Positions 1 through 64,000 of a DNA stretch of 64,000 nucleotides are shown piece after piece. Below the pieces are notes generated by a model. It was not told the DNA's origin, made no database searches, and saw only the letters and a list, made by a program, of their open reading frames with translations. The stretch lies in contig NZ_JACOFZ010000005.1 in NCBI RefSeq assembly GCF_014284155.1, positions 124,001 through 188,000 on the forward strand, given 5' to 3'. The position numbers and the translations under genes were made by a program. Within the stretch, counting starts at the first letter, position 1. Each line of letters starts with the position of its first letter. Source of the stretch: Affinundibacterium nitidum (GTDB taxonomy: Bacteria > Pseudomonadota > Gammaproteobacteria > Burkholderiales > Burkholderiaceae_D).

Positions 1-473
1 TGTTCTTCTTTGCGCGGACGATGTAGAACGAAATCAGCCACGCCTTGTTGCAGATTGAGCGTACGCGGATGACCAATACCGATGCGCATGCGCCAATAGT
101 CTTGCGTGCCCAATGCGGCGGTGATGTCCTTCAAGCCATTGTGCCCACCGCTAGATCCACCTTTTTTGAGTTTGGCTAAACCTGGAGCAATATCTAACTC
201 ATCGTGCACCACCAAAACTTGCTCGGGTGTGATCTTGTAAAAGCGACAGATTGCTCCAACCGATTGTCCAGAGCGATTCATGAAGGTTTGCGGTTGCAGT
301 AGCCAAACTTCTTCGCCCGCAATGCGGGTTTTGGCGACGAGCGCATTAAAGTTTTTATCGCGTTGTAGACCCATGGTCGCTAACTGATCGACCAGCCAGA
401 AGCCAGCGTTGTGGCGGGTTTGCTCATATTCAGCCCCAGGATTGCCGAGGCCAACGATTAATCGGATGCTCAT
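1..473 (-). CDS. pth: Peptidyl-tRNA hydrolase, 3' part cut off by the window edge
   Basis: Pth releases the peptide from peptidyl-tRNAs that drop off the ribosome, recycling tRNA in the cytoplasm. The translation begins [20 protein letters not shown] and continues with the family blocks [40 protein letters not shown] and [14 protein letters not shown], so the catalytic His (in RHNAGF) and Asp (in HDELD) are present. About 157 codons are visible out of a usual 190 or so; only the C-terminus lies outside the window. The ATG is read on the minus strand at 473. The gene lies 3' to 5' ahead of uvrA's stop codon (561) and on the same strand, 87 bp away. Identification is secure. Confidence 0.95.
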
Positions 474-560
474 ACTATTTTTATGTTGGAGGCTTGCGAG
501 GCAGCATTCATTGCAATTGAACGAATGCCGCTTCGCAAGCGTGTGCTCTATGTTTTCGTA

Positions 561-3509
561 TTACTTTTTCTTCAGCAAAGGCAGCAGGTAGTGACCAGTC
601 ACGCTCGCTTCATTGGCCGCCACTTGTTCCGGTGTACCGCTCGCAATAATTCTACCGCCGCCGGCGCCGCCTTCAGGGCCCATATCGACTATCCAGTCGG
701 CTGTTTTGATGACGTCCAGATTATGTTCGATGATGACAACAGTATTGCCTTGATCACGCAAACGATGAATCACTTTCAGTAGTAAGGCGATATCGTGGAA
801 ATGCAAGCCCGTGGTCGGTTCGTCGAGAATGTACAAGGTACGACCAGTGTCGCGTTTTGATAATTCCAAAGATAATTTCACCCGTTGCGCTTCGCCACCT
901 GACAATGTGGTCGCGCTCTGGCCAAGTCGAATATAGCCGAGACCCACGTCGAGCAGGGTTTGCAATTTACGCGCGATCAATGGAACAGGTTTGAAGAATT
1001 CGTGCGCATCTTCCACCGTCATTTCCAAAATTTCGTGGATGTTCTTGCCCTTGTATTGGACTTCCAAAGTTTCGCGGTTGTAGCGTTTACCATGGCATAC
1101 ATCGCAAGGTACATACACGTCTGGCAAGAAGTGCATTTCGACCTTGATGACGCCATCGCCTTGACAAGCCTCACAACGTCCACCTTTGACGTTAAACGAG
1201 AAACGACCTGCGCTATAGCCACGTTCTTTGGCCACCGGTACTGTCGCGAACAAATCGCGAATCGGTGTGAACAAGCCTGTGTAAGTAGCTGGGTTGGAGC
1301 GTGGTGTGCGGCCAATCGGCGCTTGGTCGACTGAGATTACTTTGTCGAAATGCTCTAAGCCGCTAATGCTTTCAAATGCGGCAGGCTCGGTTTGTGAACC
1401 ATACAAGTGGCGTGCTGCGGCCAGATACAAAGTGTCATTCACGAGAGTTGATTTTCCCGAACCTGAAACGCCTGAAACGCAAGTCAACAAACCGACTGGC
1501 AATTTCAAAGTCACTTTTTTCAAGTTATTGCCAGATGCACCCGCAATCACAAACTGTTTGTCAGGATTAAACGGTGTACGTGTTTTTGGTACAGCAATTT
1601 CTAAAGCGCCAGACAAGTACTGGGCCGTCAACGAGCGCTTACTTTGCATGATGTCATCGAGCGTGCCTTGTGCGATGACTTCGCCACCATGCACACCAGC
1701 ACCCAAACCCATGTCGACGATAAAGTCGGCACAGCGGATCGCATCTTCATCATGTTCAACCACTAAGACGCTGTTACCGATATCGCGCAAATGTTTCAGT
1801 GTGCCAATGAGTCGATCGTTGTCGCGTTGATGCAAGCCGATCGACGGTTCGTCGAGCACATACATGACGCCAGTCAAACCAGAACCAATTTGGGAAGCCA
1901 AACGAATACGTTGCGCTTCGCCGCCAGATAAAGTATCTGCGCTGCGATCGAGCGATAAATAATCGAGACCGACATTATTTAAGAAAGTAAGACGTGAGCT
2001 AATTTCTTTAATGATGCGGTCAGCGATATCGCGTTTTGCACCAGTCAGTTTGAGCTTGCCAAAAAAATCCATCCCTTCACGTAAAGGCATAGCACTGATT
2101 TCATAAATCGCGCGCTCTTGTTTGCCTGTGCCGACTTTGACAAAACGTGCTTCGACGCGCAGACGCGCACCGTGGCAAGATGGGCATTCCTTCTCGTTGA
2201 TGAACTTTGCCAGCTCTTCCTTCACTGCCATCGAATCGGTTTCGCGATACCGGCGCTGTAAGTTGGTGACCACGCCTTCAAAGGTATGCTCCTTAATGAC
2301 GGTGCGGCCTTTTTCATTGATATAGGTGAACGGAATCGATTGTTTGCCTGAACCGTACAAGACAACTTGCTGCGCACTTTCTGGCAATTGCTCAAATGGG
2401 ACATCGAGATCGAAGTCGTAAAACGCTGCCAAGTTAGACAACATCTGGAAATAGAATTGATTACGACGATCCCAACCTTTAACTGCACCGCTGGCTAAAG
2501 ACAAATTAGGAAAGGCGACGATACGTTTCGGATCGAAAAATTCGATATGACCTAGACCATCACATTCAGGGCAAGCGCCCATCGGATTGTTGAATGAGAA
2601 TAAGCGTGGTTCCAATTCTTGCAAACTATAGCCGCAAGTAGGGCAGGCGAATTTGTTTGAAAATAGTTGTTCGTGATTGCTATCCATATCGACGATCAAG
2701 GCGCGACCTTCGGCAATACGTAAGCAAGTCTCAAACGATTCTGCTAAGCGTTGTTTGATTTCAGCTTTCACTTTGACGCGATCAACGACGACATCAATGC
2801 TGTGTTTCTCTGTTTTCTTCAGTTTCGGTAAATCGTCGACGTCGTAGATCTTGGCAGCGTGAGTGCCGCTTTGCACGCGGAAGCGCACAAAACCTTGCGC
2901 TTGCATTTGTTCGAATAAGTCAACGTGCTCACCTTTGCGATTCGACACCACAGGTGCCAAAATCATCAGTTTGGTGTCTTCAGGCATCGCCAACACCGCA
3001 TCCACCATTTGCGACACTGATTGTGCAGCAAGCGGGTTTTCTGGATGATCTGGACAATACGGTGTGCCAACGCGGGCATAGAGCAAACGCAGATAGTCGT
3101 GAATCTCAGTGACGGTACCAACGGTGGAGCGCGGGTTATGTGAAGTCGCTTTTTGTTCGATCGAAATCGCTGGTGACAAACCTTCGATCAAGTCGACATC
3201 AGGTTTTTCCATCAGTTGTAAAAACTGGCGCGCGTAAGCGGATAGTGATTCAACATAACGACGTTGACCTTCAGCATACAAAGTATCAAAGGCTAAAGAA
3301 GATTTACCTGAGCCCGACAAGCCCGTAATCACCACCAATTGATTGCGTGGCAAATCAAGGTTGATATTCTTCAGGTTGTGGGTACGCGCTCCGCGTACGC
3401 GAATCGCATCCTTTTTGGGGATGGGGAAATCACTACCGTCAAATTCAATTTCAGCGGGTTTGGCTGATTTTGAAGTTTTCGATGTTTTGGCGCTTTTGCT
3501 AATGGTCAT
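561..3509 (-). CDS. uvrA: Excinuclease ABC subunit A
   Basis: UvrA is the damage-recognition ATPase of nucleotide excision repair; as a dimer it loads UvrB onto distorted DNA. Two ABC ATPase modules are visible: a first Walker [18 protein letters not shown], near residue 60, and a second, [15 protein letters not shown], near 640, each with a [11 protein letters not shown] signature and a Walker B ([20 protein letters not shown]). Zinc-finger cysteines occur as CPTCG...CPECDG and CEACQG...CDVCHG. I place the start at 3509 ([11 protein letters not shown]) because AGGAA precedes it by about 9 nt; an in-frame ATG at 3533 adds only eight residues. About 982 aa is slightly longer than the usual 940 because of a Lys/Ser-rich N-terminal tail. 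No LexA box of the CTGT-N8-ACAG type was found upstream. Confidence 0.98.
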
Positions 3510-3820
3510 GAAACGATTCCTGCAAAGGTACAAATAAGCTGCAAACTAAGCATCGAAATCAGCAAGCCACTGTAAACGCTGGCTTTGGGCCTCGTTTCGC
3601 GCAGTTTGCGCGGCTGAGACTTGATTTCGATGGATCTAGGCGTTGATTATTAAGCGCTTTTGTAATTCAAAAGCGAGCAACCTGATACTATAACGGGTTT
3701 TCGAAATTTAGCGCGAGTACCGCTTTAATATTGTCCCGAGAATCGCGCCTCGAAACCGGGTAAACCCATGAATAATGCAATACCCGCAAGCACTATCGCT
3801 CCAGCTGTCAGAAAAGCCTT
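3510..3820. promoter_or_regulatory. Divergent uvrA / MFS intergenic region with an 8-bp dyad
   Basis: This 311-bp gap must hold the promoters of two divergent genes. The clearest structure is a perfect dyad at 3655-3675, CGCTTTTG-TAATT-CAAAAGCG. It could be an operator or an RNA hairpin, but it has no T-run, so it is not a terminator. No convincing -35/-10 pair or SOS box was seen, and there is no coding ORF. Confidence 0.35.
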
Positions 3821-5053
3821 ATGAATAACGCAACATCGATGAATACTTCACCCATTGCCGACGAGCTCGCAAGTGACAAGATGTCACGTAGCGAGATTCG
3901 CGCTGGCGTTTCTTTGGCGTCGATCTTTGCGCTGCGCATGTTGGGCTTGTTTTTGATGTTGCCGATCTTTGTCCTGCATGCCAAGACATTGCCCGATGGT
4001 GGTAGCGAAAGTTTGATTGGTTTGGCGTTTGGTATTTACGGCATCACACAAGCTTGTCTGCAAATCCCCTTCGGTATCGCCTCTGATAAATTCGGTCGTA
4101 AGCCTGTGATTGTCGCTGGTTTGCTCTTGTTTGTGCTCGGTGCTTTGGTCGCTGCATTTTCCCATACGGTAATGGACTTGTTGATTGGTCGTGCCATTCA
4201 AGGCGCTGGCGCGATCTCCGCTGCGGTCACCGCCTTGCTTGCTGATACCACGCGCGAAGAACATAGAACCAAAGCCATGGCCATGGTCGGCGGCTCGATC
4301 GGGATTAGCTTTGCGCTAGCGATGGTCATCGCTCCTGTGCTGTATCTCAATATCGGCATGAATGGTATTTTCTTCTTGATCGCGGCGATGGCGTTCGCTG
4401 CGATTGGCGTCGTGTGGTGGATCACGCCCAACGCACCTAAGCTCGATGCACCTAAAGTGCCTTTGATCGAGGTCTTGAAAAACCGTGAGCTAATGCGTTT
4501 GAACTTTGGTGTGTTTGTTCTGCACCTCAGTCAAGTTGCGATGTTTGTGGTGTTGCCATCAGCACTTGTGCAATCTGCCCACATTCCATTGAATCATCAT
4601 TGGCAGGTGTATTTGCCGGTAATGTTCGGTTCTTTCTTGGTCATGTTGATATTGATTATGCGCGGTGAACGCGCGGGCAAAATGAAGCAAGTATTTGTAT
4701 GGTCGATTGCTCTGTTGATGGCTGTGCAATTCGGCTTCTGGGGATGGCTCGATAGCACAGTTGGCATTATTGCTTTGCTGTTTGCTTTCTTTGTGGCATT
4801 TAATACATTGGAAGCAAGTCAGCCTTCTTTAGTCTCTCGTATTGCGCCGCCAGCCGCCAAGGGTGCGGCTTTGGGTGTCTACAACACCCTGCAAGCCTTG
4901 GGGCTTGCCACCGGTGGTGCACTCGGTGGGTGGATGAAACAACACACTGGTAGCACCTCGATCTTCATTTTCACTGCAGTTTTATCACTGATCTGGCTTA
5001 TAATCGCAGTCCGCATGCCGCAAATCTTAAAACGTGGTGCAAAGCCAGCGTAA
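3821..5053 (+). CDS. MFS transporter, YajR-like without the C-terminal YAM domain
   Basis: A 410-aa, 12-helix major facilitator superfamily protein of the inner membrane, probably a proton-driven exporter; the substrate cannot be told from sequence. The MFS signature between helices 2 and 3 is present (FGIASDKFGRKPVIVAG, residues about 85-101), as are helix-1 residues ALRMLGLFLMLPIFV and the helix-4/5 segment GRAIQGAGAISAAVTAL typical of YajR-like transporters. E. coli YajR has an extra cytoplasmic YAM domain of about 65 residues; here the protein ends right after helix 12 (ILKRGAKPA). It lies between uvrA (divergent) and ssb (downstream, same strand, 142 bp), a common order in Burkholderiales. 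An earlier ATG at 3768 is out of frame, so 3821 is the start. Confidence 0.9.
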   Translation: MNNATSMNTSPIADELASDKMSRSEIRAGVSLASIFALRMLGLFLMLPIFVLHAKTLPDGGSESLIGLAFGIYGITQACLQIPFGIASDKFGRKPVIVAGLLLFVLGALVAAFSHTVMDLLIGRAIQGAGAISAAVTALLADTTREEHRTKAMAMVGGSIGISFALAMVIAPVLYLNIGMNGIFFLIAAMAFAAIGVVWWITPNAPKLDAPKVPLIEVLKNRELMRLNFGVFVLHLSQVAMFVVLPSALVQSAHIPLNHHWQVYLPVMFGSFLVMLILIMRGERAGKMKQVFVWSIALLMAVQFGFWGWLDSTVGIIALLFAFFVAFNTLEASQPSLVSRIAPPAAKGAALGVYNTLQALGLATGGALGGWMKQHTGSTSIFIFTAVLSLIWLIIAVRMPQILKRGAKPA

Positions 5054-5195
5054 TTGAGTGAGCTTCTATTTTTTAGAGGCAGGCGGGAAGTGTAAGACCT
5101 AAGCAAAATTGTCCTCCTGAATGGAAAGCATTTTTGACCAATTGAAACATGTGAGTTACGTTGATAAATTAATTTTGAGTGTAGGAGACATTGAA

Positions 5196-5702
5196 ATGGC
5201 ATCATTAAATAAAGTTCTGATTATCGGTAATCTAGGACGTGATCCAGAAACACGTTACATGCCAAGTGGCGACGCGATGACAACGATCGCTGTTGCAACC
5301 ACAGAGACTTGGAAAGACAAACAAACCGGCGAGAAAAAAGAAGCGACCGAATGGCATCGCGTGACTTTCTTCGGCAAGTTGGCTGAGATTGCAGGCCAAT
5401 ACCTGAAAAAAGGTTCACAAGTGTATATCGAAGGTTCTTTGCGTACGCGTAAATACACGGACAAAGATGGCGTAGAAAAATACGCGACTGACATCCGTGC
5501 CGATGAAATGAAAATGCTTGGTAGCCGTCAAGGCATGGGTGGTGGCGGTGGTGCTCCGATGGATGATGAGAGCTACGGCGGCGGTGCACCAGCGCCACGT
5601 CAACAGCAAGCCTACAGCGCGCCGGTACAACAGCCGCGTCAAGCGCCAGCACAACGTCCAGCGCCGAATTTCTCAGACATGGATGACGACATTCCATTTT
5701 GA
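5196..5702 (+). CDS. ssb: Single-stranded DNA-binding protein
   Basis: SSB coats single-stranded DNA during replication, repair and recombination and recruits partners through its acidic tail. The 168-aa product starts [20 protein letters not shown], the canonical OB-fold opening, followed by residues such as [14 protein letters not shown] and [16 protein letters not shown] Gly/Pro/Gln-rich linker (residues 110-155) leads to the conserved tip MDDDIPF. The open frame extends back to 5121, but the ATG at 5196 matches the family start and has a TAGGAGA ribosome site about 8 nt upstream. A strong terminator follows. Confidence 0.98.
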
Positions 5703-5728
5703 TCCATTCGAGCTGTGTAATGAGAGAA

Positions 5729-5756
5729 ACAGCACATTTGATGTGCTGTTTTTTTT
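5729..5756 (+). terminator. Rho-independent terminator after ssb
   Basis: A perfect 10-bp stem AACAGCACAT / ATGTGCTGTT with loop TTG, followed at once by a run of T (5749-5756), starts 27 bp after the ssb stop codon. Confidence 0.93.
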
Positions 5757-5842
5757 CGTCTGTAACAAGCCGAAAAATCTGCACTATTCGTGAAAACTGA
5801 ATTCTGTCATCATGACGCCTTGTTAGAAAAATATCTCTTTTT

Positions 5843-7999
5843 ATGCGCCGCACTTTTCTTCAGCTGTTCCCCTCGCGTCCTTTGTTTCCTTTGTTATCTT
5901 CCTGTGTGATCTTAGTTCCCACACTAAGCCTGGCACAAGAACAAAATGTTTCGCAGCCAAACAAGACTGAAGCGCCGCAAGGGCAAACGGTAGAGGTCAA
6001 AGCTAGCTATGATCCGCGTCGAGATGACACGGCGAGTAAGTTCGTGGTACGTCGAGAGGAAATTATCAAGTTTGGTGATCACTCTTTGCTTGATGTATTG
6101 AGCCGTCAGCCGGGTATTACGACGGATGGGAAAACAATCAGTCTTAATGGTTTTGGTGGCTATACCAAAATTCTGGTTGATGGTTTGCCACCAGCGGCTG
6201 GACGTGGACTTAACGATATTGATCCGAATGAGGTAGAACGGATTGAAATTATGCGTGCCGCTGTGGCTGAGTTTAGTACCCAAGCGATCGGTGGTGTTAT
6301 TAATATTATTCTCAAGCGGAAGACCTTAGAGGATTCGAATAAGCTCAGTTATCGTCTCTCGAAATTTCAACCATCAGATTCATCTCAAAATCTTTCGTGG
6401 AATTGGCAAACGAAAGGTGACGCATACTCATATTTGCAAGTTGTGACAGCACGTGCATATGATATGTATCTACATAGTCAGGCATCTGTCTTTAATGTTG
6501 ATGCAAAAAATCGTGAAGTTGATCGGGTTGAGACTTCTGGGAAGGTATTGGCGTCAGTCAGAAGCGCGCTATTCATGCCTAGATTTGATTTTAAGAGCGA
6601 TGACGGTGATACGATTTCAGTACGCCTGACCAAGATTCATGAAAATCAAACGATCAAGGGGCCTGAGTATTGGGCAGTCATTCGCGGCACTCCAAAAGTC
6701 GTGCCTCAAGTCGACGAAAAAAGTGATGTAAGGACGAGTGTTGACAGTAGAACCGTCGATTGGGGGCGTGAAATCAGCAAAGATTTCACCCTACAAAGTA
6801 CATTCACCCAAAGTACACGGTCCAAGCGATATGCTCACCAAGATGTAGGCTGGCTAAGTAAAATATCCGCTCCCATAACGATGAATAGCTTAACGATTGA
6901 TGCAACGAATTCATGGATATCCAACGGTTCGTTAACCAATGCTAGCGTTGATCGACACCTTATTAAGTTGGGTTGGGAAGTTGGTCAAGATAGGAATAGT
7001 TCTATTTTCACGAACGATGATAATAGTCAAAATTCAGCAAATGTTCGAACCAGAAATCAAGCGTGGTATGTTCAGGACGAATGGAAGCTGTCTTCCAATT
7101 GGTCACAATACCTTGGCATACGAACGGAAGCGTTTAATACGGAAGTCCTTGAAGTAGGAGAGGGAAAAGTAACCAATTCGTCGCAGACGACAAGCCCGAT
7201 CGTGCAAAGTTTGTGGCGGCTGAACCCTGAAAACGGTGACCAAATCCGCTTCGCATATGCTCGCACATTCAAGAATCCTAGTGTTTCCGATTTATATAAC
7301 CCAAGAGTGATACGGTTCAACAATAACGTCGCTTGGACTCAGTTTGTCGGTAATGCACAATTGCAGCCCGAGTTAGCGCATGGATTTGATCTGGTTTTTG
7401 AACACAGTGGTCAAAATCAGCTTAACTATTCTGCCAATCTTGATACGCGCAATATTGGTGGCCTTCTCAATTTACAACAATTTACTCAAGAAGGTACTTG
7501 GTTAGCCCGTCAGGTGAACGATGGTAGAGCCTTTAAACGGACATTGGGTTTGGAAGTCAGCTTTCCAACGAGCTTATTTGTTGAATCTCTGAGGCGCTTA
7601 CAGTTCAAAGGTAGTGCCCAACAAACGCAGGCTAGTTATCAGTCATTTGTCGCGGATCCAACTTTGCGTTGGACCTGTCAAACCTACAGCATGAAATGGT
7701 CGCTCGATTATATTGGAAACGACAATCTCAAAATGGGTGCTAGCGATAATTTTCAATCAGCGTCAGATTGCCGTTCGAGCCCATTGGAATGGTTGAAGAC
7801 AAGCGCCACTCATCAACTTGATACTTACGTCAATTGGAATATCGAGAAGAAGCTCAGTATTAGGTTCGCGGTAAAAAATTGGCTAGCGAAAAATTCTCAG
7901 TCCGAGAGCCGAGTCAAAACCGACACGGGGTATGCGATTAGTCGCATGTCCTTTCCTCGGTATCGCCAGATTTCTTTGCAGTTGGAGTGGAATTTGTAG
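5843..7999 (+). CDS. TonB-dependent outer-membrane receptor
   Basis: A 718-aa TonB-dependent transporter for an unknown ligand (siderophore, cobalamin, haem or a glycan are all possible). Residues 1-32 form a signal peptide ending SLAQ. The plug domain (about 50-160) has the hallmark segments SLLDVLSRQPGI, KILVDGLPPA, IDPNEVERIEIMRA and QAIGGVINIILKRK. The remainder is barrel-like, with alternating hydrophobic/polar strands and a final strand ISLQLEWNL, ending in Leu rather than the more usual Phe. No clear TonB box could be assigned. No ABC importer or TonB/ExbBD gene is adjacent, so the substrate is not suggested by context. The ribosome site ahead of ATG 5843 is weak. Confidence 0.88.
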   Translation: MRRTFLQLFPSRPLFPLLSSCVILVPTLSLAQEQNVSQPNKTEAPQGQTVEVKASYDPRRDDTASKFVVRREEIIKFGDHSLLDVLSRQPGITTDGKTISLNGFGGYTKILVDGLPPAAGRGLNDIDPNEVERIEIMRAAVAEFSTQAIGGVINIILKRKTLEDSNKLSYRLSKFQPSDSSQNLSWNWQTKGDAYSYLQVVTARAYDMYLHSQASVFNVDAKNREVDRVETSGKVLASVRSALFMPRFDFKSDDGDTISVRLTKIHENQTIKGPEYWAVIRGTPKVVPQVDEKSDVRTSVDSRTVDWGREISKDFTLQSTFTQSTRSKRYAHQDVGWLSKISAPITMNSLTIDATNSWISNGSLTNASVDRHLIKLGWEVGQDRNSSIFTNDDNSQNSANVRTRNQAWYVQDEWKLSSNWSQYLGIRTEAFNTEVLEVGEGKVTNSSQTTSPIVQSLWRLNPENGDQIRFAYARTFKNPSVSDLYNPRVIRFNNNVAWTQFVGNAQLQPELAHGFDLVFEHSGQNQLNYSANLDTRNIGGLLNLQQFTQEGTWLARQVNDGRAFKRTLGLEVSFPTSLFVESLRRLQFKGSAQQTQASYQSFVADPTLRWTCQTYSMKWSLDYIGNDNLKMGASDNFQSASDCRSSPLEWLKTSATHQLDTYVNWNIEKKLSIRFAVKNWLAKNSQSESRVKTDTGYAISRMSFPRYRQISLQLEWNL

Positions 8000-8040
8000 T
8001 TGGAAAAGTCTCGAATGAATTCCAATCGAGAGCCGGTTTC

Positions 8041-8205
8041 TTAACCTAACTCGACGCGATTTCTTCCCGAATTTTTAGCGCGATACAAAGCGACATCAGC
8101 GCGTTCAAAGACATTTTCTGCTGAACGATCCTCTGCATGGATCTGTGTGATACCTATGCTTATAGTAATAGGAATTTCGTGCTCGCTATCGAGGAACGGC
8201 GTGAT
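8041..8205 (-). pseudogene. Fragment of a GGDEF-domain gene (3' end only)
   Basis: Read on the minus strand, this stretch encodes about 54 codons in one open frame, ending RADVALYRAKNSGRNRVELG and a stop. It matches the last part of the intact diguanylate cyclase at 10156-11490 almost residue for residue (ITISIGITQIH, SAE.VFERADVALYRAKN), with scattered, mostly silent base changes. The similarity stops near 8205, upstream of which there is no GGEEF motif and no start codon, so no functional cyclase can be made. The relic lies directly behind the TonB receptor stop and is in the same orientation as the intact copy. It is either a diverged partial duplication or the remains of a second cyclase gene. 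Confidence 0.8.
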
Positions 8206-8417
8206 TGAGCTATTGGTGTAGCTCCGTTTTCTTTGTACGCACTATTTTCTAGTTTGTTGCGTTATCCTGCAGCTTGATGGTTAAGAATAACTCTAAAAAA
8301 ATGAAGAATCCATTCACAATTCGAATGTTGAAATTTGGATCTGGAGAAAAATTTCCCGTTTTGAGTGATTCGAATAATTTTCAACCTAATTCTTATGAAA
8401 AATATGCTGGGGCAAAA

Positions 8418-9737
8418 ATGTATTTAAATGAGTTTGTTATGTTTGGAGCAAATAGGTCCACTTGTTCATTGCGGGGTTTAAGACGATTTTTCATCATTGG
8501 CTTAAACATATTTTTGGGATTATGTTTGTTTGCAAACCTTGCTTCAGCAACTGAAACCGAGGTGCCACTGCGGAAACGACCGAAATTCGAACAGTTAAAA
8601 ATTGCCGAGATGAAAGTCAATGAATTAATGGTTCAAAGCAAGACATCTCAAGATGAAAATCTTGCAAACATCCTATCAAGTAAGATGCAAAACCTCGGGG
8701 CAATTCAAACCTTTGTCGGCGATGCATTTAACGCGATGAAAACTTTTGATGATTGGGCCAAGCTAGTCGGTCAAGCTGAAGTGCTTCGAACTGGCGACTT
8801 GAAACGCCTAGATGAATCAGAAGCGAGTGATGCAATTGACGCAATAATTAAAGAAGCAAAATCAAGACAGATTGTCATTCTTAATGAAGCACATCACATA
8901 CCGCTACATCGTGCATTTGCGATGCGACTCGCGAGAGAGCTGAGAAAAATTGGATATCAATACTTGGCCTGTGAAACGCTCGATGGAGCATTTGACGATG
9001 GGCGCCTAAATCAAAGTTCTGGTTATTACTCTCAAGAACCAATGTACGGGAATTTTCTTCGTGATGCGGCCAATGATGGTTGGAAAATCGTGGGTTATGA
9101 GCCTAAAAACAATTATAGTAACTTGTCATGGAAAGAAGTCTTGAAATTACGAGAGTCTGGCCAGGCGAAAAACATTATCGCGGCGACTTTAAGCCGAGAT
9201 AGTCAAGCAAAAATATTTATTTATGTGGGTTATGCGCATGTTTTGAAATCTGGTAACAAGCCTTCTGAAGAAAAGTGGATGGCAGAATACTTACAAGAGC
9301 TGACACATTTAGATCCGCTAAGTATCGATCAAACGGTGTTTTATGCTCATACAACTGATGAAGTGGGTCATCCGCTGTATAACTTAGCGAGCAGAAAATA
9401 TGGCAAGCGACAAGCCTTTGTTCTAAAGTCAAAAGAGCCTGGCTATCAAGTCTTCAGTTCCTTCAATGGCCGAACAGATATTCAGGTTATCCATCCTAGA
9501 TATTCAATTGACCCTATGACAAATCGTTATGAATGGCTCTCAAGCCTTGCCCAGCTCGAGCCAGTTAATGTGCCACCAGAGCTATTGCCAAAGCAAGGAC
9601 GAAGAGTTGTCTACGCATTTCGAACGTCCGAAAGTATTGATGCGATTCCAGTAGATGCTGTGGTGGTTGAATCAGGTAGGCCGACACCAACGTTCATGCT
9701 TCCACGAGGTGACTATCGATTTGTCGTGGAAGAATAG
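8418..9737 (+). CDS. Secreted protein with a ChaN/EreA-like core, function unknown
   Basis: About 439 aa if it starts at 8418 (MYLNEFVMFG), where GGGG lies about 7 nt upstream and a signal peptide follows (RRFFIIGLNIFLGLCLFANL...ASA). The frame is open back to an ATG at 8274, which would place this hydrophobic segment about 70 residues inside. The mature part has a helical stretch, then IVILNEAHHIPLHRAFA, YQYLACETLD and IFIYVGYAHVLK. A Glu-x-x-His pair followed by a late Gly-x-x-His recalls the ChaN / TraB / erythromycin-esterase-like superfamily, but this is a motif-level guess. The C-terminal third (after about 340) matches nothing I recognise. The region is AT-richer than its neighbours and is flanked by two copies of a GGDEF gene tail. 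Confidence 0.6.
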   Translation: MYLNEFVMFGANRSTCSLRGLRRFFIIGLNIFLGLCLFANLASATETEVPLRKRPKFEQLKIAEMKVNELMVQSKTSQDENLANILSSKMQNLGAIQTFVGDAFNAMKTFDDWAKLVGQAEVLRTGDLKRLDESEASDAIDAIIKEAKSRQIVILNEAHHIPLHRAFAMRLARELRKIGYQYLACETLDGAFDDGRLNQSSGYYSQEPMYGNFLRDAANDGWKIVGYEPKNNYSNLSWKEVLKLRESGQAKNIIAATLSRDSQAKIFIYVGYAHVLKSGNKPSEEKWMAEYLQELTHLDPLSIDQTVFYAHTTDEVGHPLYNLASRKYGKRQAFVLKSKEPGYQVFSSFNGRTDIQVIHPRYSIDPMTNRYEWLSSLAQLEPVNVPPELLPKQGRRVVYAFRTSESIDAIPVDAVVVESGRPTPTFMLPRGDYRFVVEE

Positions 9738-10155
9738 TTAGGTTTAACTTTGTGAGCTTGTATCCCTTCTTGGAGCCGCATTTATTTAGAAGCAGATTTC
9801 TTTATGCGTCATATTTAATTTCCACCAGAGCTTAGTGTTCCTCGTGCCAGTCGCTGGTTGGGATAAGCCATAATTTGGCAACTACTTTTAATTGGCCTCG
9901 TAGTTTGGGCCAACGTTGCATTTGCATTGGGTCTTGTAATCTTCATTTCCAGTGCAAACTATATAGAACGAATATGCATAAACAGCGGTTTGGTTCGAAG
10001 TAAGGGATTACTCAAAGTACTTTCAAAGTAAGAGATTTAATGAACCTCAATAGCAAATAAGAATTGATTTACAAGTAAACCGGAAGGTTCGCTGAAGCGA
10101 AAGTGAGTAAAGAAGTGTGATAGATCTCGATTGAACTCTAATTGATCGTCGTTTT
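9738..10155. other. Non-genic gap with a start-less hydrophobic reading frame
   Basis: This 418-bp gap between two genes holds one suggestive stretch. From 9867 to 10031 on the plus strand an open frame encodes LLLIGLVVWANVAFALGL and then VIFISSANYIERI before a stop, i.e. a plausible transmembrane segment and a cytoplasmic tail. It is preceded by an in-frame stop and has no ATG, so it looks like the eroded end of a membrane-protein gene rather than a gene. No terminator, promoter or RNA gene was recognised in the rest. Confidence 0.3.
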
Positions 10156-11490
10156 TTAACCCAACTCGACGCGATTTCTTCCTGAATTTTTAGCGCGATA
10201 CAAGGCGACATCAGCGCGTTCAAATACACTTTCTGCTGAACTATCTTCTACGTGAATTTGCGTGATACCGATGCTAATGGTAATTGGAATACTGCGCTCG
10301 CCATCGAGCAGTGGGGTGATTTCGATTTTCTTGCGTAGGCGTTCTGCAAATGTCTTCGCTGCTTGAATATCGGTGTCTGGCATTAAGATTGAAAACTCTT
10401 CGCCTCCAATGCGACCGATGCTATCGACGCGGCGCAGATCATTGCGCATCAGGCGGCTTATGTGTTGCAGCATGTGGTCGCCAACCGCATGGCCATAGAT
10501 ATCGTTGACACGTTTGAATAGATCGAGGTCGATCAATAATAAACTACATAGTGCTTGCGGTGAGCGCTGTATCCGCGCAATTTGGCGATTGAGATCATCG
10601 ATGTAGTCGCGGCGTGAGGCTAAGCCTGTTAGGAAATCTGTGGTGGCCATCGTGCGCAATTCGTCTTCGCGCGCTTTGCTCTCAGAAATATCGCGGCTGA
10701 TACCGAAAATGCCGGTGACCGTTTTTCCATCTTCCGCAAACATCGGCCATTTATTAGTACTAACCCAACCGACGCTGCCATCAGCGCGGAAATAGGGATT
10801 TACTTTGTTGAGCACGGCGACTCCATCGCGGAAGATCGGTACTTCCTCTTGTATATAAACCTGTGCGGTTTCTAAGGGAAAGATTTCATTGTCGTGCTTG
10901 CCGACCATATCGCGCCAGCTCTGATGTCCTGTGATTTCCGCTAAGGTTTGGCTGCAATAGCGAATGCGACTTTCTTTGTCTTTAATGTAAATGAAGTCAG
11001 AAGTCGATTCTAAGACTGTGATGAAGTCCTGATTCATTCTTTGCAAGTCAAGTTCAGCTTGTTTGCGATTACTAATATCTTCGATGGCAATGACAAGTGC
11101 AGGCTCATCGTAAAGTTCGATATGACTTAAATTAATACTGAACCACTGAGTGCCCCTTTCATCTTGGCATTCTTGGGTGATGGGCTCTTTCGTATGCATG
11201 ACTTTAGAAGCCAAGCTAAGCAAGGAATTTTCCCCCATCGAGAAGCGATTGCTGATTTTCTTTAGCGATGCGCTATTGAGTGCTTCGATACCTGTAAGTT
11301 TGGAAAAGGTATGGTTGGCATATGCGATGAGAAAATCATGTGTGTCGATCTTGTCATTGATTTTTGGAGTGCAGTAAAGCACGCCATAACGCAAGTATTC
11401 GAGTAAGTTAAAACAGTTCGCGCATTTATTGAGACCATTCGCTTGCAGTGATGATGCTGCGTGAATCTGCACATGAGGTTTGTTGTCCAT
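10156..11490 (-). CDS. PAS-PAS-GGDEF diguanylate cyclase
   Basis: A 444-aa cytoplasmic enzyme expected to make cyclic di-GMP from two GTP. Residues about 30-145 form a first PAS-like domain with a small Cys cluster (CANC) before it. A second PAS with PAC segment follows (about 150-275: FIYIKDKESRIRYC, VTGIFGISRDISE). The GGDEF domain occupies about 285-444. The active-site loop is GGEEF (RIGGEEFSILMPD, around residue 362), and an RxxD inhibitory site (RRVD) sits five residues before it, so both catalysis and product inhibition look possible. There are no membrane segments, so the signal is probably internal. Its 3' 165 bp are duplicated at 8041-8205. Confidence 0.92.
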   Translation of the reverse strand: MDNKPHVQIHAASSLQANGLNKCANCFNLLEYLRYGVLYCTPKINDKIDTHDFLIAYANHTFSKLTGIEALNSASLKKISNRFSMGENSLLSLASKVMHTKEPITQECQDERGTQWFSINLSHIELYDEPALVIAIEDISNRKQAELDLQRMNQDFITVLESTSDFIYIKDKESRIRYCSQTLAEITGHQSWRDMVGKHDNEIFPLETAQVYIQEEVPIFRDGVAVLNKVNPYFRADGSVGWVSTNKWPMFAEDGKTVTGIFGISRDISESKAREDELRTMATTDFLTGLASRRDYIDDLNRQIARIQRSPQALCSLLLIDLDLFKRVNDIYGHAVGDHMLQHISRLMRNDLRRVDSIGRIGGEEFSILMPDTDIQAAKTFAERLRKKIEITPLLDGERSIPITISIGITQIHVEDSSAESVFERADVALYRAKNSGRNRVELG

Positions 11491-11629
11491 GGTTCTTTTT
11501 CATCGACCAGTTAGTTCTTTGTTTAGTGAAGTTTTCCCCTTTGTTTAGGATACGCTGCTGGAAATCTGTCTATTTGATATGGGTCAAATGTTTATGGCGT
11601 AGCCGACGTGCTAGAAACATGCCTCGAAA

Positions 11630-12052
11630 TTAGGTACGGAAGGTTTGCAGGTGAATACTCGTCTCCGTATTTTGAATTGCCTTGATCAAGCGTATCCGTT
11701 CCAAGATGGTCGACAGCTCAGATAGGTTTTCGGCTCGTAGACTGGCCAGTAAGTCCCAACGTCCATTGGTGTCATGAATCTCCTCAATCCCTGGCTCACC
11801 TAATAATTTAGCGATGACCGCCCGCGTTTCATTGCCCTCGACGGCGATGCTAATCCAAGCATGGATTTCGTTTGGCTGGGCGTCGGGACGCAGCCGTACG
11901 GTATAGCCGACGATGACACCGTCTTTTTCGAGTTTTTCAATGCGATTATTGACCGTCCCGCGCGACACCTTCAATTTGTATGCCAAAGCGGCAATACTGA
12001 GGCGGGCATTGGTGCGCAAAAGTCCAATTAATTGTTGATCTAAAGCATCCAT
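11630..12052 (-). CDS. Lrp/AsnC family transcriptional regulator
   Basis: A 140-aa regulator with an N-terminal winged helix-turn-helix (DQQLIGLLRTNARLSIAALA, recognition helix VSRGTVNNRIEKLEKDG) and a C-terminal RAM ligand-binding domain (residues about 65-135, with the Gly/Asp-rich HDTNGRWDLLASLRA). These proteins form dimers to octamers and respond to amino acids. It is divergent from ornithine cyclodeaminase with 279 bp between start codons, so the likely effector is ornithine, arginine or proline and the likely target is that gene; this is inferred from position only. Confidence 0.9.
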   Translation of the reverse strand: MDALDQQLIGLLRTNARLSIAALAYKLKVSRGTVNNRIEKLEKDGVIVGYTVRLRPDAQPNEIHAWISIAVEGNETRAVIAKLLGEPGIEEIHDTNGRWDLLASLRAENLSELSTILERIRLIKAIQNTETSIHLQTFRT

Positions 12053-12331
12053 TTTGTTTATTCCGTCAATTTAGGTCTTCATTTTGCCAGCTTTTTGACG
12101 AAATTGGTACATTTTTGCTGATTCTGTTTAACATTAACATCCCGTAAGATCCTTCCATCAGATTTTAAAAAGAACTTACGCAAAGTTGTTGCAGCGAGAT
12201 TTACCCCTTCGCTTCATAGAAACAGTAAAAGCGCTGTTTTATCAAACAGCTGGTTGTAGAAATTTTGCGCAAGTTCTCGAGCGCCCCGCTATCAGGGGAT
12301 TGAATTAGAGAATTGAAAAACGGAGACCATC
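12053..12331. promoter_or_regulatory. Shared control region of the Lrp-type regulator and ornithine cyclodeaminase
   Basis: A 279-bp divergent intergenic region. A perfect 7-bp inverted repeat GCTGTTT-TATC-AAACAGC lies at 12233-12250, about 80 bp ahead of the ocd start. It has no T-run, so a regulator site or leader hairpin is more likely than a terminator. Promoter elements could not be assigned with confidence. A good ribosome site (GGAGA) precedes ATG 12332. Confidence 0.4.
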
Positions 12332-13435
12332 ATGTCCACAACTACACAAACAATTACACCACGTCGCGCAGTAACTCAATACTTGAGCGCAGAACGCGTT
12401 GCTGAAATCATCAACAAACGTGGCATCGCTGCTTGTATCACTGGCGTTGCTTCTTATATCAACCAAGATTTCTTGCGTTGGAACGCGTTTGATAAGTGCG
12501 CTCGTGTTGCTAGCCACTCTGACGTGGGCGTGATCGAATTGATGCCGATCGCTGATGACAAGAGCTATACATTTAAGTATGTGAACGGCCATCCAAGTAA
12601 CCACCGCTTTAATTTGCCAACAGTAATGGCTTTCGGTGTATTGGCTGACGTAGAAACAGGTGTGCCAGAGTTGGTTAGTGAATTGACTTTAACGACGGCA
12701 ATTCGCACAGCAGCGATGTCTGCAGTGGCTGCCCGCGCATTGGCACGTGACAATTGCAAAACAATGGCGATCATCGGCAACGGTGCACAAAGCGATTTCC
12801 AAGCTTTAGCATTCCATCATTTGTTGGGCGTTGAGACTTTCCATTTGTACGATATCGATTCCGCTGCAACAGACAAATTGGAAGCCAACTTGGCGAAATT
12901 TGGTTTGAAAACTAAACGTTTCAATAGCACTAAAGAAGCAGTCAAAGGCGTGGACATCATCACGACGGTCACTGCAGACAAAACCAATGCAACGATCATT
13001 ACGCCAGACATGATTGAGCCAGGTATGCACATCAATGGCGTAGGTGGCGACTGCCCAGGTAAGACAGAGTTGCACGCCGATGTATTGCGTATGGGTCCAG
13101 TATTCTGCGAATTTGAGCCACAATCGCGTATCGAAGGCGATATGCAACAAATGCCAGCGGACTTCCCAGTGACAGAATTGTGGACAGTGTTGTCAGGCAA
13201 GGTTGTTGGCCGTAGCAGCGCTGACCAAGTAACGATTTTTGATTCTGTTGGTTTCGCTTTGGAAGATTACTCTGCTTTACGCTACATGCGCGATGTAGCG
13301 ATTGAGTTGGGTATGAATGAAACTTTGTCATTGATTCCAGCATTGCCAGATCCAAAAAATCTGTTTGGTTTCATTGGCGCTAATGCTCCTACGACAACAA
13401 CAGCTGCACGTGCTGTTCCAGCATTCGTAGCCTAA
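12332..13435 (+). CDS. Ornithine cyclodeaminase
   Basis: Converts L-ornithine to L-proline and ammonia with bound NAD+ in the cytoplasm; the family also includes mu-crystallin-like and N-alkyl amino acid enzymes. The 367-aa sequence has the family substrate block (KYVNGHPSNH), the turn FGVLADVETGVPEL, TAIRTAAMSAVAARAL, the Rossmann motif MAIIGNGAQSDFQALA (residues about 147-162), and GMHINGVGGDCPGKTEL with the Asp that acts in hydride transfer. The length and the VGGDCPGKTEL loop fit the bacterial ornithine cyclodeaminase branch. It is divergent from an Lrp-type regulator and is followed by a terminator, so it is probably monocistronic. Confidence 0.92.
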   Translation: MSTTTQTITPRRAVTQYLSAERVAEIINKRGIAACITGVASYINQDFLRWNAFDKCARVASHSDVGVIELMPIADDKSYTFKYVNGHPSNHRFNLPTVMAFGVLADVETGVPELVSELTLTTAIRTAAMSAVAARALARDNCKTMAIIGNGAQSDFQALAFHHLLGVETFHLYDIDSAATDKLEANLAKFGLKTKRFNSTKEAVKGVDIITTVTADKTNATIITPDMIEPGMHINGVGGDCPGKTELHADVLRMGPVFCEFEPQSRIEGDMQQMPADFPVTELWTVLSGKVVGRSSADQVTIFDSVGFALEDYSALRYMRDVAIELGMNETLSLIPALPDPKNLFGFIGANAPTTTTAARAVPAFVA

Positions 13436-13513
13436 GTGATAGATTTTTGCTTATTGTAGATATTTTTGGTAGTAAATCATATAAGTTTGATCGTCCGGTA
13501 GTTACCGATTGAG

Positions 13514-13545
13514 CCCGAATTCCTTAAGAATTCGGGTTTTTTTTT
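13514..13545 (+). terminator. Rho-independent terminator after ornithine cyclodeaminase
   Basis: A perfect 9-bp stem CCCGAATTC / GAATTCGGG with loop CTTAA is followed by nine T, 78 bp beyond the stop codon. Confidence 0.93.
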
Positions 13546-13698
13546 ATTCAAAACAAAAATAAAGGCGAAAAAGTGAAAAAAACTGAGATTTTGTAAGTAT
13601 TTGTGTCAACCGACTGTTTCTGGCTCACGTTCTTGGACGTAAGCATCTTCACACGAAGGTTTGAGAATAGTGAAGAGTACCCCCCGAGAGGAAACATC

Positions 13699-14025
13699 AT
13701 GATTTACGAAATTTTAGTTCGCCCTTCTTACAATAAAGTGATGACGTCTGATCACTTGATCTGGGTTGATAGTGAAATGCCAACACGCTTTTTTGAGCAA
13801 TGGTTGCGTGATCATGCTTTGTTAGACGGCAGTGGTCGTTCCCCTATCGTGCGTTGGGGTATTGTACAAAGCCAACGTCCAGCGCATTTTGAATTGGCGA
13901 CACAGGAAGGTGCTTTGACAGACCGTATCGCTGAATTGATGAGCGGTGCAGCACATTTGGCAGAGCTGCCAGTATCGGCGCGTGATTCTGCTGTTGCAAA
14001 GACACCAGTTTTTTTGGCAGCATAA
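13699..14025 (+). CDS. Small protein of unknown function
   Basis: A 108-aa soluble, mildly acidic protein starting MIYEILVRPSYNKVMTSDHL, with no signal peptide, membrane segment or recognisable motif. The frame opens at 13603, but the ATG at 13699 has a GAGAGGA ribosome site 8 nt ahead, so I use that. It is separated from ornithine cyclodeaminase by a terminator, so it has its own promoter, and it ends in a strong bidirectional terminator. Codon use resembles the surrounding genes, which supports it being real. I do not recognise the family. Confidence 0.7.
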   Translation: MIYEILVRPSYNKVMTSDHLIWVDSEMPTRFFEQWLRDHALLDGSGRSPIVRWGIVQSQRPAHFELATQEGALTDRIAELMSGAAHLAELPVSARDSAVAKTPVFLAA

Positions 14026-14068
14026 ATTTACCGCAGCGCCTTCATCTGAGCGCTGAGTAGAAAATAAT

Positions 14069-14106
14069 AACAGCGACAAGCCACTGTGATGGTTTGTCGC
14101 TGTTTT
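14069..14106. terminator. Bidirectional terminator between convergent genes
   Basis: An 11-bp stem AACAGCGACAA / TTGTCGCTGTT, extended by four inner pairs including one G-U, is flanked by T-rich sequence on the plus strand (TTTT to 14106) and A-rich sequence before it (AAAATAATAA), so it can serve both the small gene ending at 14025 and the lipoprotein gene ending at 14131. Confidence 0.88.
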
Positions 14107-14130
14107 CATTTCTGGGCAGCAAGTTCGCGC

Positions 14131-14625
14131 CTAATCTGAAGTAGTTCCCGGCTCTACATAAATACCCCCACAGACTATGGTCTGGTCGAGGCGTTCGCAA
14201 TACATGAGCTTATGCTCGATCTTCTTACTTTCAGGATTCCTAAACTTGTATTCATGCCAGAACTGCTGGTGATTGCGGGCGAGTGCCAGCCGTTCAATCA
14301 CGAATGCTTTGCCGTCAACGTCGGTAAGATTAATGAGGTCTTTGCCTATCATCTTGGGATTTGCCCCGTGTGCAAGGACGATGCCATTGATTTCATAGAC
14401 CACAATGTAAAGATCGCGGTCGGTGAATTGACCCTCTTGCGAATTAAATTCTCGATAAGCCTTTGCTGGTCCATTGTCTTGGATGAAGCTGACCGCTTTT
14501 TTGACCATTGCCACCGCTTCCGCTTTGTTGGCGCCAACATCTTCGCTTGCAGCGCATGAAATAAGGAGTAGAGACGCAATACAAGTCAGCAGATATTTTG
14601 TGAAGGAAAAGAGTGCTTTGTTCAT
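14131..14625 (-). CDS. Lipoprotein with a single Cache domain
   Basis: A 164-aa exported lipoprotein: Lys-containing n-region, hydrophobic stretch and lipobox LLISC (Cys at about residue 24). The mature part (about 35-160) resembles an sCache_2 small-molecule sensing domain: AVSFIQDNGPAKAYREFN, GQFTDRDLYIVVYEINGIVLAHG and MIGKDLINLTDVDGKAFV are typical of that fold. It lacks any output domain, so it may feed a partner sensor or act as a periplasmic binding protein. It starts 18 bp after the TPR lipoprotein gene and is probably in the same transcript. Confidence 0.82.
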   Translation of the reverse strand: MNKALFSFTKYLLTCIASLLLISCAASEDVGANKAEAVAMVKKAVSFIQDNGPAKAYREFNSQEGQFTDRDLYIVVYEINGIVLAHGANPKMIGKDLINLTDVDGKAFVIERLALARNHQQFWHEYKFRNPESKKIEHKLMYCERLDQTIVCGGIYVEPGTTSD

Positions 14626-14643
14626 TGATTTAAGTGCTTTGGT

Positions 14644-15828
14644 CTATTGAAACTTGCTTTGCGCTGCGTGAAAACGATCAAGTTTCGATGAGTACATTGA
14701 GTAGACTTCTTGTGAGGTGCTATTTGATTTTGCTGCGGTTAGGTGCTGTTCAGCCGCTTTCATATCGCCTAACTTCAGGTGTGCCATCCCCAGCCAAAAG
14801 TGAAATTCATGATAATCCGGCGCGCGGTCGAGCTCACGCTCAAACCATCGTTTGGCAGTTTGGTAATCTTGATCTTCCATCGCTTTCATTCCCAATTTGA
14901 AGAAGTGGAAGGGGGGGAAGGGTTGCCGACTTGCCAGCTTTTCTTGCATGGCTTTGGCGTCGGCTAGGCGATTCGTTTGTTCCATCGCTTGTATGATATT
15001 CGACATGGCAACCGTGCTGGATGGATCAAGTCTTAAAGCGGCATCAAGTGCGTTATAGGCCAGTTCATCATTCTTATGGCGCAAATAGACCACGCCAAGG
15101 GTATTGTATCCGGCAGCATAACTAGGGTCAGCAGTTAATGCAGCACGTGCCCAATGGTATGCTTGGTTGAGGTCACCCGCCGACATACTCTCTGCAGCTC
15201 GATTATTGAAATACATGGCGACGATGGTCTTTTCCTCGAGCTCTAAGGTTCGTTGACCAGCGATTTCTTCTGGTGGATAAAAATCAATCGTCATTTGATG
15301 GTTCTTGTCGAGGTGATTCCTATCATCGAAATGACGTTTCCCTAATACGATGTTGACGTGGCCAACATTGAAATAAAGTGCACCATTTCGACTCCACGTT
15401 TCTGGGGTGATGACACTTTGATAGCTGATATCCATGCCCATTTCTTTTGCTATCGCTGCTGTCATGATCACGAGCGATAAACAATTGCCCGATCTCGCAC
15501 TAAAGGTCTCGGCAGCATTTCGCGTGTAGCTTGAATCGTATTCCAGTTTTAATTGTGCTTTGGTGTAGAGAGCGTTGAAGAGTGCTCGTTGATGGCTTGA
15601 TGAACGTATCTGGGTCAGAATTTCTTTGGCGATAAATTGCTTCATCTCCGCGGTTGGCGCGAAGATAGCAGCAGCATCAGGTGTTTGTTTGGCAATGGCA
15701 AAGCTTTGGTCGTCAAACAGGTGCTGTGGTACTTGGACGACGGGGCGCTGCATGGCACATGCCGAGAGAAGTGCCACGCAGCTCATCAACGCGAGATACT
15801 TGGCCCGGATTTGTAGACTAATTAGCAT
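14644..15828 (-). CDS. Transglutaminase-like and TPR lipoprotein
   Basis: A 394-aa lipoprotein with lipobox ALLSAC (Cys at about 24). Residues about 70-210 look like a transglutaminase-like/SirB1-type region: Cys in RSGNCLSLVIMTAAIA and a His in YFNVGHVNIVLGKRH. From about 210 on there are several tetratricopeptide repeats (for example AYHWARAALTADPSYAAGYN, ELAYNALDAALRLDPS, YHEFHFWLGMAHLKLGDMKA). It probably works as an envelope scaffold or a protease-like enzyme on peptidoglycan or proteins; the substrate is unknown. GGAGA precedes the ATG at 15828. It leads a two-gene unit with the Cache lipoprotein downstream. Confidence 0.82.
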   Translation of the reverse strand: MLISLQIRAKYLALMSCVALLSACAMQRPVVQVPQHLFDDQSFAIAKQTPDAAAIFAPTAEMKQFIAKEILTQIRSSSHQRALFNALYTKAQLKLEYDSSYTRNAAETFSARSGNCLSLVIMTAAIAKEMGMDISYQSVITPETWSRNGALYFNVGHVNIVLGKRHFDDRNHLDKNHQMTIDFYPPEEIAGQRTLELEEKTIVAMYFNNRAAESMSAGDLNQAYHWARAALTADPSYAAGYNTLGVVYLRHKNDELAYNALDAALRLDPSSTVAMSNIIQAMEQTNRLADAKAMQEKLASRQPFPPFHFFKLGMKAMEDQDYQTAKRWFERELDRAPDYHEFHFWLGMAHLKLGDMKAAEQHLTAAKSNSTSQEVYSMYSSKLDRFHAAQSKFQ

Positions 15829-15968
15829 TCTGGTCTCCCTGTCGCACAGTGCAGATCTTGCACTGTGAATTCGATCTCTGATCTTCAGAATAGTTCGAAT
15901 TCGTTATGCTGCAAAGCAAATTGCGACAGAGAGGGTCATTGATGGGATAAAAAGGGTAAGAGGTGCAA

Positions 15969-16607
15969 TTAATATGCAACAGTGAAGCGGCTTCCTATGT
16001 GTTCCGCTTTCTCTAATTCGTCCACCATCGCCACGGCATAGTCCTCGACAGAGATGTGGCTATTACCGGATTCGTCAGTCAACAATTGATCTTTACCAAG
16101 GCGAAATTGCGCTGTGCGTTCACCTGGTGCGATCATCGCGGCCGGGCTGAGCATGGTCCAAGACAAAGCAGTTTCGGCACGCAACATCAGCAACGTTTGG
16201 CGCGCGCCTTCAGCCGAAGCGCGATACGCATCCGGGAAGTTTGGCGTATCTAATAAGGCAACGCCAGGTGCAACTTCGAGTGAGCCAGCTCCTCCTACTA
16301 CTAATAAACGTGCCGCGGCAGCTGTTTTTGCTGCGGCGATAATGTTCTTCATACCGTCAACGTAGTAGTCCAAGGTATTGCTTTGCGCATGACCGCTAAA
16401 GGCGGTGATCACAGCATCGTGACCTTTCAGCTGCGCACTCAGGGTTTCGACATTATTCACGTCGCTGCGATGCGCATGCAATTGTGGATGTGCTGCTAGT
16501 TTCTCTGGTCGAGAAACATAAGCGTGAACCTGATGTCCGCGTGTTAATAATTCTTTCAAGATGGCTGAGCCGATAAAACCTGATGCGCCGATGAGTGCTA
16601 CTTGCAT
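15969..16607 (-). CDS. NAD(P)-binding atypical SDR protein (NmrA/YwnB-like)
   Basis: A 212-aa Rossmann-fold protein starting MQVALIGASGFIGSAILKEL, with the atypical SDR glycine motif GASGFIG at residues 7-13, an early acidic/basic cofactor pocket, LLVVGGAGSLEV and a C-terminal ISVEDYAVAMVDELE. Members bind NAD(P)H and reduce small molecules or act as redox sensors; no active-site Tyr-Lys pair is clear. The frame extends upstream to 16940, but that part overlaps the divergent LysR gene and the ATG at 16607 (AAAGGAAT ahead) fits the family. It is divergent from the LysR regulator, which probably controls it. Confidence 0.9.
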   Translation of the reverse strand: MQVALIGASGFIGSAILKELLTRGHQVHAYVSRPEKLAAHPQLHAHRSDVNNVETLSAQLKGHDAVITAFSGHAQSNTLDYYVDGMKNIIAAAKTAAAARLLVVGGAGSLEVAPGVALLDTPNFPDAYRASAEGARQTLLMLRAETALSWTMLSPAAMIAPGERTAQFRLGKDQLLTDESGNSHISVEDYAVAMVDELEKAEHIGSRFTVAY

Positions 16608-16776
16608 GATGTATTCCTTTCGCGATTGCGGATGAGTTTGGTTTTTTTGACTGGTCGCTCGAAAGTGATCAAGCGGTACAGTGTGAGAAGAAGTATGCGC
16701 TTTTAGATTGACTAGATAAATAAGCAAATCTAGAATTGATTGTTTCGATTTTCTAATCAATGGAGGAGCGGCTAGC

Positions 16777-17676
16777 ATGTCGACATTGGACCAGATTGAC
16801 CTCAATACGCTCAGTATTTTTGATGCTGTTGTCGAGATGGGCGGTTTTACCGCAGCGGCAAATAAGCTCGACATCGCCAAAGCGAAAGTGAGTCTGCAAA
16901 TTGCAAGGCTGGAGAAACAGTTGGGGACGAGTTTGTTCATCCGTACTACCCGTCAGGTCAGCTTGACCGATGCGGGGCGGCAGCTACACGAACAGTGTCA
17001 ACCATATCTTGCAGGATTGCGCGAAGCCTTGCATCAATTGGGGAATCCAGCCACCGAGTTGCATGGCGTGCTGCGCGTATCTGCCAGCGTCAATCATGCC
17101 AGTCAATCGGTTGCGCCAGCACTCGCGAAATTCGCTCAGCTTCATCCGCATCTACGTGTTGATCTGCGTACCAATGATCGGATTACTGATCTGATTGCAG
17201 ATGGCATCGACCTGTCGTTTCGCATGGGATGGCTCAGAGATTCGTCCCAGCGGGCGATCAAGCTCGGTGAGTTCGAGCAATGGTTATTGGCGTCGCCTAC
17301 GTATCTTAAAAAGTGGGGAAGACCCAGTCATCCTTCGGAATTGCGTGAACACGAATGGATTGCACTGTCATTGTTATCGGCCCCATTAACTTGGAAATTT
17401 GTTGGGCCACACCAAGAGCAGTGCCAAGTGCATATGAAATCGCGAATTCAGGTTGATGCACCGAGCTCAATGCTGGCATTGATGCAGCAAGGTCTGGGTA
17501 TTTCGGTGATGGAACAAATGAGCGCACAACAAGCGATTAAAGCTGGCAATTTAGAACGTGTTTTATCGCAATGGAGTTTACCGCAGGGTGGAATCTATGC
17601 GGTTTTGCCACCGGGGCGCCACATGCCCGCGAAAGTACGTGCCTTCATCGATTTCTATCGGGACTACTTGCAGTGA
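16777..17676 (+). CDS. LysR family transcriptional regulator
   Basis: A 299-aa LysR-type regulator: winged HTH at residues about 8-65 (SIFDAVVEMGGFTAAANKL, KAKVSLQIARLEKQLGTSLF) and a periplasmic-binding-protein-like effector domain from about 90 (VDLRTNDRITDLIADGIDLS). It belongs to the CrgA/DsdC-like branch in which IADGIDLSFRMG is common. It is divergent from the NAD(P)-binding protein gene with 169 bp between starts, the usual arrangement for a LysR gene and its target. The AT-rich spacer carries short imperfect repeats (GATTG, CAATC) near 16733-16760 that could bind it. GGAGGAG is the ribosome site. Confidence 0.92.
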   Translation: MSTLDQIDLNTLSIFDAVVEMGGFTAAANKLDIAKAKVSLQIARLEKQLGTSLFIRTTRQVSLTDAGRQLHEQCQPYLAGLREALHQLGNPATELHGVLRVSASVNHASQSVAPALAKFAQLHPHLRVDLRTNDRITDLIADGIDLSFRMGWLRDSSQRAIKLGEFEQWLLASPTYLKKWGRPSHPSELREHEWIALSLLSAPLTWKFVGPHQEQCQVHMKSRIQVDAPSSMLALMQQGLGISVMEQMSAQQAIKAGNLERVLSQWSLPQGGIYAVLPPGRHMPAKVRAFIDFYRDYLQ

Positions 17677-17774
17677 ACTGAACGCGCTACGCTTCACTTT
17701 GAACACATACTGACTTCACAAGCTGTTTTTAGAATGCGATCTCCTTTAGTTCTGACATAGAAGCGAGGTCATCC

Positions 17775-19301
17775 ATGAAAAACAGAGTCTTACTGATTAA
17801 CCCGCCGCATACGGCGATCGGTAGCCGTATCCCGCGTGAGCATTTGCCACCATTGGGCTTGCTGAGCATAGCTGGCCCTATGATTGATGCAGGGTTCCAG
17901 CTCGATTTGCTCGATGCCGAATTTGGCCCGATGAACCTGTTCGAGGTCGTCAAAGAGGCTCGTAACCGTCGGCCTGATTGGATTCTGATCGGGCATTCCG
18001 GTTCTTCGTCGGTGCACGCCACAGTCATGATTTTGTGCGGCATGCTGAAATTTACTTTGCCTGAGGTCAGTATCGTCTATGGTGGTGTTCATCCTAGTTA
18101 TCACTACGATGAGATTTTGAAAGAAACAGAATCAATTGATGTCATCGTCCGTGGCGAAGGAGAACGCACTGCTACGCAATTACTACTAGCGTTGCAGTGC
18201 GGGGGCGACCTCACGGAGATCAAAGGTATCGCATTTCGGCAAGGTGCCGAGGTGTATGCGAGTGAACCCGCAGAGATGATAGAGAAACTCGACGACTATC
18301 GCGTTGCTTGGGAATTGATAGACCACCGTCGTTATTCGTATTGGGGCGGCAAGCGCGCAGTGGTCGCGCAATTTTCACGCGGCTGCCCACATCTGTGCAG
18401 CTACTGCGGACAGCGTGGTTTTTGGAGCCAGTGGCGACATCGCGATCCCGTTCGATTTGCGCGTGAGCTTGCGAATCTGCATCGTGAACATGGTGTGGAA
18501 TTGATCAATTTTGCCGATGAACTACCAACGGGTTCACGCAAGGCATGGAAAGCTTTTCTCGAAGCCTTGATCGCCGAAAATGTGCCTTTGATCTTGGTCG
18601 GCTCCACCCGCGCCAGCGATATCGTACGCGATGCCGATATTCTTCACTTATATAAAAAGGCCGGTGTGATCCGCTTCCTGCTGGGAATTGAAAGTTATAG
18701 CGAAGCCACGCTCAAACGCATCAAGAAGGGCGGTAGTATCAGCGAAGATCAGCAGGCGATTCAACTGATGAGAAAGCATGGCATTGTCTCGATGGCGACC
18801 TACGTCGTTGGATTTGAGGAAGAGACTGATCTCGATTATTGGCGTTCATTGCGCCATTTACTGCGTTACGATCCGGATCAAATTCAGATGCTATACGTCA
18901 CGCCTCATCGCTGGACGCCCTACTATCCAACCGTGATGCAACGCACAGTGATCCAAACAGATACACGCAAATGGGACTACAAGCACCAAGTCTTGGCAAC
19001 CCAAAAAGTGCCAGCGTGGCGTGTCTTCCTGTGGGTGAAGAGTATCGAAGTCATCATGCAATTACGACCGAAAGCCATTTTCCGAAATTTGTTTGTAAGA
19101 GATTCAGACGTTGGCTATGCCATGCGTTGGTACACCCGTATTGGTAGGCGTGTGTGGTTTCATGAAGTCTTTCATTTTTTGTTCAAAGGCCGTCGTCAAA
19201 AACGGGGGCCTAGTCTTGAAGCTTTTTTAGGAAACTCACTCGAGCAGAGGGAATATAGTATGCAGAAACGCAAGCATATAACAATCAAAACAGCTTCATG
19301 A
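17775..19301 (+). CDS. BchE-like cobalamin-binding radical SAM protein
   Basis: A 508-aa protein with an N-terminal B12-binding-like domain (residues 1-165: VLLINPPHTAIGS, HLPPLGLLSIAG, IVYGGVHPSYHYDEIL, IVRGEGERTATQLL) and a radical SAM core with the 4Fe-4S motif CPHLCSYCG (C-x3-C-x2-C, about 203-211). The segments FSRGCPHLCSYCGQRGFW, WRHRDP, VRDADILHLYKKAG and YVTPHRWTP closely recall BchE, the anaerobic Mg-protoporphyrin monomethyl ester cyclase, which forms the fifth ring of bacteriochlorophyll. No other bch, puf or crt gene is nearby, so the true substrate is uncertain. Its stop codon overlaps that of nasA on the other strand. The call to the B12/radical SAM class is secure; BchE function is an inference. 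Confidence 0.82.
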   Translation: MKNRVLLINPPHTAIGSRIPREHLPPLGLLSIAGPMIDAGFQLDLLDAEFGPMNLFEVVKEARNRRPDWILIGHSGSSSVHATVMILCGMLKFTLPEVSIVYGGVHPSYHYDEILKETESIDVIVRGEGERTATQLLLALQCGGDLTEIKGIAFRQGAEVYASEPAEMIEKLDDYRVAWELIDHRRYSYWGGKRAVVAQFSRGCPHLCSYCGQRGFWSQWRHRDPVRFARELANLHREHGVELINFADELPTGSRKAWKAFLEALIAENVPLILVGSTRASDIVRDADILHLYKKAGVIRFLLGIESYSEATLKRIKKGGSISEDQQAIQLMRKHGIVSMATYVVGFEEETDLDYWRSLRHLLRYDPDQIQMLYVTPHRWTPYYPTVMQRTVIQTDTRKWDYKHQVLATQKVPAWRVFLWVKSIEVIMQLRPKAIFRNLFVRDSDVGYAMRWYTRIGRRVWFHEVFHFLFKGRRQKRGPSLEAFLGNSLEQREYSMQKRKHITIKTAS

Positions 19302-22103
19302 GGCTAAAGGTGTTTGTTGTATGAGTTTTCTGACCTCCGGCAGGCATGAGCCGCAGTTTGTGCCGCATGCGAGCTGATTCTGCAACAGTTTTAGTTTATC
19401 GGATGGAGCGAGGGCGATTGCTATTTGACTTCGATTTAATAACGCATCTTGAATTTTTTCACGTGACACGTTCATGCAGCTGCAGACGATGGTACTTGCA
19501 GGAGACTTCAGGTTGCCTAATGAAGCATTTTTTTGCAGTAGCGCTGCACTTTGGATAATAGGTTCTTTCGTATGCAATAAAGGGCTCAACCAAGATTCAG
19601 CACTGATGTCTCCTGTGAGTGCATAGCTACGAATGGTACGAGTATTATGATTTTGTTGTAGTCGAATGTGGCGTGATGCTGAACGAGCTTTATCTTCATA
19701 TCGTAGATTGTCACTGCTATCGATTTGTAGGAGCTGTAATAATGCCTGAAAACGGTCTGCGTTAATGGTTTCGGTATGCGCGCCACGAAAGACAATCCCT
19801 GCATCCTCACCACGTCCAAAGAGGGTGCAACTCGCGTAAGAAAAATCTGAATAAAATTGGCGTAAGTTCTGCTGAACCTCAAGCAGCTCTTCTTCACTAA
19901 TCCACGTCACTGCCAGGAAACGCCATGCTAAATCGATCTTATTGATCTTCACATGGGCCAGTTTCAATTCCGGTTGTTTAGAACTTGGATCGAAAGCACT
20001 GGTGGTGAGTGCGTTGACACCCAGATGCTCAGAACTCATCTGATCTTGATTCAGATGATGGCCACCAGTAAATTCTTGACCCCAATGCATAGGGATGAAA
20101 ACCTGACCCGAGTGTAGGCTATCACTTTGATTCGCAGGCAAGATGATCTTTCCTCTTGCATTGCTAATCTCTATTAAGTCACCCTCCGTAATAAAACGTG
20201 CTTGCATATCGCTAGCGGCGAGTTGAACTGAAGGCTCTGGTGCATGTGCAAATAGTTGAGCAACGGTTCCTGTGCGACTCATGCCATGCCATTGATCGCG
20301 TAGACGTCCAGTATTTAGCAAAAACGGATAGCGTGCGGATACTTTTTCACTTGGCGCAATATATGCGGTCGGTATGAACTTTGCGCGGCCATTCTCGGTA
20401 GCAAATTGAGCGGTAGTGTAAAGGCGGGTAGCGCCCTTTTGTGCGCCAAAGGGATAAGGCCATTGTTGCGGGCCCTGTTCATCTAAGATGCCATAGGAAA
20501 GTCCGGTAATGTCGAGGTCTCTACCGGCAGTACTTTGGCGATGTTCATTCCAGATTTCTTCACTGTCAGCATAGTCGAAATACGGTTTGTCTCGATGGAG
20601 TTTTCTTGCGAGTTTGAGCGCAACGGCCTTCGCAATTTCCCAGTCTGGTTTCGCTTGCGCAAAGGGAGATAAAGCCGCTCTTACACGAGAAATACGTCGT
20701 TCGGAGTTAGTCACCGTGCCCGACTTTTCTCCCCAGCTTGCTGCTGGGAAAACGACATCTGCATAGGCCATCGTTGCTGTTCCGCGATAGGCTTCTTGTA
20801 CGATAACCAGCTCTGCGCGTTCTAAAGCTTCCCTGATCAAATGTTGGTCAGGCATCGACTGAGCTGGATTGGTGCATACAATCCAGAGGATCTTAATTTC
20901 GCCTTGGCGTGCTGCGTTAAACATTTCGACCGCTGTTTTTCCTGCAGTCGATGGTAGTTCGTCTACCCCCCAAAGTTCCGCAACTTCAGCCCGATGCTGT
21001 GCGTTATTTAAATCACGATGGGCCGATAGTAAGTTCGCCATGCCTCCTGTCTCCCGCCCACCCATCGCATTGGGTTGGCCAGTGAGAGAAAACGGACCTG
21101 CTCCTTCACGACCTATATGGCCCGTTGCTAGATGTAAATTAATTAGGGCACTATTTTTTGCCGTGCCCGCGGTCGATTGATTTAAGCCCTGACAATACAA
21201 AGATAGACTCGCATTGGAGGTAGCAAACCAACGGGTGGCTTCTAGCAAATCTTGTTCTCGAATGCCACAGGTCTTTGCCACCATACTGGGCGTAAAATCG
21301 CGAACGAGGTCTTTGAGTTCTGTGAATCCATCGGTGTGTGACCGAATGAATTCTTGATCTAGCCATCCCTCCCACAAACAGAGATAGAGCATGCCATTAA
21401 ATAGGGCAACATCTGTCCCAGGTTGTATCGCCAGATGGAGATCAGCTTCTTGCGCAGTATCAGTGCGCCGTGGATCGACAACAATCACCTTGAGTTGTGG
21501 TCTGTTCCTACGCGCTTCTTCGATGCGACGATATAGAATTGGATGCGCATAGGCGGTATTCGAGCCTGCAATCAGGATCACTTCTGCTTGGTCGATATCT
21601 TCGTAACAGCATGGTGGCGCATCAGCACCGAGACTTTGTCTGTAAGCGGCCACCGCGCTCGACATGCATAGTCGGGAGTTGCTGTCGATGTTATTGGTGC
21701 CAATTAAACCTTTCGCTAGCTTGTTGAAGAGATAGTAATCTTCAGTAAGTAGTTGGCCTGATACGTACAAACCAATACTGTCAGGGCCGTGTTCTTGTAT
21801 GCATTGTGCTAGTCGTTCACTCACAAACTCGAAACAACTTTCCCAATCAGACTCGCGCAATGCGTCTGCACGATTTTCTCGCATATGTGGTGCTAATACG
21901 CGGGCCTGTTGCTGCAAAATCCTTTTTGCACTTAAGTGCAAGCTGCTACCTTTACTACATAACTTCCCGAAATTGGCTGGATGCTCTGGATCACCACGCA
22001 CACCGGTAATCTCTAAATCGTTGTGTTCGATAATAACGCCACAACCGACGCCGCAGTAGCAACAGGTTGATTTCGTTTCTTGGGTAGTAGGATGCATGCC
22101 CAT
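19296..22103 (-). CDS. nasA: Assimilatory nitrate reductase, catalytic subunit
   Basis: Reduces nitrate to nitrite in the cytoplasm using a molybdopterin guanine dinucleotide cofactor. The 935-aa sequence begins with a 4Fe-4S site (CCYCGVGCG...CSKG, residues about 14-50), followed by molybdopterin oxidoreductase blocks (SNSRLCMSSAVAAYRQSLGA, QPNAMGGRETGGMANLLSAH, PAASWGEKSGTVTNSERRIS) and a dinucleotide-binding domain (NTGRLRDQWHGMSRTG). The C-terminus carries a BFD-like [2Fe-2S] domain (CSCMNVS...CGTNCGSC), as in Klebsiella-type NasA, probably for electron entry. It is last in the nitrate operon, 14 bp after nirD; no separate NasC-type reductase is in the window. Confidence 0.96.
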   Translation of the reverse strand: MGMHPTTQETKSTCCYCGVGCGVIIEHNDLEITGVRGDPEHPANFGKLCSKGSSLHLSAKRILQQQARVLAPHMRENRADALRESDWESCFEFVSERLAQCIQEHGPDSIGLYVSGQLLTEDYYLFNKLAKGLIGTNNIDSNSRLCMSSAVAAYRQSLGADAPPCCYEDIDQAEVILIAGSNTAYAHPILYRRIEEARRNRPQLKVIVVDPRRTDTAQEADLHLAIQPGTDVALFNGMLYLCLWEGWLDQEFIRSHTDGFTELKDLVRDFTPSMVAKTCGIREQDLLEATRWFATSNASLSLYCQGLNQSTAGTAKNSALINLHLATGHIGREGAGPFSLTGQPNAMGGRETGGMANLLSAHRDLNNAQHRAEVAELWGVDELPSTAGKTAVEMFNAARQGEIKILWIVCTNPAQSMPDQHLIREALERAELVIVQEAYRGTATMAYADVVFPAASWGEKSGTVTNSERRISRVRAALSPFAQAKPDWEIAKAVALKLARKLHRDKPYFDYADSEEIWNEHRQSTAGRDLDITGLSYGILDEQGPQQWPYPFGAQKGATRLYTTAQFATENGRAKFIPTAYIAPSEKVSARYPFLLNTGRLRDQWHGMSRTGTVAQLFAHAPEPSVQLAASDMQARFITEGDLIEISNARGKIILPANQSDSLHSGQVFIPMHWGQEFTGGHHLNQDQMSSEHLGVNALTTSAFDPSSKQPELKLAHVKINKIDLAWRFLAVTWISEEELLEVQQNLRQFYSDFSYASCTLFGRGEDAGIVFRGAHTETINADRFQALLQLLQIDSSDNLRYEDKARSASRHIRLQQNHNTRTIRSYALTGDISAESWLSPLLHTKEPIIQSAALLQKNASLGNLKSPASTIVCSCMNVSREKIQDALLNRSQIAIALAPSDKLKLLQNQLACGTNCGSCLPEVRKLIQQTPLAS

Positions 22104-22117
22104 ATTCTTTCTTGAGT

Positions 22118-22462
22118 TCAGGGCTCGATCGCTAAGCTTCGAATTTCATCACTATGTAGGAATATTTGTCCACCATCGAGATGAACTTGGAACGTTTGGC
22201 TGCAACCCACGTCAGGCGCGGTGGCGCAGCCATTTTGCAATTCGATATTCCAGTTATGCAAAGGGCAAGCGACTTTATCTCCGAACACAATGCCTTGTGA
22301 TAGAGGCCCACCCTTGTGCGGGCACTTGTCAAGGATAGCAAAGACTTTGTCTTGGCTGGTACGAAAGATGGCGATATCAGCACCAGTGGGACGTGTGAAA
22401 ACACGGGCACCGAGCACAGGGATGTCACTAACGTAACAGATTTTTTGCCATGAGGTAGACAT
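22118..22462 (-). CDS. nirD: Nitrite reductase (NADH) small subunit
   Basis: NirD is the Rieske-like small subunit paired with NirB in assimilatory reduction of nitrite to ammonium. The 114-aa protein has the Rieske fold (GARVFTRPTGADIAIFRT, KCPHKGGPLSQG, VACPLHNWNIEL). Two Cys-x-His pairs (CPH, CPLH) remain, which would allow a [2Fe-2S] centre, whereas many NirD proteins have lost them. AGGAGAG gives a strong ribosome site. It lies 32 bp after nirB and 14 bp before nasA. Confidence 0.94.
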   Translation of the reverse strand: MSTSWQKICYVSDIPVLGARVFTRPTGADIAIFRTSQDKVFAILDKCPHKGGPLSQGIVFGDKVACPLHNWNIELQNGCATAPDVGCSQTFQVHLDGGQIFLHSDEIRSLAIEP

Positions 22463-22494
22463 GCTGATCTCTCCTAAATATCGAGTGGATGCGA

Positions 22495-24924
22495 TTACGA
22501 TGAAATACTTTCAAATTGACGCAGATCGACGTGCGCTTTTTCAGGTTCATGCCAAGGATCTGCTTCACCGTCGAGCGAAAACAATAAGCGCTGATAGAGT
22601 TCTTGCCGTCGCTCAGCATCTTCGATCATGGTTTTTTTGATGTAATCCATGCCAACTCGCGCCAAGTAGTGAACTGTGCGCTCTAGATACCATCCCTCTT
22701 CGCGATATAACTGCAAAAAGGCGCCCGCGTATTGCATCACTTCCTCATGGGTTTTGAGTTTGACTAAGAATTGAGCGACTTCAGTTTTGATGCCACCATT
22801 ACCTCCAATATAGATTTCCCATCCTGAGTCGACCCCGATAACACCCACGTCTTTAATGCCGGCTTCAGCACAATTACGTGGGCAGCCAGACACCGCGAGT
22901 TTCACTTTGTGTGGTGCATACATGCGTGCTAAGGCGCGTTCGAGTTGTTGCCCCATCAGCGTGGAATTCTGTGTGCCGAAGCGGCACCACTCGCTACCGA
23001 CGCAGGTTTTTACTGTGCGCAGACCTTTGGCATAAGCAAGTCCAGAGGGCATGCCTAGCTCTTGCCAGACGTTTCGCAAATCCTCTTTCTTTACCCCCAG
23101 CAGATCGATCCTTTGTCCGCCAGTGACTTTTACCGTTGGGATTTGGTATTTGTCGACCACGTCAGCGATACGCCTCAATTCAGAGGCGTTAGTCTCACCG
23201 CCCCACATCCGAGGAATCACAGAATAAGTGCCGTTCTTTTGGATATTGGCATGCGCTCGTTCGTTAATGAACCGCGATTGCGGATCGTCGATCGCCTCTT
23301 TCGGCCAAGTTGAAATCAGATAGTAGTTCAATGCTGGACGACAACTGGCGCAACCGTTAGGGCTTTTCCAGTCCATACTTTTCTGCACGTCAGCGATAGT
23401 CAGCAAATGCTGCTGACGAATCGCTTCGCGCACCACGCTGTGCGAATGTTCAGTGCAAGCGCACATCGCTTTTGCCTTCGGTGTGGCGGAGTAGTCGCCA
23501 CCGGCAGTGAACATCAGAATCTGTTCGACCAATCCTGTGCAGGAACCGCAAGACGCCGATGCTTTGGTATGCTTGCGCACGTCTTCGATGGTAAATAAGC
23601 CTTTGTCTTTAATGGCTTTGACAATCGTACCCTTGCAGACGCCATTGCAACCACACACTTCCGCGTTGTCTGGCATAGCGGCAGCTTTGGTATGACCTTC
23701 ATGGCCCACATCGCCGGTATTCGATTCGCCAAACATTAAAGAATCACGGATCTCTGCAATGTTTTTTCCCTCGCGTAGTAACTTGAAATACCAGCTACCA
23801 TCGACGGTATCGCCATATAAGCAAGCGCCAATGAGTTTGTCGTCCTGAATGACGAGTTTCTTGTAAACGCCACCGATCGGGTCGGACAAGATAATCTCTT
23901 CAGTATTCTTGCCACCTGTGAAGTCGCCTGCGGAGAAGAGGTCGATCCCTGTGACTTTCAGTTTAGTCGAAGTTAAAGAACCCTGATAGCGACCAATACC
24001 GAAGTTCGCCAAATGGTTAGCGCACACCTTGGCCATTTCAAAAAGGGGGGCAACTAAGCCATACACCGTACCGCGATGATTGACGCATTCACCGACAGCA
24101 TAGACACGAGGGTCGTAAGTTTGCATGGTGTCGTTGACCACGATGCCACGATTACAATACAGGCCAGCGGACTCGGCCAGACTCGTATTGGGACGTATCC
24201 CGACCGCCATCACCACCAGTTGTGCTGGAATTTCGAGACCATCACTAAAGCGGATAGCGCACACTTGTCCTTGATCGTCGCCCAGTAAGGCTTCGGTGTT
24301 TTTCTCAAGTAAAAATTGCAGGCCACGTTCCTCGAGCGATTTCTGCAACATCTTGGCTGCGGTCTGATCGAGTTGTCTATCCATCAGCCACGCGGGTAAA
24401 TGGACGACAGAGACATCCATTCCACGGAGTTTAAGGCCATTGGCCGCTTCTAAGCCGAGCAAGCCACCTCCGATGACGACCGCGTGTTTATGTTGACTCG
24501 CCGCGGCGATCATTTGTTCGGTATCGTGAATATCGCGATAAGCAATGACACCTTTTAAGTCTTTGCCTGGTACTGGCAACATGAAGGGACTAGAGCCGGT
24601 CGCGATTAGGAGCCGATCGTAATGCGCTCGCGTACCATCTTCTGCTGTGACGAGCCGATTGACTCTATCGATGCTGACAATTTTCTTACCGAGATGCAGC
24701 GTGATGTGATTGTCGCTATACCATTCAAGCTCATTGAGCATGATGTCTTTTATTGTTTGCTCGCCTGCGAGTACCGGTGACAACAGAATACGGTTGTAGT
24801 TCGGATAGGGCTCAGCGCCGAACACCGTAATATCATAGAGTTCTGGCGCGATCTTCAATAACTCTTCCAGCGTACGAACACCCGCCATACCGTTGCCAAT
24901 CATGACCAGCTTCATTTTTTTCAT
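22495..24924 (-). CDS. nirB: Nitrite reductase (NADH) large subunit
   Basis: Catalyses six-electron reduction of nitrite to ammonium with NAD(P)H, FAD, [4Fe-4S] and sirohaem. About 809 aa: FAD/NAD domains first (KLVMIGNGMAGVRTLEELL, AVVIGGGLLGLEAANGL), then two BFD-like [2Fe-2S] segments (CGCNGVCKG...CGSC and CAC...CASC, about 415-530), and a sirohaem/4Fe-4S C-terminal half with TCVGSEWCRFG and SGCPRNCAEA supplying the four cluster cysteines. The open frame starts at 25047, but that overlaps nrtD; the ATG at 24924 (MKKMKLVMIGNG) has GGAG 7 nt ahead and fits the family. It is separated from nrtD by 16 bp. Confidence 0.96.
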   Translation of the reverse strand: MKKMKLVMIGNGMAGVRTLEELLKIAPELYDITVFGAEPYPNYNRILLSPVLAGEQTIKDIMLNELEWYSDNHITLHLGKKIVSIDRVNRLVTAEDGTRAHYDRLLIATGSSPFMLPVPGKDLKGVIAYRDIHDTEQMIAAASQHKHAVVIGGGLLGLEAANGLKLRGMDVSVVHLPAWLMDRQLDQTAAKMLQKSLEERGLQFLLEKNTEALLGDDQGQVCAIRFSDGLEIPAQLVVMAVGIRPNTSLAESAGLYCNRGIVVNDTMQTYDPRVYAVGECVNHRGTVYGLVAPLFEMAKVCANHLANFGIGRYQGSLTSTKLKVTGIDLFSAGDFTGGKNTEEIILSDPIGGVYKKLVIQDDKLIGACLYGDTVDGSWYFKLLREGKNIAEIRDSLMFGESNTGDVGHEGHTKAAAMPDNAEVCGCNGVCKGTIVKAIKDKGLFTIEDVRKHTKASASCGSCTGLVEQILMFTAGGDYSATPKAKAMCACTEHSHSVVREAIRQQHLLTIADVQKSMDWKSPNGCASCRPALNYYLISTWPKEAIDDPQSRFINERAHANIQKNGTYSVIPRMWGGETNASELRRIADVVDKYQIPTVKVTGGQRIDLLGVKKEDLRNVWQELGMPSGLAYAKGLRTVKTCVGSEWCRFGTQNSTLMGQQLERALARMYAPHKVKLAVSGCPRNCAEAGIKDVGVIGVDSGWEIYIGGNGGIKTEVAQFLVKLKTHEEVMQYAGAFLQLYREEGWYLERTVHYLARVGMDYIKKTMIEDAERRQELYQRLLFSLDGEADPWHEPEKAHVDLRQFESISS

Positions 24925-24940
24925 TTTCAACTCCAAAACT

Positions 24941-25756
24941 TTAGGCAGCGTCTTTGGTAGGATGCGATTGGCGGTGATAGAGGAACTCCAAAACCTGAGC
25001 TCGGTATTGGATGTAGTCATGATCATGAGCGAGTGCAACGCGATCACGAGGTCGTGGTAAGCTGACCGTCAAAACTTCGCCGATAGTGGCAGCAGGGCCA
25101 TTGGTGAGCATCACGATTTTGTCGGATAACAAAACAGCTTCATCCACATCATGGGTGACCATCACTACCGTTGATTCGGTTTGGGCGACGATCTTCATCA
25201 ACTCATCTTGTAAGTGCGCACGAGTGAGTGCGTCGAGTGCGCCAAAAGGCTCGTCCATCAGCAATACTTTGGGTTCAATCGCCAACGCCCGCGCGATGCC
25301 GACCCGTTGTTTCATGCCACCTGAAATCTCGTGTGGGCGTTTCTTCTCTGCCGCGCTTAAACCGACTAAGGCCAAGGCGCGGTGGGTACGATCAACTAAT
25401 TTGCTCACACGCTCAGCGCGGCCAAATACACGTTCCACTGCAAGATAGATATTTTCAAAACAGGTGAGCCAAGGCAGGAGCGAATGGTTTTGAAAAACGA
25501 CGCCGCGTTCCGGAGAGGGGCCAGAGATTTCTCGATTTGCACAAATCAAATTACCGCAGCTCGCCCGAGTGAGTCCAGCAAGCAAGTTCAAGAGTGTCGA
25601 TTTGCCGCAACCTGAATGGCCAATCAAGGTAATGAATTCGCCTTTTGCGATCGTTAAATTGATATCGCTTAAGGCATGGAAGCTGCCATGTTTGGTATTG
25701 AACACCATATCAACGTGTTGGACTTCGATATACTTTTTGTGGCTAGTGTTATCCAT
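24941..25756 (-). CDS. nrtD: Nitrate ABC transporter, ATP-binding protein
   Basis: ATPase of a nitrate/nitrite importer, on the cytoplasmic face of the membrane. About 271 aa with Walker A GHSGCGKSTLLNLLAG, Q-loop VVFQNHSLLPWL (the SLLPWLT wording is typical of the nitrate/sulfonate/taurine class), signature EISGGMKQRVGIARAL, Walker B VLLMDEPFGALD and switch His VMVTHDVDEA. The ATG at 25756 (MDNTSHKKYI) has AGAGGA upstream; an earlier in-frame GTG at 25777 is less likely. Unlike cyanobacterial NrtC there is no fused substrate-binding domain. Confidence 0.94.
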   Translation of the reverse strand: MDNTSHKKYIEVQHVDMVFNTKHGSFHALSDINLTIAKGEFITLIGHSGCGKSTLLNLLAGLTRASCGNLICANREISGPSPERGVVFQNHSLLPWLTCFENIYLAVERVFGRAERVSKLVDRTHRALALVGLSAAEKKRPHEISGGMKQRVGIARALAIEPKVLLMDEPFGALDALTRAHLQDELMKIVAQTESTVVMVTHDVDEAVLLSDKIVMLTNGPAATIGEVLTVSLPRPRDRVALAHDHDYIQYRAQVLEFLYHRQSHPTKDAA

Positions 25757-25783
25757 CCTATTTTCCTCTGTCTTCACTCGATC

Positions 25784-26704
25784 TCAGTTACTGTCGTAGG
25801 TAAAAGCGCGTGCGGCGGCGACCAAAATTTGTTCGAGTACGAGCCCGACTAAACCAATGACAACGATGGCGATGATGATGTGCGGAACATTTAAGTTATT
25901 CCATTCATCCCATACCCAGAAGCCGATACCTACCCCACCAGTCAGCATTTCAGCGGCAACGATAACCAACCATGCTGTGCCTATTGCTAGACGAACACCA
26001 GTCAACATGTAAGGTAAGACGCTGGGGAATAGGATGCTGGTAAAGATTTTCCATTCCGACAAATCTAGTACGCGGGCGACGTTTAAGTAGTCTTGCGGCA
26101 CCCGTTGTACTCCGATTGACGTGTTGATGATCATGGGCCAGATCGAGCAAATAAAGATTGACCAAATCGCAGCGGGATGCGCCGCTTTAAATACTAAGAG
26201 ACCGATCGGCAGCCAAGCTAAGGGTGAGACAGGCTTGAGCAAACTAATGATAGGATTAAACATGCCTGCCAGAAAACGGAAGCGTCCTATCATAAAGCCC
26301 AGAGGAATGCCGATGACAGCGGCCAAACCGAAACCCAGCGCCACCCTTTTCAACGATGCATAAATGTTCCAGCCTATGCCTTGATCGTTCGGACCATTTT
26401 GGTAGAACGGATCAGCAAAGACCTTCAGCGCTTCATGATAAGTGGCGGTCGGTGTCGGCAATGCGCTGTTCTTTTCAGCGATGATGGACCAGATCAATAC
26501 CAAGAGTGCTAGCCCTAGCACTTGAGGTAATAAATACAGTCCAATGTCGGCAAGTTTGTTTAGCCATAGACGAGGAGGTTTCACTCTATGCTTTTCCTCA
26601 TTTGGCATGGCGACACTTGCAGCGGAAGTCAGATTCGTATGCTGGCTTCTGTCCTTTGCTTCAGGTAATCCATTCACGCTTAGCTTACTTACTGTCGCAG
26701 TCAT
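25784..26704 (-). CDS. nrtB: Nitrate ABC transporter, permease
   Basis: Inner-membrane channel subunit of the nitrate importer; about 306 aa from the ATG at 26704 (MTATVSKLSV). After a polar N-terminal tail of about 65 residues, the helices begin at LYLLPQVLGLALLVLIWSII. The EAA-type coupling segment that contacts NrtD is visible as LNVARVLDLSEWKIFTSILF, followed by PSVLPYMLTGVRLAIGTAWL. The frame continues to 26767, but that would overlap nrtA. It lies 8 bp after nrtA and 27 bp before nrtD. The ribosome site is weak, consistent with translational coupling to nrtA. Confidence 0.94.
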   Translation of the reverse strand: MTATVSKLSVNGLPEAKDRSQHTNLTSAASVAMPNEEKHRVKPPRLWLNKLADIGLYLLPQVLGLALLVLIWSIIAEKNSALPTPTATYHEALKVFADPFYQNGPNDQGIGWNIYASLKRVALGFGLAAVIGIPLGFMIGRFRFLAGMFNPIISLLKPVSPLAWLPIGLLVFKAAHPAAIWSIFICSIWPMIINTSIGVQRVPQDYLNVARVLDLSEWKIFTSILFPSVLPYMLTGVRLAIGTAWLVIVAAEMLTGGVGIGFWVWDEWNNLNVPHIIIAIVVIGLVGLVLEQILVAAARAFTYDSN

Positions 26705-26712
26705 GACCGTTC

Positions 26713-28008
26713 TCACGCTTTGATTTTGAAGGAGTTCGCATACGCCGTGGGATTTTTTCCATCCCATACGCTGCCATCGAGAAGTTTGCTCTTGCGCATA
26801 GGGTCTTTAGGGACATTGACCTTGGCTAAGCTGGCACCTTCTTTGTATAAATCGATACGGTTGACGGCCTGCGCAACCGCCATATAGTCTGGATCTGCTT
26901 TTAATAGTCCCCAACGACGATGCTGCGTCATAAACCACATACCATCCGAAAGGTAAGGGAAGTTCACTGCGCCATCATTAAAGAATTTCATGTAGTTAGG
27001 ATCATCCCAAGTCTTGCCTAATCCATTTTGATAGCGACCAAGAATACGTTGGTTGATGACATCGACTGAGGTATTCACATACGATTTTTCAGCGATGGTT
27101 TCAGCCATTTTTTGTTTGTTGCTGAGCGATGCGTCTATCCAACGGCCTGCTTCAAGAATCGCAGCGACGACAGCACGTGCCGTATTGGGATATTTTTGCG
27201 AAAACTCTGCCGTGGTACCCAAGACTTTTTCTGGATGGTCGCGCCAAATGTCTTGGGTGGTCGCTGCCGTAATGCCTATGCCGTCAGCCACCGCACGATG
27301 ATTCCACGGTTCACCAACACAGTAGCCGTCCATATTATCGACACGCATATTGGCGACCATTTGTGGTGGCGGTACTGTAATGACTTTGGCTTCTTTGATC
27401 GGATTGACACCATGTGCCGCTAACCAATAATAGAGCCACATGGCGTGCGTACCGGTTGGAAAGGTTTGCGCAAAGGTGTAGTCGCGTTTTTCTTTTTGCA
27501 TTAGCTTTGCTAAGCCAGGGCCGTCGATAGCCCCCTTATCTGCAAGTTTTTTGGAAAGAGTGATGGCTTGCCCATTGTTATTGAGCGTCATCAAAATATT
27601 CATGTCTTTTTTAGGGCCGCCAATACCGAGTTGCACACCATAGATTAAGCCGTAGAGAACGTGCGCCGCATCGAGTTCGCCATTGACCAGCTTATCGCGC
27701 ACACTTGCCCATGAGGCTTCTTTGGTTGGAATGATTTTGATACCGTATTTTTTGTCGAAACCGAGCACGGAAGCCATCACGACAGAGGCACAATCGGTCA
27801 GTGGAATAAAACCGATTTTGACTTCTTCTTTTTCTGGTTTATCTGAACCTGCGGCCCACACGCCGCCTGTGCTCAGGCTTAACATACTTCCTGCAGCCAG
27901 TGCGCTGGCGCCTTGTAATAATTGACGACGACTGGGGTCGACGGGGCGGTCGGTGATATGTGCATGTTGAACCTCATCGTTTGTGTTGGCAGATACTTGC
28001 TTGTCCAT
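26713..28008 (-). CDS. nrtA: Nitrate ABC transporter, periplasmic substrate-binding protein
   Basis: Captures nitrate in the periplasm for NrtBD. The 431-aa protein has a Tat-type signal (SRRQLLQGASALAAGSML, residues about 26-43, with AAG cleavage region near 53), then NrtA/CmpA-family blocks: KIGFIPLTDCASVVMAS, LDAAHVLYGLIYG, FPTGTHAMWLYYWLAAHG, NMDGYCVGEPWNHRAV. The GEPW and FPTGTH segments match the nitrate/bicarbonate binding clade; nitrate is favoured because nirBD and nasA follow. First gene of a six-gene operon of about 8.7 kb. AGGAG lies 8 nt ahead of the ATG. Its leader RNA contains a regulated terminator. Confidence 0.95.
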   Translation of the reverse strand: MDKQVSANTNDEVQHAHITDRPVDPSRRQLLQGASALAAGSMLSLSTGGVWAAGSDKPEKEEVKIGFIPLTDCASVVMASVLGFDKKYGIKIIPTKEASWASVRDKLVNGELDAAHVLYGLIYGVQLGIGGPKKDMNILMTLNNNGQAITLSKKLADKGAIDGPGLAKLMQKEKRDYTFAQTFPTGTHAMWLYYWLAAHGVNPIKEAKVITVPPPQMVANMRVDNMDGYCVGEPWNHRAVADGIGITAATTQDIWRDHPEKVLGTTAEFSQKYPNTARAVVAAILEAGRWIDASLSNKQKMAETIAEKSYVNTSVDVINQRILGRYQNGLGKTWDDPNYMKFFNDGAVNFPYLSDGMWFMTQHRRWGLLKADPDYMAVAQAVNRIDLYKEGASLAKVNVPKDPMRKSKLLDGSVWDGKNPTAYANSFKIKA

Positions 28009-28072
28009 GGTTTCACTCCTGCTTTAGGTAAACATCAAATGGCAAAATCAAACTATTCCGAATGCGCAAAGC

Positions 28073-28120
28073 AAAAAAGCGTCTTCTCATCACACTGAAA
28101 GCAGTGAATGAGTAAGACGC
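28073..28120 (-). terminator. Leader terminator upstream of nrtA
   Basis: On the minus strand a long hairpin, outer stem GCGTCTT / AAGACGC (28079-28085 with 28114-28120) plus inner stems ATGAG/CTCAT and CACTG/CAGTG, is followed by six T (28073-28078). It lies between the predicted sigma-54 start and nrtA, with no gene ending ahead of it, so it should be an attenuator that must be overcome for the operon to be expressed. Confidence 0.85.
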
Positions 28121-28136
28121 CTTTGTCTGGTGGAAC

Positions 28137-28178
28137 CGAACCGCCATTGGCTCGATATCCGCTGTACCGATTGGGTAC
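28137..28178 (-). promoter_or_regulatory. ANTAR-type RNA hairpins in the nrtA leader
   Basis: Two short hairpins precede the terminator in the minus-strand RNA. Distal one: stem CGAGCC/GGTTCG-like pairs closing a six-base loop AATGGC (28143-28148), with A at loop position 1 and G at position 4, as ANTAR proteins recognise. Proximal one: GTACC-CAATC-GGTAC (28164-28178), a 5-base loop that fits the rule less well. An ANTAR protein is encoded next door. Confidence 0.65.
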
Positions 28179-28191
28179 TTAAAATAAGTTT

Positions 28192-28208
28192 AGCAAGTTG
28201 CGTGCCAA
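28192..28208 (-). promoter_or_regulatory. Sigma-54 (RpoN) promoter of the nitrate operon
   Basis: The minus strand reads TTGGCACG-CAAC-TTGCT, matching the -24/-12 consensus with GG and GC exactly 10 bp apart. Transcription would start near 28181, just ahead of the leader hairpins. It explains nitrogen control of the operon through RpoN. Confidence 0.87.
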
Positions 28209-28267
28209 GTGGTATCTGCTCGAATTCGCCGACAATGTCGAATTAGTCGTGAAAAATAGGTTCAAGA

Positions 28268-28305
28268 TGCACCGAATTGGATGCCAAATTGGTGCGTTGC
28301 ACCAA
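28268..28305 (-). promoter_or_regulatory. Cluster of NtrC-like enhancer sites
   Basis: Overlapping dyads built from the NtrC half-site GCACCA/TGGTGC: TGCACCGAATTGGATGC at 28268-28284, GATGCCAAATTGGTGCG at 28280-28296 and TTGGTGC-GTT-GCACCAA at 28289-28305. They lie about 85-125 bp upstream of the predicted start, the normal place for an enhancer-binding activator of a sigma-54 promoter. Confidence 0.65.
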
Positions 28306-28324
28306 AAACGCACGCGAACTGGTA

Positions 28325-28996
28325 TCAACCGAGTAGGTCGGCAACATCGAGTATGCGTTGGGCCAAGTCGACCAATTTGAGGTTCTTCTCCATCGCTTGT
28401 TTACGTAACTTTTGATAGGCATCGTTCTCGCTCAAATGATGCTTTTCCATTAGGATGCCCTTGGCTCTATCAATGATTTTACGCTCGGCCAATTTGTTTT
28501 TTGTTTCGCTTAACTCGGTACGTAGTTTCTGATCTGCGTTGAAGCGCGCCACCGCCACTTCTAATACTGGCTTCACTCTTTCCACTTGTAAGCCTGCGAC
28601 GACATAGGCGGAGACCCCAGCGCTCATCGCCGCTTCGAGTTGTGATGGTGTGCCTTCTTCAGTAAAGAGGACGATAGGGCGAGGGGCGTCACGGCTGACC
28701 ATGACTAAGTCCTCAAGCACGTCGCGCGCATCGGACTCTGCGTCAATAATGATGAGATCTGGCTGTAGTTGAGTCAGACGTTCTACCAAGTAGATGTCAC
28801 CAGGAATCGAGGCGACCACATTGTATCCCGCTTGTAGCAGACCAATTCTGAGGTCACGTGAACGCGCACGCTGACGCTGCATTACCGGGTCAGCTTCAGC
28901 CTCTGACGGCGATGAGTGGTCTACTGTGCCATCTACAGTCTCTTCTACAGTATTGATCACCACGATTCTTAAACTGGTGGCATGCGGGTCGAGCAA
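28325..28996 (-). CDS. ANTAR-domain response regulator, NasT-like
   Basis: An RNA-binding antiterminator likely to control the neighbouring nitrate operon. Residues about 60-150 resemble a receiver domain (LRIGLLQAGYNVVASIPGD, LQPDLIIIDAESDARDVL with the Asp, PRPIVLFTEEG); the C-terminal ANTAR domain has AERKIIDRAKGILMEKHHLS and AYQKLRKQAMEKNLKLVDLA. About 223 aa from a TTG at 28996, which has AAAGGA 6 nt upstream; an ATG at 29083 gives 252 aa but has no ribosome site. Compared with typical NasT (about 195 aa) there is an extra polar insert after IVVINT, before RDLRIG. No NasS-type nitrate sensor gene is adjacent. It is transcribed toward nrtA; the gap to nrtA holds the leader and promoter. 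Confidence 0.88.
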   Translation of the reverse strand: MLDPHATSLRIVVINTVEETVDGTVDHSSPSEAEADPVMQRQRARSRDLRIGLLQAGYNVVASIPGDIYLVERLTQLQPDLIIIDAESDARDVLEDLVMVSRDAPRPIVLFTEEGTPSQLEAAMSAGVSAYVVAGLQVERVKPVLEVAVARFNADQKLRTELSETKNKLAERKIIDRAKGILMEKHHLSENDAYQKLRKQAMEKNLKLVDLAQRILDVADLLG

Positions 28997-29213
28997 GTTA
29001 TGTCCTTTAAAGAGCGTTAGATTTGGTCTCAGTCGTTTTGTGTCACTGAGTCTAAGTGAATGCAAGTATCGCGCCAAGATCATGAGTTGGTTCTGATAAT
29101 AGAGTTTTTGGCATGTAAATCAATGAAAGCGAAAGTTCACATGCAGCACATCATGACTTCACAAGTCAGTTCTAAAGTCATCGCTCGATTAACTTTAGAG
29201 GCGCAAAGCCAAA

Positions 29214-29486
29214 ATGAATACTCCTGTTCTCAACATTCAGCTGCATATCGATTTACGCTCAGGCACATTGGAGCTAAAGACTGCTTTCTCACAAGACCAA
29301 GCAGAAAAACGCCATCTTCACCTCCTTGCTTTATTGAGAGAGTTGCGTCGCCTCCAGCCGCAGGCGGTTGCGATACATGCAATTGGTTTACACGAAGCAA
29401 AAGCAATCGCACAGCTGCTTCTTAATATGGTGAAATTGACGCTACCGCGTTGCAAACTTAAGATTGTTGAAACCGATTTAGCATGA
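29214..29486 (+). CDS. Small protein of unknown function
   Basis: A 90-aa frame, MNTPVLNIQLHIDLRSGTLE onward, with GAGG about 12 nt before the ATG. It is amphipathic, with an Arg/Leu/Gln-rich middle and a C-terminal stretch ATAQLLLNM-like helix, and has no signal peptide or known motif. It lies between the divergent ANTAR regulator gene and the RAYT gene. An overlapping longer frame (29060-29425) looks like a shadow. I do not recognise it; it may be a real small gene. Confidence 0.45.
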   Translation: MNTPVLNIQLHIDLRSGTLELKTAFSQDQAEKRHLHLLALLRELRRLQPQAVAIHAIGLHEAKAIAQLLLNMVKLTLPRCKLKIVETDLA

Positions 29487-29576
29487 TCTGGCGAGAGATG
29501 CGCCAAGCTCGCGTAGGCGTTTATCGTGATTTCCACTACAATGTCCCTAATTATTTTAGGCATTGGTAGAACACAA

Positions 29577-30275
29577 ATGGCAAGACTTCCGCGTCTGGTT
29601 ATTCCCCATCAAGCGCACCATATTACGCAGTCTGGTATCGACGGCAAAACCTTGTTCGTCGATAGCGCCGACTTCACGGCTTTTCTCGATTGGTTAAAGT
29701 CGGGCGCGAAGCAATTTGGTGTGGCTTTGCATGCGTATAGTATTTTGCCTGATCGCTTCCATCTACTTGCAACACCGAATGATGAGCTCGCACTTGGCAA
29801 GATGATGCAATGGCTGGGGCGCTATTATGTTCCGTATTTCAATGCGAAGTACAAGCGCAGTGGCTTATTGTGGCAAGGACGTTTCAAAGCAACAGTGATT
29901 GAAGCATCAACTTACTTCTTGCCTTGTTGTGTGTTGATTGAAGAGATGGCAGTTCGGCTGCACTTGGCGCAAGAGCCTGTAAATTATCCTTGGTCGAGCT
30001 GCCAGCACCATTTGGGTTTGCGAGCGGATCCTTTGGTTGCTGATCATGCGATGTATTGGGGCTTGGGAAATACGCCTTTCCAACGCGAAGCGGCTTATCG
30101 TGAGCTGCTCGAACGTGGTTTGTCTTCTGCTAACTTCAGCGCTATTACGAATGCCACCAGCAAAGCCTGGGTTCTCGGTTCTGACATGTACAAGGCTGAG
30201 ATGGCGAAACTCACCGAGCGCAGAGTAGAACCTGTGCCGAGGGGGCGTCCGCGCAAACATAAACCTAGCGATTGA
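29577..30275 (+). CDS. REP-associated tyrosine transposase (RAYT) homologue with altered active site
   Basis: A 232-aa member of the Y1 transposase/RAYT family: opening MARLPRLVIPHQAHHITQSG, the middle LPDRFHLLATPNDELALGKM and the KRSGLLWQGRFKATVIE block around residue 100. In active relatives the HUH metal site reads H-hydrophobic-H (as in NHVHLL); here it is RFH, so one His is lost. The later block normally CxRYIELNPVRA is CCVLIEEMAVRLHL, so the usual Tyr-Ile-Glu-x-Asn-Pro pattern is also gone. Catalysis therefore looks doubtful and a domesticated or decaying gene is likely. The ATG at 29577 fits the family start; upstream frame to 29526 is ignored. No REP/BIME array was noticed nearby. Confidence 0.85.
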   Translation: MARLPRLVIPHQAHHITQSGIDGKTLFVDSADFTAFLDWLKSGAKQFGVALHAYSILPDRFHLLATPNDELALGKMMQWLGRYYVPYFNAKYKRSGLLWQGRFKATVIEASTYFLPCCVLIEEMAVRLHLAQEPVNYPWSSCQHHLGLRADPLVADHAMYWGLGNTPFQREAAYRELLERGLSSANFSAITNATSKAWVLGSDMYKAEMAKLTERRVEPVPRGRPRKHKPSD

Positions 30276-30295
30276 ACCTATTAGGAGCAAATACC

Positions 30296-31993
30296 ATGCG
30301 TTATTTCATTCTCAGCGTCATGCTAGTAACGAGTGCCATGGTGACCGACGCCTTTGCGCAAAAGCCCGCAGCAGATCTGATCATACACAATGCAAAGGTG
30401 TGGACGGTCGATGCAAATAAGCCCCAGGCGCAAGCTGTAGCCGTCTTGCACAATCGGATAGTTGCCGTCGGCTCAGAGAACAAGGTCATGGCTTGGCGCG
30501 GCAAGCATACTTCGGTAATCGATGCCAAAGGAAGACGTTTGCTGCCTGGCTTCAACGATGCGCATGTCCATTTCGCCGATGGTGGTAACTCGCTTTCAGA
30601 AGTCGATTTAAAAGATGCCTCTTCACCGCAGGAATTTGCAAAGCGAATCGCCTCACATGCGGCCAAGATGCCCGAGGGCGAGTGGATTTTGGGCGGAAAT
30701 TGGGACGACCAAGCGTTCACACAACCACAACTGCCCACGCGGCAAATGATTGATGCACTTACCGCTAATCGTCCTGTATTTGTCACCCGCTATGATGGGC
30801 ATATGGCGGTGGCAAATTCTGTGGTTTTGAAACTTGCAGGTATCGATCGCAATACGCCTGATATACCCGGTGGCGAGATCGTGCGCGACAAAGATGGTAA
30901 TCCCACCGGTTTATTGCGCGATGCTGCAATGGATTATGTGTTTAAAGTGATCCCTGAACCGAGCAAAGAGAAACGCTTGCACACGATCAAAGCCGGTTTG
31001 CAGTACGCACTGACCCAAGGTGTGACGAGTCTGCAAGATATGAACCCACTCTTAAGTGATATCGCAATTTATGCAGCGCTTGCAGAGCGCGGCGAGCTTA
31101 GTTCGCGTATGTATGTGGCTCCGATGTTGGAGTATGTTGATGAGGTGGCGAAGCTCGGTATTCGACGTGGCTTTGGTAGCGACTTTTTGCGCATGGGTGC
31201 CTTTAAAACTTATGCAGATGGATCACTGGGCTCAAGTACTGCTTATTTCGAACAAGCCTATACCGATACCCCTGAGACGCGCGGTATGTTGTCAGCCGAA
31301 ATGCTCAATCAGCAGCAAATGCGTGAACGCTTAATGAAAGCAGATGCAGCGGGTAACCAACTTTGTATTCATGCGATTGGCGATGCTGGTATTTCGGCGA
31401 CACTCGATCTCATTGAAGAGATGCAGCGATTGCACGGACCGCGTGATCGCCGTTTGCGTATCGAACACGCGCAACACTTGGCCGCCAAAGATTTCGCACG
31501 CTTTGCAGCACTCAATGTGATTGCTTCGGTGCAGCCTTATCATGCGATTGATGATGGCCGATTTGTTGATCAACGCATAGGCAGTGATCGCGCGAGTCGT
31601 ACTTATGCTTTTCGCAGCCTTCTACAGCACGGCGTGAAGTTGGCGATTGGTACCGATTGGACGGTCGCACCTTTAGATCCGCTCGCAACGATACATGCCG
31701 CAGTGAGCCGCGCCACGCTCGACGGCAAGCATCCGCAAGGTTGGTACCCAGAACAAAAGCTGAGCGTCGCGGAAGTGGTGTACGGCTATACCATGGGCTC
31801 TGCTTATGCCGAGTTTCAGGAGCAGAATAAGGGGAGTATCAGCGTTGGAAAATGGGCAGATATGGTGTTGCTATCCGAAGACATTTTTCAGATCAAAGCA
31901 GAACGTATCAAGGATGTGAGGGTTGACATGACGATAGTCGGAGGAAAGCTGGTATTTGATCGGTTTAAACCAAACACCGCGCGTCAAAAGTAA
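30296..31993 (+). CDS. Secreted amidohydrolase, YtcJ-like
   Basis: A 565-aa metal-dependent hydrolase with a signal peptide (ILSVMLVTSAMVTDAFAQ). The amidohydrolase fold shows the first metal site HVH (PGFNDAHVHFADGG, about residue 95), a further His pair in LCIHAIGDAG and RIEHAQHL, and the final Asp in IGTDWTVAPLDP. The C-terminal composite domain closes with GSISVGKWADMVLLSEDIF. YtcJ-like proteins are annotated as formamidase/imidazolonepropionase-like, but substrates are mostly unknown. AGGAG precedes the ATG at 30296, 20 bp after the RAYT stop. A terminator follows. Confidence 0.9.
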   Translation: MRYFILSVMLVTSAMVTDAFAQKPAADLIIHNAKVWTVDANKPQAQAVAVLHNRIVAVGSENKVMAWRGKHTSVIDAKGRRLLPGFNDAHVHFADGGNSLSEVDLKDASSPQEFAKRIASHAAKMPEGEWILGGNWDDQAFTQPQLPTRQMIDALTANRPVFVTRYDGHMAVANSVVLKLAGIDRNTPDIPGGEIVRDKDGNPTGLLRDAAMDYVFKVIPEPSKEKRLHTIKAGLQYALTQGVTSLQDMNPLLSDIAIYAALAERGELSSRMYVAPMLEYVDEVAKLGIRRGFGSDFLRMGAFKTYADGSLGSSTAYFEQAYTDTPETRGMLSAEMLNQQQMRERLMKADAAGNQLCIHAIGDAGISATLDLIEEMQRLHGPRDRRLRIEHAQHLAAKDFARFAALNVIASVQPYHAIDDGRFVDQRIGSDRASRTYAFRSLLQHGVKLAIGTDWTVAPLDPLATIHAAVSRATLDGKHPQGWYPEQKLSVAEVVYGYTMGSAYAEFQEQNKGSISVGKWADMVLLSEDIFQIKAERIKDVRVDMTIVGGKLVFDRFKPNTARQK

Positions 31994-32000
31994 TTGAACT

Positions 32001-32038
32001 TTGGCAGGCATGAAAGAGAGAACATGCCGCCAATTTTT
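32001..32038 (+). terminator. Terminator between the amidohydrolase and slyD-like gene
   Basis: Stem TTGGC-A-GGCATG / CATGCCGCCAA (one bulged A) with a 10-base loop and a T5 tail to 32038. It serves the plus-strand gene; the opposite side has no T-run suited to the minus-strand gene. Confidence 0.82.
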
Positions 32039-32046
32039 ATCAACGA

Positions 32047-32523
32047 TTAATGATGATGGCCATGCTCGCCATGAACGTGGCGATGTGCGACTTCTTCATG
32101 TGTTGCAGGACGTACTTCTAAGACACTCAAACCCACTTTCAAGGTTTTACCTGCGAGTGGATGATTACCATCTAACATCACTTGGTCGCCCTTGATCTTC
32201 AGTACGGTGTAGACAGTTTCTTCACCTTGATCGTTCACGCCTTGCATCGCACCGCCAACTTTTACACCTGGTGGGAAATCTTTTTTGGAAATCGTACGCA
32301 GCAAGCTCTCGTCACGTACACCGAATGCGTCTTCGGGTGGCAAAGTTAAACTTGCTTTGAAGCCCGCTGCTTGGCCTTGCAAGGCTTCTTCAATTTTCGG
32401 TAGCAAGTTGTCGTAGCCGCCATGTAAATAGGCCACAGGCGTTTTGCCATCTTCCAACACTTTGCCAGTGCTTTCACTCACAGTCAGGCGCAAGGTAACG
32501 ACGGTATCTTTATCAATAATCAT
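32047..32523 (-). CDS. FKBP-type peptidyl-prolyl isomerase, SlyD-like
   Basis: A 158-aa cytoplasmic prolyl isomerase/chaperone. The FKBP core (TVVTLRLTVSESTGKVLED, YLHGGYDNLLPKIEEALQGQ) is split by the insert-in-flap domain (residues about 70-120) that marks SlyD. The C-terminus is His-rich (HVHGEHGHHH), as in metal-binding SlyD, though shorter than the 40-residue tail of the E. coli protein; nickel delivery is possible. The ATG at 32523 is used; the frame is open to 32544. It is convergent with the amidohydrolase gene. Confidence 0.92.
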   Translation of the reverse strand: MIIDKDTVVTLRLTVSESTGKVLEDGKTPVAYLHGGYDNLLPKIEEALQGQAAGFKASLTLPPEDAFGVRDESLLRTISKKDFPPGVKVGGAMQGVNDQGEETVYTVLKIKGDQVMLDGNHPLAGKTLKVGLSVLEVRPATHEEVAHRHVHGEHGHHH

Positions 32524-32634
32524 GATGCAATTCTCTATGGACAATTAAAAACTGTAGCATGATAGCGGAAATTAGCGGAAATGCGCATTTTGCCCTAGCA
32601 CAGCGGGTTTTGTAGAGGGTGCCGTGGGTAGTGA

Positions 32635-33117
32635 TTATTTGAGTTTGCTGGCTTTGAGCTCGCCGGGATGCATACTAAAGTCAAAGCTAAAACGTGATTT
32701 GAGGTGTGCATCTGCAGAGAGTTGGTCTTGCCTGATGCTCGTGATCAGAATAATCAGGTGATCCTTCACGTGATCTTTGCCAAAGCGAATCGGTCGATCT
32801 AGTTTTGCCCACACCATGATTTGCTTAGCTTGCCGTTCTATTTTTTCGCTGATGAAATTGCTGTCACCGAAACTACCGCTGATGATTGACTTCTCTCTGA
32901 TAGTGAGTCTGATAGGAATACGCCCGGGTATTTGTTGATACTGCGTTTCGTATGGGCGCCATTCGCCCAGCCATTGCCCTTGCAGCTCGGCGCGCTCTAG
33001 ATCCTGTGCCATCGTCGAACCACAATACAAAGCACTTATAAAGAGAAGCAGCACGGATGCAGAACATAGCACTAATAAGCGCATGAAGGTCTTACGTGAT
33101 CGTTTTGATTTAGGCAT
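32635..33117 (-). CDS. Exported protein of unknown function
   Basis: A 160-aa protein with a basic N-terminus (MPKSKRSRKTF), a hydrophobic signal segment (LLVLCSASVLLLFISALYCG) and AMAQ-like cleavage region, then a small beta-rich domain with WLGEWRPYETQYQQIPG and RIPIRLTIREKSIISGSFG. This looks like a periplasmic lipocalin-like or DUF domain, but no family is recognised. Stop to slyD start spacing is 111 bp, same strand. Confidence 0.7.
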   Translation of the reverse strand: MPKSKRSRKTFMRLLVLCSASVLLLFISALYCGSTMAQDLERAELQGQWLGEWRPYETQYQQIPGRIPIRLTIREKSIISGSFGDSNFISEKIERQAKQIMVWAKLDRPIRFGKDHVKDHLIILITSIRQDQLSADAHLKSRFSFDFSMHPGELKASKLK

Positions 33118-33541
33118 GGACTCATCTCACAGAAATTCGTTGCCAAATAAGCGTTATCACTGCTTGTATCAAACTATCCTGCGCAATTGAGATGTGCTTA
33201 ACTAGGATAGAAGTTGGGAATTGTAAGAATGATGTCTCCTACGAAGTTTGATTAACTTCAAAGCTTTGGATAAAAGCCCGGGTTTTGTTGGCCGGAAATC
33301 ACATCAATGAATAGCAAATTCTCGATCAGGCATATTAAAAAAACATGCCTTTCCATTTTTAAGCGGCACCGAGGCCTGTTGTAAAAAATCCGTTTAACAC
33401 TTGTTTATTGTGCCACTCCATACGATGGCCGGAGAAAAGTGTTGACATGCGGTAACTCCATTGGCAAAGTTGATTGATATGGGGTGCACTCGCCTAGAGT
33501 AGAAAGCGACTGGTGCAGCTCTTCACAAAGTGGGTGGGTGA
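33118..33541. promoter_or_regulatory. 424-bp divergent region ahead of the sensor kinase
   Basis: Holds no coding frame. A weak -35-like TTGACA occurs at 33442-33447, but no good -10 follows at the right distance. A short hairpin AGGCAT/ATGCCT (33328-33350) with an 11-base loop and a T-rich tail is present and could be a terminator or a leader structure. The rest is unassigned. Confidence 0.3.
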
Positions 33542-36500
33542 TTGAAGAATTTGCTGCAACTATTCAAGCGTGGTGTCGTCGCCCTAAGCCTGTTTGGCTT
33601 AGTGTCGACAGTCGCTTGTGCGCCAGTATTTGCAGGCACCACTTCAGAACTGCGTTTTCAACGTATGTCGGCTCTTGGCGCTGATCAGCTGTCGACGCTT
33701 TCCCTTCTGCAAGATCGACAAGGCTTCATTTGGATTGGTACCAATAATGCTGGTTTGTACCGATTTGATGGTTACCACAGTGAGAAATATCAAAGTGTGG
33801 CTAATCAAGCGACAACACTACCTCACGACCGAATCTCAGCGCTGTATGAAGATAGTGATGGACGGATCTGGGCCGGCACACAAAATGGACTGGCACGCTT
33901 CAACCCGGAAACGAATGATTTTACCCGCTTTATTTTGGACTCCGGTCCGAGCAATCAACGCATCATCAAAGCCATCTCCTCCGATGGCAAGTCTGGCCTG
34001 TGGTTAGCCACTTGGGGCGGGCTACAACATTTCGATACGATCAGTGGAAAGTTCACCCTTTTTGCGCATGACGCAACACGTCCAGACAGTTTAGGAAAGA
34101 ACGATTTAAATGCGATTGCCGTCGATAAGCAAGGTGGCGTTTGGGCAGGAACATGGCCGGCGGGGATAGACTATTTGCGGCCTGGTTCGCAGAGCTTTCA
34201 ACACTTTCGTGTAGACGACGAAAGCGCGCCTGATTCGAAATTGAATATCGTACGTTCAATCTTGCTCGACGACCAAGATAACCTTTGGATGGGTACTGAG
34301 AACGGCGTGGTGCGGTGGAATACCAAGAGTGATTGGAGTACACGTCAAAGGCTTGATACCCCATCGAGTCGAGTCAATGCCTTATACACAGATAGAAATG
34401 GCGTGCTGTGGGCGGCGACTTTGTCAGCAGGTTTGCTGCGCTGGGATGAGAAACAACAGCGCTTTACCCAATTTGTAAAACAGGCGATTGACCCCTATAG
34501 CTTACCTTCAGACGATGTGCGGGCCATCTTGCATGATCGTGGCGGCATGCTATGGGTGGCCACTTTGACCGATGGTATCGCACTGACTAACTTAAACAGT
34601 CGAGGATTTAAGCGAGTAATTCCTTTTGATGCAGACGCTAACAACCCACGGCCGAACAACTCGTTACTGAGGGTCATCGGTAGGGGAGATGGAAAACTTT
34701 GGTTGAGCAGCAATAGCGGTGTTGCATTATTCGATCCGATGACTGGTGAAGTCCTAAAGCAATATCGTGCAGATAAAAAACGCAAGGGTAGTTTAAGTAA
34801 TGATCTCGCTTATAGCTTGTATCAAGAAAAAAATGGACCCCTATGGGTCGGCACTTCAGTTGGCCTCAATCGTCTAGATGCTGCCAAAGACCAATTTTCT
34901 TTAATTCAGTTCGGTAGTATCGCGGATGACTATATCAATGTGATCGCACCTGGCGAGGAAGGCGTGTTATGGCTTGGTACTGGTGATAGCCTCATCCGCT
35001 ACGACCTAGGCTCAAACAATTTCCGAAAATTTACACCAGACCCCAAAGACCCTGATAGCCGAAGCGCGAAAGGCACTACGGTTATTTTGCGAGATAAGAA
35101 GGGGCATTTGTGGGCCGGTGCCGAATGGGTTGGTGGTGGACTCGACATGCTCGATGTCAGCACAGGAAAGTTTAGGCACTTTAAGCATAATCCTAATGAT
35201 GAATCGAGCATCAGTGCCGATAACGTATCTTCACTCTATGAGGATGCCAAAGGGCGTTTATGGGTCGGCACGATTAACGGACTCAATCAAATTCAGATAG
35301 CGGCGGACGGCGTGGTTCGTTTCAAACGTTTTAATGGAAGTAATAGCATCGGTGCTGCTAAAGTTGTCGCCATCGAAAGTGATCAGCAAGGCAAGCTGTG
35401 GTTGAGCACGGTCGATGGTTTGATACGCTTTGATCCTGAAACTGAAATCGTCGATCGTTATACGGTAAGCGATGGTTTGTCCGATAATTTTGCAGGTCCA
35501 TCACATCGCAGCGCGGAGGGTATTTTGTACTTTGGGGGCACCAAGGGGATGACTGCAGTGTATCCTGATCGCGTAAGCCGCATCACAGTTCCACCGCAAA
35601 TCGCGATTACGGATATTAGCGTCTTCAATCGCTCGCTCAAAAATGGCAAAGCGCCGCAAGGTGTCGTGTTAAATGGATCGGTAACAGCGCCAAAGTCCTT
35701 GAGTATTTCGCAGCAAGAATCGGTGTTCTCGATGGAGTTCGCCGCACTTCACTTTACCAACCCTGGACAAAATCGTTATGCGTATCGCCTAGCGGGATTT
35801 GATCGTGATTGGGTGGAAGTTGATGCGGATCATAGAAACGCTACTTACACGAATCTTAACCCTGGCGAATATACTTTCCAAATCAAAGCAACCAATGACT
35901 TGGGTATTTGGAGTGACCATATTTCTAGCTTGAATATTTCAATTCCTCCTCGTTACTGGCAAACAGTATGGTTCAAGTGGTTGTTATTTTTCGCAGTCAG
36001 CGGATTATTGTTTGCCATCTATCGATGGCGCGTAGGTCACTTAACACGTGACCAAGCCAGACTCGAATCTTTGGTTGCCGTTCGATTGCAGGAATTAGTG
36101 GCGCAACAGCAGCTCAATCGTGACAATGCTGAACGTATGCAAGCCATTCTGCAAAATGCGGCTGACGCGATCTTAACGACTGATAAAAACTGGGTTATCG
36201 AATCGTGTAATCGCGCGGGGCTCGAGATTTTTGCGTGGACGGCAGAGGGGATGAAAGGCAAGGTGTTCACTAAACTCTGTGTGGATAATTTGAGTGAACG
36301 ATTGGCGCAAGGTATTGCCGCACCGGATTTTATCGAGAAAGGCCATACTGAAATGGAAGTGCAGTTGATGCGAGCTGATGGTAGCCCATTCATTGCAGAG
36401 CTCTCTCTCAGTGGCTTTGCTGACGCAGGTCAACGCAAGTTTATTTTGATTGTGCGTGATGTTACCGAACAGCGGCGTGTGGAAAAACTCAAAACACAAT

Positions 36501-37174
36501 TCGTTTCTACGGTGAGTCATGAATTACGCACCCCATTAACTGCAATTCGGGGTGGCCTCGGTTTGATGGTCGGCGGTGCCACGGGCGAGCTACCTGCCGC
36601 GGCAGCGAAGCTTGGGCAAATTGCACTGAATAATGCGGAGCGTTTGGCGCGGTTAATCAATGATCTGCTCGATATGCAAAAAATTGAAGCGAACATGATG
36701 GACTTTAATTATCAGACGGTGCCGGCTTCCCAGCTACTGAGCGACGTGATCGAATCTAATCAGCCTTTTGCGCAAAAATTGGGCGTCCATTTGGCTTTAG
36801 AAAATGGGGTGGCAGATTGCGCGATTCGTGTCGATGTCGATCGTTTTGCACAAGTCATGGCGAATTTAATGTCGAACGCATGTAAATACTCGCCTAAAGG
36901 TGAGAGCGTTATCCTGCGAGCGAGCCATCCCACCCAGAGCGCACTGCTGATCGAAGTTGTCGACCATGGACCTGGTATTCCACTTGATTTTAGTGAACGG
37001 ATTTTCCAAAAATTCTCACAGGCTGATGCCTCAGATACGCGTGCAAAAGACGGCACAGGCCTCGGACTAGCAATTGCAAAAGAGATGGTGGAAAAAATGG
37101 AAGGTAAGATTGGTTTTTACGGCAATCCGCTTGGTGGCACAATTTTCTTTGTCGAATTTCCTGTGCAAAAATAG
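33542..37174 (+). CDS. Large sensor histidine kinase with beta-propeller, Y_Y_Y and PAS domains
   Basis: A 1210-aa membrane sensor. The start is a TTG (33542) directly after an in-frame TGA; no ATG is possible upstream, and a signal peptide follows (LLQLFKRGVVALSLFGLVST...VFAG). Residues about 40-700 are two-component regulator propeller repeats (WIGTNNAGLYRF, WAGTQNGLARFN, WVGTSVGLNRLD and others), a periplasmic ligand domain also seen in glycan-sensing hybrid kinases. A Y_Y_Y domain (about 730-800), one TM helix (about 810-830), a PAS domain (about 868-985), HisKA with VSHELRTPL (His993) and a HATPase with N box NLMSNACKYSP and GTGLGLAI follow. There is no receiver or HTH domain and no response regulator gene next to it, so its partner is elsewhere. 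Confidence 0.9.
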   Translation: MKNLLQLFKRGVVALSLFGLVSTVACAPVFAGTTSELRFQRMSALGADQLSTLSLLQDRQGFIWIGTNNAGLYRFDGYHSEKYQSVANQATTLPHDRISALYEDSDGRIWAGTQNGLARFNPETNDFTRFILDSGPSNQRIIKAISSDGKSGLWLATWGGLQHFDTISGKFTLFAHDATRPDSLGKNDLNAIAVDKQGGVWAGTWPAGIDYLRPGSQSFQHFRVDDESAPDSKLNIVRSILLDDQDNLWMGTENGVVRWNTKSDWSTRQRLDTPSSRVNALYTDRNGVLWAATLSAGLLRWDEKQQRFTQFVKQAIDPYSLPSDDVRAILHDRGGMLWVATLTDGIALTNLNSRGFKRVIPFDADANNPRPNNSLLRVIGRGDGKLWLSSNSGVALFDPMTGEVLKQYRADKKRKGSLSNDLAYSLYQEKNGPLWVGTSVGLNRLDAAKDQFSLIQFGSIADDYINVIAPGEEGVLWLGTGDSLIRYDLGSNNFRKFTPDPKDPDSRSAKGTTVILRDKKGHLWAGAEWVGGGLDMLDVSTGKFRHFKHNPNDESSISADNVSSLYEDAKGRLWVGTINGLNQIQIAADGVVRFKRFNGSNSIGAAKVVAIESDQQGKLWLSTVDGLIRFDPETEIVDRYTVSDGLSDNFAGPSHRSAEGILYFGGTKGMTAVYPDRVSRITVPPQIAITDISVFNRSLKNGKAPQGVVLNGSVTAPKSLSISQQESVFSMEFAALHFTNPGQNRYAYRLAGFDRDWVEVDADHRNATYTNLNPGEYTFQIKATNDLGIWSDHISSLNISIPPRYWQTVWFKWLLFFAVSGLLFAIYRWRVGHLTRDQARLESLVAVRLQELVAQQQLNRDNAERMQAILQNAADAILTTDKNWVIESCNRAGLEIFAWTAEGMKGKVFTKLCVDNLSERLAQGIAAPDFIEKGHTEMEVQLMRADGSPFIAELSLSGFADAGQRKFILIVRDVTEQRRVEKLKTQFVSTVSHELRTPLTAIRGGLGLMVGGATGELPAAAAKLGQIALNNAERLARLINDLLDMQKIEANMMDFNYQTVPASQLLSDVIESNQPFAQKLGVHLALENGVADCAIRVDVDRFAQVMANLMSNACKYSPKGESVILRASHPTQSALLIEVVDHGPGIPLDFSERIFQKFSQADASDTRAKDGTGLGLAIAKEMVEKMEGKIGFYGNPLGGTIFFVEFPVQK

Positions 37175-37196
37175 CTAGTGTGTTTCAGTTCATCGG

Positions 37197-37634
37197 TTAT
37201 TGAGGTCGCATTACATTCCACCGTGATACCGTTCCCACTGCAAAACATATTCCTGCGATCAGCCAAACAAATGAGGCGGTAATATCAAAAGCACTCAGGC
37301 GTTCTGGAATTTTGATTAACAGCGGAACAATCAAAGCACCTCTTACAATACATATCAAAGAAATAGTGCACAAGGCACAACGCGACAAAGGAATGCGCTT
37401 GGTGAGCCCGGCACCTGCACAAGCATATACACCGCACAAGAACATCAAACCGCCAACGCCCGCTGCCCCAGCGGGTGCTTGCCATGTCTGTGCTTTGGCC
37501 GATGTGACCACCCATTGCGGCGAAGTAAGGAACATGTACCAATCGACGCCTACGAACGGTGCGATCCAGTGGATGATGGCGCCGAAAAAGGAAATGCCAG
37601 CGGCAATTAGAAAACAAATTTTTTCAAATTTCAT
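37197..37634 (-). CDS. Four-helix membrane protein of unknown function
   Basis: A 145-aa inner-membrane protein with hydrophobic helices at about 7-25, 52-75, 83-105 and 115-135, Ala/Gly-rich, with no conserved catalytic residues. Its ATG overlaps the stop of the acetyltransferase gene by 4 bp (TCAT), so it is translationally coupled to it. The sensor kinase gene converges on it. Confidence 0.78.
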   Translation of the reverse strand: MKFEKICFLIAAGISFFGAIIHWIAPFVGVDWYMFLTSPQWVVTSAKAQTWQAPAGAAGVGGLMFLCGVYACAGAGLTKRIPLSRCALCTISLICIVRGALIVPLLIKIPERLSAFDITASFVWLIAGICFAVGTVSRWNVMRPQ

Positions 37635-38077
37635 CGGATAGGTCGGGGCAAAATGAATTTGACGTCACGTGAGTCAGGTAGCTCGCTTCGATTCCATCCC
37701 TGATTCGCGTAGAAGCGGTCGGCACGTGTGCCTGCAGCTGTACTCAGTTGTACTTGCTTAGCTCCTTGAGAAAATAGCCACTCACAAGCGAACTTGAGTA
37801 ATCGTTTCCCAGCACCCAAGCCTTCATGTTCTGGCGATACGAATAAGGCCCAGATGGAATGATCAGCGAGCGCAGCGTAAGAAAATCCTATGATCTTGCC
37901 TTGATATTCGCAGACCCAAGCGCGGCCTGCATGGTGCAGGTAGTCGTGATACATCTCTATCGTCACTTTGCTTGGGTCACGTAAGATGTTTTCTCGCACA
38001 GAGCGTCGAATCACGGACATGGCAGGAATGTCCGCATCGATCGCTAGACGATACTGTAATTGAGGAAGAGAAGTCAT
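37631..38077 (-). CDS. GNAT family N-acetyltransferase
   Basis: A 148-aa acetyltransferase of the GNAT fold. Motif A, which binds acetyl-CoA, is readable as ALFVSPEHEGLGAGKRLLKF (Q/RxxGxG/A form, residues about 77-96), preceded by KIIGFSYAALADH and followed by VQLSTAAGTRADRFYANQG. The acceptor substrate is unknown. It shares a 4-bp overlap with the downstream membrane-protein gene. Confidence 0.88.
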   Translation of the reverse strand: MTSLPQLQYRLAIDADIPAMSVIRRSVRENILRDPSKVTIEMYHDYLHHAGRAWVCEYQGKIIGFSYAALADHSIWALFVSPEHEGLGAGKRLLKFACEWLFSQGAKQVQLSTAAGTRADRFYANQGWNRSELPDSRDVKFILPRPIR

Positions 38078-38235
38078 CGCAATCTAAGCCCGTAATTTGA
38101 GCCTGTAAATTAAGTCGGTATTGTAAGCTGCTTATCAGGCAAATAACGATGTGTTCCATGGCTAGTTCTGTTAGTCATCGACAGCCTTGAAAGTAAAATT
38201 TGTGATGGATTTCTGTATAGACCGCTTTTTGCGTA

Positions 38236-40740
<2,505 letters not shown>

Positions 40741-40887
40741 TTAAATATATTAAGCAAAGTGTAAAACAGATATGCGGAAGTTTCGAGAAGTTTCTCGGCG
40801 CAATTAGGATGTTTCAGCGCAATTGTCTTGCGCATGGAATGCACAAATTCCGGCATTCCATGGCCAACTCGGGGCGCTAGGCAGTGA

Positions 40888-41343
40888 TCAACGACGTGCA
40901 GCGTTAACAAAGGCAGCTGCATTGCGCTGGCGGGCCTCGGCGGCCACCTCTTTAGGAACGACGGTTTTTCCAATTGGAGCGATGGCAATGCCAGCTAGCT
41001 TCAGGTGCTGAATGGCAAACGGTATGCCGATAATTGTAATGGCACAGGAGACGGCAGCCATCACGTGCCCGATTGCTAGCCAAATTCCAGCAAAGATAAA
41101 CCAAATAATATTACCTACTGTGCCCGCGCCACTGGTACCAATATCTTCTACCTGAGATAGTTCTTTGCGATCAATGGCTTCTTGTCCAAAAGGGAAAAAT
41201 GAAAAATTCCCGATGACAAAACAAGCGCGTCCCCAAGGGATGCCGATGATGCTAAGGAACGCGATGCAACCGACTAGCCACCAGCCAAGTCCCATGACAA
41301 TGCCGCCAAAACAAAACCAAATTAGATTACCAATTGCACTCAT
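40888..41343 (-). CDS. YccF-domain membrane protein
   Basis: A 151-aa inner-membrane protein with two tandem copies of the YccF motif: NLIWFCFGGIVMGLGWWLVG...GIPWGRACFVIG and NIIWFIFAGIWLAIGHVM...GIPFAIQHLKLAG. Four TM helices. Function unknown. AAGGA precedes the ATG at 41343. It is 36 bp after the next membrane-protein gene and transcribed in the same direction. Confidence 0.9.
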   Translation of the reverse strand: MSAIGNLIWFCFGGIVMGLGWWLVGCIAFLSIIGIPWGRACFVIGNFSFFPFGQEAIDRKELSQVEDIGTSGAGTVGNIIWFIFAGIWLAIGHVMAAVSCAITIIGIPFAIQHLKLAGIAIAPIGKTVVPKEVAAEARQRNAAAFVNAARR

Positions 41344-41379
41344 TACTTTTCCTTAGTTATTTGATTCAAGAACTGAAAT

Positions 41380-41895
41380 TTAATCTTTACTGTGTGATGC
41401 GAAATATGCTTTTCCTTTTTTTGAAAATGCAAGGGCATATCCCCACCAAAGCATTAACAAGGGGGAGACAAAAAAGCGACCGAGTAGAGCACCTGCTCGC
41501 TCCGCATTATTGACATAGTAGGACGTGTCGGGTCGGAGCATAATGAAAGCGATGAGTAAAAACAGCAACAGCAAACTTACCCACTTACTCCAAGTTGCAC
41601 GACGATATAGTGCGATGGCTGTGGCGACAAAACTGAAAATGAGGGCGATATCCAAAGCCAGTGCCAGCAATATCTTCCATACTTCTTCATAGTTCTGATG
41701 AGCATTGACCAAATCAAGCAACATGCGAATCGCAGATATGCCAAAAAGGCCAACGAACATAAACATAAACACTTGCATTAGCCATACGCTAATTGGACGC
41801 TTCGGTGTTGCGCTCTCGCCTATGGAAACATTACCTGAACCGAGTTTGCTCGATGCAGCATAGGGATTGTGTTTCTCAAGAGGTGAGCTAGGCAT
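41380..41895 (-). CDS. Membrane protein of unknown function
   Basis: A 171-aa protein with a polar N-terminal 35 residues (SPLEKHNPYAASSKLGSG) and three or four hydrophobic helices (about 38-58, 70-95, 100-125, 138-160). The NPYAA motif in a soluble tail followed by helices is seen in small DUF membrane proteins. It is probably co-transcribed with the downstream YccF gene. Confidence 0.75.
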   Translation of the reverse strand: MPSSPLEKHNPYAASSKLGSGNVSIGESATPKRPISVWLMQVFMFMFVGLFGISAIRMLLDLVNAHQNYEEVWKILLALALDIALIFSFVATAIALYRRATWSKWVSLLLLFLLIAFIMLRPDTSYYVNNAERAGALLGRFFVSPLLMLWWGYALAFSKKGKAYFASHSKD

Positions 41896-41998
41896 AGGTG
41901 ATGCATGTTCATGAAATAAAGTATCGGGAACATAGCATTATCATGTAAAAAATACAAATGAATCTGTGTTCTTAATGAGAGAAATATCGTTAGCTTGC

Positions 41999-42592
41999 TC
42001 AGCTTAGTCTTGAAAAGAGGTAGTAGTGATTATCACCTTCATCGATAAACTGAGATTGCAATTTCAAGCCTACATCACGACACAGAGAGAGATAAACATC
42101 TGCACCCAAGGATCTCGCCGCTGCGCCAGTGAGTACATCCTGCCATTGGTGTATTTGAGTAGGGGCCGTAAATAGAAATTGACCACCGGGCGCAAGGTGG
42201 TTTGCTACTTTACGTATTAATTGTGCCTGCGCGGCTTCGTTTAAAAGAAACATTAAGCCGATTGCAATGACTGCATCAAATTCGCGGTTGAAGAAAGTAG
42301 AGTTGTCGACAGACTCGCACTTGGCCTGCGCTTGGGGTAGGTTTTTGCGAAAGGCTTTGACTAAGGTTTCTGAGGTATCGATACCAGTCATCTTAAAACC
42401 AGATCTTGCAAGTGCTATGGCTATCGGCTTGCCTGAGCCGCAGCCGAGGTCGAGAATATTTGCTCCAGGCGGTAATGTTTTCGACCAGTTCAATATGGTA
42501 GATGTGCCAATATCAGAACGTTCTCGAAGTACCATGAATTCCTTAGCGTGCGCTTCATAGTCACTGATAATTGGGGGCGAACTTGTCTTCAT
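41999..42592 (-). CDS. Class I SAM-dependent methyltransferase
   Basis: A 197-aa cytoplasmic methyltransferase. Motif I is ANILDLGCGSGKPIAIALAR (residues about 44-63), followed by the ITGIDTSE acidic loop (MTGIDTSETLV) and a motif II-like FDAVIAIGLMFLLNE. The substrate cannot be inferred. It is on the same strand as flanking genes but with gaps of over 100 bp. Confidence 0.88.
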   Translation of the reverse strand: MKTSSPPIISDYEAHAKEFMVLRERSDIGTSTILNWSKTLPPGANILDLGCGSGKPIAIALARSGFKMTGIDTSETLVKAFRKNLPQAQAKCESVDNSTFFNREFDAVIAIGLMFLLNEAAQAQLIRKVANHLAPGGQFLFTAPTQIHQWQDVLTGAAARSLGADVYLSLCRDVGLKLQSQFIDEGDNHYYLFSRLS

Positions 42593-42706
42593 TTCGAGTG
42601 TTGGTGATTATAGTGGCACTGAAAAGCGGGTGCTCGATAAACGAGTTTAACGCAGATAAATCGAATAAATCCAAGATGCTTCAACGACTCTCAACTCAGG
42701 AGCAAA

Positions 42707-43240
42707 TCATTTTACATAGCGATGTGGGTGCTTCGCATAGTCTTCCTTGCGAAGTCGAAAAATAATTCGGTCGCTGTGCTTCTGTTTTTCCGATGGGTCT
42801 GCAAGCGCGCCTAGTTTGAGTACTGCTTGCTGTGAACGAAAGTTGCGATCGCCAACCACAAACATTACTGAGTCAATGAACTGAAAAGCATGTCGCAGCA
42901 TCAGATATTTGAGCTCTGCGTTGTAGCGCCCGCCCCAATAGTCACGTCCCAAAAAAGTGTAGCCAATTTCAATTTCGCTTAGGTGCTCGGAATAGGCACA
43001 GTAACGAGAGGAGCCAATGATCTGTCCAGATGAGTTGTCGTTTATAAGGAAAGCGCCACCCGATGCTATACCTTCATCAAAAAATTTTCTAAACACAGAC
43101 TCTTGATACCGATCACGGGCAGGATGTTGTTCCCAGATTAGCGGATCAGATGCGACATCATAGAGTCGATCGAAGTCCTCAGATTGCAGCGGCCGTAGCG
43201 TAATCAGTTCACCAGTGAGAATAGGTTGTAGCTGGAACAT
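42707..43240 (-). CDS. GNAT family N-acetyltransferase, RimJ/RimL-like
   Basis: A 177-aa acetyltransferase: GELITLRPLQSEDFDRLYD is the usual opening of the RimJ-like subgroup, and EIGYTFLGRDYWGGRYNAEL contains the acetyl-CoA binding loop. NFRSQQAVLKLGA is the conserved end segment. Members acetylate protein N-termini or small molecules; the target here is unknown. Confidence 0.88.
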   Translation of the reverse strand: MFQLQPILTGELITLRPLQSEDFDRLYDVASDPLIWEQHPARDRYQESVFRKFFDEGIASGGAFLINDNSSGQIIGSSRYCAYSEHLSEIEIGYTFLGRDYWGGRYNAELKYLMLRHAFQFIDSVMFVVGDRNFRSQQAVLKLGALADPSEKQKHSDRIIFRLRKEDYAKHPHRYVK

Positions 43241-43568
43241 GGCAAGTCGGAGAATTATGTTTGTAAAAGGAAGGTATCAACGTATTAGTCAAGAATAGCA
43301 TCACTGCGCGCGATAGGTGATGCCTTCGAACGAAAAAAATTCGCTTCTTAGGCGTTTGTTTCTTGGCTCACTTGGTCATTTATGCAGAGGTATTGTAGGC
43401 GCCCAGTAGTACGACGTGACGCCGAATACTCACCTGATTTGTTTGTGCTCATTCGCGGCAGGGGAGGTCTTTGCTAGATCTAAGTATGTGCTTAGAGCTT
43501 GATTGTTGCAATCTCAGAAAAGAGATCAATGGAGATCTGGGGAGCGAGCGCTCCCCAGAGTAAAGCAA
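43241..43568. other. Gap with a strong hairpin behind the lipoprotein gene
   Basis: No coding frame is evident in this 328-bp gap. A strong hairpin, TCTGGGGAG / CTCCCCAGA (43536-43559), lies 10 bp beyond the lipoprotein stop codon on the minus strand. It is followed by a T-poor segment, so it may be a terminator or an mRNA-protecting stem. Confidence 0.55.
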
Positions 43569-44675
43569 TTACTTGTGACTGATCACAGAACACTGTCTTA
43601 ATTCGCAAGTTGCCATTAAAACGCGACCATCGGTGCACTGTACTTTGTAAAGTTCGCGTACACCTTTGGGGCTGACTAAGCCTGCACCCTTTGTCGTGCC
43701 GCATGATCTTTCTTTTGCCAAGCGTTCAACTGAATGTGAAGAAACACCAATTTGGAATTCGATCAATTGAAGCGTGCTCTTATCCGTTGAGGGCGCTGGT
43801 GCAGTCGTCACATTGACTACTTTAGGTTCTGTAACGAAGTTTGCCACTGGCGCTGGAGCTGGAGCTGCAGCCACTGGAGCAGCAACAGGGGCAGCAACAG
43901 GGGCAGCAACAGGAGCAGTAATAGGAGCAGTAATAGGAGCAGTAATAGGAGCAGTAATAGGAGCAGTAACAGGAGCAGCAACAGGAGCAGCAACAGGAGC
44001 AGCAACAGGAGCAGCAACAGGAGCAGCAACAGGAGCAGCAACAGGAGCAGTCGTGATAGGTGTAGTTGCCAATGTCGTTGCAGCTACTGGTTTTGTAGTG
44101 GTAGATGCTGTAGGGTTTTGCAGAGATCCGTCTTTGCTCTGTTGAGCTTCGGCGGCATTTGGGGAAGTTAAAGACTCTTGAGACCCAGAGTCTGTTGGCA
44201 TTGTCGTACTTGGTGGTTTGCTCGTACATTTACCAGGTGCTGCCATTTCCAATGCGATAATATCTTTTTTGCCTTGCTCTTCAGATACTCGCTCCAAGTT
44301 GGCTCCCCAAACAAATACGCCAATTTTCATGTATTGTCGGTAGTAGTAATTCTTGTTGCTCTCAAGTGTCGTTTCGAGAACATTTGCTGAAAACTCTGAT
44401 TCAGTTGCAAGTTGATATTTTTTTCCTCCAGGAACTTGCTGATAAAAGAATACGTCTGGAGCGGATTCGCCAATGCACTTACCATCGATCCACAGATCTT
44501 TTTTAAGCAGCTTTGCAGCAAAACTGTTCCTGTAAATATAGAGGCCCGCGTTCCCTGGTGAGGGAGCGTTAAATTCTTTTGCTTTCGCTGAATCTTGTTT
44601 TGATGCCATATTGACTGAAGCGCATCCGGACAAGATTAATGCGGTAAGCAGGGTGGTGGATGTGATGAATTTCAT
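43569..44675 (-). CDS. Lipoprotein with a DUF2846-like domain and a tetrapeptide-repeat linker
   Basis: A 368-aa lipoprotein: lipobox LILSGC (Cys18). Residues about 40-150 resemble DUF2846-type envelope lipoproteins (GLYIYRNSFAAKLLKKDLW, IGESAPDVFFYQQVPGGK). Then comes a Thr/Pro/Ala-rich linker of about 110 residues with 14 copies of AP(V/I)(A/T), encoded by a 12-bp tandem repeat. The C-terminal 80 residues contain four Cys in CGTTKG, YKVQC, MATCELRQC and probably form a small disulfide-bonded domain. The linker could span the periplasm or peptidoglycan. GAGGTAAT precedes the ATG at 44675. Confidence 0.8.
   Translation of the reverse strand: MKFITSTTLLTALILSGCASVNMASKQDSAKAKEFNAPSPGNAGLYIYRNSFAAKLLKKDLWIDGKCIGESAPDVFFYQQVPGGKKYQLATESEFSANVLETTLESNKNYYYRQYMKIGVFVWGANLERVSEEQGKKDIIALEMAAPGKCTSKPPSTTMPTDSGSQESLTSPNAAEAQQSKDGSLQNPTASTTTKPVAATTLATTPITTAPVAAPVAAPVAAPVAAPVAAPVAAPVTAPITAPITAPITAPITAPVAAPVAAPVAAPVAAAPAPAPVANFVTEPKVVNVTTAPAPSTDKSTLQLIEFQIGVSSHSVERLAKERSCGTTKGAGLVSPKGVRELYKVQCTDGRVLMATCELRQCSVISHK
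43876..44043. repeat. 12-bp minisatellite, 14 tandem copies, in frame
   Basis: Plus-strand unit GGAGCAGCAACA, with variants GGGGCAGCAACA and GGAGCAGTAATA. The variants fall in blocks: one GCAACA unit, two GGGG units, four GTAATA units, one GTAACA unit, then six identical GCAACA units; a partial copy follows. The unit length keeps the host gene in frame, so copy number could vary freely. Confidence 0.95.
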
Positions 44676-45130
44676 CTATTACCTCAATTCGAGTTTTAAA
44701 TTTTCAAAATCGGATTCGCATGGCGAACCTTGTTTAACTAGCTTCTTGTTTCGAGCTTCGGGTTTTTACGAACCGAAATTCTTCTGGCTCATCCTTAGAG
44801 TTGTTCAACTTGTGTTCTAAAAATAGGCGCAAATTTATTCGCTGGCATACTTTTATAACCGAAGTTGATCTTGGGAGCAAAAATCCTCGGTGGACTATGT
44901 CAAGGCCACTAACTAAAGGGTCAATTTTACGACAAGGCATTCATAGACGAGTGCTTTTTTTAGGTATGTAGCAGGTAAGTGTCGCCTTTTTCGTCTAGAT
45001 CGTCAGGAAAATCATTGAATCTAGAATTTCAATTTAATGGTCGGTTTACAGTTTCTTTTGATTTGTTCGCCAAATTCATGAAAGTCAGCCCTGCTCTATT
45101 TTTCTTCTTATTTTTTGATTTTGGTGAGCC
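44676..45130. other. Gene-free AT-rich stretch
   Basis: About 455 bp between the lipoprotein and the next possible frame. No convincing ORF, promoter, RNA or terminator is seen; the composition is AT-richer than flanking genes, and short frames here lack ribosome sites. It may be eroded DNA. Confidence 0.4.
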
Positions 45131-45427
45131 CTATTCAGGGGGGGGGGGCTCTAAGTCTGAGTGTTGCGGGCGACTTTTCCGAAGGTGAGATTTGCCTACT
45201 GGTTTGCACCCCAAAAACCGAATCGAAGATATAGGTTGTAAGATTAATTTCGATGTAATTTGTTTAATTTTTTGCTTTTCGACTGGGTTGAAGGCGTGAA
45301 ACTCTCTCCAGTCTGGATCGTAGCTTGCTTTGAGAGATGCTTTTATTGACGCCATTTGATCTAGCGGATGAATGCCACTTTTGTCCTGTATCTCTAATTT
45401 ATTAGCGCTCTTTTTTACCCTTGTCAT
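45131..45427 (-). CDS. Possible small protein, doubtful
   Basis: A 98-aa frame, MTRVKKSANKLEIQDKSGIH onward, rich in Lys and Ser and with a Pro-rich C-terminus (PPPPE) created by an 11-G homopolymer at 45138-45148. YDPDWREFHAFNPVEKQ looks protein-like, but no family is recognised. The frame could be a truncated remnant, and a small slip in the G tract would alter the C-terminus. Confidence 0.35.
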   Translation of the reverse strand: MTRVKKSANKLEIQDKSGIHPLDQMASIKASLKASYDPDWREFHAFNPVEKQKIKQITSKLILQPISSIRFLGCKPVGKSHLRKSRPQHSDLEPPPPE

Positions 45428-45665
45428 AGAACCCTGGTAGGACTCAATAAAATTACACTGTCCCCTTTAAATAATGCGGTAAAACAAGACCACTTTTTAT
45501 AAACTCTGACCCTAATTTTTCTTGTTGTTTTTCCTGTTGCGCTGCACTATTCTTGAGCCCAAGTTTGATTTTTCATTGTCTGTTTGCGAGTTTTCAAAAC
45601 TTTATTTGGGAGTTCTCGCAAAACATCAGTAGGTACTTCGGTATCACGCAAAGTAGGGGAATGCT
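45428..45665. promoter_or_regulatory. Upstream region of gltB
   Basis: Contains the gltB leader with a TAGGGGA ribosome site. Short motifs TGTCCCC (45469-45475) and CTCTGACCC (45504-45512) occur here and resemble sequences I associate loosely with RAYT-linked repeats, but no stem-loop array is present. No clean promoter was recognised. Confidence 0.3.
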
Positions 45666-48600
45666 ATGCACGCACAAGGTTTATACGATCCAAGTAATGA
45701 AAAAGACGCCTGCGGTGTCGGTTTTGTTGCTCACATTAAAGGCAAGAAGTCTCACGCCATCGTTGAACAAGGTCTGTTAATTCTGAAGAATCTCGATCAC
45801 CGTGGTGCGGTTGGTGCCGATGCGTTGATGGGTGATGGTGCGGGTGTCTTGATCCAAATCCCTGACCAGTACTACCGCGAAGAAATGGCAAAGCAAGGAG
45901 TGGAATTGCCACCTCCAGGTGAATACGGCGTGGGTATGATCTTTTTGCCGAAGGAACGCGCTTCCCGTTTGGCTTGTGAACAAGAGATCGAACGCGCAGT
46001 ACGTGCGGAAGGTCAAGTGGTGTTGGGCTGGCGCGATGTGCCAGTCGATCGCGAAATGCCAATGTCGCCAACGGTACGTGAAAAAGAGCCAGTGATTCGT
46101 CAGATCTTTATCGGTCGCGGCCCAGACATCATGGTCACCGATGCTTTGGAACGCAAACTCTACGTGATTCGTAAATCAGCCGTGCATGCGATTGAGGCTT
46201 TGCATCTCTTGCATGGCAAAGAATATTTTGTACCGTCGATGTCGGCGCGCACTATCGTCTACAAAGGTTTGCTGCTCGCGGATCAGGTTGGCGTCTACTA
46301 CAAAGACTTGCAGGATGAGCGTTGCGTCTCGGCCTTGGCCTTGGTACATCAACGCTTCTCAACTAATACGTTCCCAGAATGGCCGTTGGCACACCCGTAT
46401 CGCATGATTGCGCATAACGGCGAGATCAACACGGTGAAAGGTAACTTCAACTGGATGCGTGCACGCGAAGGTGTGATGAAGTCTGCGGTGCTCGGTGATG
46501 ATCTGCAAAAACTGTATCCGCTGATTTTTGAAGGCCAATCTGATACAGCAAGTTTCGACAATGCGCTCGAACTCTTGGTGATGGCAGGTTACCCAATCGC
46601 ACAGGCGATGATGATGATGATTCCAGAAGCCTGGGAAAATCACACGATGATGGATGATAACCGTCGTGCCTTCTATGAATATCACGCCGCGATGATGGAG
46701 CCATGGGATGGCCCAGCAGCGATGGCATTTACCGATGGTCGCCAAATCGGCGGCACTTTGGATCGCAATGGTTTGCGTCCAGCACGTTACATCATTACTG
46801 ATGATGACTTGGTCGTGATGGCATCTGAATCTGGTGTGTTGCCAATTCCAGAGGCACGTATTATCAAGAAATGGCGTCTGCAACCAGGCAAGATGTTTTT
46901 GATTGACCTTGAAGCAGGTCGCATCATCGACGACAAAGAAATCAAAGATACCTATTCCAATGCAAAGCCATACAAGCAATGGATTAATTCTGTCCGTATT
47001 AAACTCAACTCACTTAAAGGTGAAGAAGACAATATGCCAGAAGCTGCTTCCTTGTTGGATCGCCAGCAAGCCTTTGGTTACACGCAAGAAGATATTAAAT
47101 TCTTGATGGAACCAATGGCACTGTCAGGTGAAGAAGCGATCGGTTCTATGGGTAACGATGCTTCCTTGGCTGTGATGTCAAACAAATTGAAGCCGCTGTA
47201 TAACTATTTCAAACAGTTATTCGCGCAAGTGACGAATCCACCGATTGACCCAATCCGTGAAGCGATGGTGATGTCCTTGGTTTCCTTCATTGGCCCAAAA
47301 CCGAATCTGCTCGATACCAACAACATCAATCCACCAATGCGTTTGGAAGTATCGCAACCAGTATTGGATTTTGCAGATATCGCGAAGTTGCGCAATATCA
47401 GTGCAAACACAGGTGGCAAATTCAAATCCTACGAACTCGATATTTGCTATCCAGTGGCTTGGGGTAAAGATGGTATCGAAGCACGCTTAGCTTCGATCTG
47501 TGCAGAAGTTGTCGATGCGGTGAAATCCGGTCATAACATCATGATCATCACTGATCGTAAAATGGATGCGAACTTTGTCGCGATCCCAGCTCTGTTGGCG
47601 ACATCGACTGTGCATCAACATTTGGTCAGCAAGGGTTTGCGTACAACCACAGGCTTGGTCGTTGAAACTGGCTCTGCGCGTGAAACGCATCACTTCGCGT
47701 TGCTGGCAGGCTATGGTGCGGAAGCCGTTCATCCCTATTTGGCAATGCATACGCTGGCAGATATGGCCAACAAACTCAAAGATGTGGACGCAGAAAAAGC
47801 GATCTACAACTACACCAAAGCAATTGGCAAGGGTCTGCATAAAGTTATGTCGAAAATGGGTATTTCGACATACATGTCTTACTGTGGTGCACAGATTTTC
47901 GAAGCTGTTGGTTTGAATAAGTCATTAGTCGATAAGTACTTTAAAGGCACGCCATCTAACGTCGAAGGTATCGGTGTATTTGAAGTTGCAGAAGAAGCTT
48001 TGCGCTTGCACAAAGCAGCGTTCGGCGCAGATCCTGTATTGGCCAATGCTCTCGATGCTGGTGGTGAATATGCTTTCCGTATCCGTGGTGAAGACCATAT
48101 GTGGACACCTGAGTCGATCGCTAAACTGCAGCACTCGACGCGTACGAATAACTTTAATACGTATAAAGAATACGCCCAGCAAATCAATGACCAGTCAAAG
48201 CGTCACATGACATTGCGCGGCTTGTTCGAATTTAAGATTGACCCAAGCAAAGCGATTTCCCTCGATCAAGTTGAACCCGCTAAAGAAATCGTGAAACGCT
48301 TTGCAACGGGTGCGATGTCGATGGGCTCCATTAGTACCGAAGCGCATGCGACTTTGGCGGTAGCGATGAATCGCATTGGCGGCAAGTCCAATACGGGTGA
48401 AGGTGGCGAAGATCCAGCCCGCTACACACAAGAGTTGAAAGGCATCCCAATCAAGCAAGGTGCGACCATGGCTTCGGTCATTGGTAAAGACCAAATCGAA
48501 GTCGATATTCCTTTGCAAGAAGGCGATTCTTTGCGCTCACGTATTAAACAAGTGGCGTCCGGTCGCTTCGGTGTGACAGCAGAATATCTGAGTTCGGCAG

Positions 48601-50348
48601 ATCAAATTCAGATCAAGATGGCGCAAGGTGCGAAGCCAGGTGAGGGTGGTCAGTTGCCAGGCCATAAGGTTTCCGAATACATCGCGAAATTGCGTTTCTC
48701 AGTACCAGGCGTAGGTTTGATCTCTCCACCACCACACCATGATATTTATTCAATCGAAGATTTGGCACAGTTGATTCATGACTTGAAAAACGTCAACCCT
48801 CGTGCATCGATCTCGGTGAAGCTGGTGTCGGAAGTGGGCGTGGGAACAATTGCGGCTGGTGTGACGAAAGCGAAGTCTGATCATATCGTGATCGCTGGTC
48901 ATGATGGTGGTACTGGTGCATCGCCATTATCTTCGATCAAGCATGCTGGTACGCCATGGGAACTCGGCTTGTCCGAAGCACAGCAAACTTTGGTATTGAA
49001 TGGTTTGCGCGGACGTGTTCGTGTACAAGCAGACGGACAAATGAAAACTGGCCGTGACGTCGTGATTGCAGCGATGTTAGGTGCTGATGAAATCGGTTTT
49101 GCGACTGCGCCGTTGGTGGTCGAAGGTTGCATCATGATGCGTAAGTGCCATTTGAATACGTGCCCAGTCGGCGTGGCGACACAAGATCCAGAATTGCGTA
49201 AGAAGTTTTCTGGCAAACCTGAGCATGTCGTAAATTATTTCTTCTTCGTCGCTGAAGAAGCACGTCAAATCATGGCGCAATTGGGTATCCGCACGTACGA
49301 CGAATTGATTGGTCGTGTTGATCTCTTGGATAAATCCAAAGCGATCACGCATTGGAAAGCAAAGGGCTTGGATTTCAGCAGAATTTTCCACCAAGTAGAA
49401 GCGGGAGCAGAGGTAGCGATTCGTCACGTTGATGTTCAAGATCATGGCTTGGATAAAGCACTTGATAACAAACTGATTGCACAAGCCAAATTGGCTTTGG
49501 AAACAGGAGAAAAAGTATCCTTCATCCAGCCTATCAAGAATTTGAATCGTACCGTTGGTGCGATGTTGTCGGGTGAAGTGGCGAAGCGTTACGGTCATGC
49601 AGGTTTGCCAGACGACACGATCCATATTCAGCTGCAAGGTACGGCTGGTCAATCTGCAGGTGCTTTCTTGGCGCGCGGTGTCACTTTGGATTTGGTTGGT
49701 GAAGGCAACGATTACGTTGGCAAAGGCTTGTCGGGCGGCCGCATCATTATTCGTCCTAATACGGAATTCCGTGGTTGGGCTGTCGATAACATCATCTGCG
49801 GTAATACGGTGTTATATGGTGCGATTGCAGGTGAAGCCTTCATTAACGGTGTCGCTGGCGAACGTTTCGCGGTGCGTAACTCGGGTGCTTTGGCTGTGAT
49901 CGAAGGTACTGGTGACCATGGTTGTGAATACATGACAGGTGGTACGGTTGTTGTACTCGGCGCCACAGGCCGTAACTTTGCAGCAGGTATGTCAGGTGGT
50001 ATCGCTTATGTCTATGACCCCGATGGTGAATTCGCTGCGAAATGCAATTTGGCGATGGTGAGTTTGGAATCAGTCTTGGCTGGTGACGAGCAAGAGAAAA
50101 CCATCGATAAAGCCCAGTGGCATGCGAAAACGCGTGGCGCTGAACGTGAAACCGATGAAGCGATTTTGCGTAATGCGATTGAACGTCATTTTAAACATAC
50201 AGGTAGCACTCGATCACGTAATTTGCTGGATGATTGGGCGCGTAGCCGTGCGAAATTTGTGAAGGTATTCCCACATGAATACAAACGTGCTTTAGGTGAA
50301 ATGTACGTTACGGAACAAGCGGCAGCGAAATTGGAAAAAGCAGCTTAA
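45666..50348 (+). CDS. gltB: Glutamate synthase (NADPH), large subunit
   Basis: The 1560-aa large subunit transfers the amide of glutamine to 2-oxoglutarate. The N-terminal class II glutamine amidotransferase begins after a short propeptide with the nucleophile Cys16 ([15 protein letters not shown]); [17 protein letters not shown] and [10 protein letters not shown] follow. The central domain and FMN domain (about 800-1200: [58 protein letters not shown]) and the 3Fe-4S cysteines ([19 protein letters not shown]) are intact, ending in the GXGXG C-terminal beta-helix. Full length for the family. gltD follows 107 bp later. Confidence 0.98.
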
Positions 50349-50455
50349 CAAGGAAGCTGCAGAGGCGCAGAGAAGTTGAAAAATTGTTGAAAATTTTTCT
50401 GCGATTCACATAGATTTTAGGGCCCAGGGCCCATCAAAATATTTGAGGTTTTATC

Positions 50456-51919
50456 ATGGGAAAAGTAACCGGTTTTATGGAATACCAGCGCTTGCAAGAA
50501 GCGAGCGAAGCACCTAAAACACGTCTCAAGCATTACAAAGAGTTCTTGATGCATTTGGATGATGGTCAAGCCAAAATCCAAGCAGCACGCTGTATGGATT
50601 GTGGCATCCCATTCTGTAACAATGGCTGCCCAGTTAATAACATCATCCCAGACTGGAATGACCTCACTTACAATGGCAATTATCAGCAAGCCTTGGAAGT
50701 GCTGCATTCGACCAATAATTTTCCTGAATTTACTGGACGTATCTGCCCTGCACCGTGCGAATCTGCATGTACCTTAGGGATTAACGAACTACCAGTTGGC
50801 ATTAAGTCGATTGAGCATTTCATCATCGACAAAGGCTGGGAAAACGGTTGGGTAAAACCTCAAATCGCTGAACATAAAACGGGAAAGAAAGTCGCGATTG
50901 TTGGTTCTGGTCCAGCGGGTTTGGCGGCAGCGCAACAATTGGCGCGCGCTGGTCACGATGTCACCGTATTTGAGAAGAATGATCGTGTCGGCGGATTGCT
51001 GCGTTATGGCATCCCTGATTTCAAAATGGAGAAATCGCATATCGATCGCCGCGTTGAACAGATGCAGGCGGAAGGCGTGACTTTCCGCACAGGTGTTTTG
51101 GTCGGCAAAGATTTTCCAAGCAATATCACGAACTGGTCAAAAGAGACAGTTTCTCCCGACGAGTTGAAAAAAGAATTTGATGCCGTGATCGTCGCAGGTG
51201 GCGCAGAAGTACCGCGTGATTTGCCGGTGCCTGGTCGCGAGCTCAAAGGTGTGCACTTCGCAATGGAATTCTTGCCAGTGCAAAATAAGGTGAATGCAGG
51301 AGACAAATATAAAGACCAAATCATGGCGAGCGGTAAGCATGTCGTCGTGATCGGTGGCGGCGATACAGGTTCAGATTGTGTGGGAACGTCGAATCGCCAT
51401 GGCGCCAAATCAGTCGCTCAATTTGAACTGATGCCTCAACCACCAGAGCAAGAGAATAAGCCCTTGGTTTGGCCATACTGGCCAACGAAGCTGCGCACAT
51501 CGTCTTCGCATGAAGAAGGTTGTGATCGTGATTGGGCAGTTGCCACAAAACGCCTAGAAGGCAAGGGCGGTAAAGTAGAAAAGCTGATCGCCTGCCGCGT
51601 AGAATGGAAAGACGGCAAGATGAGCGAAGTGCCAGATTCTGAATTTGAAATGAAGGCAGATTTGGTGCTGTTAGCAATGGGTTTTGTATCGCCAGTCGGC
51701 CAAGTGCTTGATGCTTTTGGTGTAGATAAAGACGCACGCGAAAATGCACGTGCAAGTACCGAAGGCGAAGGCTGTTACAAGACGAATGTCGATAAAGTGT
51801 TCGCAGCAGGCGACATGCGTCGCGGACAATCATTGGTGGTATGGGCTATTCGCGAAGGCCGCCAATGTGCGCGTGAGGTCGATGCCTTCTTGATGGGCGA
51901 ATCCGTTCTTCCACGCTAA
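50456..51919 (+). CDS. gltD: Glutamate synthase (NADPH), small subunit
   Basis: The 487-aa FAD- and NADPH-binding subunit that supplies electrons to GltB through its 4Fe-4S clusters. N-terminal cysteines [15 protein letters not shown] and [12 protein letters not shown] are in place; FAD-binding [20 protein letters not shown] and NADPH-binding [16 protein letters not shown] follow. GAGG lies about 10 nt before ATG 50456. The 107-bp gap after gltB contains an odd palindrome, GGGCCC-A-GGGCCC (50420-50432). A strong terminator follows. Confidence 0.98.
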
Positions 51920-51971
51920 GCAAGTGAAGTTTCCGTAGTTTGTGTAGCACCCTGTAGTAAACTTAAGGTTG

Positions 51972-52013
51972 CCCTCCAATGCATCTATGCCTAGATGTTT
52001 GGAGGGTTTTTTT
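51972..52013 (+). terminator. Rho-independent terminator after gltD
   Basis: Stem CCCTCCAA / TTGGAGGG with an inner CATCT/AGATG pairing and a T7 tail (52007-52013), 52 bp beyond the stop. Its T-run overlaps the stop codon of the convergent 2OG oxygenase gene. Confidence 0.93.
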
Positions 52014-52587
52014 ATGCCTCTGGATTCTGACTATCGATAGACGCTGCTGAATACATGACATCAGTACGAAGAACGTATTTGATACCACTATGAACATTCG
52101 CTCCTTGATGAACAAGCCGGTGTGGAAATATTACAGCAGTGCCAAGCCGGGTCGCGACTTTTCCCCATCGAAACTCAGTCTCCCCGCCTGTGAATTCGTC
52201 GTTCAGGTAAATTAAGAATGTAAGTAGGCTACGTTCCTTGTCACTCCGTACGACGTGACCGTCTCTGTGCCATTTGAAGTATTGTCCTGCCCCGTATCGA
52301 TAGAAACGAAGTCGATGATTCAGCCCGATTAAGCTCTCACCACCCAATTGTGGCGGTAGTACCATTTTTGCTTTATGAAACAGTTGTTCCGCTAGCTTGC
52401 TATCTTCAATGTTTACACGATCATTGTTTCGAATGTCCTCCATCAATAGAGGTCCATTGCGTGGGTGTTGAACACTAGCCTGATGAAAACCACAGCGCTC
52501 GCTGAATTTAATATAGGATCGACACTCGTTTTCGCTTAGAAAATCGTGAATCACGAATGCCGATTCTTGTAGGTGTTCTATCTTCAT
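52012..52587 (-). CDS. 2-oxoglutarate/Fe(II)-dependent oxygenase, prolyl 4-hydroxylase-like
   Basis: A 191-aa cupin-fold oxygenase expected to hydroxylate an amino-acid side chain or small molecule with O2 and 2-oxoglutarate. Metal ligands are H-x-D in FKWHRDGHVV and the distal His in IFPHRLVHQGANV; a Lys/Arg after it (KYVLRTDVMY) would bind 2-oxoglutarate. The N-terminal part (FVIHDFLSENECRSYIKFSE) resembles P4H alpha domains. It is last of three genes with the macrodomain and ADP-ribosylglycohydrolase genes (32-bp gap), a neighbour not usually expected in an ADP-ribose unit. Confidence 0.87.
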   Translation of the reverse strand: MKIEHLQESAFVIHDFLSENECRSYIKFSERCGFHQASVQHPRNGPLLMEDIRNNDRVNIEDSKLAEQLFHKAKMVLPPQLGGESLIGLNHRLRFYRYGAGQYFKWHRDGHVVRSDKERSLLTFLIYLNDEFTGGETEFRWGKVATRLGTAVIFPHRLVHQGANVHSGIKYVLRTDVMYSAASIDSQNPEA

Positions 52588-52619
52588 GATTCATATAAAG
52601 TGTTGATTCAGGAATGCCT

Positions 52620-53132
52620 CTAAGGTGATTGGCGCGACATGTGACTCCCATAGATCAGTTTATCTTGCTCGCTAAAACAGCAAAAAACGACCTCGGTGAG
52701 TGAAGTGGTTTCTTCTGCAAACGCCAACACCGTTTCAATCGCGATAGAACTTGCGAGTTCTATAGGGAAGCGATAAACACCGGTGCTAATCGCTGGAAAA
52801 GCAATGGATTTTAGATTCAGTTCTGTTGCGATCTGAAGTGAATTCCGATAGCAGTCGGCAAGTAGTTCGGCTTCTTGACGATTTCCACCATGCCAGATTG
52901 GACCGACGGTGTGAATCACATAAGCAGCCGGTAGATTAAAGCCAGCCGTGTATTTCGCCTCGCCCGTCTTGCATCCATGTAGGGCTCTGCATGCTTCGAG
53001 CAATTGTTTTCCCGCCGCTTTGTGAATTGCACCATCCACACCACCACCACCCAGCAGTGATGAATTCGCCGCATTGACGATGGCATCGACTGATAACTTT
53101 GTGATGTCAGATTTGATGATAGTGATTTTCAT
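52620..53132 (-). CDS. Macrodomain protein, O-acetyl-ADP-ribose deacetylase-like
   Basis: A 170-aa macrodomain binding or hydrolysing ADP-ribose adducts. Key blocks are [39 protein letters not shown], and [13 protein letters not shown], as in YmdB/MacroD-type enzymes that release ADP-ribose from acetyl-ADP-ribose or mono-ADP-ribosylated acidic residues. It is complete. Lies 15 bp after the ADP-ribosylglycohydrolase gene and so is probably co-transcribed with it. Confidence 0.93.
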
Positions 53133-53147
53133 GATTACTTTCTTTGC

Positions 53148-54086
53148 TTATTTGCGCGCTGGTGTCGTTTTGCATTCTGATCGGTGAAATAGCGCTAACG
53201 CCATTTGTTCTATGTCTTCTCTTAATGAAATTTGCGATCTCCATTCAATTGGTATGGCTCCAAAACCGTAATTTGCTCCAGCTATTTGCCCTGTGACAGC
53301 TGCGGTGGTGTCTGCATCGTCGCCTAGATTTACTGCTTTCAGAACCGCGTCGCTATATGATTCAGTCGTGAAGAAACACCAAAGCGCTGCTTCAAGGGAA
53401 TCGACGCAATATCCAGAACCGCGAATTTGTGAGCGGGTCTTCGTTTGGAAGTCGCCTCTTTTTATGGATTTTACTTTTTCCATACTTGGATCGAACTTGA
53501 GCTGATGAAGCAATTTGTCTTTTTCTATGCCGTCGAAGATATGAAAGAGGACGTCTCCAAGTAGCTGACAGCATTCAATTGCTTCTGTTGCCCCATGGGT
53601 CGTTCGAGAGCTAATTGAAGCGTTTCGCATAGCATCGGCATGATTCGGGTAGCTGAACATAATTACTGGAGCAAGACGCATTATCGAACCATTTCCAGCA
53701 GTATTCTCAGCAATAGATCCGCAAAATGGTTCGCCAGTATGGGCAAATCTCGCGATCGCATCGCGGACGGTATGTCCTATGTCAAAGCATTCCCCGGTCG
53801 AGCTCAAATAGCCCCATTCATACCAGTTTCGATATCGATTTAGTTGGTCAATTGGGTCGCAACTATCCTTGGTCAATAGACTCTCCGCTAGACATAGTGC
53901 CATGGATGTGTCATCCGTCCATTGTCCAGCTTTTAGGCTGAATGGCCCTCCACCATGCATTCCTGTAACTTCAGTAAAGGAATCTCTTGGAGAAAATTCG
54001 ACTGTTGTGCCTATCGCGTCGCCACAGGCTAAGCCGATTAACGCGCCTTTAAACCGATCGGCCATGTTTATTTTTGAATGTTCCAT
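53148..54086 (-). CDS. ADP-ribosylglycohydrolase family protein
   Basis: A DraG/ARH-like hydrolase that removes ADP-ribose from arginine, serine or DNA bases. About 312 aa from the ATG at 54086 (MEHSKINMADRFKG); a second ATG is at 54065, and the frame is open to 54248, but the predicted promoter at 54125-54153 puts transcription start near 54117, ruling out that long form. Metal-binding blocks are visible: GALIGLACGDAIG, GQWTDDTSMAL (Thr-Asp-Asp) and NLGDDADTTAAVTGQIAGA. Two gaps: no ADP-ribosyltransferase gene is seen. It starts a draG-macro-2OG oxygenase unit divergent from nrtR. Confidence 0.9.
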   Translation of the reverse strand: MEHSKINMADRFKGALIGLACGDAIGTTVEFSPRDSFTEVTGMHGGGPFSLKAGQWTDDTSMALCLAESLLTKDSCDPIDQLNRYRNWYEWGYLSSTGECFDIGHTVRDAIARFAHTGEPFCGSIAENTAGNGSIMRLAPVIMFSYPNHADAMRNASISSRTTHGATEAIECCQLLGDVLFHIFDGIEKDKLLHQLKFDPSMEKVKSIKRGDFQTKTRSQIRGSGYCVDSLEAALWCFFTTESYSDAVLKAVNLGDDADTTAAVTGQIAGANYGFGAIPIEWRSQISLREDIEQMALALFHRSECKTTPARK

Positions 54087-54124
54087 TTTCGAAGTGAGTC
54101 GCTCTTTTGATATGTGTTCATGCA

Positions 54125-54157
54125 AGCATACATATGTTCGTTGTAATTCGCAACTAA
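54125..54157 (-). promoter_or_regulatory. Promoter and putative NrtR operator of the ADP-ribosylglycohydrolase unit
   Basis: Minus-strand promoter TTGCGA (54148-54153), 17-bp spacer, TATGCT (54125-54130). A dyad TTCGTTG-N7-CAACTAA at 54137-54157 overlaps the -35 box. Its half-site matches those at the two other predicted NrtR operators. Confidence 0.6.
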
Positions 54158-54180
54158 GTTCGTTGAACTTTTGCACTATC

Positions 54181-54221
54181 TTAGTTGTAAAATTGCACCA
54201 ATAGACATTCGCGCTTACAAT
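54181..54221 (+). promoter_or_regulatory. Promoter and putative NrtR operator of nrtR
   Basis: TTGCAC (54193-54198), 17-bp spacer, TACAAT (54216-54221). The 21-bp element TTAGTTG-N7-GCACCAA (54181-54201) overlaps the -35, suggesting autoregulation. The AAGGAG ribosome site follows near 54235. Confidence 0.65.
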
Positions 54222-54246
54222 ACTCGCTTCAACTAAGGAGTTTGCC

Positions 54247-54987
54247 ATGCTGAATAAAGCGCAGTCTGAGAAAGAATTTTTGAAGAATTACAATATTCAT
54301 GACTACGATATTCCATTAACGAGTGTAGATCTTGTGATTTTTACGATTCGTGAACAGTGCTTGCATGTACTGTTGGTGAAGCGCGGCGATTTTCCGTTTA
54401 AAGGAGAGTGGAGTCTGCCAGGCGGTTTTATTGATGTGCATAAAGACAAGGATCTTGATGCTACGGCGTTGCGTAAATTGCGCGAGAAAACCGGCGTTCG
54501 GGTGCCGTATCTGGAGCAGCTGCAAGGTTTTGGCTCTCGTACTCGTGATCCTCGTGGCTGGTCGACGACCTTTGTGTATTTCTCCCTCATCGCTTCCGAT
54601 CAAATTGAACTCGCACACGGCGGTACGGCCGACGCTGCGCAGTGGTTTCCGATTAATGCCGAATCGCGCTTACCGAAGCTGGCGTTTGATCATGCGGAAA
54701 TTTTTCAAGTTGCATTGCAACGTTTATATAACAAAGTCGAATATAGCTCTTTAGCTGCACATTTGTTGCCAACTGAATTCACGCTTACCGACTTACAGCA
54801 GGTTTATCAAATTGTGCTGGGGCGACAAATTGATAAGAGCGCGTTTCGTAAGCGCATTAAAGAGGGAAACTTCTTGGATGAACTTGAAGGGCAATTTCGC
54901 TATGGCAGCAATCGCCCTGCTCAGCTCTATAGGATTAAAGAAGGCAGTGGTCTTGTGTATTACAGTCGCACTCTCAGCAATGAATAG
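54247..54987 (+). CDS. nrtR: NrtR, Nudix-related regulator of NAD metabolism
   Basis: A 246-aa repressor: N-terminal Nudix-like domain and C-terminal winged helix (residues about 165-240: FTLTDLQQVYQIVLG, RKRIKEGNFLDELEG). The Nudix box, normally GX5EX7REUXEEXGU, reads with Lys for the first Glu and RKLREKTG in place of REUXEEXG, so the catalytic Glu residues are lost, as in known NrtR proteins that bind ADP-ribose as effector instead of hydrolysing it. It is placed between an NAD salvage operon and a divergent deADP-ribosylation unit. Strong ribosome site AAGGAG. It is not likely to be an active hydrolase. Confidence 0.92.
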   Translation: MLNKAQSEKEFLKNYNIHDYDIPLTSVDLVIFTIREQCLHVLLVKRGDFPFKGEWSLPGGFIDVHKDKDLDATALRKLREKTGVRVPYLEQLQGFGSRTRDPRGWSTTFVYFSLIASDQIELAHGGTADAAQWFPINAESRLPKLAFDHAEIFQVALQRLYNKVEYSSLAAHLLPTEFTLTDLQQVYQIVLGRQIDKSAFRKRIKEGNFLDELEGQFRYGSNRPAQLYRIKEGSGLVYYSRTLSNE

Positions 54988-55007
54988 CCAGCTCAAAAAA
55001 ACATGAA

Positions 55008-55043
55008 TACTTAGTTGCGTTTTTACACTAAGTATCCTACAAT
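55008..55043 (+). promoter_or_regulatory. Promoter and putative NrtR operator of the NAD salvage operon
   Basis: TTGCGT (55015-55020), 17-bp spacer, TACAAT (55038-55043). The dyad TACTTAGT-N11-ACTAAGTA (55008-55034), core TTAGTTG-N7-ACACTAA, covers the -35 and most of the spacer, so bound repressor would block RNA polymerase. Confidence 0.75.
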
Positions 55044-55116
55044 GCTTTTACAGTCACACATTCAGCTGAATTCTGAATGGTATTTGAGACTTGAGAACTT
55101 TGAGAAAGGCAATGCC

Positions 55117-55965
55117 ATGCAAGCACGTCAGCATCTATTGATTATCGATCCGCAAAATGATTTTTGTGATCTCCCTGCGCAGTATTTACCACAAGCGCTC
55201 AATGGCAAAACCGTGGTGCCCGCGTTGCCCGTAGCAGGTGCGCATGCCGATATGCAGCGGGTTGCGCATTTGATTGATACTTATGGCCATCAACTAACCG
55301 CGATTACTGTGACACTCGACTCGCATCATCGATTCGATATAGCCCATCCGAGTTTTTGGAGAAAAGCAGATGGTAGCGATGTGAGTCCGTTCACCCAAAT
55401 CAGTTTGCAGGAATTCAAAGCAGGTGAGTTTGTGCCGCGTCTCGAATCTGCGAAAGCACGGGTTCAGGCCTATCTCGAAACTTTAGAGAGCGCAGGCAGT
55501 TATCGGTTGATGATTTGGCCGGTGCATTGTGAAATTGGCAGTTGGGGGCACAATGTTCATGCCGATGTACGTGCTGCATATAATCGCTGGGAAGATCAGC
55601 ATAAGGCTGTGGTGGAGATGGTGTATAAAGGCTCTAACCCATGGACAGAGCACTATTCAGCGATGATGGCTGAAGTGCCAGATGATACAGATCCTGATAC
55701 GCAATTGAATCAAGACTTGCTAAAGACCTTGAGAAGCGCCGATAGTGTGTTGATTTGCGGAGAAGCGAGTAGCCATTGTGTGCGTGCAAGTACAGAGCAC
55801 ATCGTCGCTAACTGGCCTCAAGATCGCTTATCTCAACTGGTGTTGTTAAGTGATTGCATGAGTGCGGTGACAGGTTTTGAACAAGCTGGTGACGACTTTC
55901 TGAAGGATATGCGCAATCGCGGCTTACGCATCATGAAGTCGACAGAACTCGTCAATCAAAAATAA
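55117..55965 (+). CDS. Isochorismatase-fold cysteine hydrolase, probable nicotinamidase
   Basis: Probably converts nicotinamide to nicotinate for pncB next to it. The isochorismatase-fold triad is readable: Asp in [10 protein letters not shown] (residue 11), Lys in [10 protein letters not shown] and Cys in [11 protein letters not shown]. At 282 aa it is longer than usual PncA (about 180-215 aa), with extra residues in the middle (about 95-145 and 180-200); PncA is therefore favoured by context more than by length. The frame starts at 55015, but ATG 55117 ([11 protein letters not shown]) fits the family and lies downstream of the predicted promoter. Confidence 0.82.
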
Positions 55966-55999
55966 GACCGAGATCGTACCCATTTTTGGAGAAAATTCT

Positions 56000-57190
56000 A
56001 TGCAACCCGTCGTTCGCAGTCTGTTAGAAAACGATCTTTACAAATTTACGATGTGGCAGGCTTTTCTACATAGTCATCCTGATACTCAGACGGAATATGC
56101 ATTTGTGTGTCGCAATATACCAGCTTATCCTTTGGCGGCGCTGAAGGAGGATGTAGAACGTGAACTTGATCACTTATGTAGTTTAAGCTTTGCGAGTGAT
56201 GAGCTCGACTACCTACGCCAGCTGCGTTACATCAAAAGTGACTTCGTCGATTTTCTGACCATCTTCCGCTTTCAGCGTAAGTTCATCGAAGTAAGTGTCG
56301 ACGGCGATACCCTGCAGATCATTGCCAAAGGCCCACAAGTACACGTTATGGGCTTCGAGATTTTCGTGCTGTATATCGTCAACGAATTGTATTTCCGTCG
56401 ATTGGGTAAGGATGAAGTAATGGCCGAAGGACGCTTGCGTCTACGGAATAAGGTCGAACAGATCCGCCATTTGGCTTCGACGACTCTCAAGAAACACCCT
56501 TTTGAGTTCTTCGATTTTGGACTGCGTCGTCGCTTCTCTGGTGTGTGGCAAGAAGAAGTCGTGGCAACCCTTGCGCAGGAATTGCCACAGTATTTCAAAG
56601 GCTCTTCCAATGTGTATTTAGCCAAGAAATATAATCTGACTCCGATAGGCACGATGGCCCATGAGTATCTACAGTCATACCAATCGTTTGGTGTGCGCCT
56701 CCGTGATTTCCAGAAAGCAGCTTTGGAAGACTGGGTGCAGGAGTATCGCGGCGATCTCGGTACAGCCCTTACGGATGTCGTAGGCATGGATGCCTTTTTG
56801 GCCGACTTTGATCTGTATTTCGCAAAACTTTTTGACGGCTTACGGCATGACTCTGGTGATCCTATCGTCTGGGGTGAGAAAGCCTTGGCGCATTACGTCA
56901 AACTACGTATTGATGCCAATACAAAACGCTTGGTATTTTCTGATGGATTGGATGTGGCCACAGCGTTTTCACTCTACCAGCACTTTGCCGATCGTGTGAT
57001 GACAGGTTTTGGTATCGGTACCAACCTCAGCAACGATATGGGAATTACGCCTTTGAATATCGTGATGAAGATCGTGTCTTGCAATGGTCAGCCAGTAGCG
57101 AAGTTGTCTGATGCGAGTGGTAAGACTCTCTGCAAAGACGAAACTTTCCTTGCGTATTTGCGACAAGTTTTTCATCATCCAGTGCCATAA
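56000..57190 (+). CDS. pncB: Nicotinate phosphoribosyltransferase
   Basis: Forms nicotinate mononucleotide from nicotinate and PRPP with ATP hydrolysis (Preiss-Handler route). The 396-aa protein has the family opening [20 protein letters not shown], the catalytic region [32 protein letters not shown], the PRPP-site segment [11 protein letters not shown] and [17 protein letters not shown]. Full length. TGGAG precedes the ATG, 34 bp after the hydrolase stop; the gene is in the NAD operon. Confidence 0.97.
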
Positions 57191-57237
57191 GATGTTTGCC
57201 ACAGCTTATAACAAACGAAAACAATAAAGGTCAAAAG

Positions 57238-58938
57238 ATGTTGAATTTTGCCATTGCACAATGCAACTTTACGATCGGCGATTTCGCTGAAAACACCCAA
57301 AAAATAGTCGCTCGTATGCAGCAAGCTGCCGATGCCCAATCTGACTTGGTGATTTTTTCTGAATTGAGTGTATGTGGATACTATCCCGGCGATCTATTGG
57401 AAGATGTTCGATTTCTCAACGCCTGCAAGCAAGCTTTGGACTTGGTGCTCGCAGCTTCTTGCCAGCACCCACAAATCGTTACTGTGCTCGGTACTGTGCG
57501 CGATCACCACGGGCCAGGCAAGCCTCTGCACAATGGCTTGCTGGCGATTCAGAATGGAAAAATAGTCGCTGAGTATCACAAACAGCTCTTGCCCACTTAC
57601 GGTATATTTGACGAAGGACGTCATTTCGAGGCGGGCAAGGAAGGTGCTTGTACGCTCCAGATCGCTGGCCACCATATTGGATTTATGGTGTGTGAAGATG
57701 GTTGGAATGATGAAGGTAAAGACTATAAAGTCAACCCGTATGCGGCTTTAGAAAATGCGGGAGTTGAGCTGATTATCAGTATCAACGCAAGCCCTTCGGA
57801 TTTTGGAAAAAGAGAGCAACGTCATCGTTTGTTCAAGCAAGCGGCGCAAGCACATGATACGCCTATCGTTTATGTGAACCAGGTCGGTGGTCAAGATCAG
57901 TTAGTCTTCGATGGTTATTCTTTTGTTGTCAGTCCAGAGCAGGGCGTGGTGTTTGAAGCCGCTCCGTTCGAGGAAGATTTTGCATGCCTCGAATTTTCAA
58001 ACAAAGAATTCAAATTAGTTCAGCAGGTACAAGCGAAAACTGAAGAGGGTAGCTTACTCCCAGTTGAGTTTGCGCGACGTCAAATTGTTTTGGGTTTAAA
58101 AGATTATGCTCGTCGCTGCCACTTCACAAAAGCGGTTGTCGGATCTTCTGGAGGAATTGACTCAGCTTTAACTTTGGCTTTGGCCGTCGAAGCTTTAGGT
58201 GCTGAAAATGTGATTGCGATAACGATGCCCTCGGCGTATTCGAGCGAAGGTTCTGTGTCTGACTCGGTGAAACTATGCGAGGCTTTGGGTATTCCTCTGT
58301 TGAACCATCCAATTCTCGATCTGGTGAATCAATATAGTAGGGGATTTGAAGCAGCCTTCTCCAGCCCCCTGAAAGGCTTGAGCTTAGAGAATTTACAAGC
58401 GCGTGTGCGCGGTACGATCTTAATGGAATATTCGAATAGTTTTGGCGCGCTATTACTTACCACTGGTAATAAGAGTGAGATTTCGGTTGGTTACTGTACG
58501 CTCTACGGTGATACGAATGGTGGTTTAGGTTTAATTGGCGATTTGTATAAAACTGAAGTGTATGCTCTATCGCGACATGTCAATGAGCGTGCTGGACGAG
58601 AAATTATTCCGAATGACGTTCTCACCAAGCCACCATCAGCGGAACTTGCGCCAGGGCAGCTTGATACAGACAGTCTCCCTCCTTATGAAGAGCTCGATGA
58701 AATTTTGAAGTGGCATATTGAGGGCCGACGTTTGCCACAAGCGGAGGCGGCGCGAGCCGAAGACTTCGTTAATCGACTACTGGCAACGGAAAAAGGTAAA
58801 GCAACAGTGAAGCGTATCCTGGGAATGGTCGCTCGAAATGAGTATAAACGCCGTCAAGCACCACCGATTATTCGTGTTCGTGCACGTGCATTTGGCAGCG
58901 GTAGACAAATGCCGATTGCTGCTCATTACGAATTTTAA
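57238..58938 (+). CDS. nadE: Glutamine-dependent NAD+ synthetase
   Basis: Amidates nicotinate adenine dinucleotide to NAD+ using glutamine. The 566-aa protein has an N-terminal nitrilase domain with Glu (IFSELSVCGYYPGDL), Lys (EYHKQLLPTYGIFDEG) and Cys (FMVCEDGWND), and an NAD synthase domain with SGGIDS (GSSGGIDSALTLALA, about residue 303) and the ATP pyrophosphatase blocks TTGNKSEISVGYCTLYGD. AAAGG precedes ATG 57238; the frame is open to 57196. It lies 47 bp after pncB. Confidence 0.97.
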   Translation: MLNFAIAQCNFTIGDFAENTQKIVARMQQAADAQSDLVIFSELSVCGYYPGDLLEDVRFLNACKQALDLVLAASCQHPQIVTVLGTVRDHHGPGKPLHNGLLAIQNGKIVAEYHKQLLPTYGIFDEGRHFEAGKEGACTLQIAGHHIGFMVCEDGWNDEGKDYKVNPYAALENAGVELIISINASPSDFGKREQRHRLFKQAAQAHDTPIVYVNQVGGQDQLVFDGYSFVVSPEQGVVFEAAPFEEDFACLEFSNKEFKLVQQVQAKTEEGSLLPVEFARRQIVLGLKDYARRCHFTKAVVGSSGGIDSALTLALAVEALGAENVIAITMPSAYSSEGSVSDSVKLCEALGIPLLNHPILDLVNQYSRGFEAAFSSPLKGLSLENLQARVRGTILMEYSNSFGALLLTTGNKSEISVGYCTLYGDTNGGLGLIGDLYKTEVYALSRHVNERAGREIIPNDVLTKPPSAELAPGQLDTDSLPPYEELDEILKWHIEGRRLPQAEAARAEDFVNRLLATEKGKATVKRILGMVARNEYKRRQAPPIIRVRARAFGSGRQMPIAAHYEF

Positions 58939-58972
58939 GAACATCAATTGCTAGCAGTGATAGGACCAGAAG

Positions 58973-60025
58973 ATGCAAACAGATCAATTTGAAACACAAA
59001 CCGAAGTCGCTGTCGTCATCGGACGGTTTCAGCCTTTTCACTTAGGACATGCGCATCTCTTGCAAGCCGCCTTGGCTGCCGCGCCTCAAGTCGTGGTCGT
59101 GCTTGGTTCTTCATTTCATGCGCGTAGCGTGAAAAATCCCTTCACGTCGCAAGAGCGCATTGCGATGATTAATGCGACACTAGACGAAGCAACGAGAGGG
59201 CGCGTGCAGTTCGTAGCGGTTCGCGATTATTACGACGACGAGCGCTGGTCAAAAGCGGTACAGGCCAAGGTCATGCAATTGCATGCCAATGCCAAAAGTT
59301 ATACCTTGATTGGACACTTTAAAGATGCATCCAGTTATTACTTGAGGCGTTTCCCGCATTGGCGGTTACGTGAATGTGAAAATACGACCCAGATCGATGC
59401 AACAGCGATTCGTCGCGTGTTGTTTGAAGCTGAAAATGTTGAGGTTTCACTCGCAGTGCTTGAAGCGATGTTGCCACTTGCGGTTCGTCAGTATCTAAAA
59501 GCTTGGACTACGTTACCGGCTTTTGCGGCTTTGGTCGAAGAATACCGAGGTTTGCAAAAGTATAAACTGGCTTGGGCTAGCGCACCCTATCCACCTATCT
59601 TTTGCACAGTCGATTCGGTAGTTTGTACCAACCAGCATGTGTTATTGATTCAGCGCGGTGGTTTTCCGGGGAAGGGCTTATGGGCGCTACCGGGAGGCTT
59701 TCTTGATCCGCATGAACGCCTACAGCGGGCAGCGGTACGCGAGCTGAGAGAGGAAACAAAACTGGCGGTACTTGATTCCACGCTGGAGAATGCCTTGGTC
59801 GATGTCAAAGTGTTCGACCATCCAGACCGCAGTCAGCGTGGCCGCACCATTACTCATGCTTTTTATTTTGATCTCAAGCTTGATCATTTTCCAGATATCG
59901 AGGCCGATGATGATGCCGCCGCGGCAAAGTGGGTAGCGATCGCAGATATCCTAAGTATGGAAGAGCAGTTCTTTGATGACCACTTCCATATTTTGGATCA
60001 ATTCTTGCAGATCAGCGAACATTAG
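58973..60025 (+). CDS. nadM: Bifunctional nicotinamide-nucleotide adenylyltransferase / Nudix hydrolase
   Basis: A 350-aa fusion. The N-terminal adenylyltransferase (about 1-180) has GRFQPFHLGHAHLL with an HxGH site and the ISGT-like KNPFTSQERIAMINATL; it adenylates NMN or nicotinate mononucleotide. The C-terminal Nudix domain (about 200-350) has an intact-looking box: GGFLDPHERLQRA followed by AVRELREET, which may hydrolyse ADP-ribose or related dinucleotides. It is the next step between pncB and nadE in NAD synthesis. It lies 34 bp after nadE; AGGA is the ribosome site. Confidence 0.95.
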   Translation: MQTDQFETQTEVAVVIGRFQPFHLGHAHLLQAALAAAPQVVVVLGSSFHARSVKNPFTSQERIAMINATLDEATRGRVQFVAVRDYYDDERWSKAVQAKVMQLHANAKSYTLIGHFKDASSYYLRRFPHWRLRECENTTQIDATAIRRVLFEAENVEVSLAVLEAMLPLAVRQYLKAWTTLPAFAALVEEYRGLQKYKLAWASAPYPPIFCTVDSVVCTNQHVLLIQRGGFPGKGLWALPGGFLDPHERLQRAAVRELREETKLAVLDSTLENALVDVKVFDHPDRSQRGRTITHAFYFDLKLDHFPDIEADDDAAAAKWVAIADILSMEEQFFDDHFHILDQFLQISEH

Positions 60026-60108
60026 CTTGACCAAAAATTGCCTTTTTGCAGTTTCGTGAATGGGCAAACATGTTTAAGATGAATGCTCGTTCTTCAAAGG
60101 AAAGTTCT

Positions 60109-60567
60109 ATGCGTTTCGTTACTGCACTGGCATTGTTTGCTGCATCAATGGCCTCGACTCAGGCCTTGGCACAAGACGTCAAAACGCAACAAATACTGAT
60201 GCCCCTTGATGTAAAGCAGGTGTCCAAATGGAGTACGCCGTATGAGTATCGAATCGCCAGTTTTGCAAAAGATGAGAGCAAACTTGGCGGCGGGGCGCTG
60301 ATCTTGCTATTGAGCCAAGACCAAAGAAAGGCGTTCGTCAACTTTCAAGGTACGACGATAGAGCTAAGCTCGGTGCAAAAAAATCTAGCGACATCTTGTG
60401 TTGCCGGTGAAACCCGACAAAACGTGTATAGCAACGGACAAGTTCGCCTACTGTTGAAGTTGAAGTTGGAGCCTGCGGCGGAAGGGTGTTTGGGCAATGG
60501 ATTAATTAGTGTGTATGTCGACAAACACACACATCGTTATCTCGTTAAGGGGCTTAGTGCCTTGTAG
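60109..60567 (+). CDS. Exported protein of unknown function
   Basis: A 152-aa protein with signal peptide MRFVTALALFAASMASTQAL ending ALAQ; the start at 60109 has AAAGGA ahead. The mature domain contains two Cys (SCVAGE, EGCLGN) that probably form a disulfide, and a beta-rich pattern. No family is recognised. It follows nadM by 83 bp and may sit at the end of that operon, but its periplasmic location gives no obvious link to NAD. Confidence 0.72.
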   Translation: MRFVTALALFAASMASTQALAQDVKTQQILMPLDVKQVSKWSTPYEYRIASFAKDESKLGGGALILLLSQDQRKAFVNFQGTTIELSSVQKNLATSCVAGETRQNVYSNGQVRLLLKLKLEPAAEGCLGNGLISVYVDKHTHRYLVKGLSAL

Positions 60568-60794
60568 TTTTACCAAATAAGACCAGTTCCGCCGGTTTTT
60601 TCGTAATCAACCGCTAGGAATCGACAACGAGCAACCGCAGCTTGTTGTATTTCACTCTGTGAACCGGAGATCAAGCCTGATCTTTAACAAACTCTGACAC
60701 ATTAACATTTCCATATGGAAATCTTAGATCTATAATCAAAGACTTAATTAGTACTAATTCGAAGCTTTGTTTGTATTTGTAGAAGGAGTTCCAC

Positions 60795-62747
60795 TTGTCA
60801 CTGAACATTTTTGGCCCTGGCAAACAATTGATGCGCAGCCTGCGCATGCCTGCGAAATTTTCTATCATCATGATCACGCTGTTGATCCCTCTGATGATGC
60901 TGTTGTACTTATATGTGGATAAAGCAAACGCGGATATTGATTTCGCAAGAAATGAACGTGTTGGTGTCGAATATCATGCGCAGGTAAATCCGATTATGGA
61001 TGCGGTTTTGCAGCATCGAGGGCAAGCGTTATTGCGCCTGATACAGGTCGAAGACAAAGCACTTACCGATGAGGCGGCTAAGACGGTTGACAGCGGCATT
61101 GCGAGTTTGGATAAAAAGTTGCAAGCAGCTGACCCCTATCAGCTCAAAGCTATTTTGGCCAAAGTGAAAGATGCTTGGACTGCCGCTCAGCAGGGTACTT
61201 ACACTGAGACCGCTCAAATTACGGAGAAATACACGAAGGTAAATGACGCTTTGGTCGAAATGCGTCGTCAGATATCTGAGTCATCGAGTTTGGCATTAGA
61301 CCCAGACGTTGACAGTTACTACTTGATGACAGCCGCGACCGATAAGCTTCCTTCGATGACAGGAAATCTTGCACCTCTGCGTGGTCTGGTTGCCTATGTT
61401 GCCGCGAACCCAGATAAAGCCGATACGACGCGTACACGTATCGCTGCCTTTAGTGCCTTGATTAAACGCGATCGTGCTGATGCGAAGGATGCACTCGATC
61501 GAGTCGCTCAAGCGAATCCCGACGCAATGAAGAAACTGGATTTGAAGGTGTTTGACTTAACCGATGAGTATCTAAAGTTGATTCAAGCAACAATCATGGA
61601 AACCGTGAGTGGTGATGCGAAAAGTATTTACAACCAAGGCAGCACAGCAATCAATGCGAACTCAAATCTAACGAGCGAGAGCTTGAAGGCGCTTGAAACA
61701 GCGCTGGGTGCGCGCATCGATAGTTTAGCGCGCCATCGCAATTCTATGTTGGCGGGTGTCGCTTTTGCCTTGGCGATTGCACTCTACACTTTGTACACCT
61801 TCTACATTACTTCATTGAGCGGCTTCAAGAGTATGTCGAAGCGCGTGAACATGTTGGGGCAAGGTGAGTTGACGATGTCGAATATCGCCGTCGGTCGCGA
61901 TGAGATTTCAGAATCGATCAATATCTTCCGTAGAAGCGTACAAGCCTTAGCGCAAATTGTGTCGGGTGTACGTGAGTCTGCCGAAGCGATTAGCCTTGCT
62001 ACATCGGAGATCGCTGCGGGTAACAATGACTTGGCTGAACGCGGCGCGAAGATAGCAACGACTGTGCAACATACCGCAGAAAATATGGATTCCTTAGCGG
62101 CGAAGGTCGCACATAATCTTGAAAACGCGAAACAGGCCGACCAGCTCGCGCTCTCTGCTTTTCAAGTAGCGACCAAAGGCGGTAGTGTGGTGGCGCAAGC
62201 CGTCGAGACCATGGAGAGAATCACGATCTCTTCACGTAAGATTGGTGAAATTACCGAAGTCATTAATGGCATCGCTTTTCAAACCAATATCTTGGCACTC
62301 AATGCCGCGGTTGAAGCTGCACGCGCAGGGGAACAAGGCCGTGGCTTTGCTGTGGTCGCCTCCGAGGTACGTAGCTTGGCGCAACGCAGTGCTGGCGCCG
62401 CCAAAGAGATTGGTGACTTGATTCGCGAATCGATTCAAGACATCGAAGCAGGCGCGCGCTATGTGAATGACGCCGGCAGCACGATGAAGGAAATCGTCGA
62501 GTCCGTACAAAACGTCACGACCATCATGGATGAAATCACGCGTGAGTCGAATGAACAATCGACAGAGATCAATGATATGGCAGAAGCCGTACGTGAAGTC
62601 GATTCGAGTACACAGCAAAATGCCGCGATGGTCGAAGAAATATCAGCGGCGGTGATGTCACTGGAAGAGCGCGCGAATTTCTTGGCTGAGTCTGTCAAGA
62701 CGTTTAAAGTCGACGCGGTGCCAACGACGAAATTGATAGGCTACTAA
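60795..62747 (+). CDS. Methyl-accepting chemotaxis protein
   Basis: A 650-aa transmembrane chemoreceptor. TM1 at about 20-42 and TM2 at about 318-340 frame a helical periplasmic ligand domain (about 45-315), followed by HAMP (about 340-392) and the signalling domain (about 400-640) with the conserved hairpin tip [20 protein letters not shown], then [20 protein letters not shown]. The start is TTG at 60795 with AAGGAG 8 nt ahead; the first ATG downstream (60831) would lack a ribosome site. A C-terminal CheR-tethering pentapeptide is absent. The ligand cannot be read. A terminator follows. Confidence 0.94.
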
Positions 62748-62766
62748 ACGTTGGATCGTAAACGAA

Positions 62767-62801
62767 AAATCTCCGCCCTGTGAAGCTCGGAGATTTTTTT
62801 A
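62767..62801 (+). terminator. Rho-independent terminator after the chemoreceptor gene
   Basis: Stem AAATCTCCG / CGGAGATTT (9 bp) with a 12-base loop and a T7 run to about 62800, 19 bp past the stop codon. It overlaps the end of the convergent gene. Confidence 0.9.
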
Positions 62802-64000
62802 TCGATTCAAAAAATTTAATAGACGTTGACGACTCCAAATCAGATTGGCTCGCCTTAGCGCGAATGCTGAAAACATCAATAAAGTGGCTGCGTAGCGCCA
62901 GTCAGCGACAAATAGTTGAAATACGGTTCCGGTCCTGCCGGAAAAATAATCGATCCCATGCGCTAGAAAAAAGATGAAGGCGACGCTTATTAGTCCGTAA
63001 TACACACTTCGATGTGAATTTTCTTTCGCTGCAATCGTGATCGCAATGATCAGTAAGCTGGTTATCTCTGCAAGCGCAATAAGGATGGCTTGCAATATCA
63101 CTTCTAAAGAACCTTGACCGCCCCCAAAAGATAAGAGAAAAGCTAGGACAAACGGGGTTCCGAAGAAAGCGAGATTCACTACGAGCAAACTGCTCGCAAA
63201 TTTGCTGCTTCCTAAACCATGAGGGCGAAGCAAATATCGCCAATGTAGATCGCGTACCACCAGATATTTACTCATGATCAAGGCGGCAGACACTAGTAGT
63301 AGTGAGCGATGTAGATGTATGTTCGTTGCGAAGGGGCTACCAATATTTACATAAGCGATGACGAATAGGGTGAATACAGCGATAGGGCGAAGTAATGAAT
63401 CGAAGCTATAAGAATGCTTTCCGTCCAGCTTGCTTTCAGAAAAGCGCGAGACTCGCTTAAGTTGGCCTTTGATTTCATTGAGATAGGTATTCGTTTCTTC
63501 AGTCGTTGGCACCGCTTCTTTTGAATTGCTGGGTTTTCCATTGTTGAGGCTATGCCATAGCGAGATTGGCCATGCAAAGCAACACACAATTGAAACACTC
63601 ACTGGGAGCTGAAAATAGAGAATGCCAATTTGACCAAGCATAAGTGCCATCCAAAGAGCAATGAGCAAGCCATATTGAACGCGAAACCTCCGATGGATAA
63701 TTCTTGCTGTGCTCATACCTGCACATAATGAAAGCGACCACAGACCGATTACGGAGGCGAAATCGTGCCAATTGTTCGAATCCGCCATCGCCAGCATGGG
63801 CAGCAGCGATACCGCGCTGACAAAATTGAGGCGTTTGACAAGCGACAAATAAAGAAACTGATGCAGAGCCTGTGGTATCACGTTTGAGCGTGAGAATGAG
63901 TTTAGCTGCGTTTCACGATTGATGATCATGAAACTTATTGCGAAGAGCAAAAGGCCAAGAGCCGTCAGTCCGTGGGTATTCAAACCAGGGTCGTTTTTGA
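62799..64000 (-). CDS. Membrane protein, 5' end outside the window
   Basis: At least 399 residues of a protein with about 10 hydrophobic helices (for example LTALGLLLFAISFMIINRE, SLLIIAITIAA, IFFLAHGIDYFSG). The frame stays open to the window edge; the TTG at 63983 is one possible start, but the upstream in-frame residues KNDPGL continue past it, so the gene is probably cut off. A charged hydrophilic loop near the middle (NSKEAVPTTEETNTYLNE) separates two helical halves. I do not recognise the family; a transporter-like permease is possible. Confidence 0.7.
   Translation of the reverse strand, partial: KNDPGLNTHGLTALGLLLFAISFMIINRETQLNSFSRSNVIPQALHQFLYLSLVKRLNFVSAVSLLPMLAMADSNNWHDFASVIGLWSLSLCAGMSTARIIHRRFRVQYGLLIALWMALMLGQIGILYFQLPVSVSIVCCFAWPISLWHSLNNGKPSNSKEAVPTTEETNTYLNEIKGQLKRVSRFSESKLDGKHSYSFDSLLRPIAVFTLFVIAYVNIGSPFATNIHLHRSLLLVSAALIMSKYLVVRDLHWRYLLRPHGLGSSKFASSLLVVNLAFFGTPFVLAFLLSFGGGQGSLEVILQAILIALAEITSLLIIAITIAAKENSHRSVYYGLISVAFIFFLAHGIDYFSGRTGTVFQLFVADWRYAATLLMFSAFALRRANLIWSRQRLLNFLNR

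Follow-up and report, generated by a model that had tools for sequence, protein, structure and literature searches.

Gene content of the region

Positions 52012 to 60025 of the window, the 64,000-nucleotide stretch of the Affinundibacterium nitidum genome analysed here, hold two divergent gene groups. The rightward group (plus strand) consists of nrtR followed by pncA-pncB-nadE-nadM, the last four separated by gaps of 34, 47 and 34 bp; the leftward group (minus strand) consists of a draG/ARH gene, a macrodomain gene and a 2OG-Fe(II) oxygenase gene, with gaps of 15 and 32 bp.

The 246-residue product of nrtR (54247-54987) comprises a Nudix domain and an NrtR winged-helix domain, both above the Pfam cut-offs (NrtR_WHD, E 2.3e-22). 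It matches PDB entries 3gz5 and 3gz6 (E 2e-49, for 3gz5 over residues 7-241) and scores 260.6 bits against the NCBIfam equivalog NF050029, under the 400-bit cut-off. Its Nudix box is degenerate, K replacing the first E, the E of RE and the second E of EE. Downstream, pncA (55117-55965) encodes a pncA-like nicotinamidase of the isochorismatase superfamily, with weak matches only and catalytic-type motifs present by inspection. Pfam and NCBIfam matches identify pncB (56000-57190; nicotinate phosphoribosyltransferase) and nadE (57238-58938; NAD+ synthase). The last gene, nadM (58973-60025), encodes an NMN adenylyltransferase with a Nudix half; it stays below the NCBIfam equivalog cut-offs, and the E, RE and EE residues of its Nudix half are intact.

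On the divergent side lie genes for an ARH-type ADP-ribosylglycohydrolase (53148-54065; 305 aa from an assumed ATG; Pfam E 2e-75; PDB 2cwc and 6dre), a macrodomain protein of the O-acetyl-ADP-ribose deacetylase type (52620-53132; Pfam E 3.5e-48; NCBIfam NF001664 above cut-off) and the 2OG-Fe(II) oxygenase (52012-52587; Pfam E 2e-12). These three make up the whole divergent unit, with no coupled ADP-ribosyltransferase or sirtuin, and Pfam found no coupled rhodanese-phosphatase domain among them; among the 23 type-A loci defined below, such a domain occurs near nrtR in L063 and L115 (by Pfam for L115 only). PADLOC, applied to 10 proteins, gave no match to ARH, the macrodomain protein or NrtR; it matched a generic 2OG model, PDC-M42C for the NADAR of L122, and nothing else.

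Predicted operators and promoters

Four unstranded 21-bp dyads with the consensus TTAGTTG-N7-CAACTAA lie in the region. Three abut upstream of nrtR, with starts at 54137, 54159 and 54181 in exact 22-bp register, and a single one precedes pncA. Relative to the core TTAGT-N11-ACTAA, dyad 1 (54137-54157, TTCGTTG-N7-CAACTAA) has one mismatch, dyad 2 (54159-54179, TTCGTTG-N7-GCACTAT, in full TTCGTTGAACTTTTGCACTAT) two, dyad 3 (54181-54201, TTAGTTG-N7-GCACCAA) one, and dyad 4 (55011-55031, TTAGTTG-N7-ACACTAA) none. The preliminary description had reported dyads 1, 3 and 4, and their letters and coordinates are exact; it had overlooked dyad 2, which lies 22 bp from both dyad 1 and dyad 3 and so makes of them a 22-bp-phased array of three. 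Dyad 2 is weaker by profile than its neighbours (R1 5.8 bits, minus strand) and has a counterpart at the equal array position in L056 and in L051, the relative whose NrtR is 96% identical.

Three of the four dyads overlap the -35 element of a predicted promoter with a conserved -10 position. Dyad 1 covers TTGCGA (54153-54148) of the predicted promoter of the divergent, draG-side unit (54125-54153, minus strand; -10 TATGCT, 54130-54125), dyad 3 covers TTGCAC (54193-54198) of that of nrtR (54193-54221, plus strand; TACAAT, 54216-54221), and dyad 4 covers TTGCGT (55015-55020) of that of pncA (55015-55043, plus strand; TACAAT, 55038-55043). The hexamers, each pair with a 17-bp spacer, are present as first described. 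The geometry said to be shared among them holds for the divergent unit and pncA, where the -10 begins 27 bases into the dyad, and not for nrtR, where it begins 35 bases in. None of the three passes a sigma-70 scan (9-of-12), whose yield was 10 promoter-like sites compared with 12.3 in shuffled sequence; support for these predicted promoters is their conservation.

In the 4.38-Mb genome, TTAGT-N11-ACTAA has two perfect matches (that of pncA and one at C11:1676856-1676876) and 92 with at most one mismatch, about one per 48 kb. Three of the 92 fall within 895 bp in this region, against an expectation of 0.019 (Poisson P about 1.1e-6, uncorrected for the choice of region). The second perfect match gives no profile match at E<=10. 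A search with the bare consensus and two mismatches found 1431 places and was unable to define a regulon; a profile was therefore used instead. This leave-out profile was built from sequence only, on 34 sites of relatives (one flank base is wrong in one of the 34 rows), with the sites of the window and of L051 excluded. Over the whole genome at E<=10 it returned only the pncA dyad (R2 E 0.055, the best match of the genome), dyad 3 (3.9) and dyad 1 (5.7), that is, the three dyads first reported and no other site. Taken singly, dyads 1 and 3 are at chance level (E 4-6), dyad 1 being weak when taken alone. The search scored 150 of 1688 candidates, and the PARG/KptA pairs described below went unlisted at E<=0.5, so that weak sites can be missed.

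Conservation of the operators in relatives

Among 44 genomes of the genus, 12 carry a type-A NrtR (67-100% identity to that of the window) and 13 a type-B NrtR (39-47%); none carries both at E<=1e-30. Type B is a label by identity, and the tree sets L073 and L074 apart from L071, L072, L075, L124 and L125. We compared 23 type-A loci, defined by an NrtR of at least 58% identity (the window, L051, L056-L066 and L107-L116) and drawn from 196 family, 399 order and 44 genus genomes and one genome-contig scan; ten loci at 50-54% identity (L067-L069, L117-L123) were kept apart from these. In the tree (44 rows, L126 dropped), the 23 fall in a 26-row fork that includes the gammaproteobacterial L053-L055, drawn open with support 88/78 and with long branches flagged. 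The loci share ancestry, and several of the genus genomes nearly copy one another; the counts that follow are therefore not independent.

A dyad with at most one mismatch lies within 200 bp upstream of nrtR in all 23 loci (300 shuffles: mean 0.28, maximum 3), and a pair of dyads 22 bp apart, with at most two mismatches each, in 20 (300 shuffles: mean 0.003, maximum 1). Eight loci show the 44-bp relation too, with three dyads in a row, and no observed pair of the 23 loci has a spacing other than 22 bp. L107 has the pair only with a 3-mismatch partner, and L058 and L113 have no clean pair. Outside the nrtR region, dyads with at most one mismatch occur in these loci only before pncA, plus one stray (L064). 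The dyads, on whose conservation in related genomes the preliminary description had made its proposal depend, are kept at the same promoters. In the loci at 50-54% identity the pairs are weaker: the spacing is 22 bp in L117, L118, L119 and L121 (with up to three mismatches), 23 or 24 bp in L068, L069 and L123, and 25 bp in L120, and no pair was found in L067 and L122.

The predicted -10 elements keep their positions as well. In 18 of the 23 type-A loci a divergent -10 (at most two mismatches to TATAAT) stands at +27 on the other strand of the first dyad (7 at the runner-up offset); it is absent there in the other five. For nrtR, 16 of the 23 loci have the -10 (at most one mismatch) at exactly +35 of the last dyad, and that of pncA (at most one mismatch) lies at +27 in all 11 type-A pncA promoters of the genus.

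This pncA is present in 19 of the 44 genus genomes, and all six type-A loci with an adjacent pncA or a remnant of it have the perfect dyad there. A remnant is all that is left in the twelfth type-A genome, G119: at its locus L057, only fragments of pncA and nadE match (residues 1-45 and 360-564), pncB was not found, and the perfect dyad persists 63 bp upstream of the pncA fragment.

Exchange of the divergent cassette

The first recognised gene divergent from nrtR differs widely among the 23 type-A loci: ARH in one (the window), KptA in three, a macrodomain gene in one, the 2OG oxygenase, third in the window's unit, in seven, PARG in seven and NADAR in one (at -449); none is recognised in L107 and L113, and the contig ends in L061. 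These identities come from Pfam on representatives and tblastn for the others. DUF4291, macrodomain, NADAR and DSP phosphatase genes come next in several loci.

Comparison with L051, the nearest relative, places an edge of the exchange. The window and L051 are homologous over the 2OG-macrodomain segment (52050-53136) and from nrtR onward (from 54144); the segment between is non-homologous, with ARH in the window and KptA-DUF4291 in L051, and homology resumes at 54144, inside dyad 1. On the tree, the 11 groups of cassette labels require 17 changes, compared with a minimum of 10 and a mean of 31 after shuffling, which indicates that cassettes are partly inherited and partly replaced. The regulator, the array and the predicted promoters are kept across relatives, while the divergent cassette swaps.

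We had considered draG as the conserved partner, and rejected it: the ARH of the window matched none of 25 loci by tblastn (1e-6). Wider clustering and searching in relatives found more distant or other ARH genes. In L117 and L119, the first gene divergent from nrtR encodes a 133-aa protein; that of L119 matches the N-terminal domain of A1S_2505, named a phage non-structural protein.

Sites away from nrtR

In the 44 genus genomes, the leave-out profile found nine promoters beyond those of nrtR and pncA in type-A genomes, all outside its training set. They precede ARH genes (L177, L178, L181 and L182), SPFH genes accompanied by a NAD-kinase-like gene (L177 and L178), a 2OG gene (L176) and the gene of a 119-aa protein (L179 and L180). 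A second dyad lies 22 bp off in all nine within three mismatches, and in six within two. In L178, L181 and L182 the SPFH or ARH gene has a divergent zinc-finger-like neighbour, which could be regulated in its place or together with it. Downstream of the ARH gene in L177 come a gene for a small macrodomain protein (just under the Pfam cut-off, with a weak DarG match) and then a second ARH gene; the ARH layout of L178 and L181 is similar by eye.

In 6 of the 11 type-A genomes with this pncA, near relatives whose effective number is therefore smaller, pncA lies on a contig other than that of nrtR or more than 0.8 Mb away. There it is divergent from PARG (five genomes) or from KptA-DSP (one, L142); KptA comes next in four of the PARG genomes, and in the fifth the stretch ends early. 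All six have a 22-bp pair (at most two mismatches each) on the PARG/KptA side, while pncA keeps its single dyad.

Seven of 20 2OG genes in the family have dyads, all seven in type-A genomes, and four of these are 22-bp pairs away from nrtR (L217, L218, L220 and L227). No dyads were found at the other eight type-A 2OG genes, among them that of the window, or at the five elsewhere; the difference between type-A and other genomes (7/15 against 0/5) is not significant (p 0.11). That ARH genes might be generally dyad-controlled was also considered and dropped: only 4 of 27 family ARH loci carry dyads, so that ARH as a family is not tied to NrtR.

A probable regulon joining NAD salvage to ADP-ribose removal

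From the operators and the gene content, we consider it quite probable that the region is an NrtR regulon in which NAD salvage, behind a single dyad, is joined to an exchangeable and mostly ADP-ribose-related cargo behind tandem dyads. NrtR appears to switch the three predicted promoters through the four matching sites. The initial proposal that one NrtR co-regulates NAD salvage, nrtR itself and the divergent ADP-ribose unit is supported as a prediction, the dyads being conserved and no other site of the genome reaching E<=10. Besides dyad 2 and the array, the proposal had missed the cassette exchange and, in relatives, the members away from nrtR.

NrtR dimers on the dyads would shut the three promoters by covering their -35 elements. 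Spaced by 22 bp, about two helical turns, the dimers of the array would lie along almost the same side of the helix and might cooperate in binding. Over the loci studied, erasers go with tandem dyads and pncA with a single one; our guess is that the single dyad gives looser control and the tandem dyads tighter control. The signal is probably ADP-ribose, a breakdown product of NAD, judging by other NrtR proteins. ADP-ribose releases NrtR of M. smegmatis from DNA, at 50 mM (PMC6800001), and that of S. sobrinus (PMC12735969), and C. glutamicum NrtR (NdnR) responds to NAD+ and not to ADP-ribose (PMC6800001, PMC4666351), so that the ligand here is not certain. ADP-ribose could arise from NAD consumption, or from ARH and the macrodomain protein as they clean ADP-ribosylated molecules. 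By loosening NrtR it would raise the erasers and pncA-pncB-nadE-nadM jointly; NadM, whose Nudix half is intact, may break down the inducer and so reset the switch.

Alternatively, this may be an ordinary NAD-salvage NrtR regulon with autoregulation, whose array acts on nrtR only and leaves the divergent ADP-ribose genes outside. For NrtR, regulation of NAD genes is what is established, the strongest dyad is that of pncA, and none of the eight type-B loci examined (L071-L075, L124-L126), which adjoin pncA-pncB-nadE-nadM or prs-NAMPT, has a 22-bp pair. However, dyad 1 covers the divergent -35, with the -10 conserved at +27 in 18 of 23 loci. Pairs at 22 bp also precede ARH, SPFH, 2OG and PARG/KptA genes located away from nrtR, and in L107 and L113, where no divergent cargo was recognised, the dyad on the divergent side is decayed or missing. 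We therefore regard this explanation as unlikely.

That the dyads are bound by another regulator common to these promoters we find more improbable still. NrtR binding to them is itself a prediction from sequence, and type-B NrtR loci also carry the motif. Against this, perfect pncA dyads track type-A NrtR even where pncA lies elsewhere in the genome: they occur in 11 of 11 type-A genomes, compared with 0 of 4 type-B and 1 of 4 NrtR-less ones (Fisher 1.6e-4), the exception being the NrtR-less G606, whose assembly is fragmented and 89% complete. Profile matches at E<=0.5 follow the same trend: they occur in all 12 type-A genomes (to which training contributed in part), in 6 of the 13 type-B genomes and in 4 of the 19 that lack NrtR, three of these last four being weak.

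Since the half-sites of the array alternate, both palindrome centres exist by construction, and the repeated unit could be read as the inner palindrome ACTAA-N-TTAGT at the dyad junctions and not as the 21-bp dyad. At the 11 type-A pncA promoters, however, TTAGT-N11-ACTAA is kept with no second dyad (at most two mismatches) in the 330 bp upstream, which makes this reading very improbable. Finally, a chance likeness of AT-rich promoter sequence, for which one might invoke the near matches found every 48 kb or so in the genome, is contradicted by the shuffles, the conservation and the fixed -10 offsets, and is hardly credible.

A bolder extension of the regulon reading is possible, although we would sooner bet against it. 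The type-A NrtR would chiefly sense ADP-ribose attack or turnover and not NAD supply; the fixed grammar (22-bp pairs for erasers, one dyad for pncA) would serve as the point of cassette exchange; the 2OG-Fe(II) oxygenase would be an unrecognised ADP-ribose-processing enzyme; and in some Undibacterium-like lineages this NrtR would govern the NAD salvage genes that in others face a type-B NrtR.

Relation to known systems

The regulator resembles the NrtR family (S. oneidensis NrtR, PDB 3gz5/3gz6, and M. smegmatis) in its order of domains (the winged helix following the Nudix domain, as in S. oneidensis), in its degenerate Nudix box, and in having a palindromic box at NAD genes and nrtR. It departs from that family in a target set that adds ADP-ribose hydrolases and in its phased 22-bp arrays. 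The consensus TTAGTTG-N7-CAACTAA differs from the mycobacterial GTTTTCGA-N7-TCGAAAAC (PMC6800001). AraR of Bacteroides is likewise an NrtR-family repressor with tandem semipalindromic 21-bp sites, but it is arabinose-responsive and its sites are 3 bp apart, in a 24-bp register, compared with 22 bp in the window (PMC4666351).

The nearest precedent is a set of predicted counter-ADP-ribosylation systems centred on ARG. According to PMC9503650 (section 3.8), these have Nudix or WYL regulators, induction by ADP-ribose and macrodomain and NADAR companions, and are predicted to protect against phage ADP-ribosylation enzymes; a rhodanese-phosphatase domain occurs in a little over 55% of ARG neighbourhoods and is therefore not required. 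As in these systems, an ARH/ARG gene and a macrodomain gene lie here beside a Nudix-HTH repressor, with ADP-ribose induction proposed in both cases, and the loci of relatives add NADAR and a DSP-type phosphatase. In contrast, one operator set here also joins NAD salvage, the operators are defined, KptA, DUF4291, PARG and the 2OG oxygenase share the slot, and the divergent genes of the window lack the phosphatase. PMC9503650 places KptA, which occurs in L051, L056 and L063, in the ART superfamily; its main text makes no mention of 2OG, dioxygenase, 2-oxoglutarate, hydroxylase, PARG or DUF4291.

NrtR regulons and Nudix-regulated ARG systems are thus already published, and the link between NAD recycling and ADP-ribose was partly predicted before. 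Among the titles and abstracts listed in our searches of open-licence literature, a scope outside which the founding NrtR papers fall, none brings NAD salvage and erasers together under one NrtR. Within the literature searchable, three features appear to be new: the grammar of the operators, their connection to NAD salvage and the 2OG member. The predicted Nudix-regulated eraser systems gain concrete operators, promoters and a target list, and removal of the ADP-ribose mark is tied to NAD recycling via one proposed signal. Two operator classes and a cassette exchange at a fixed promoter are testable with short DNA fragments, and the 2OG oxygenase is a specific candidate for unknown ADP-ribose chemistry.

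Further genes and sites

A few observations concern genes and sites at the margin of this set. Near positions 2980-3019 of L184 (G584:C56), two such dyads 39 bp apart precede a gene that is MarR-like by inspection, in an NrtR-less genome; they are probably a different element.

A protein of 119-125 aa (LYRPTGP...WPPRLPEQP) is encoded at L180:4272-4628, in L179 near 5835, and in L056 between pncA and pncB; in L179 and L180 it is under NrtR dyads. That of L180 has no Pfam or NCBIfam match, and its plasmid relatives are hypothetical or unannotated among the matches listed (8 of 12). Proteins like it are sometimes annotated 'ADP-ribosylation/crystallin J1'.

Cluster CL5 (L177:6082-7029, L069:505-1491 and relatives) groups proteins of about 300-330 aa encoded beside an SPFH/Band_7 gene, next to or under NrtR. 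The two tested have no Pfam match, and weak NCBIfam NAD-kinase matches were found (best E 6.9e-6).

On plasmids, relatives of NrtR reach up to 52% identity among the matches listed (12 of 393 records). One Variovorax plasmid record has no annotation around its NrtR relative. On Rhizobium etli p42f, SPFH and sugar-kinase genes lie divergent from the Nudix gene, and the 'sugar kinase' occupies the place of CL5.
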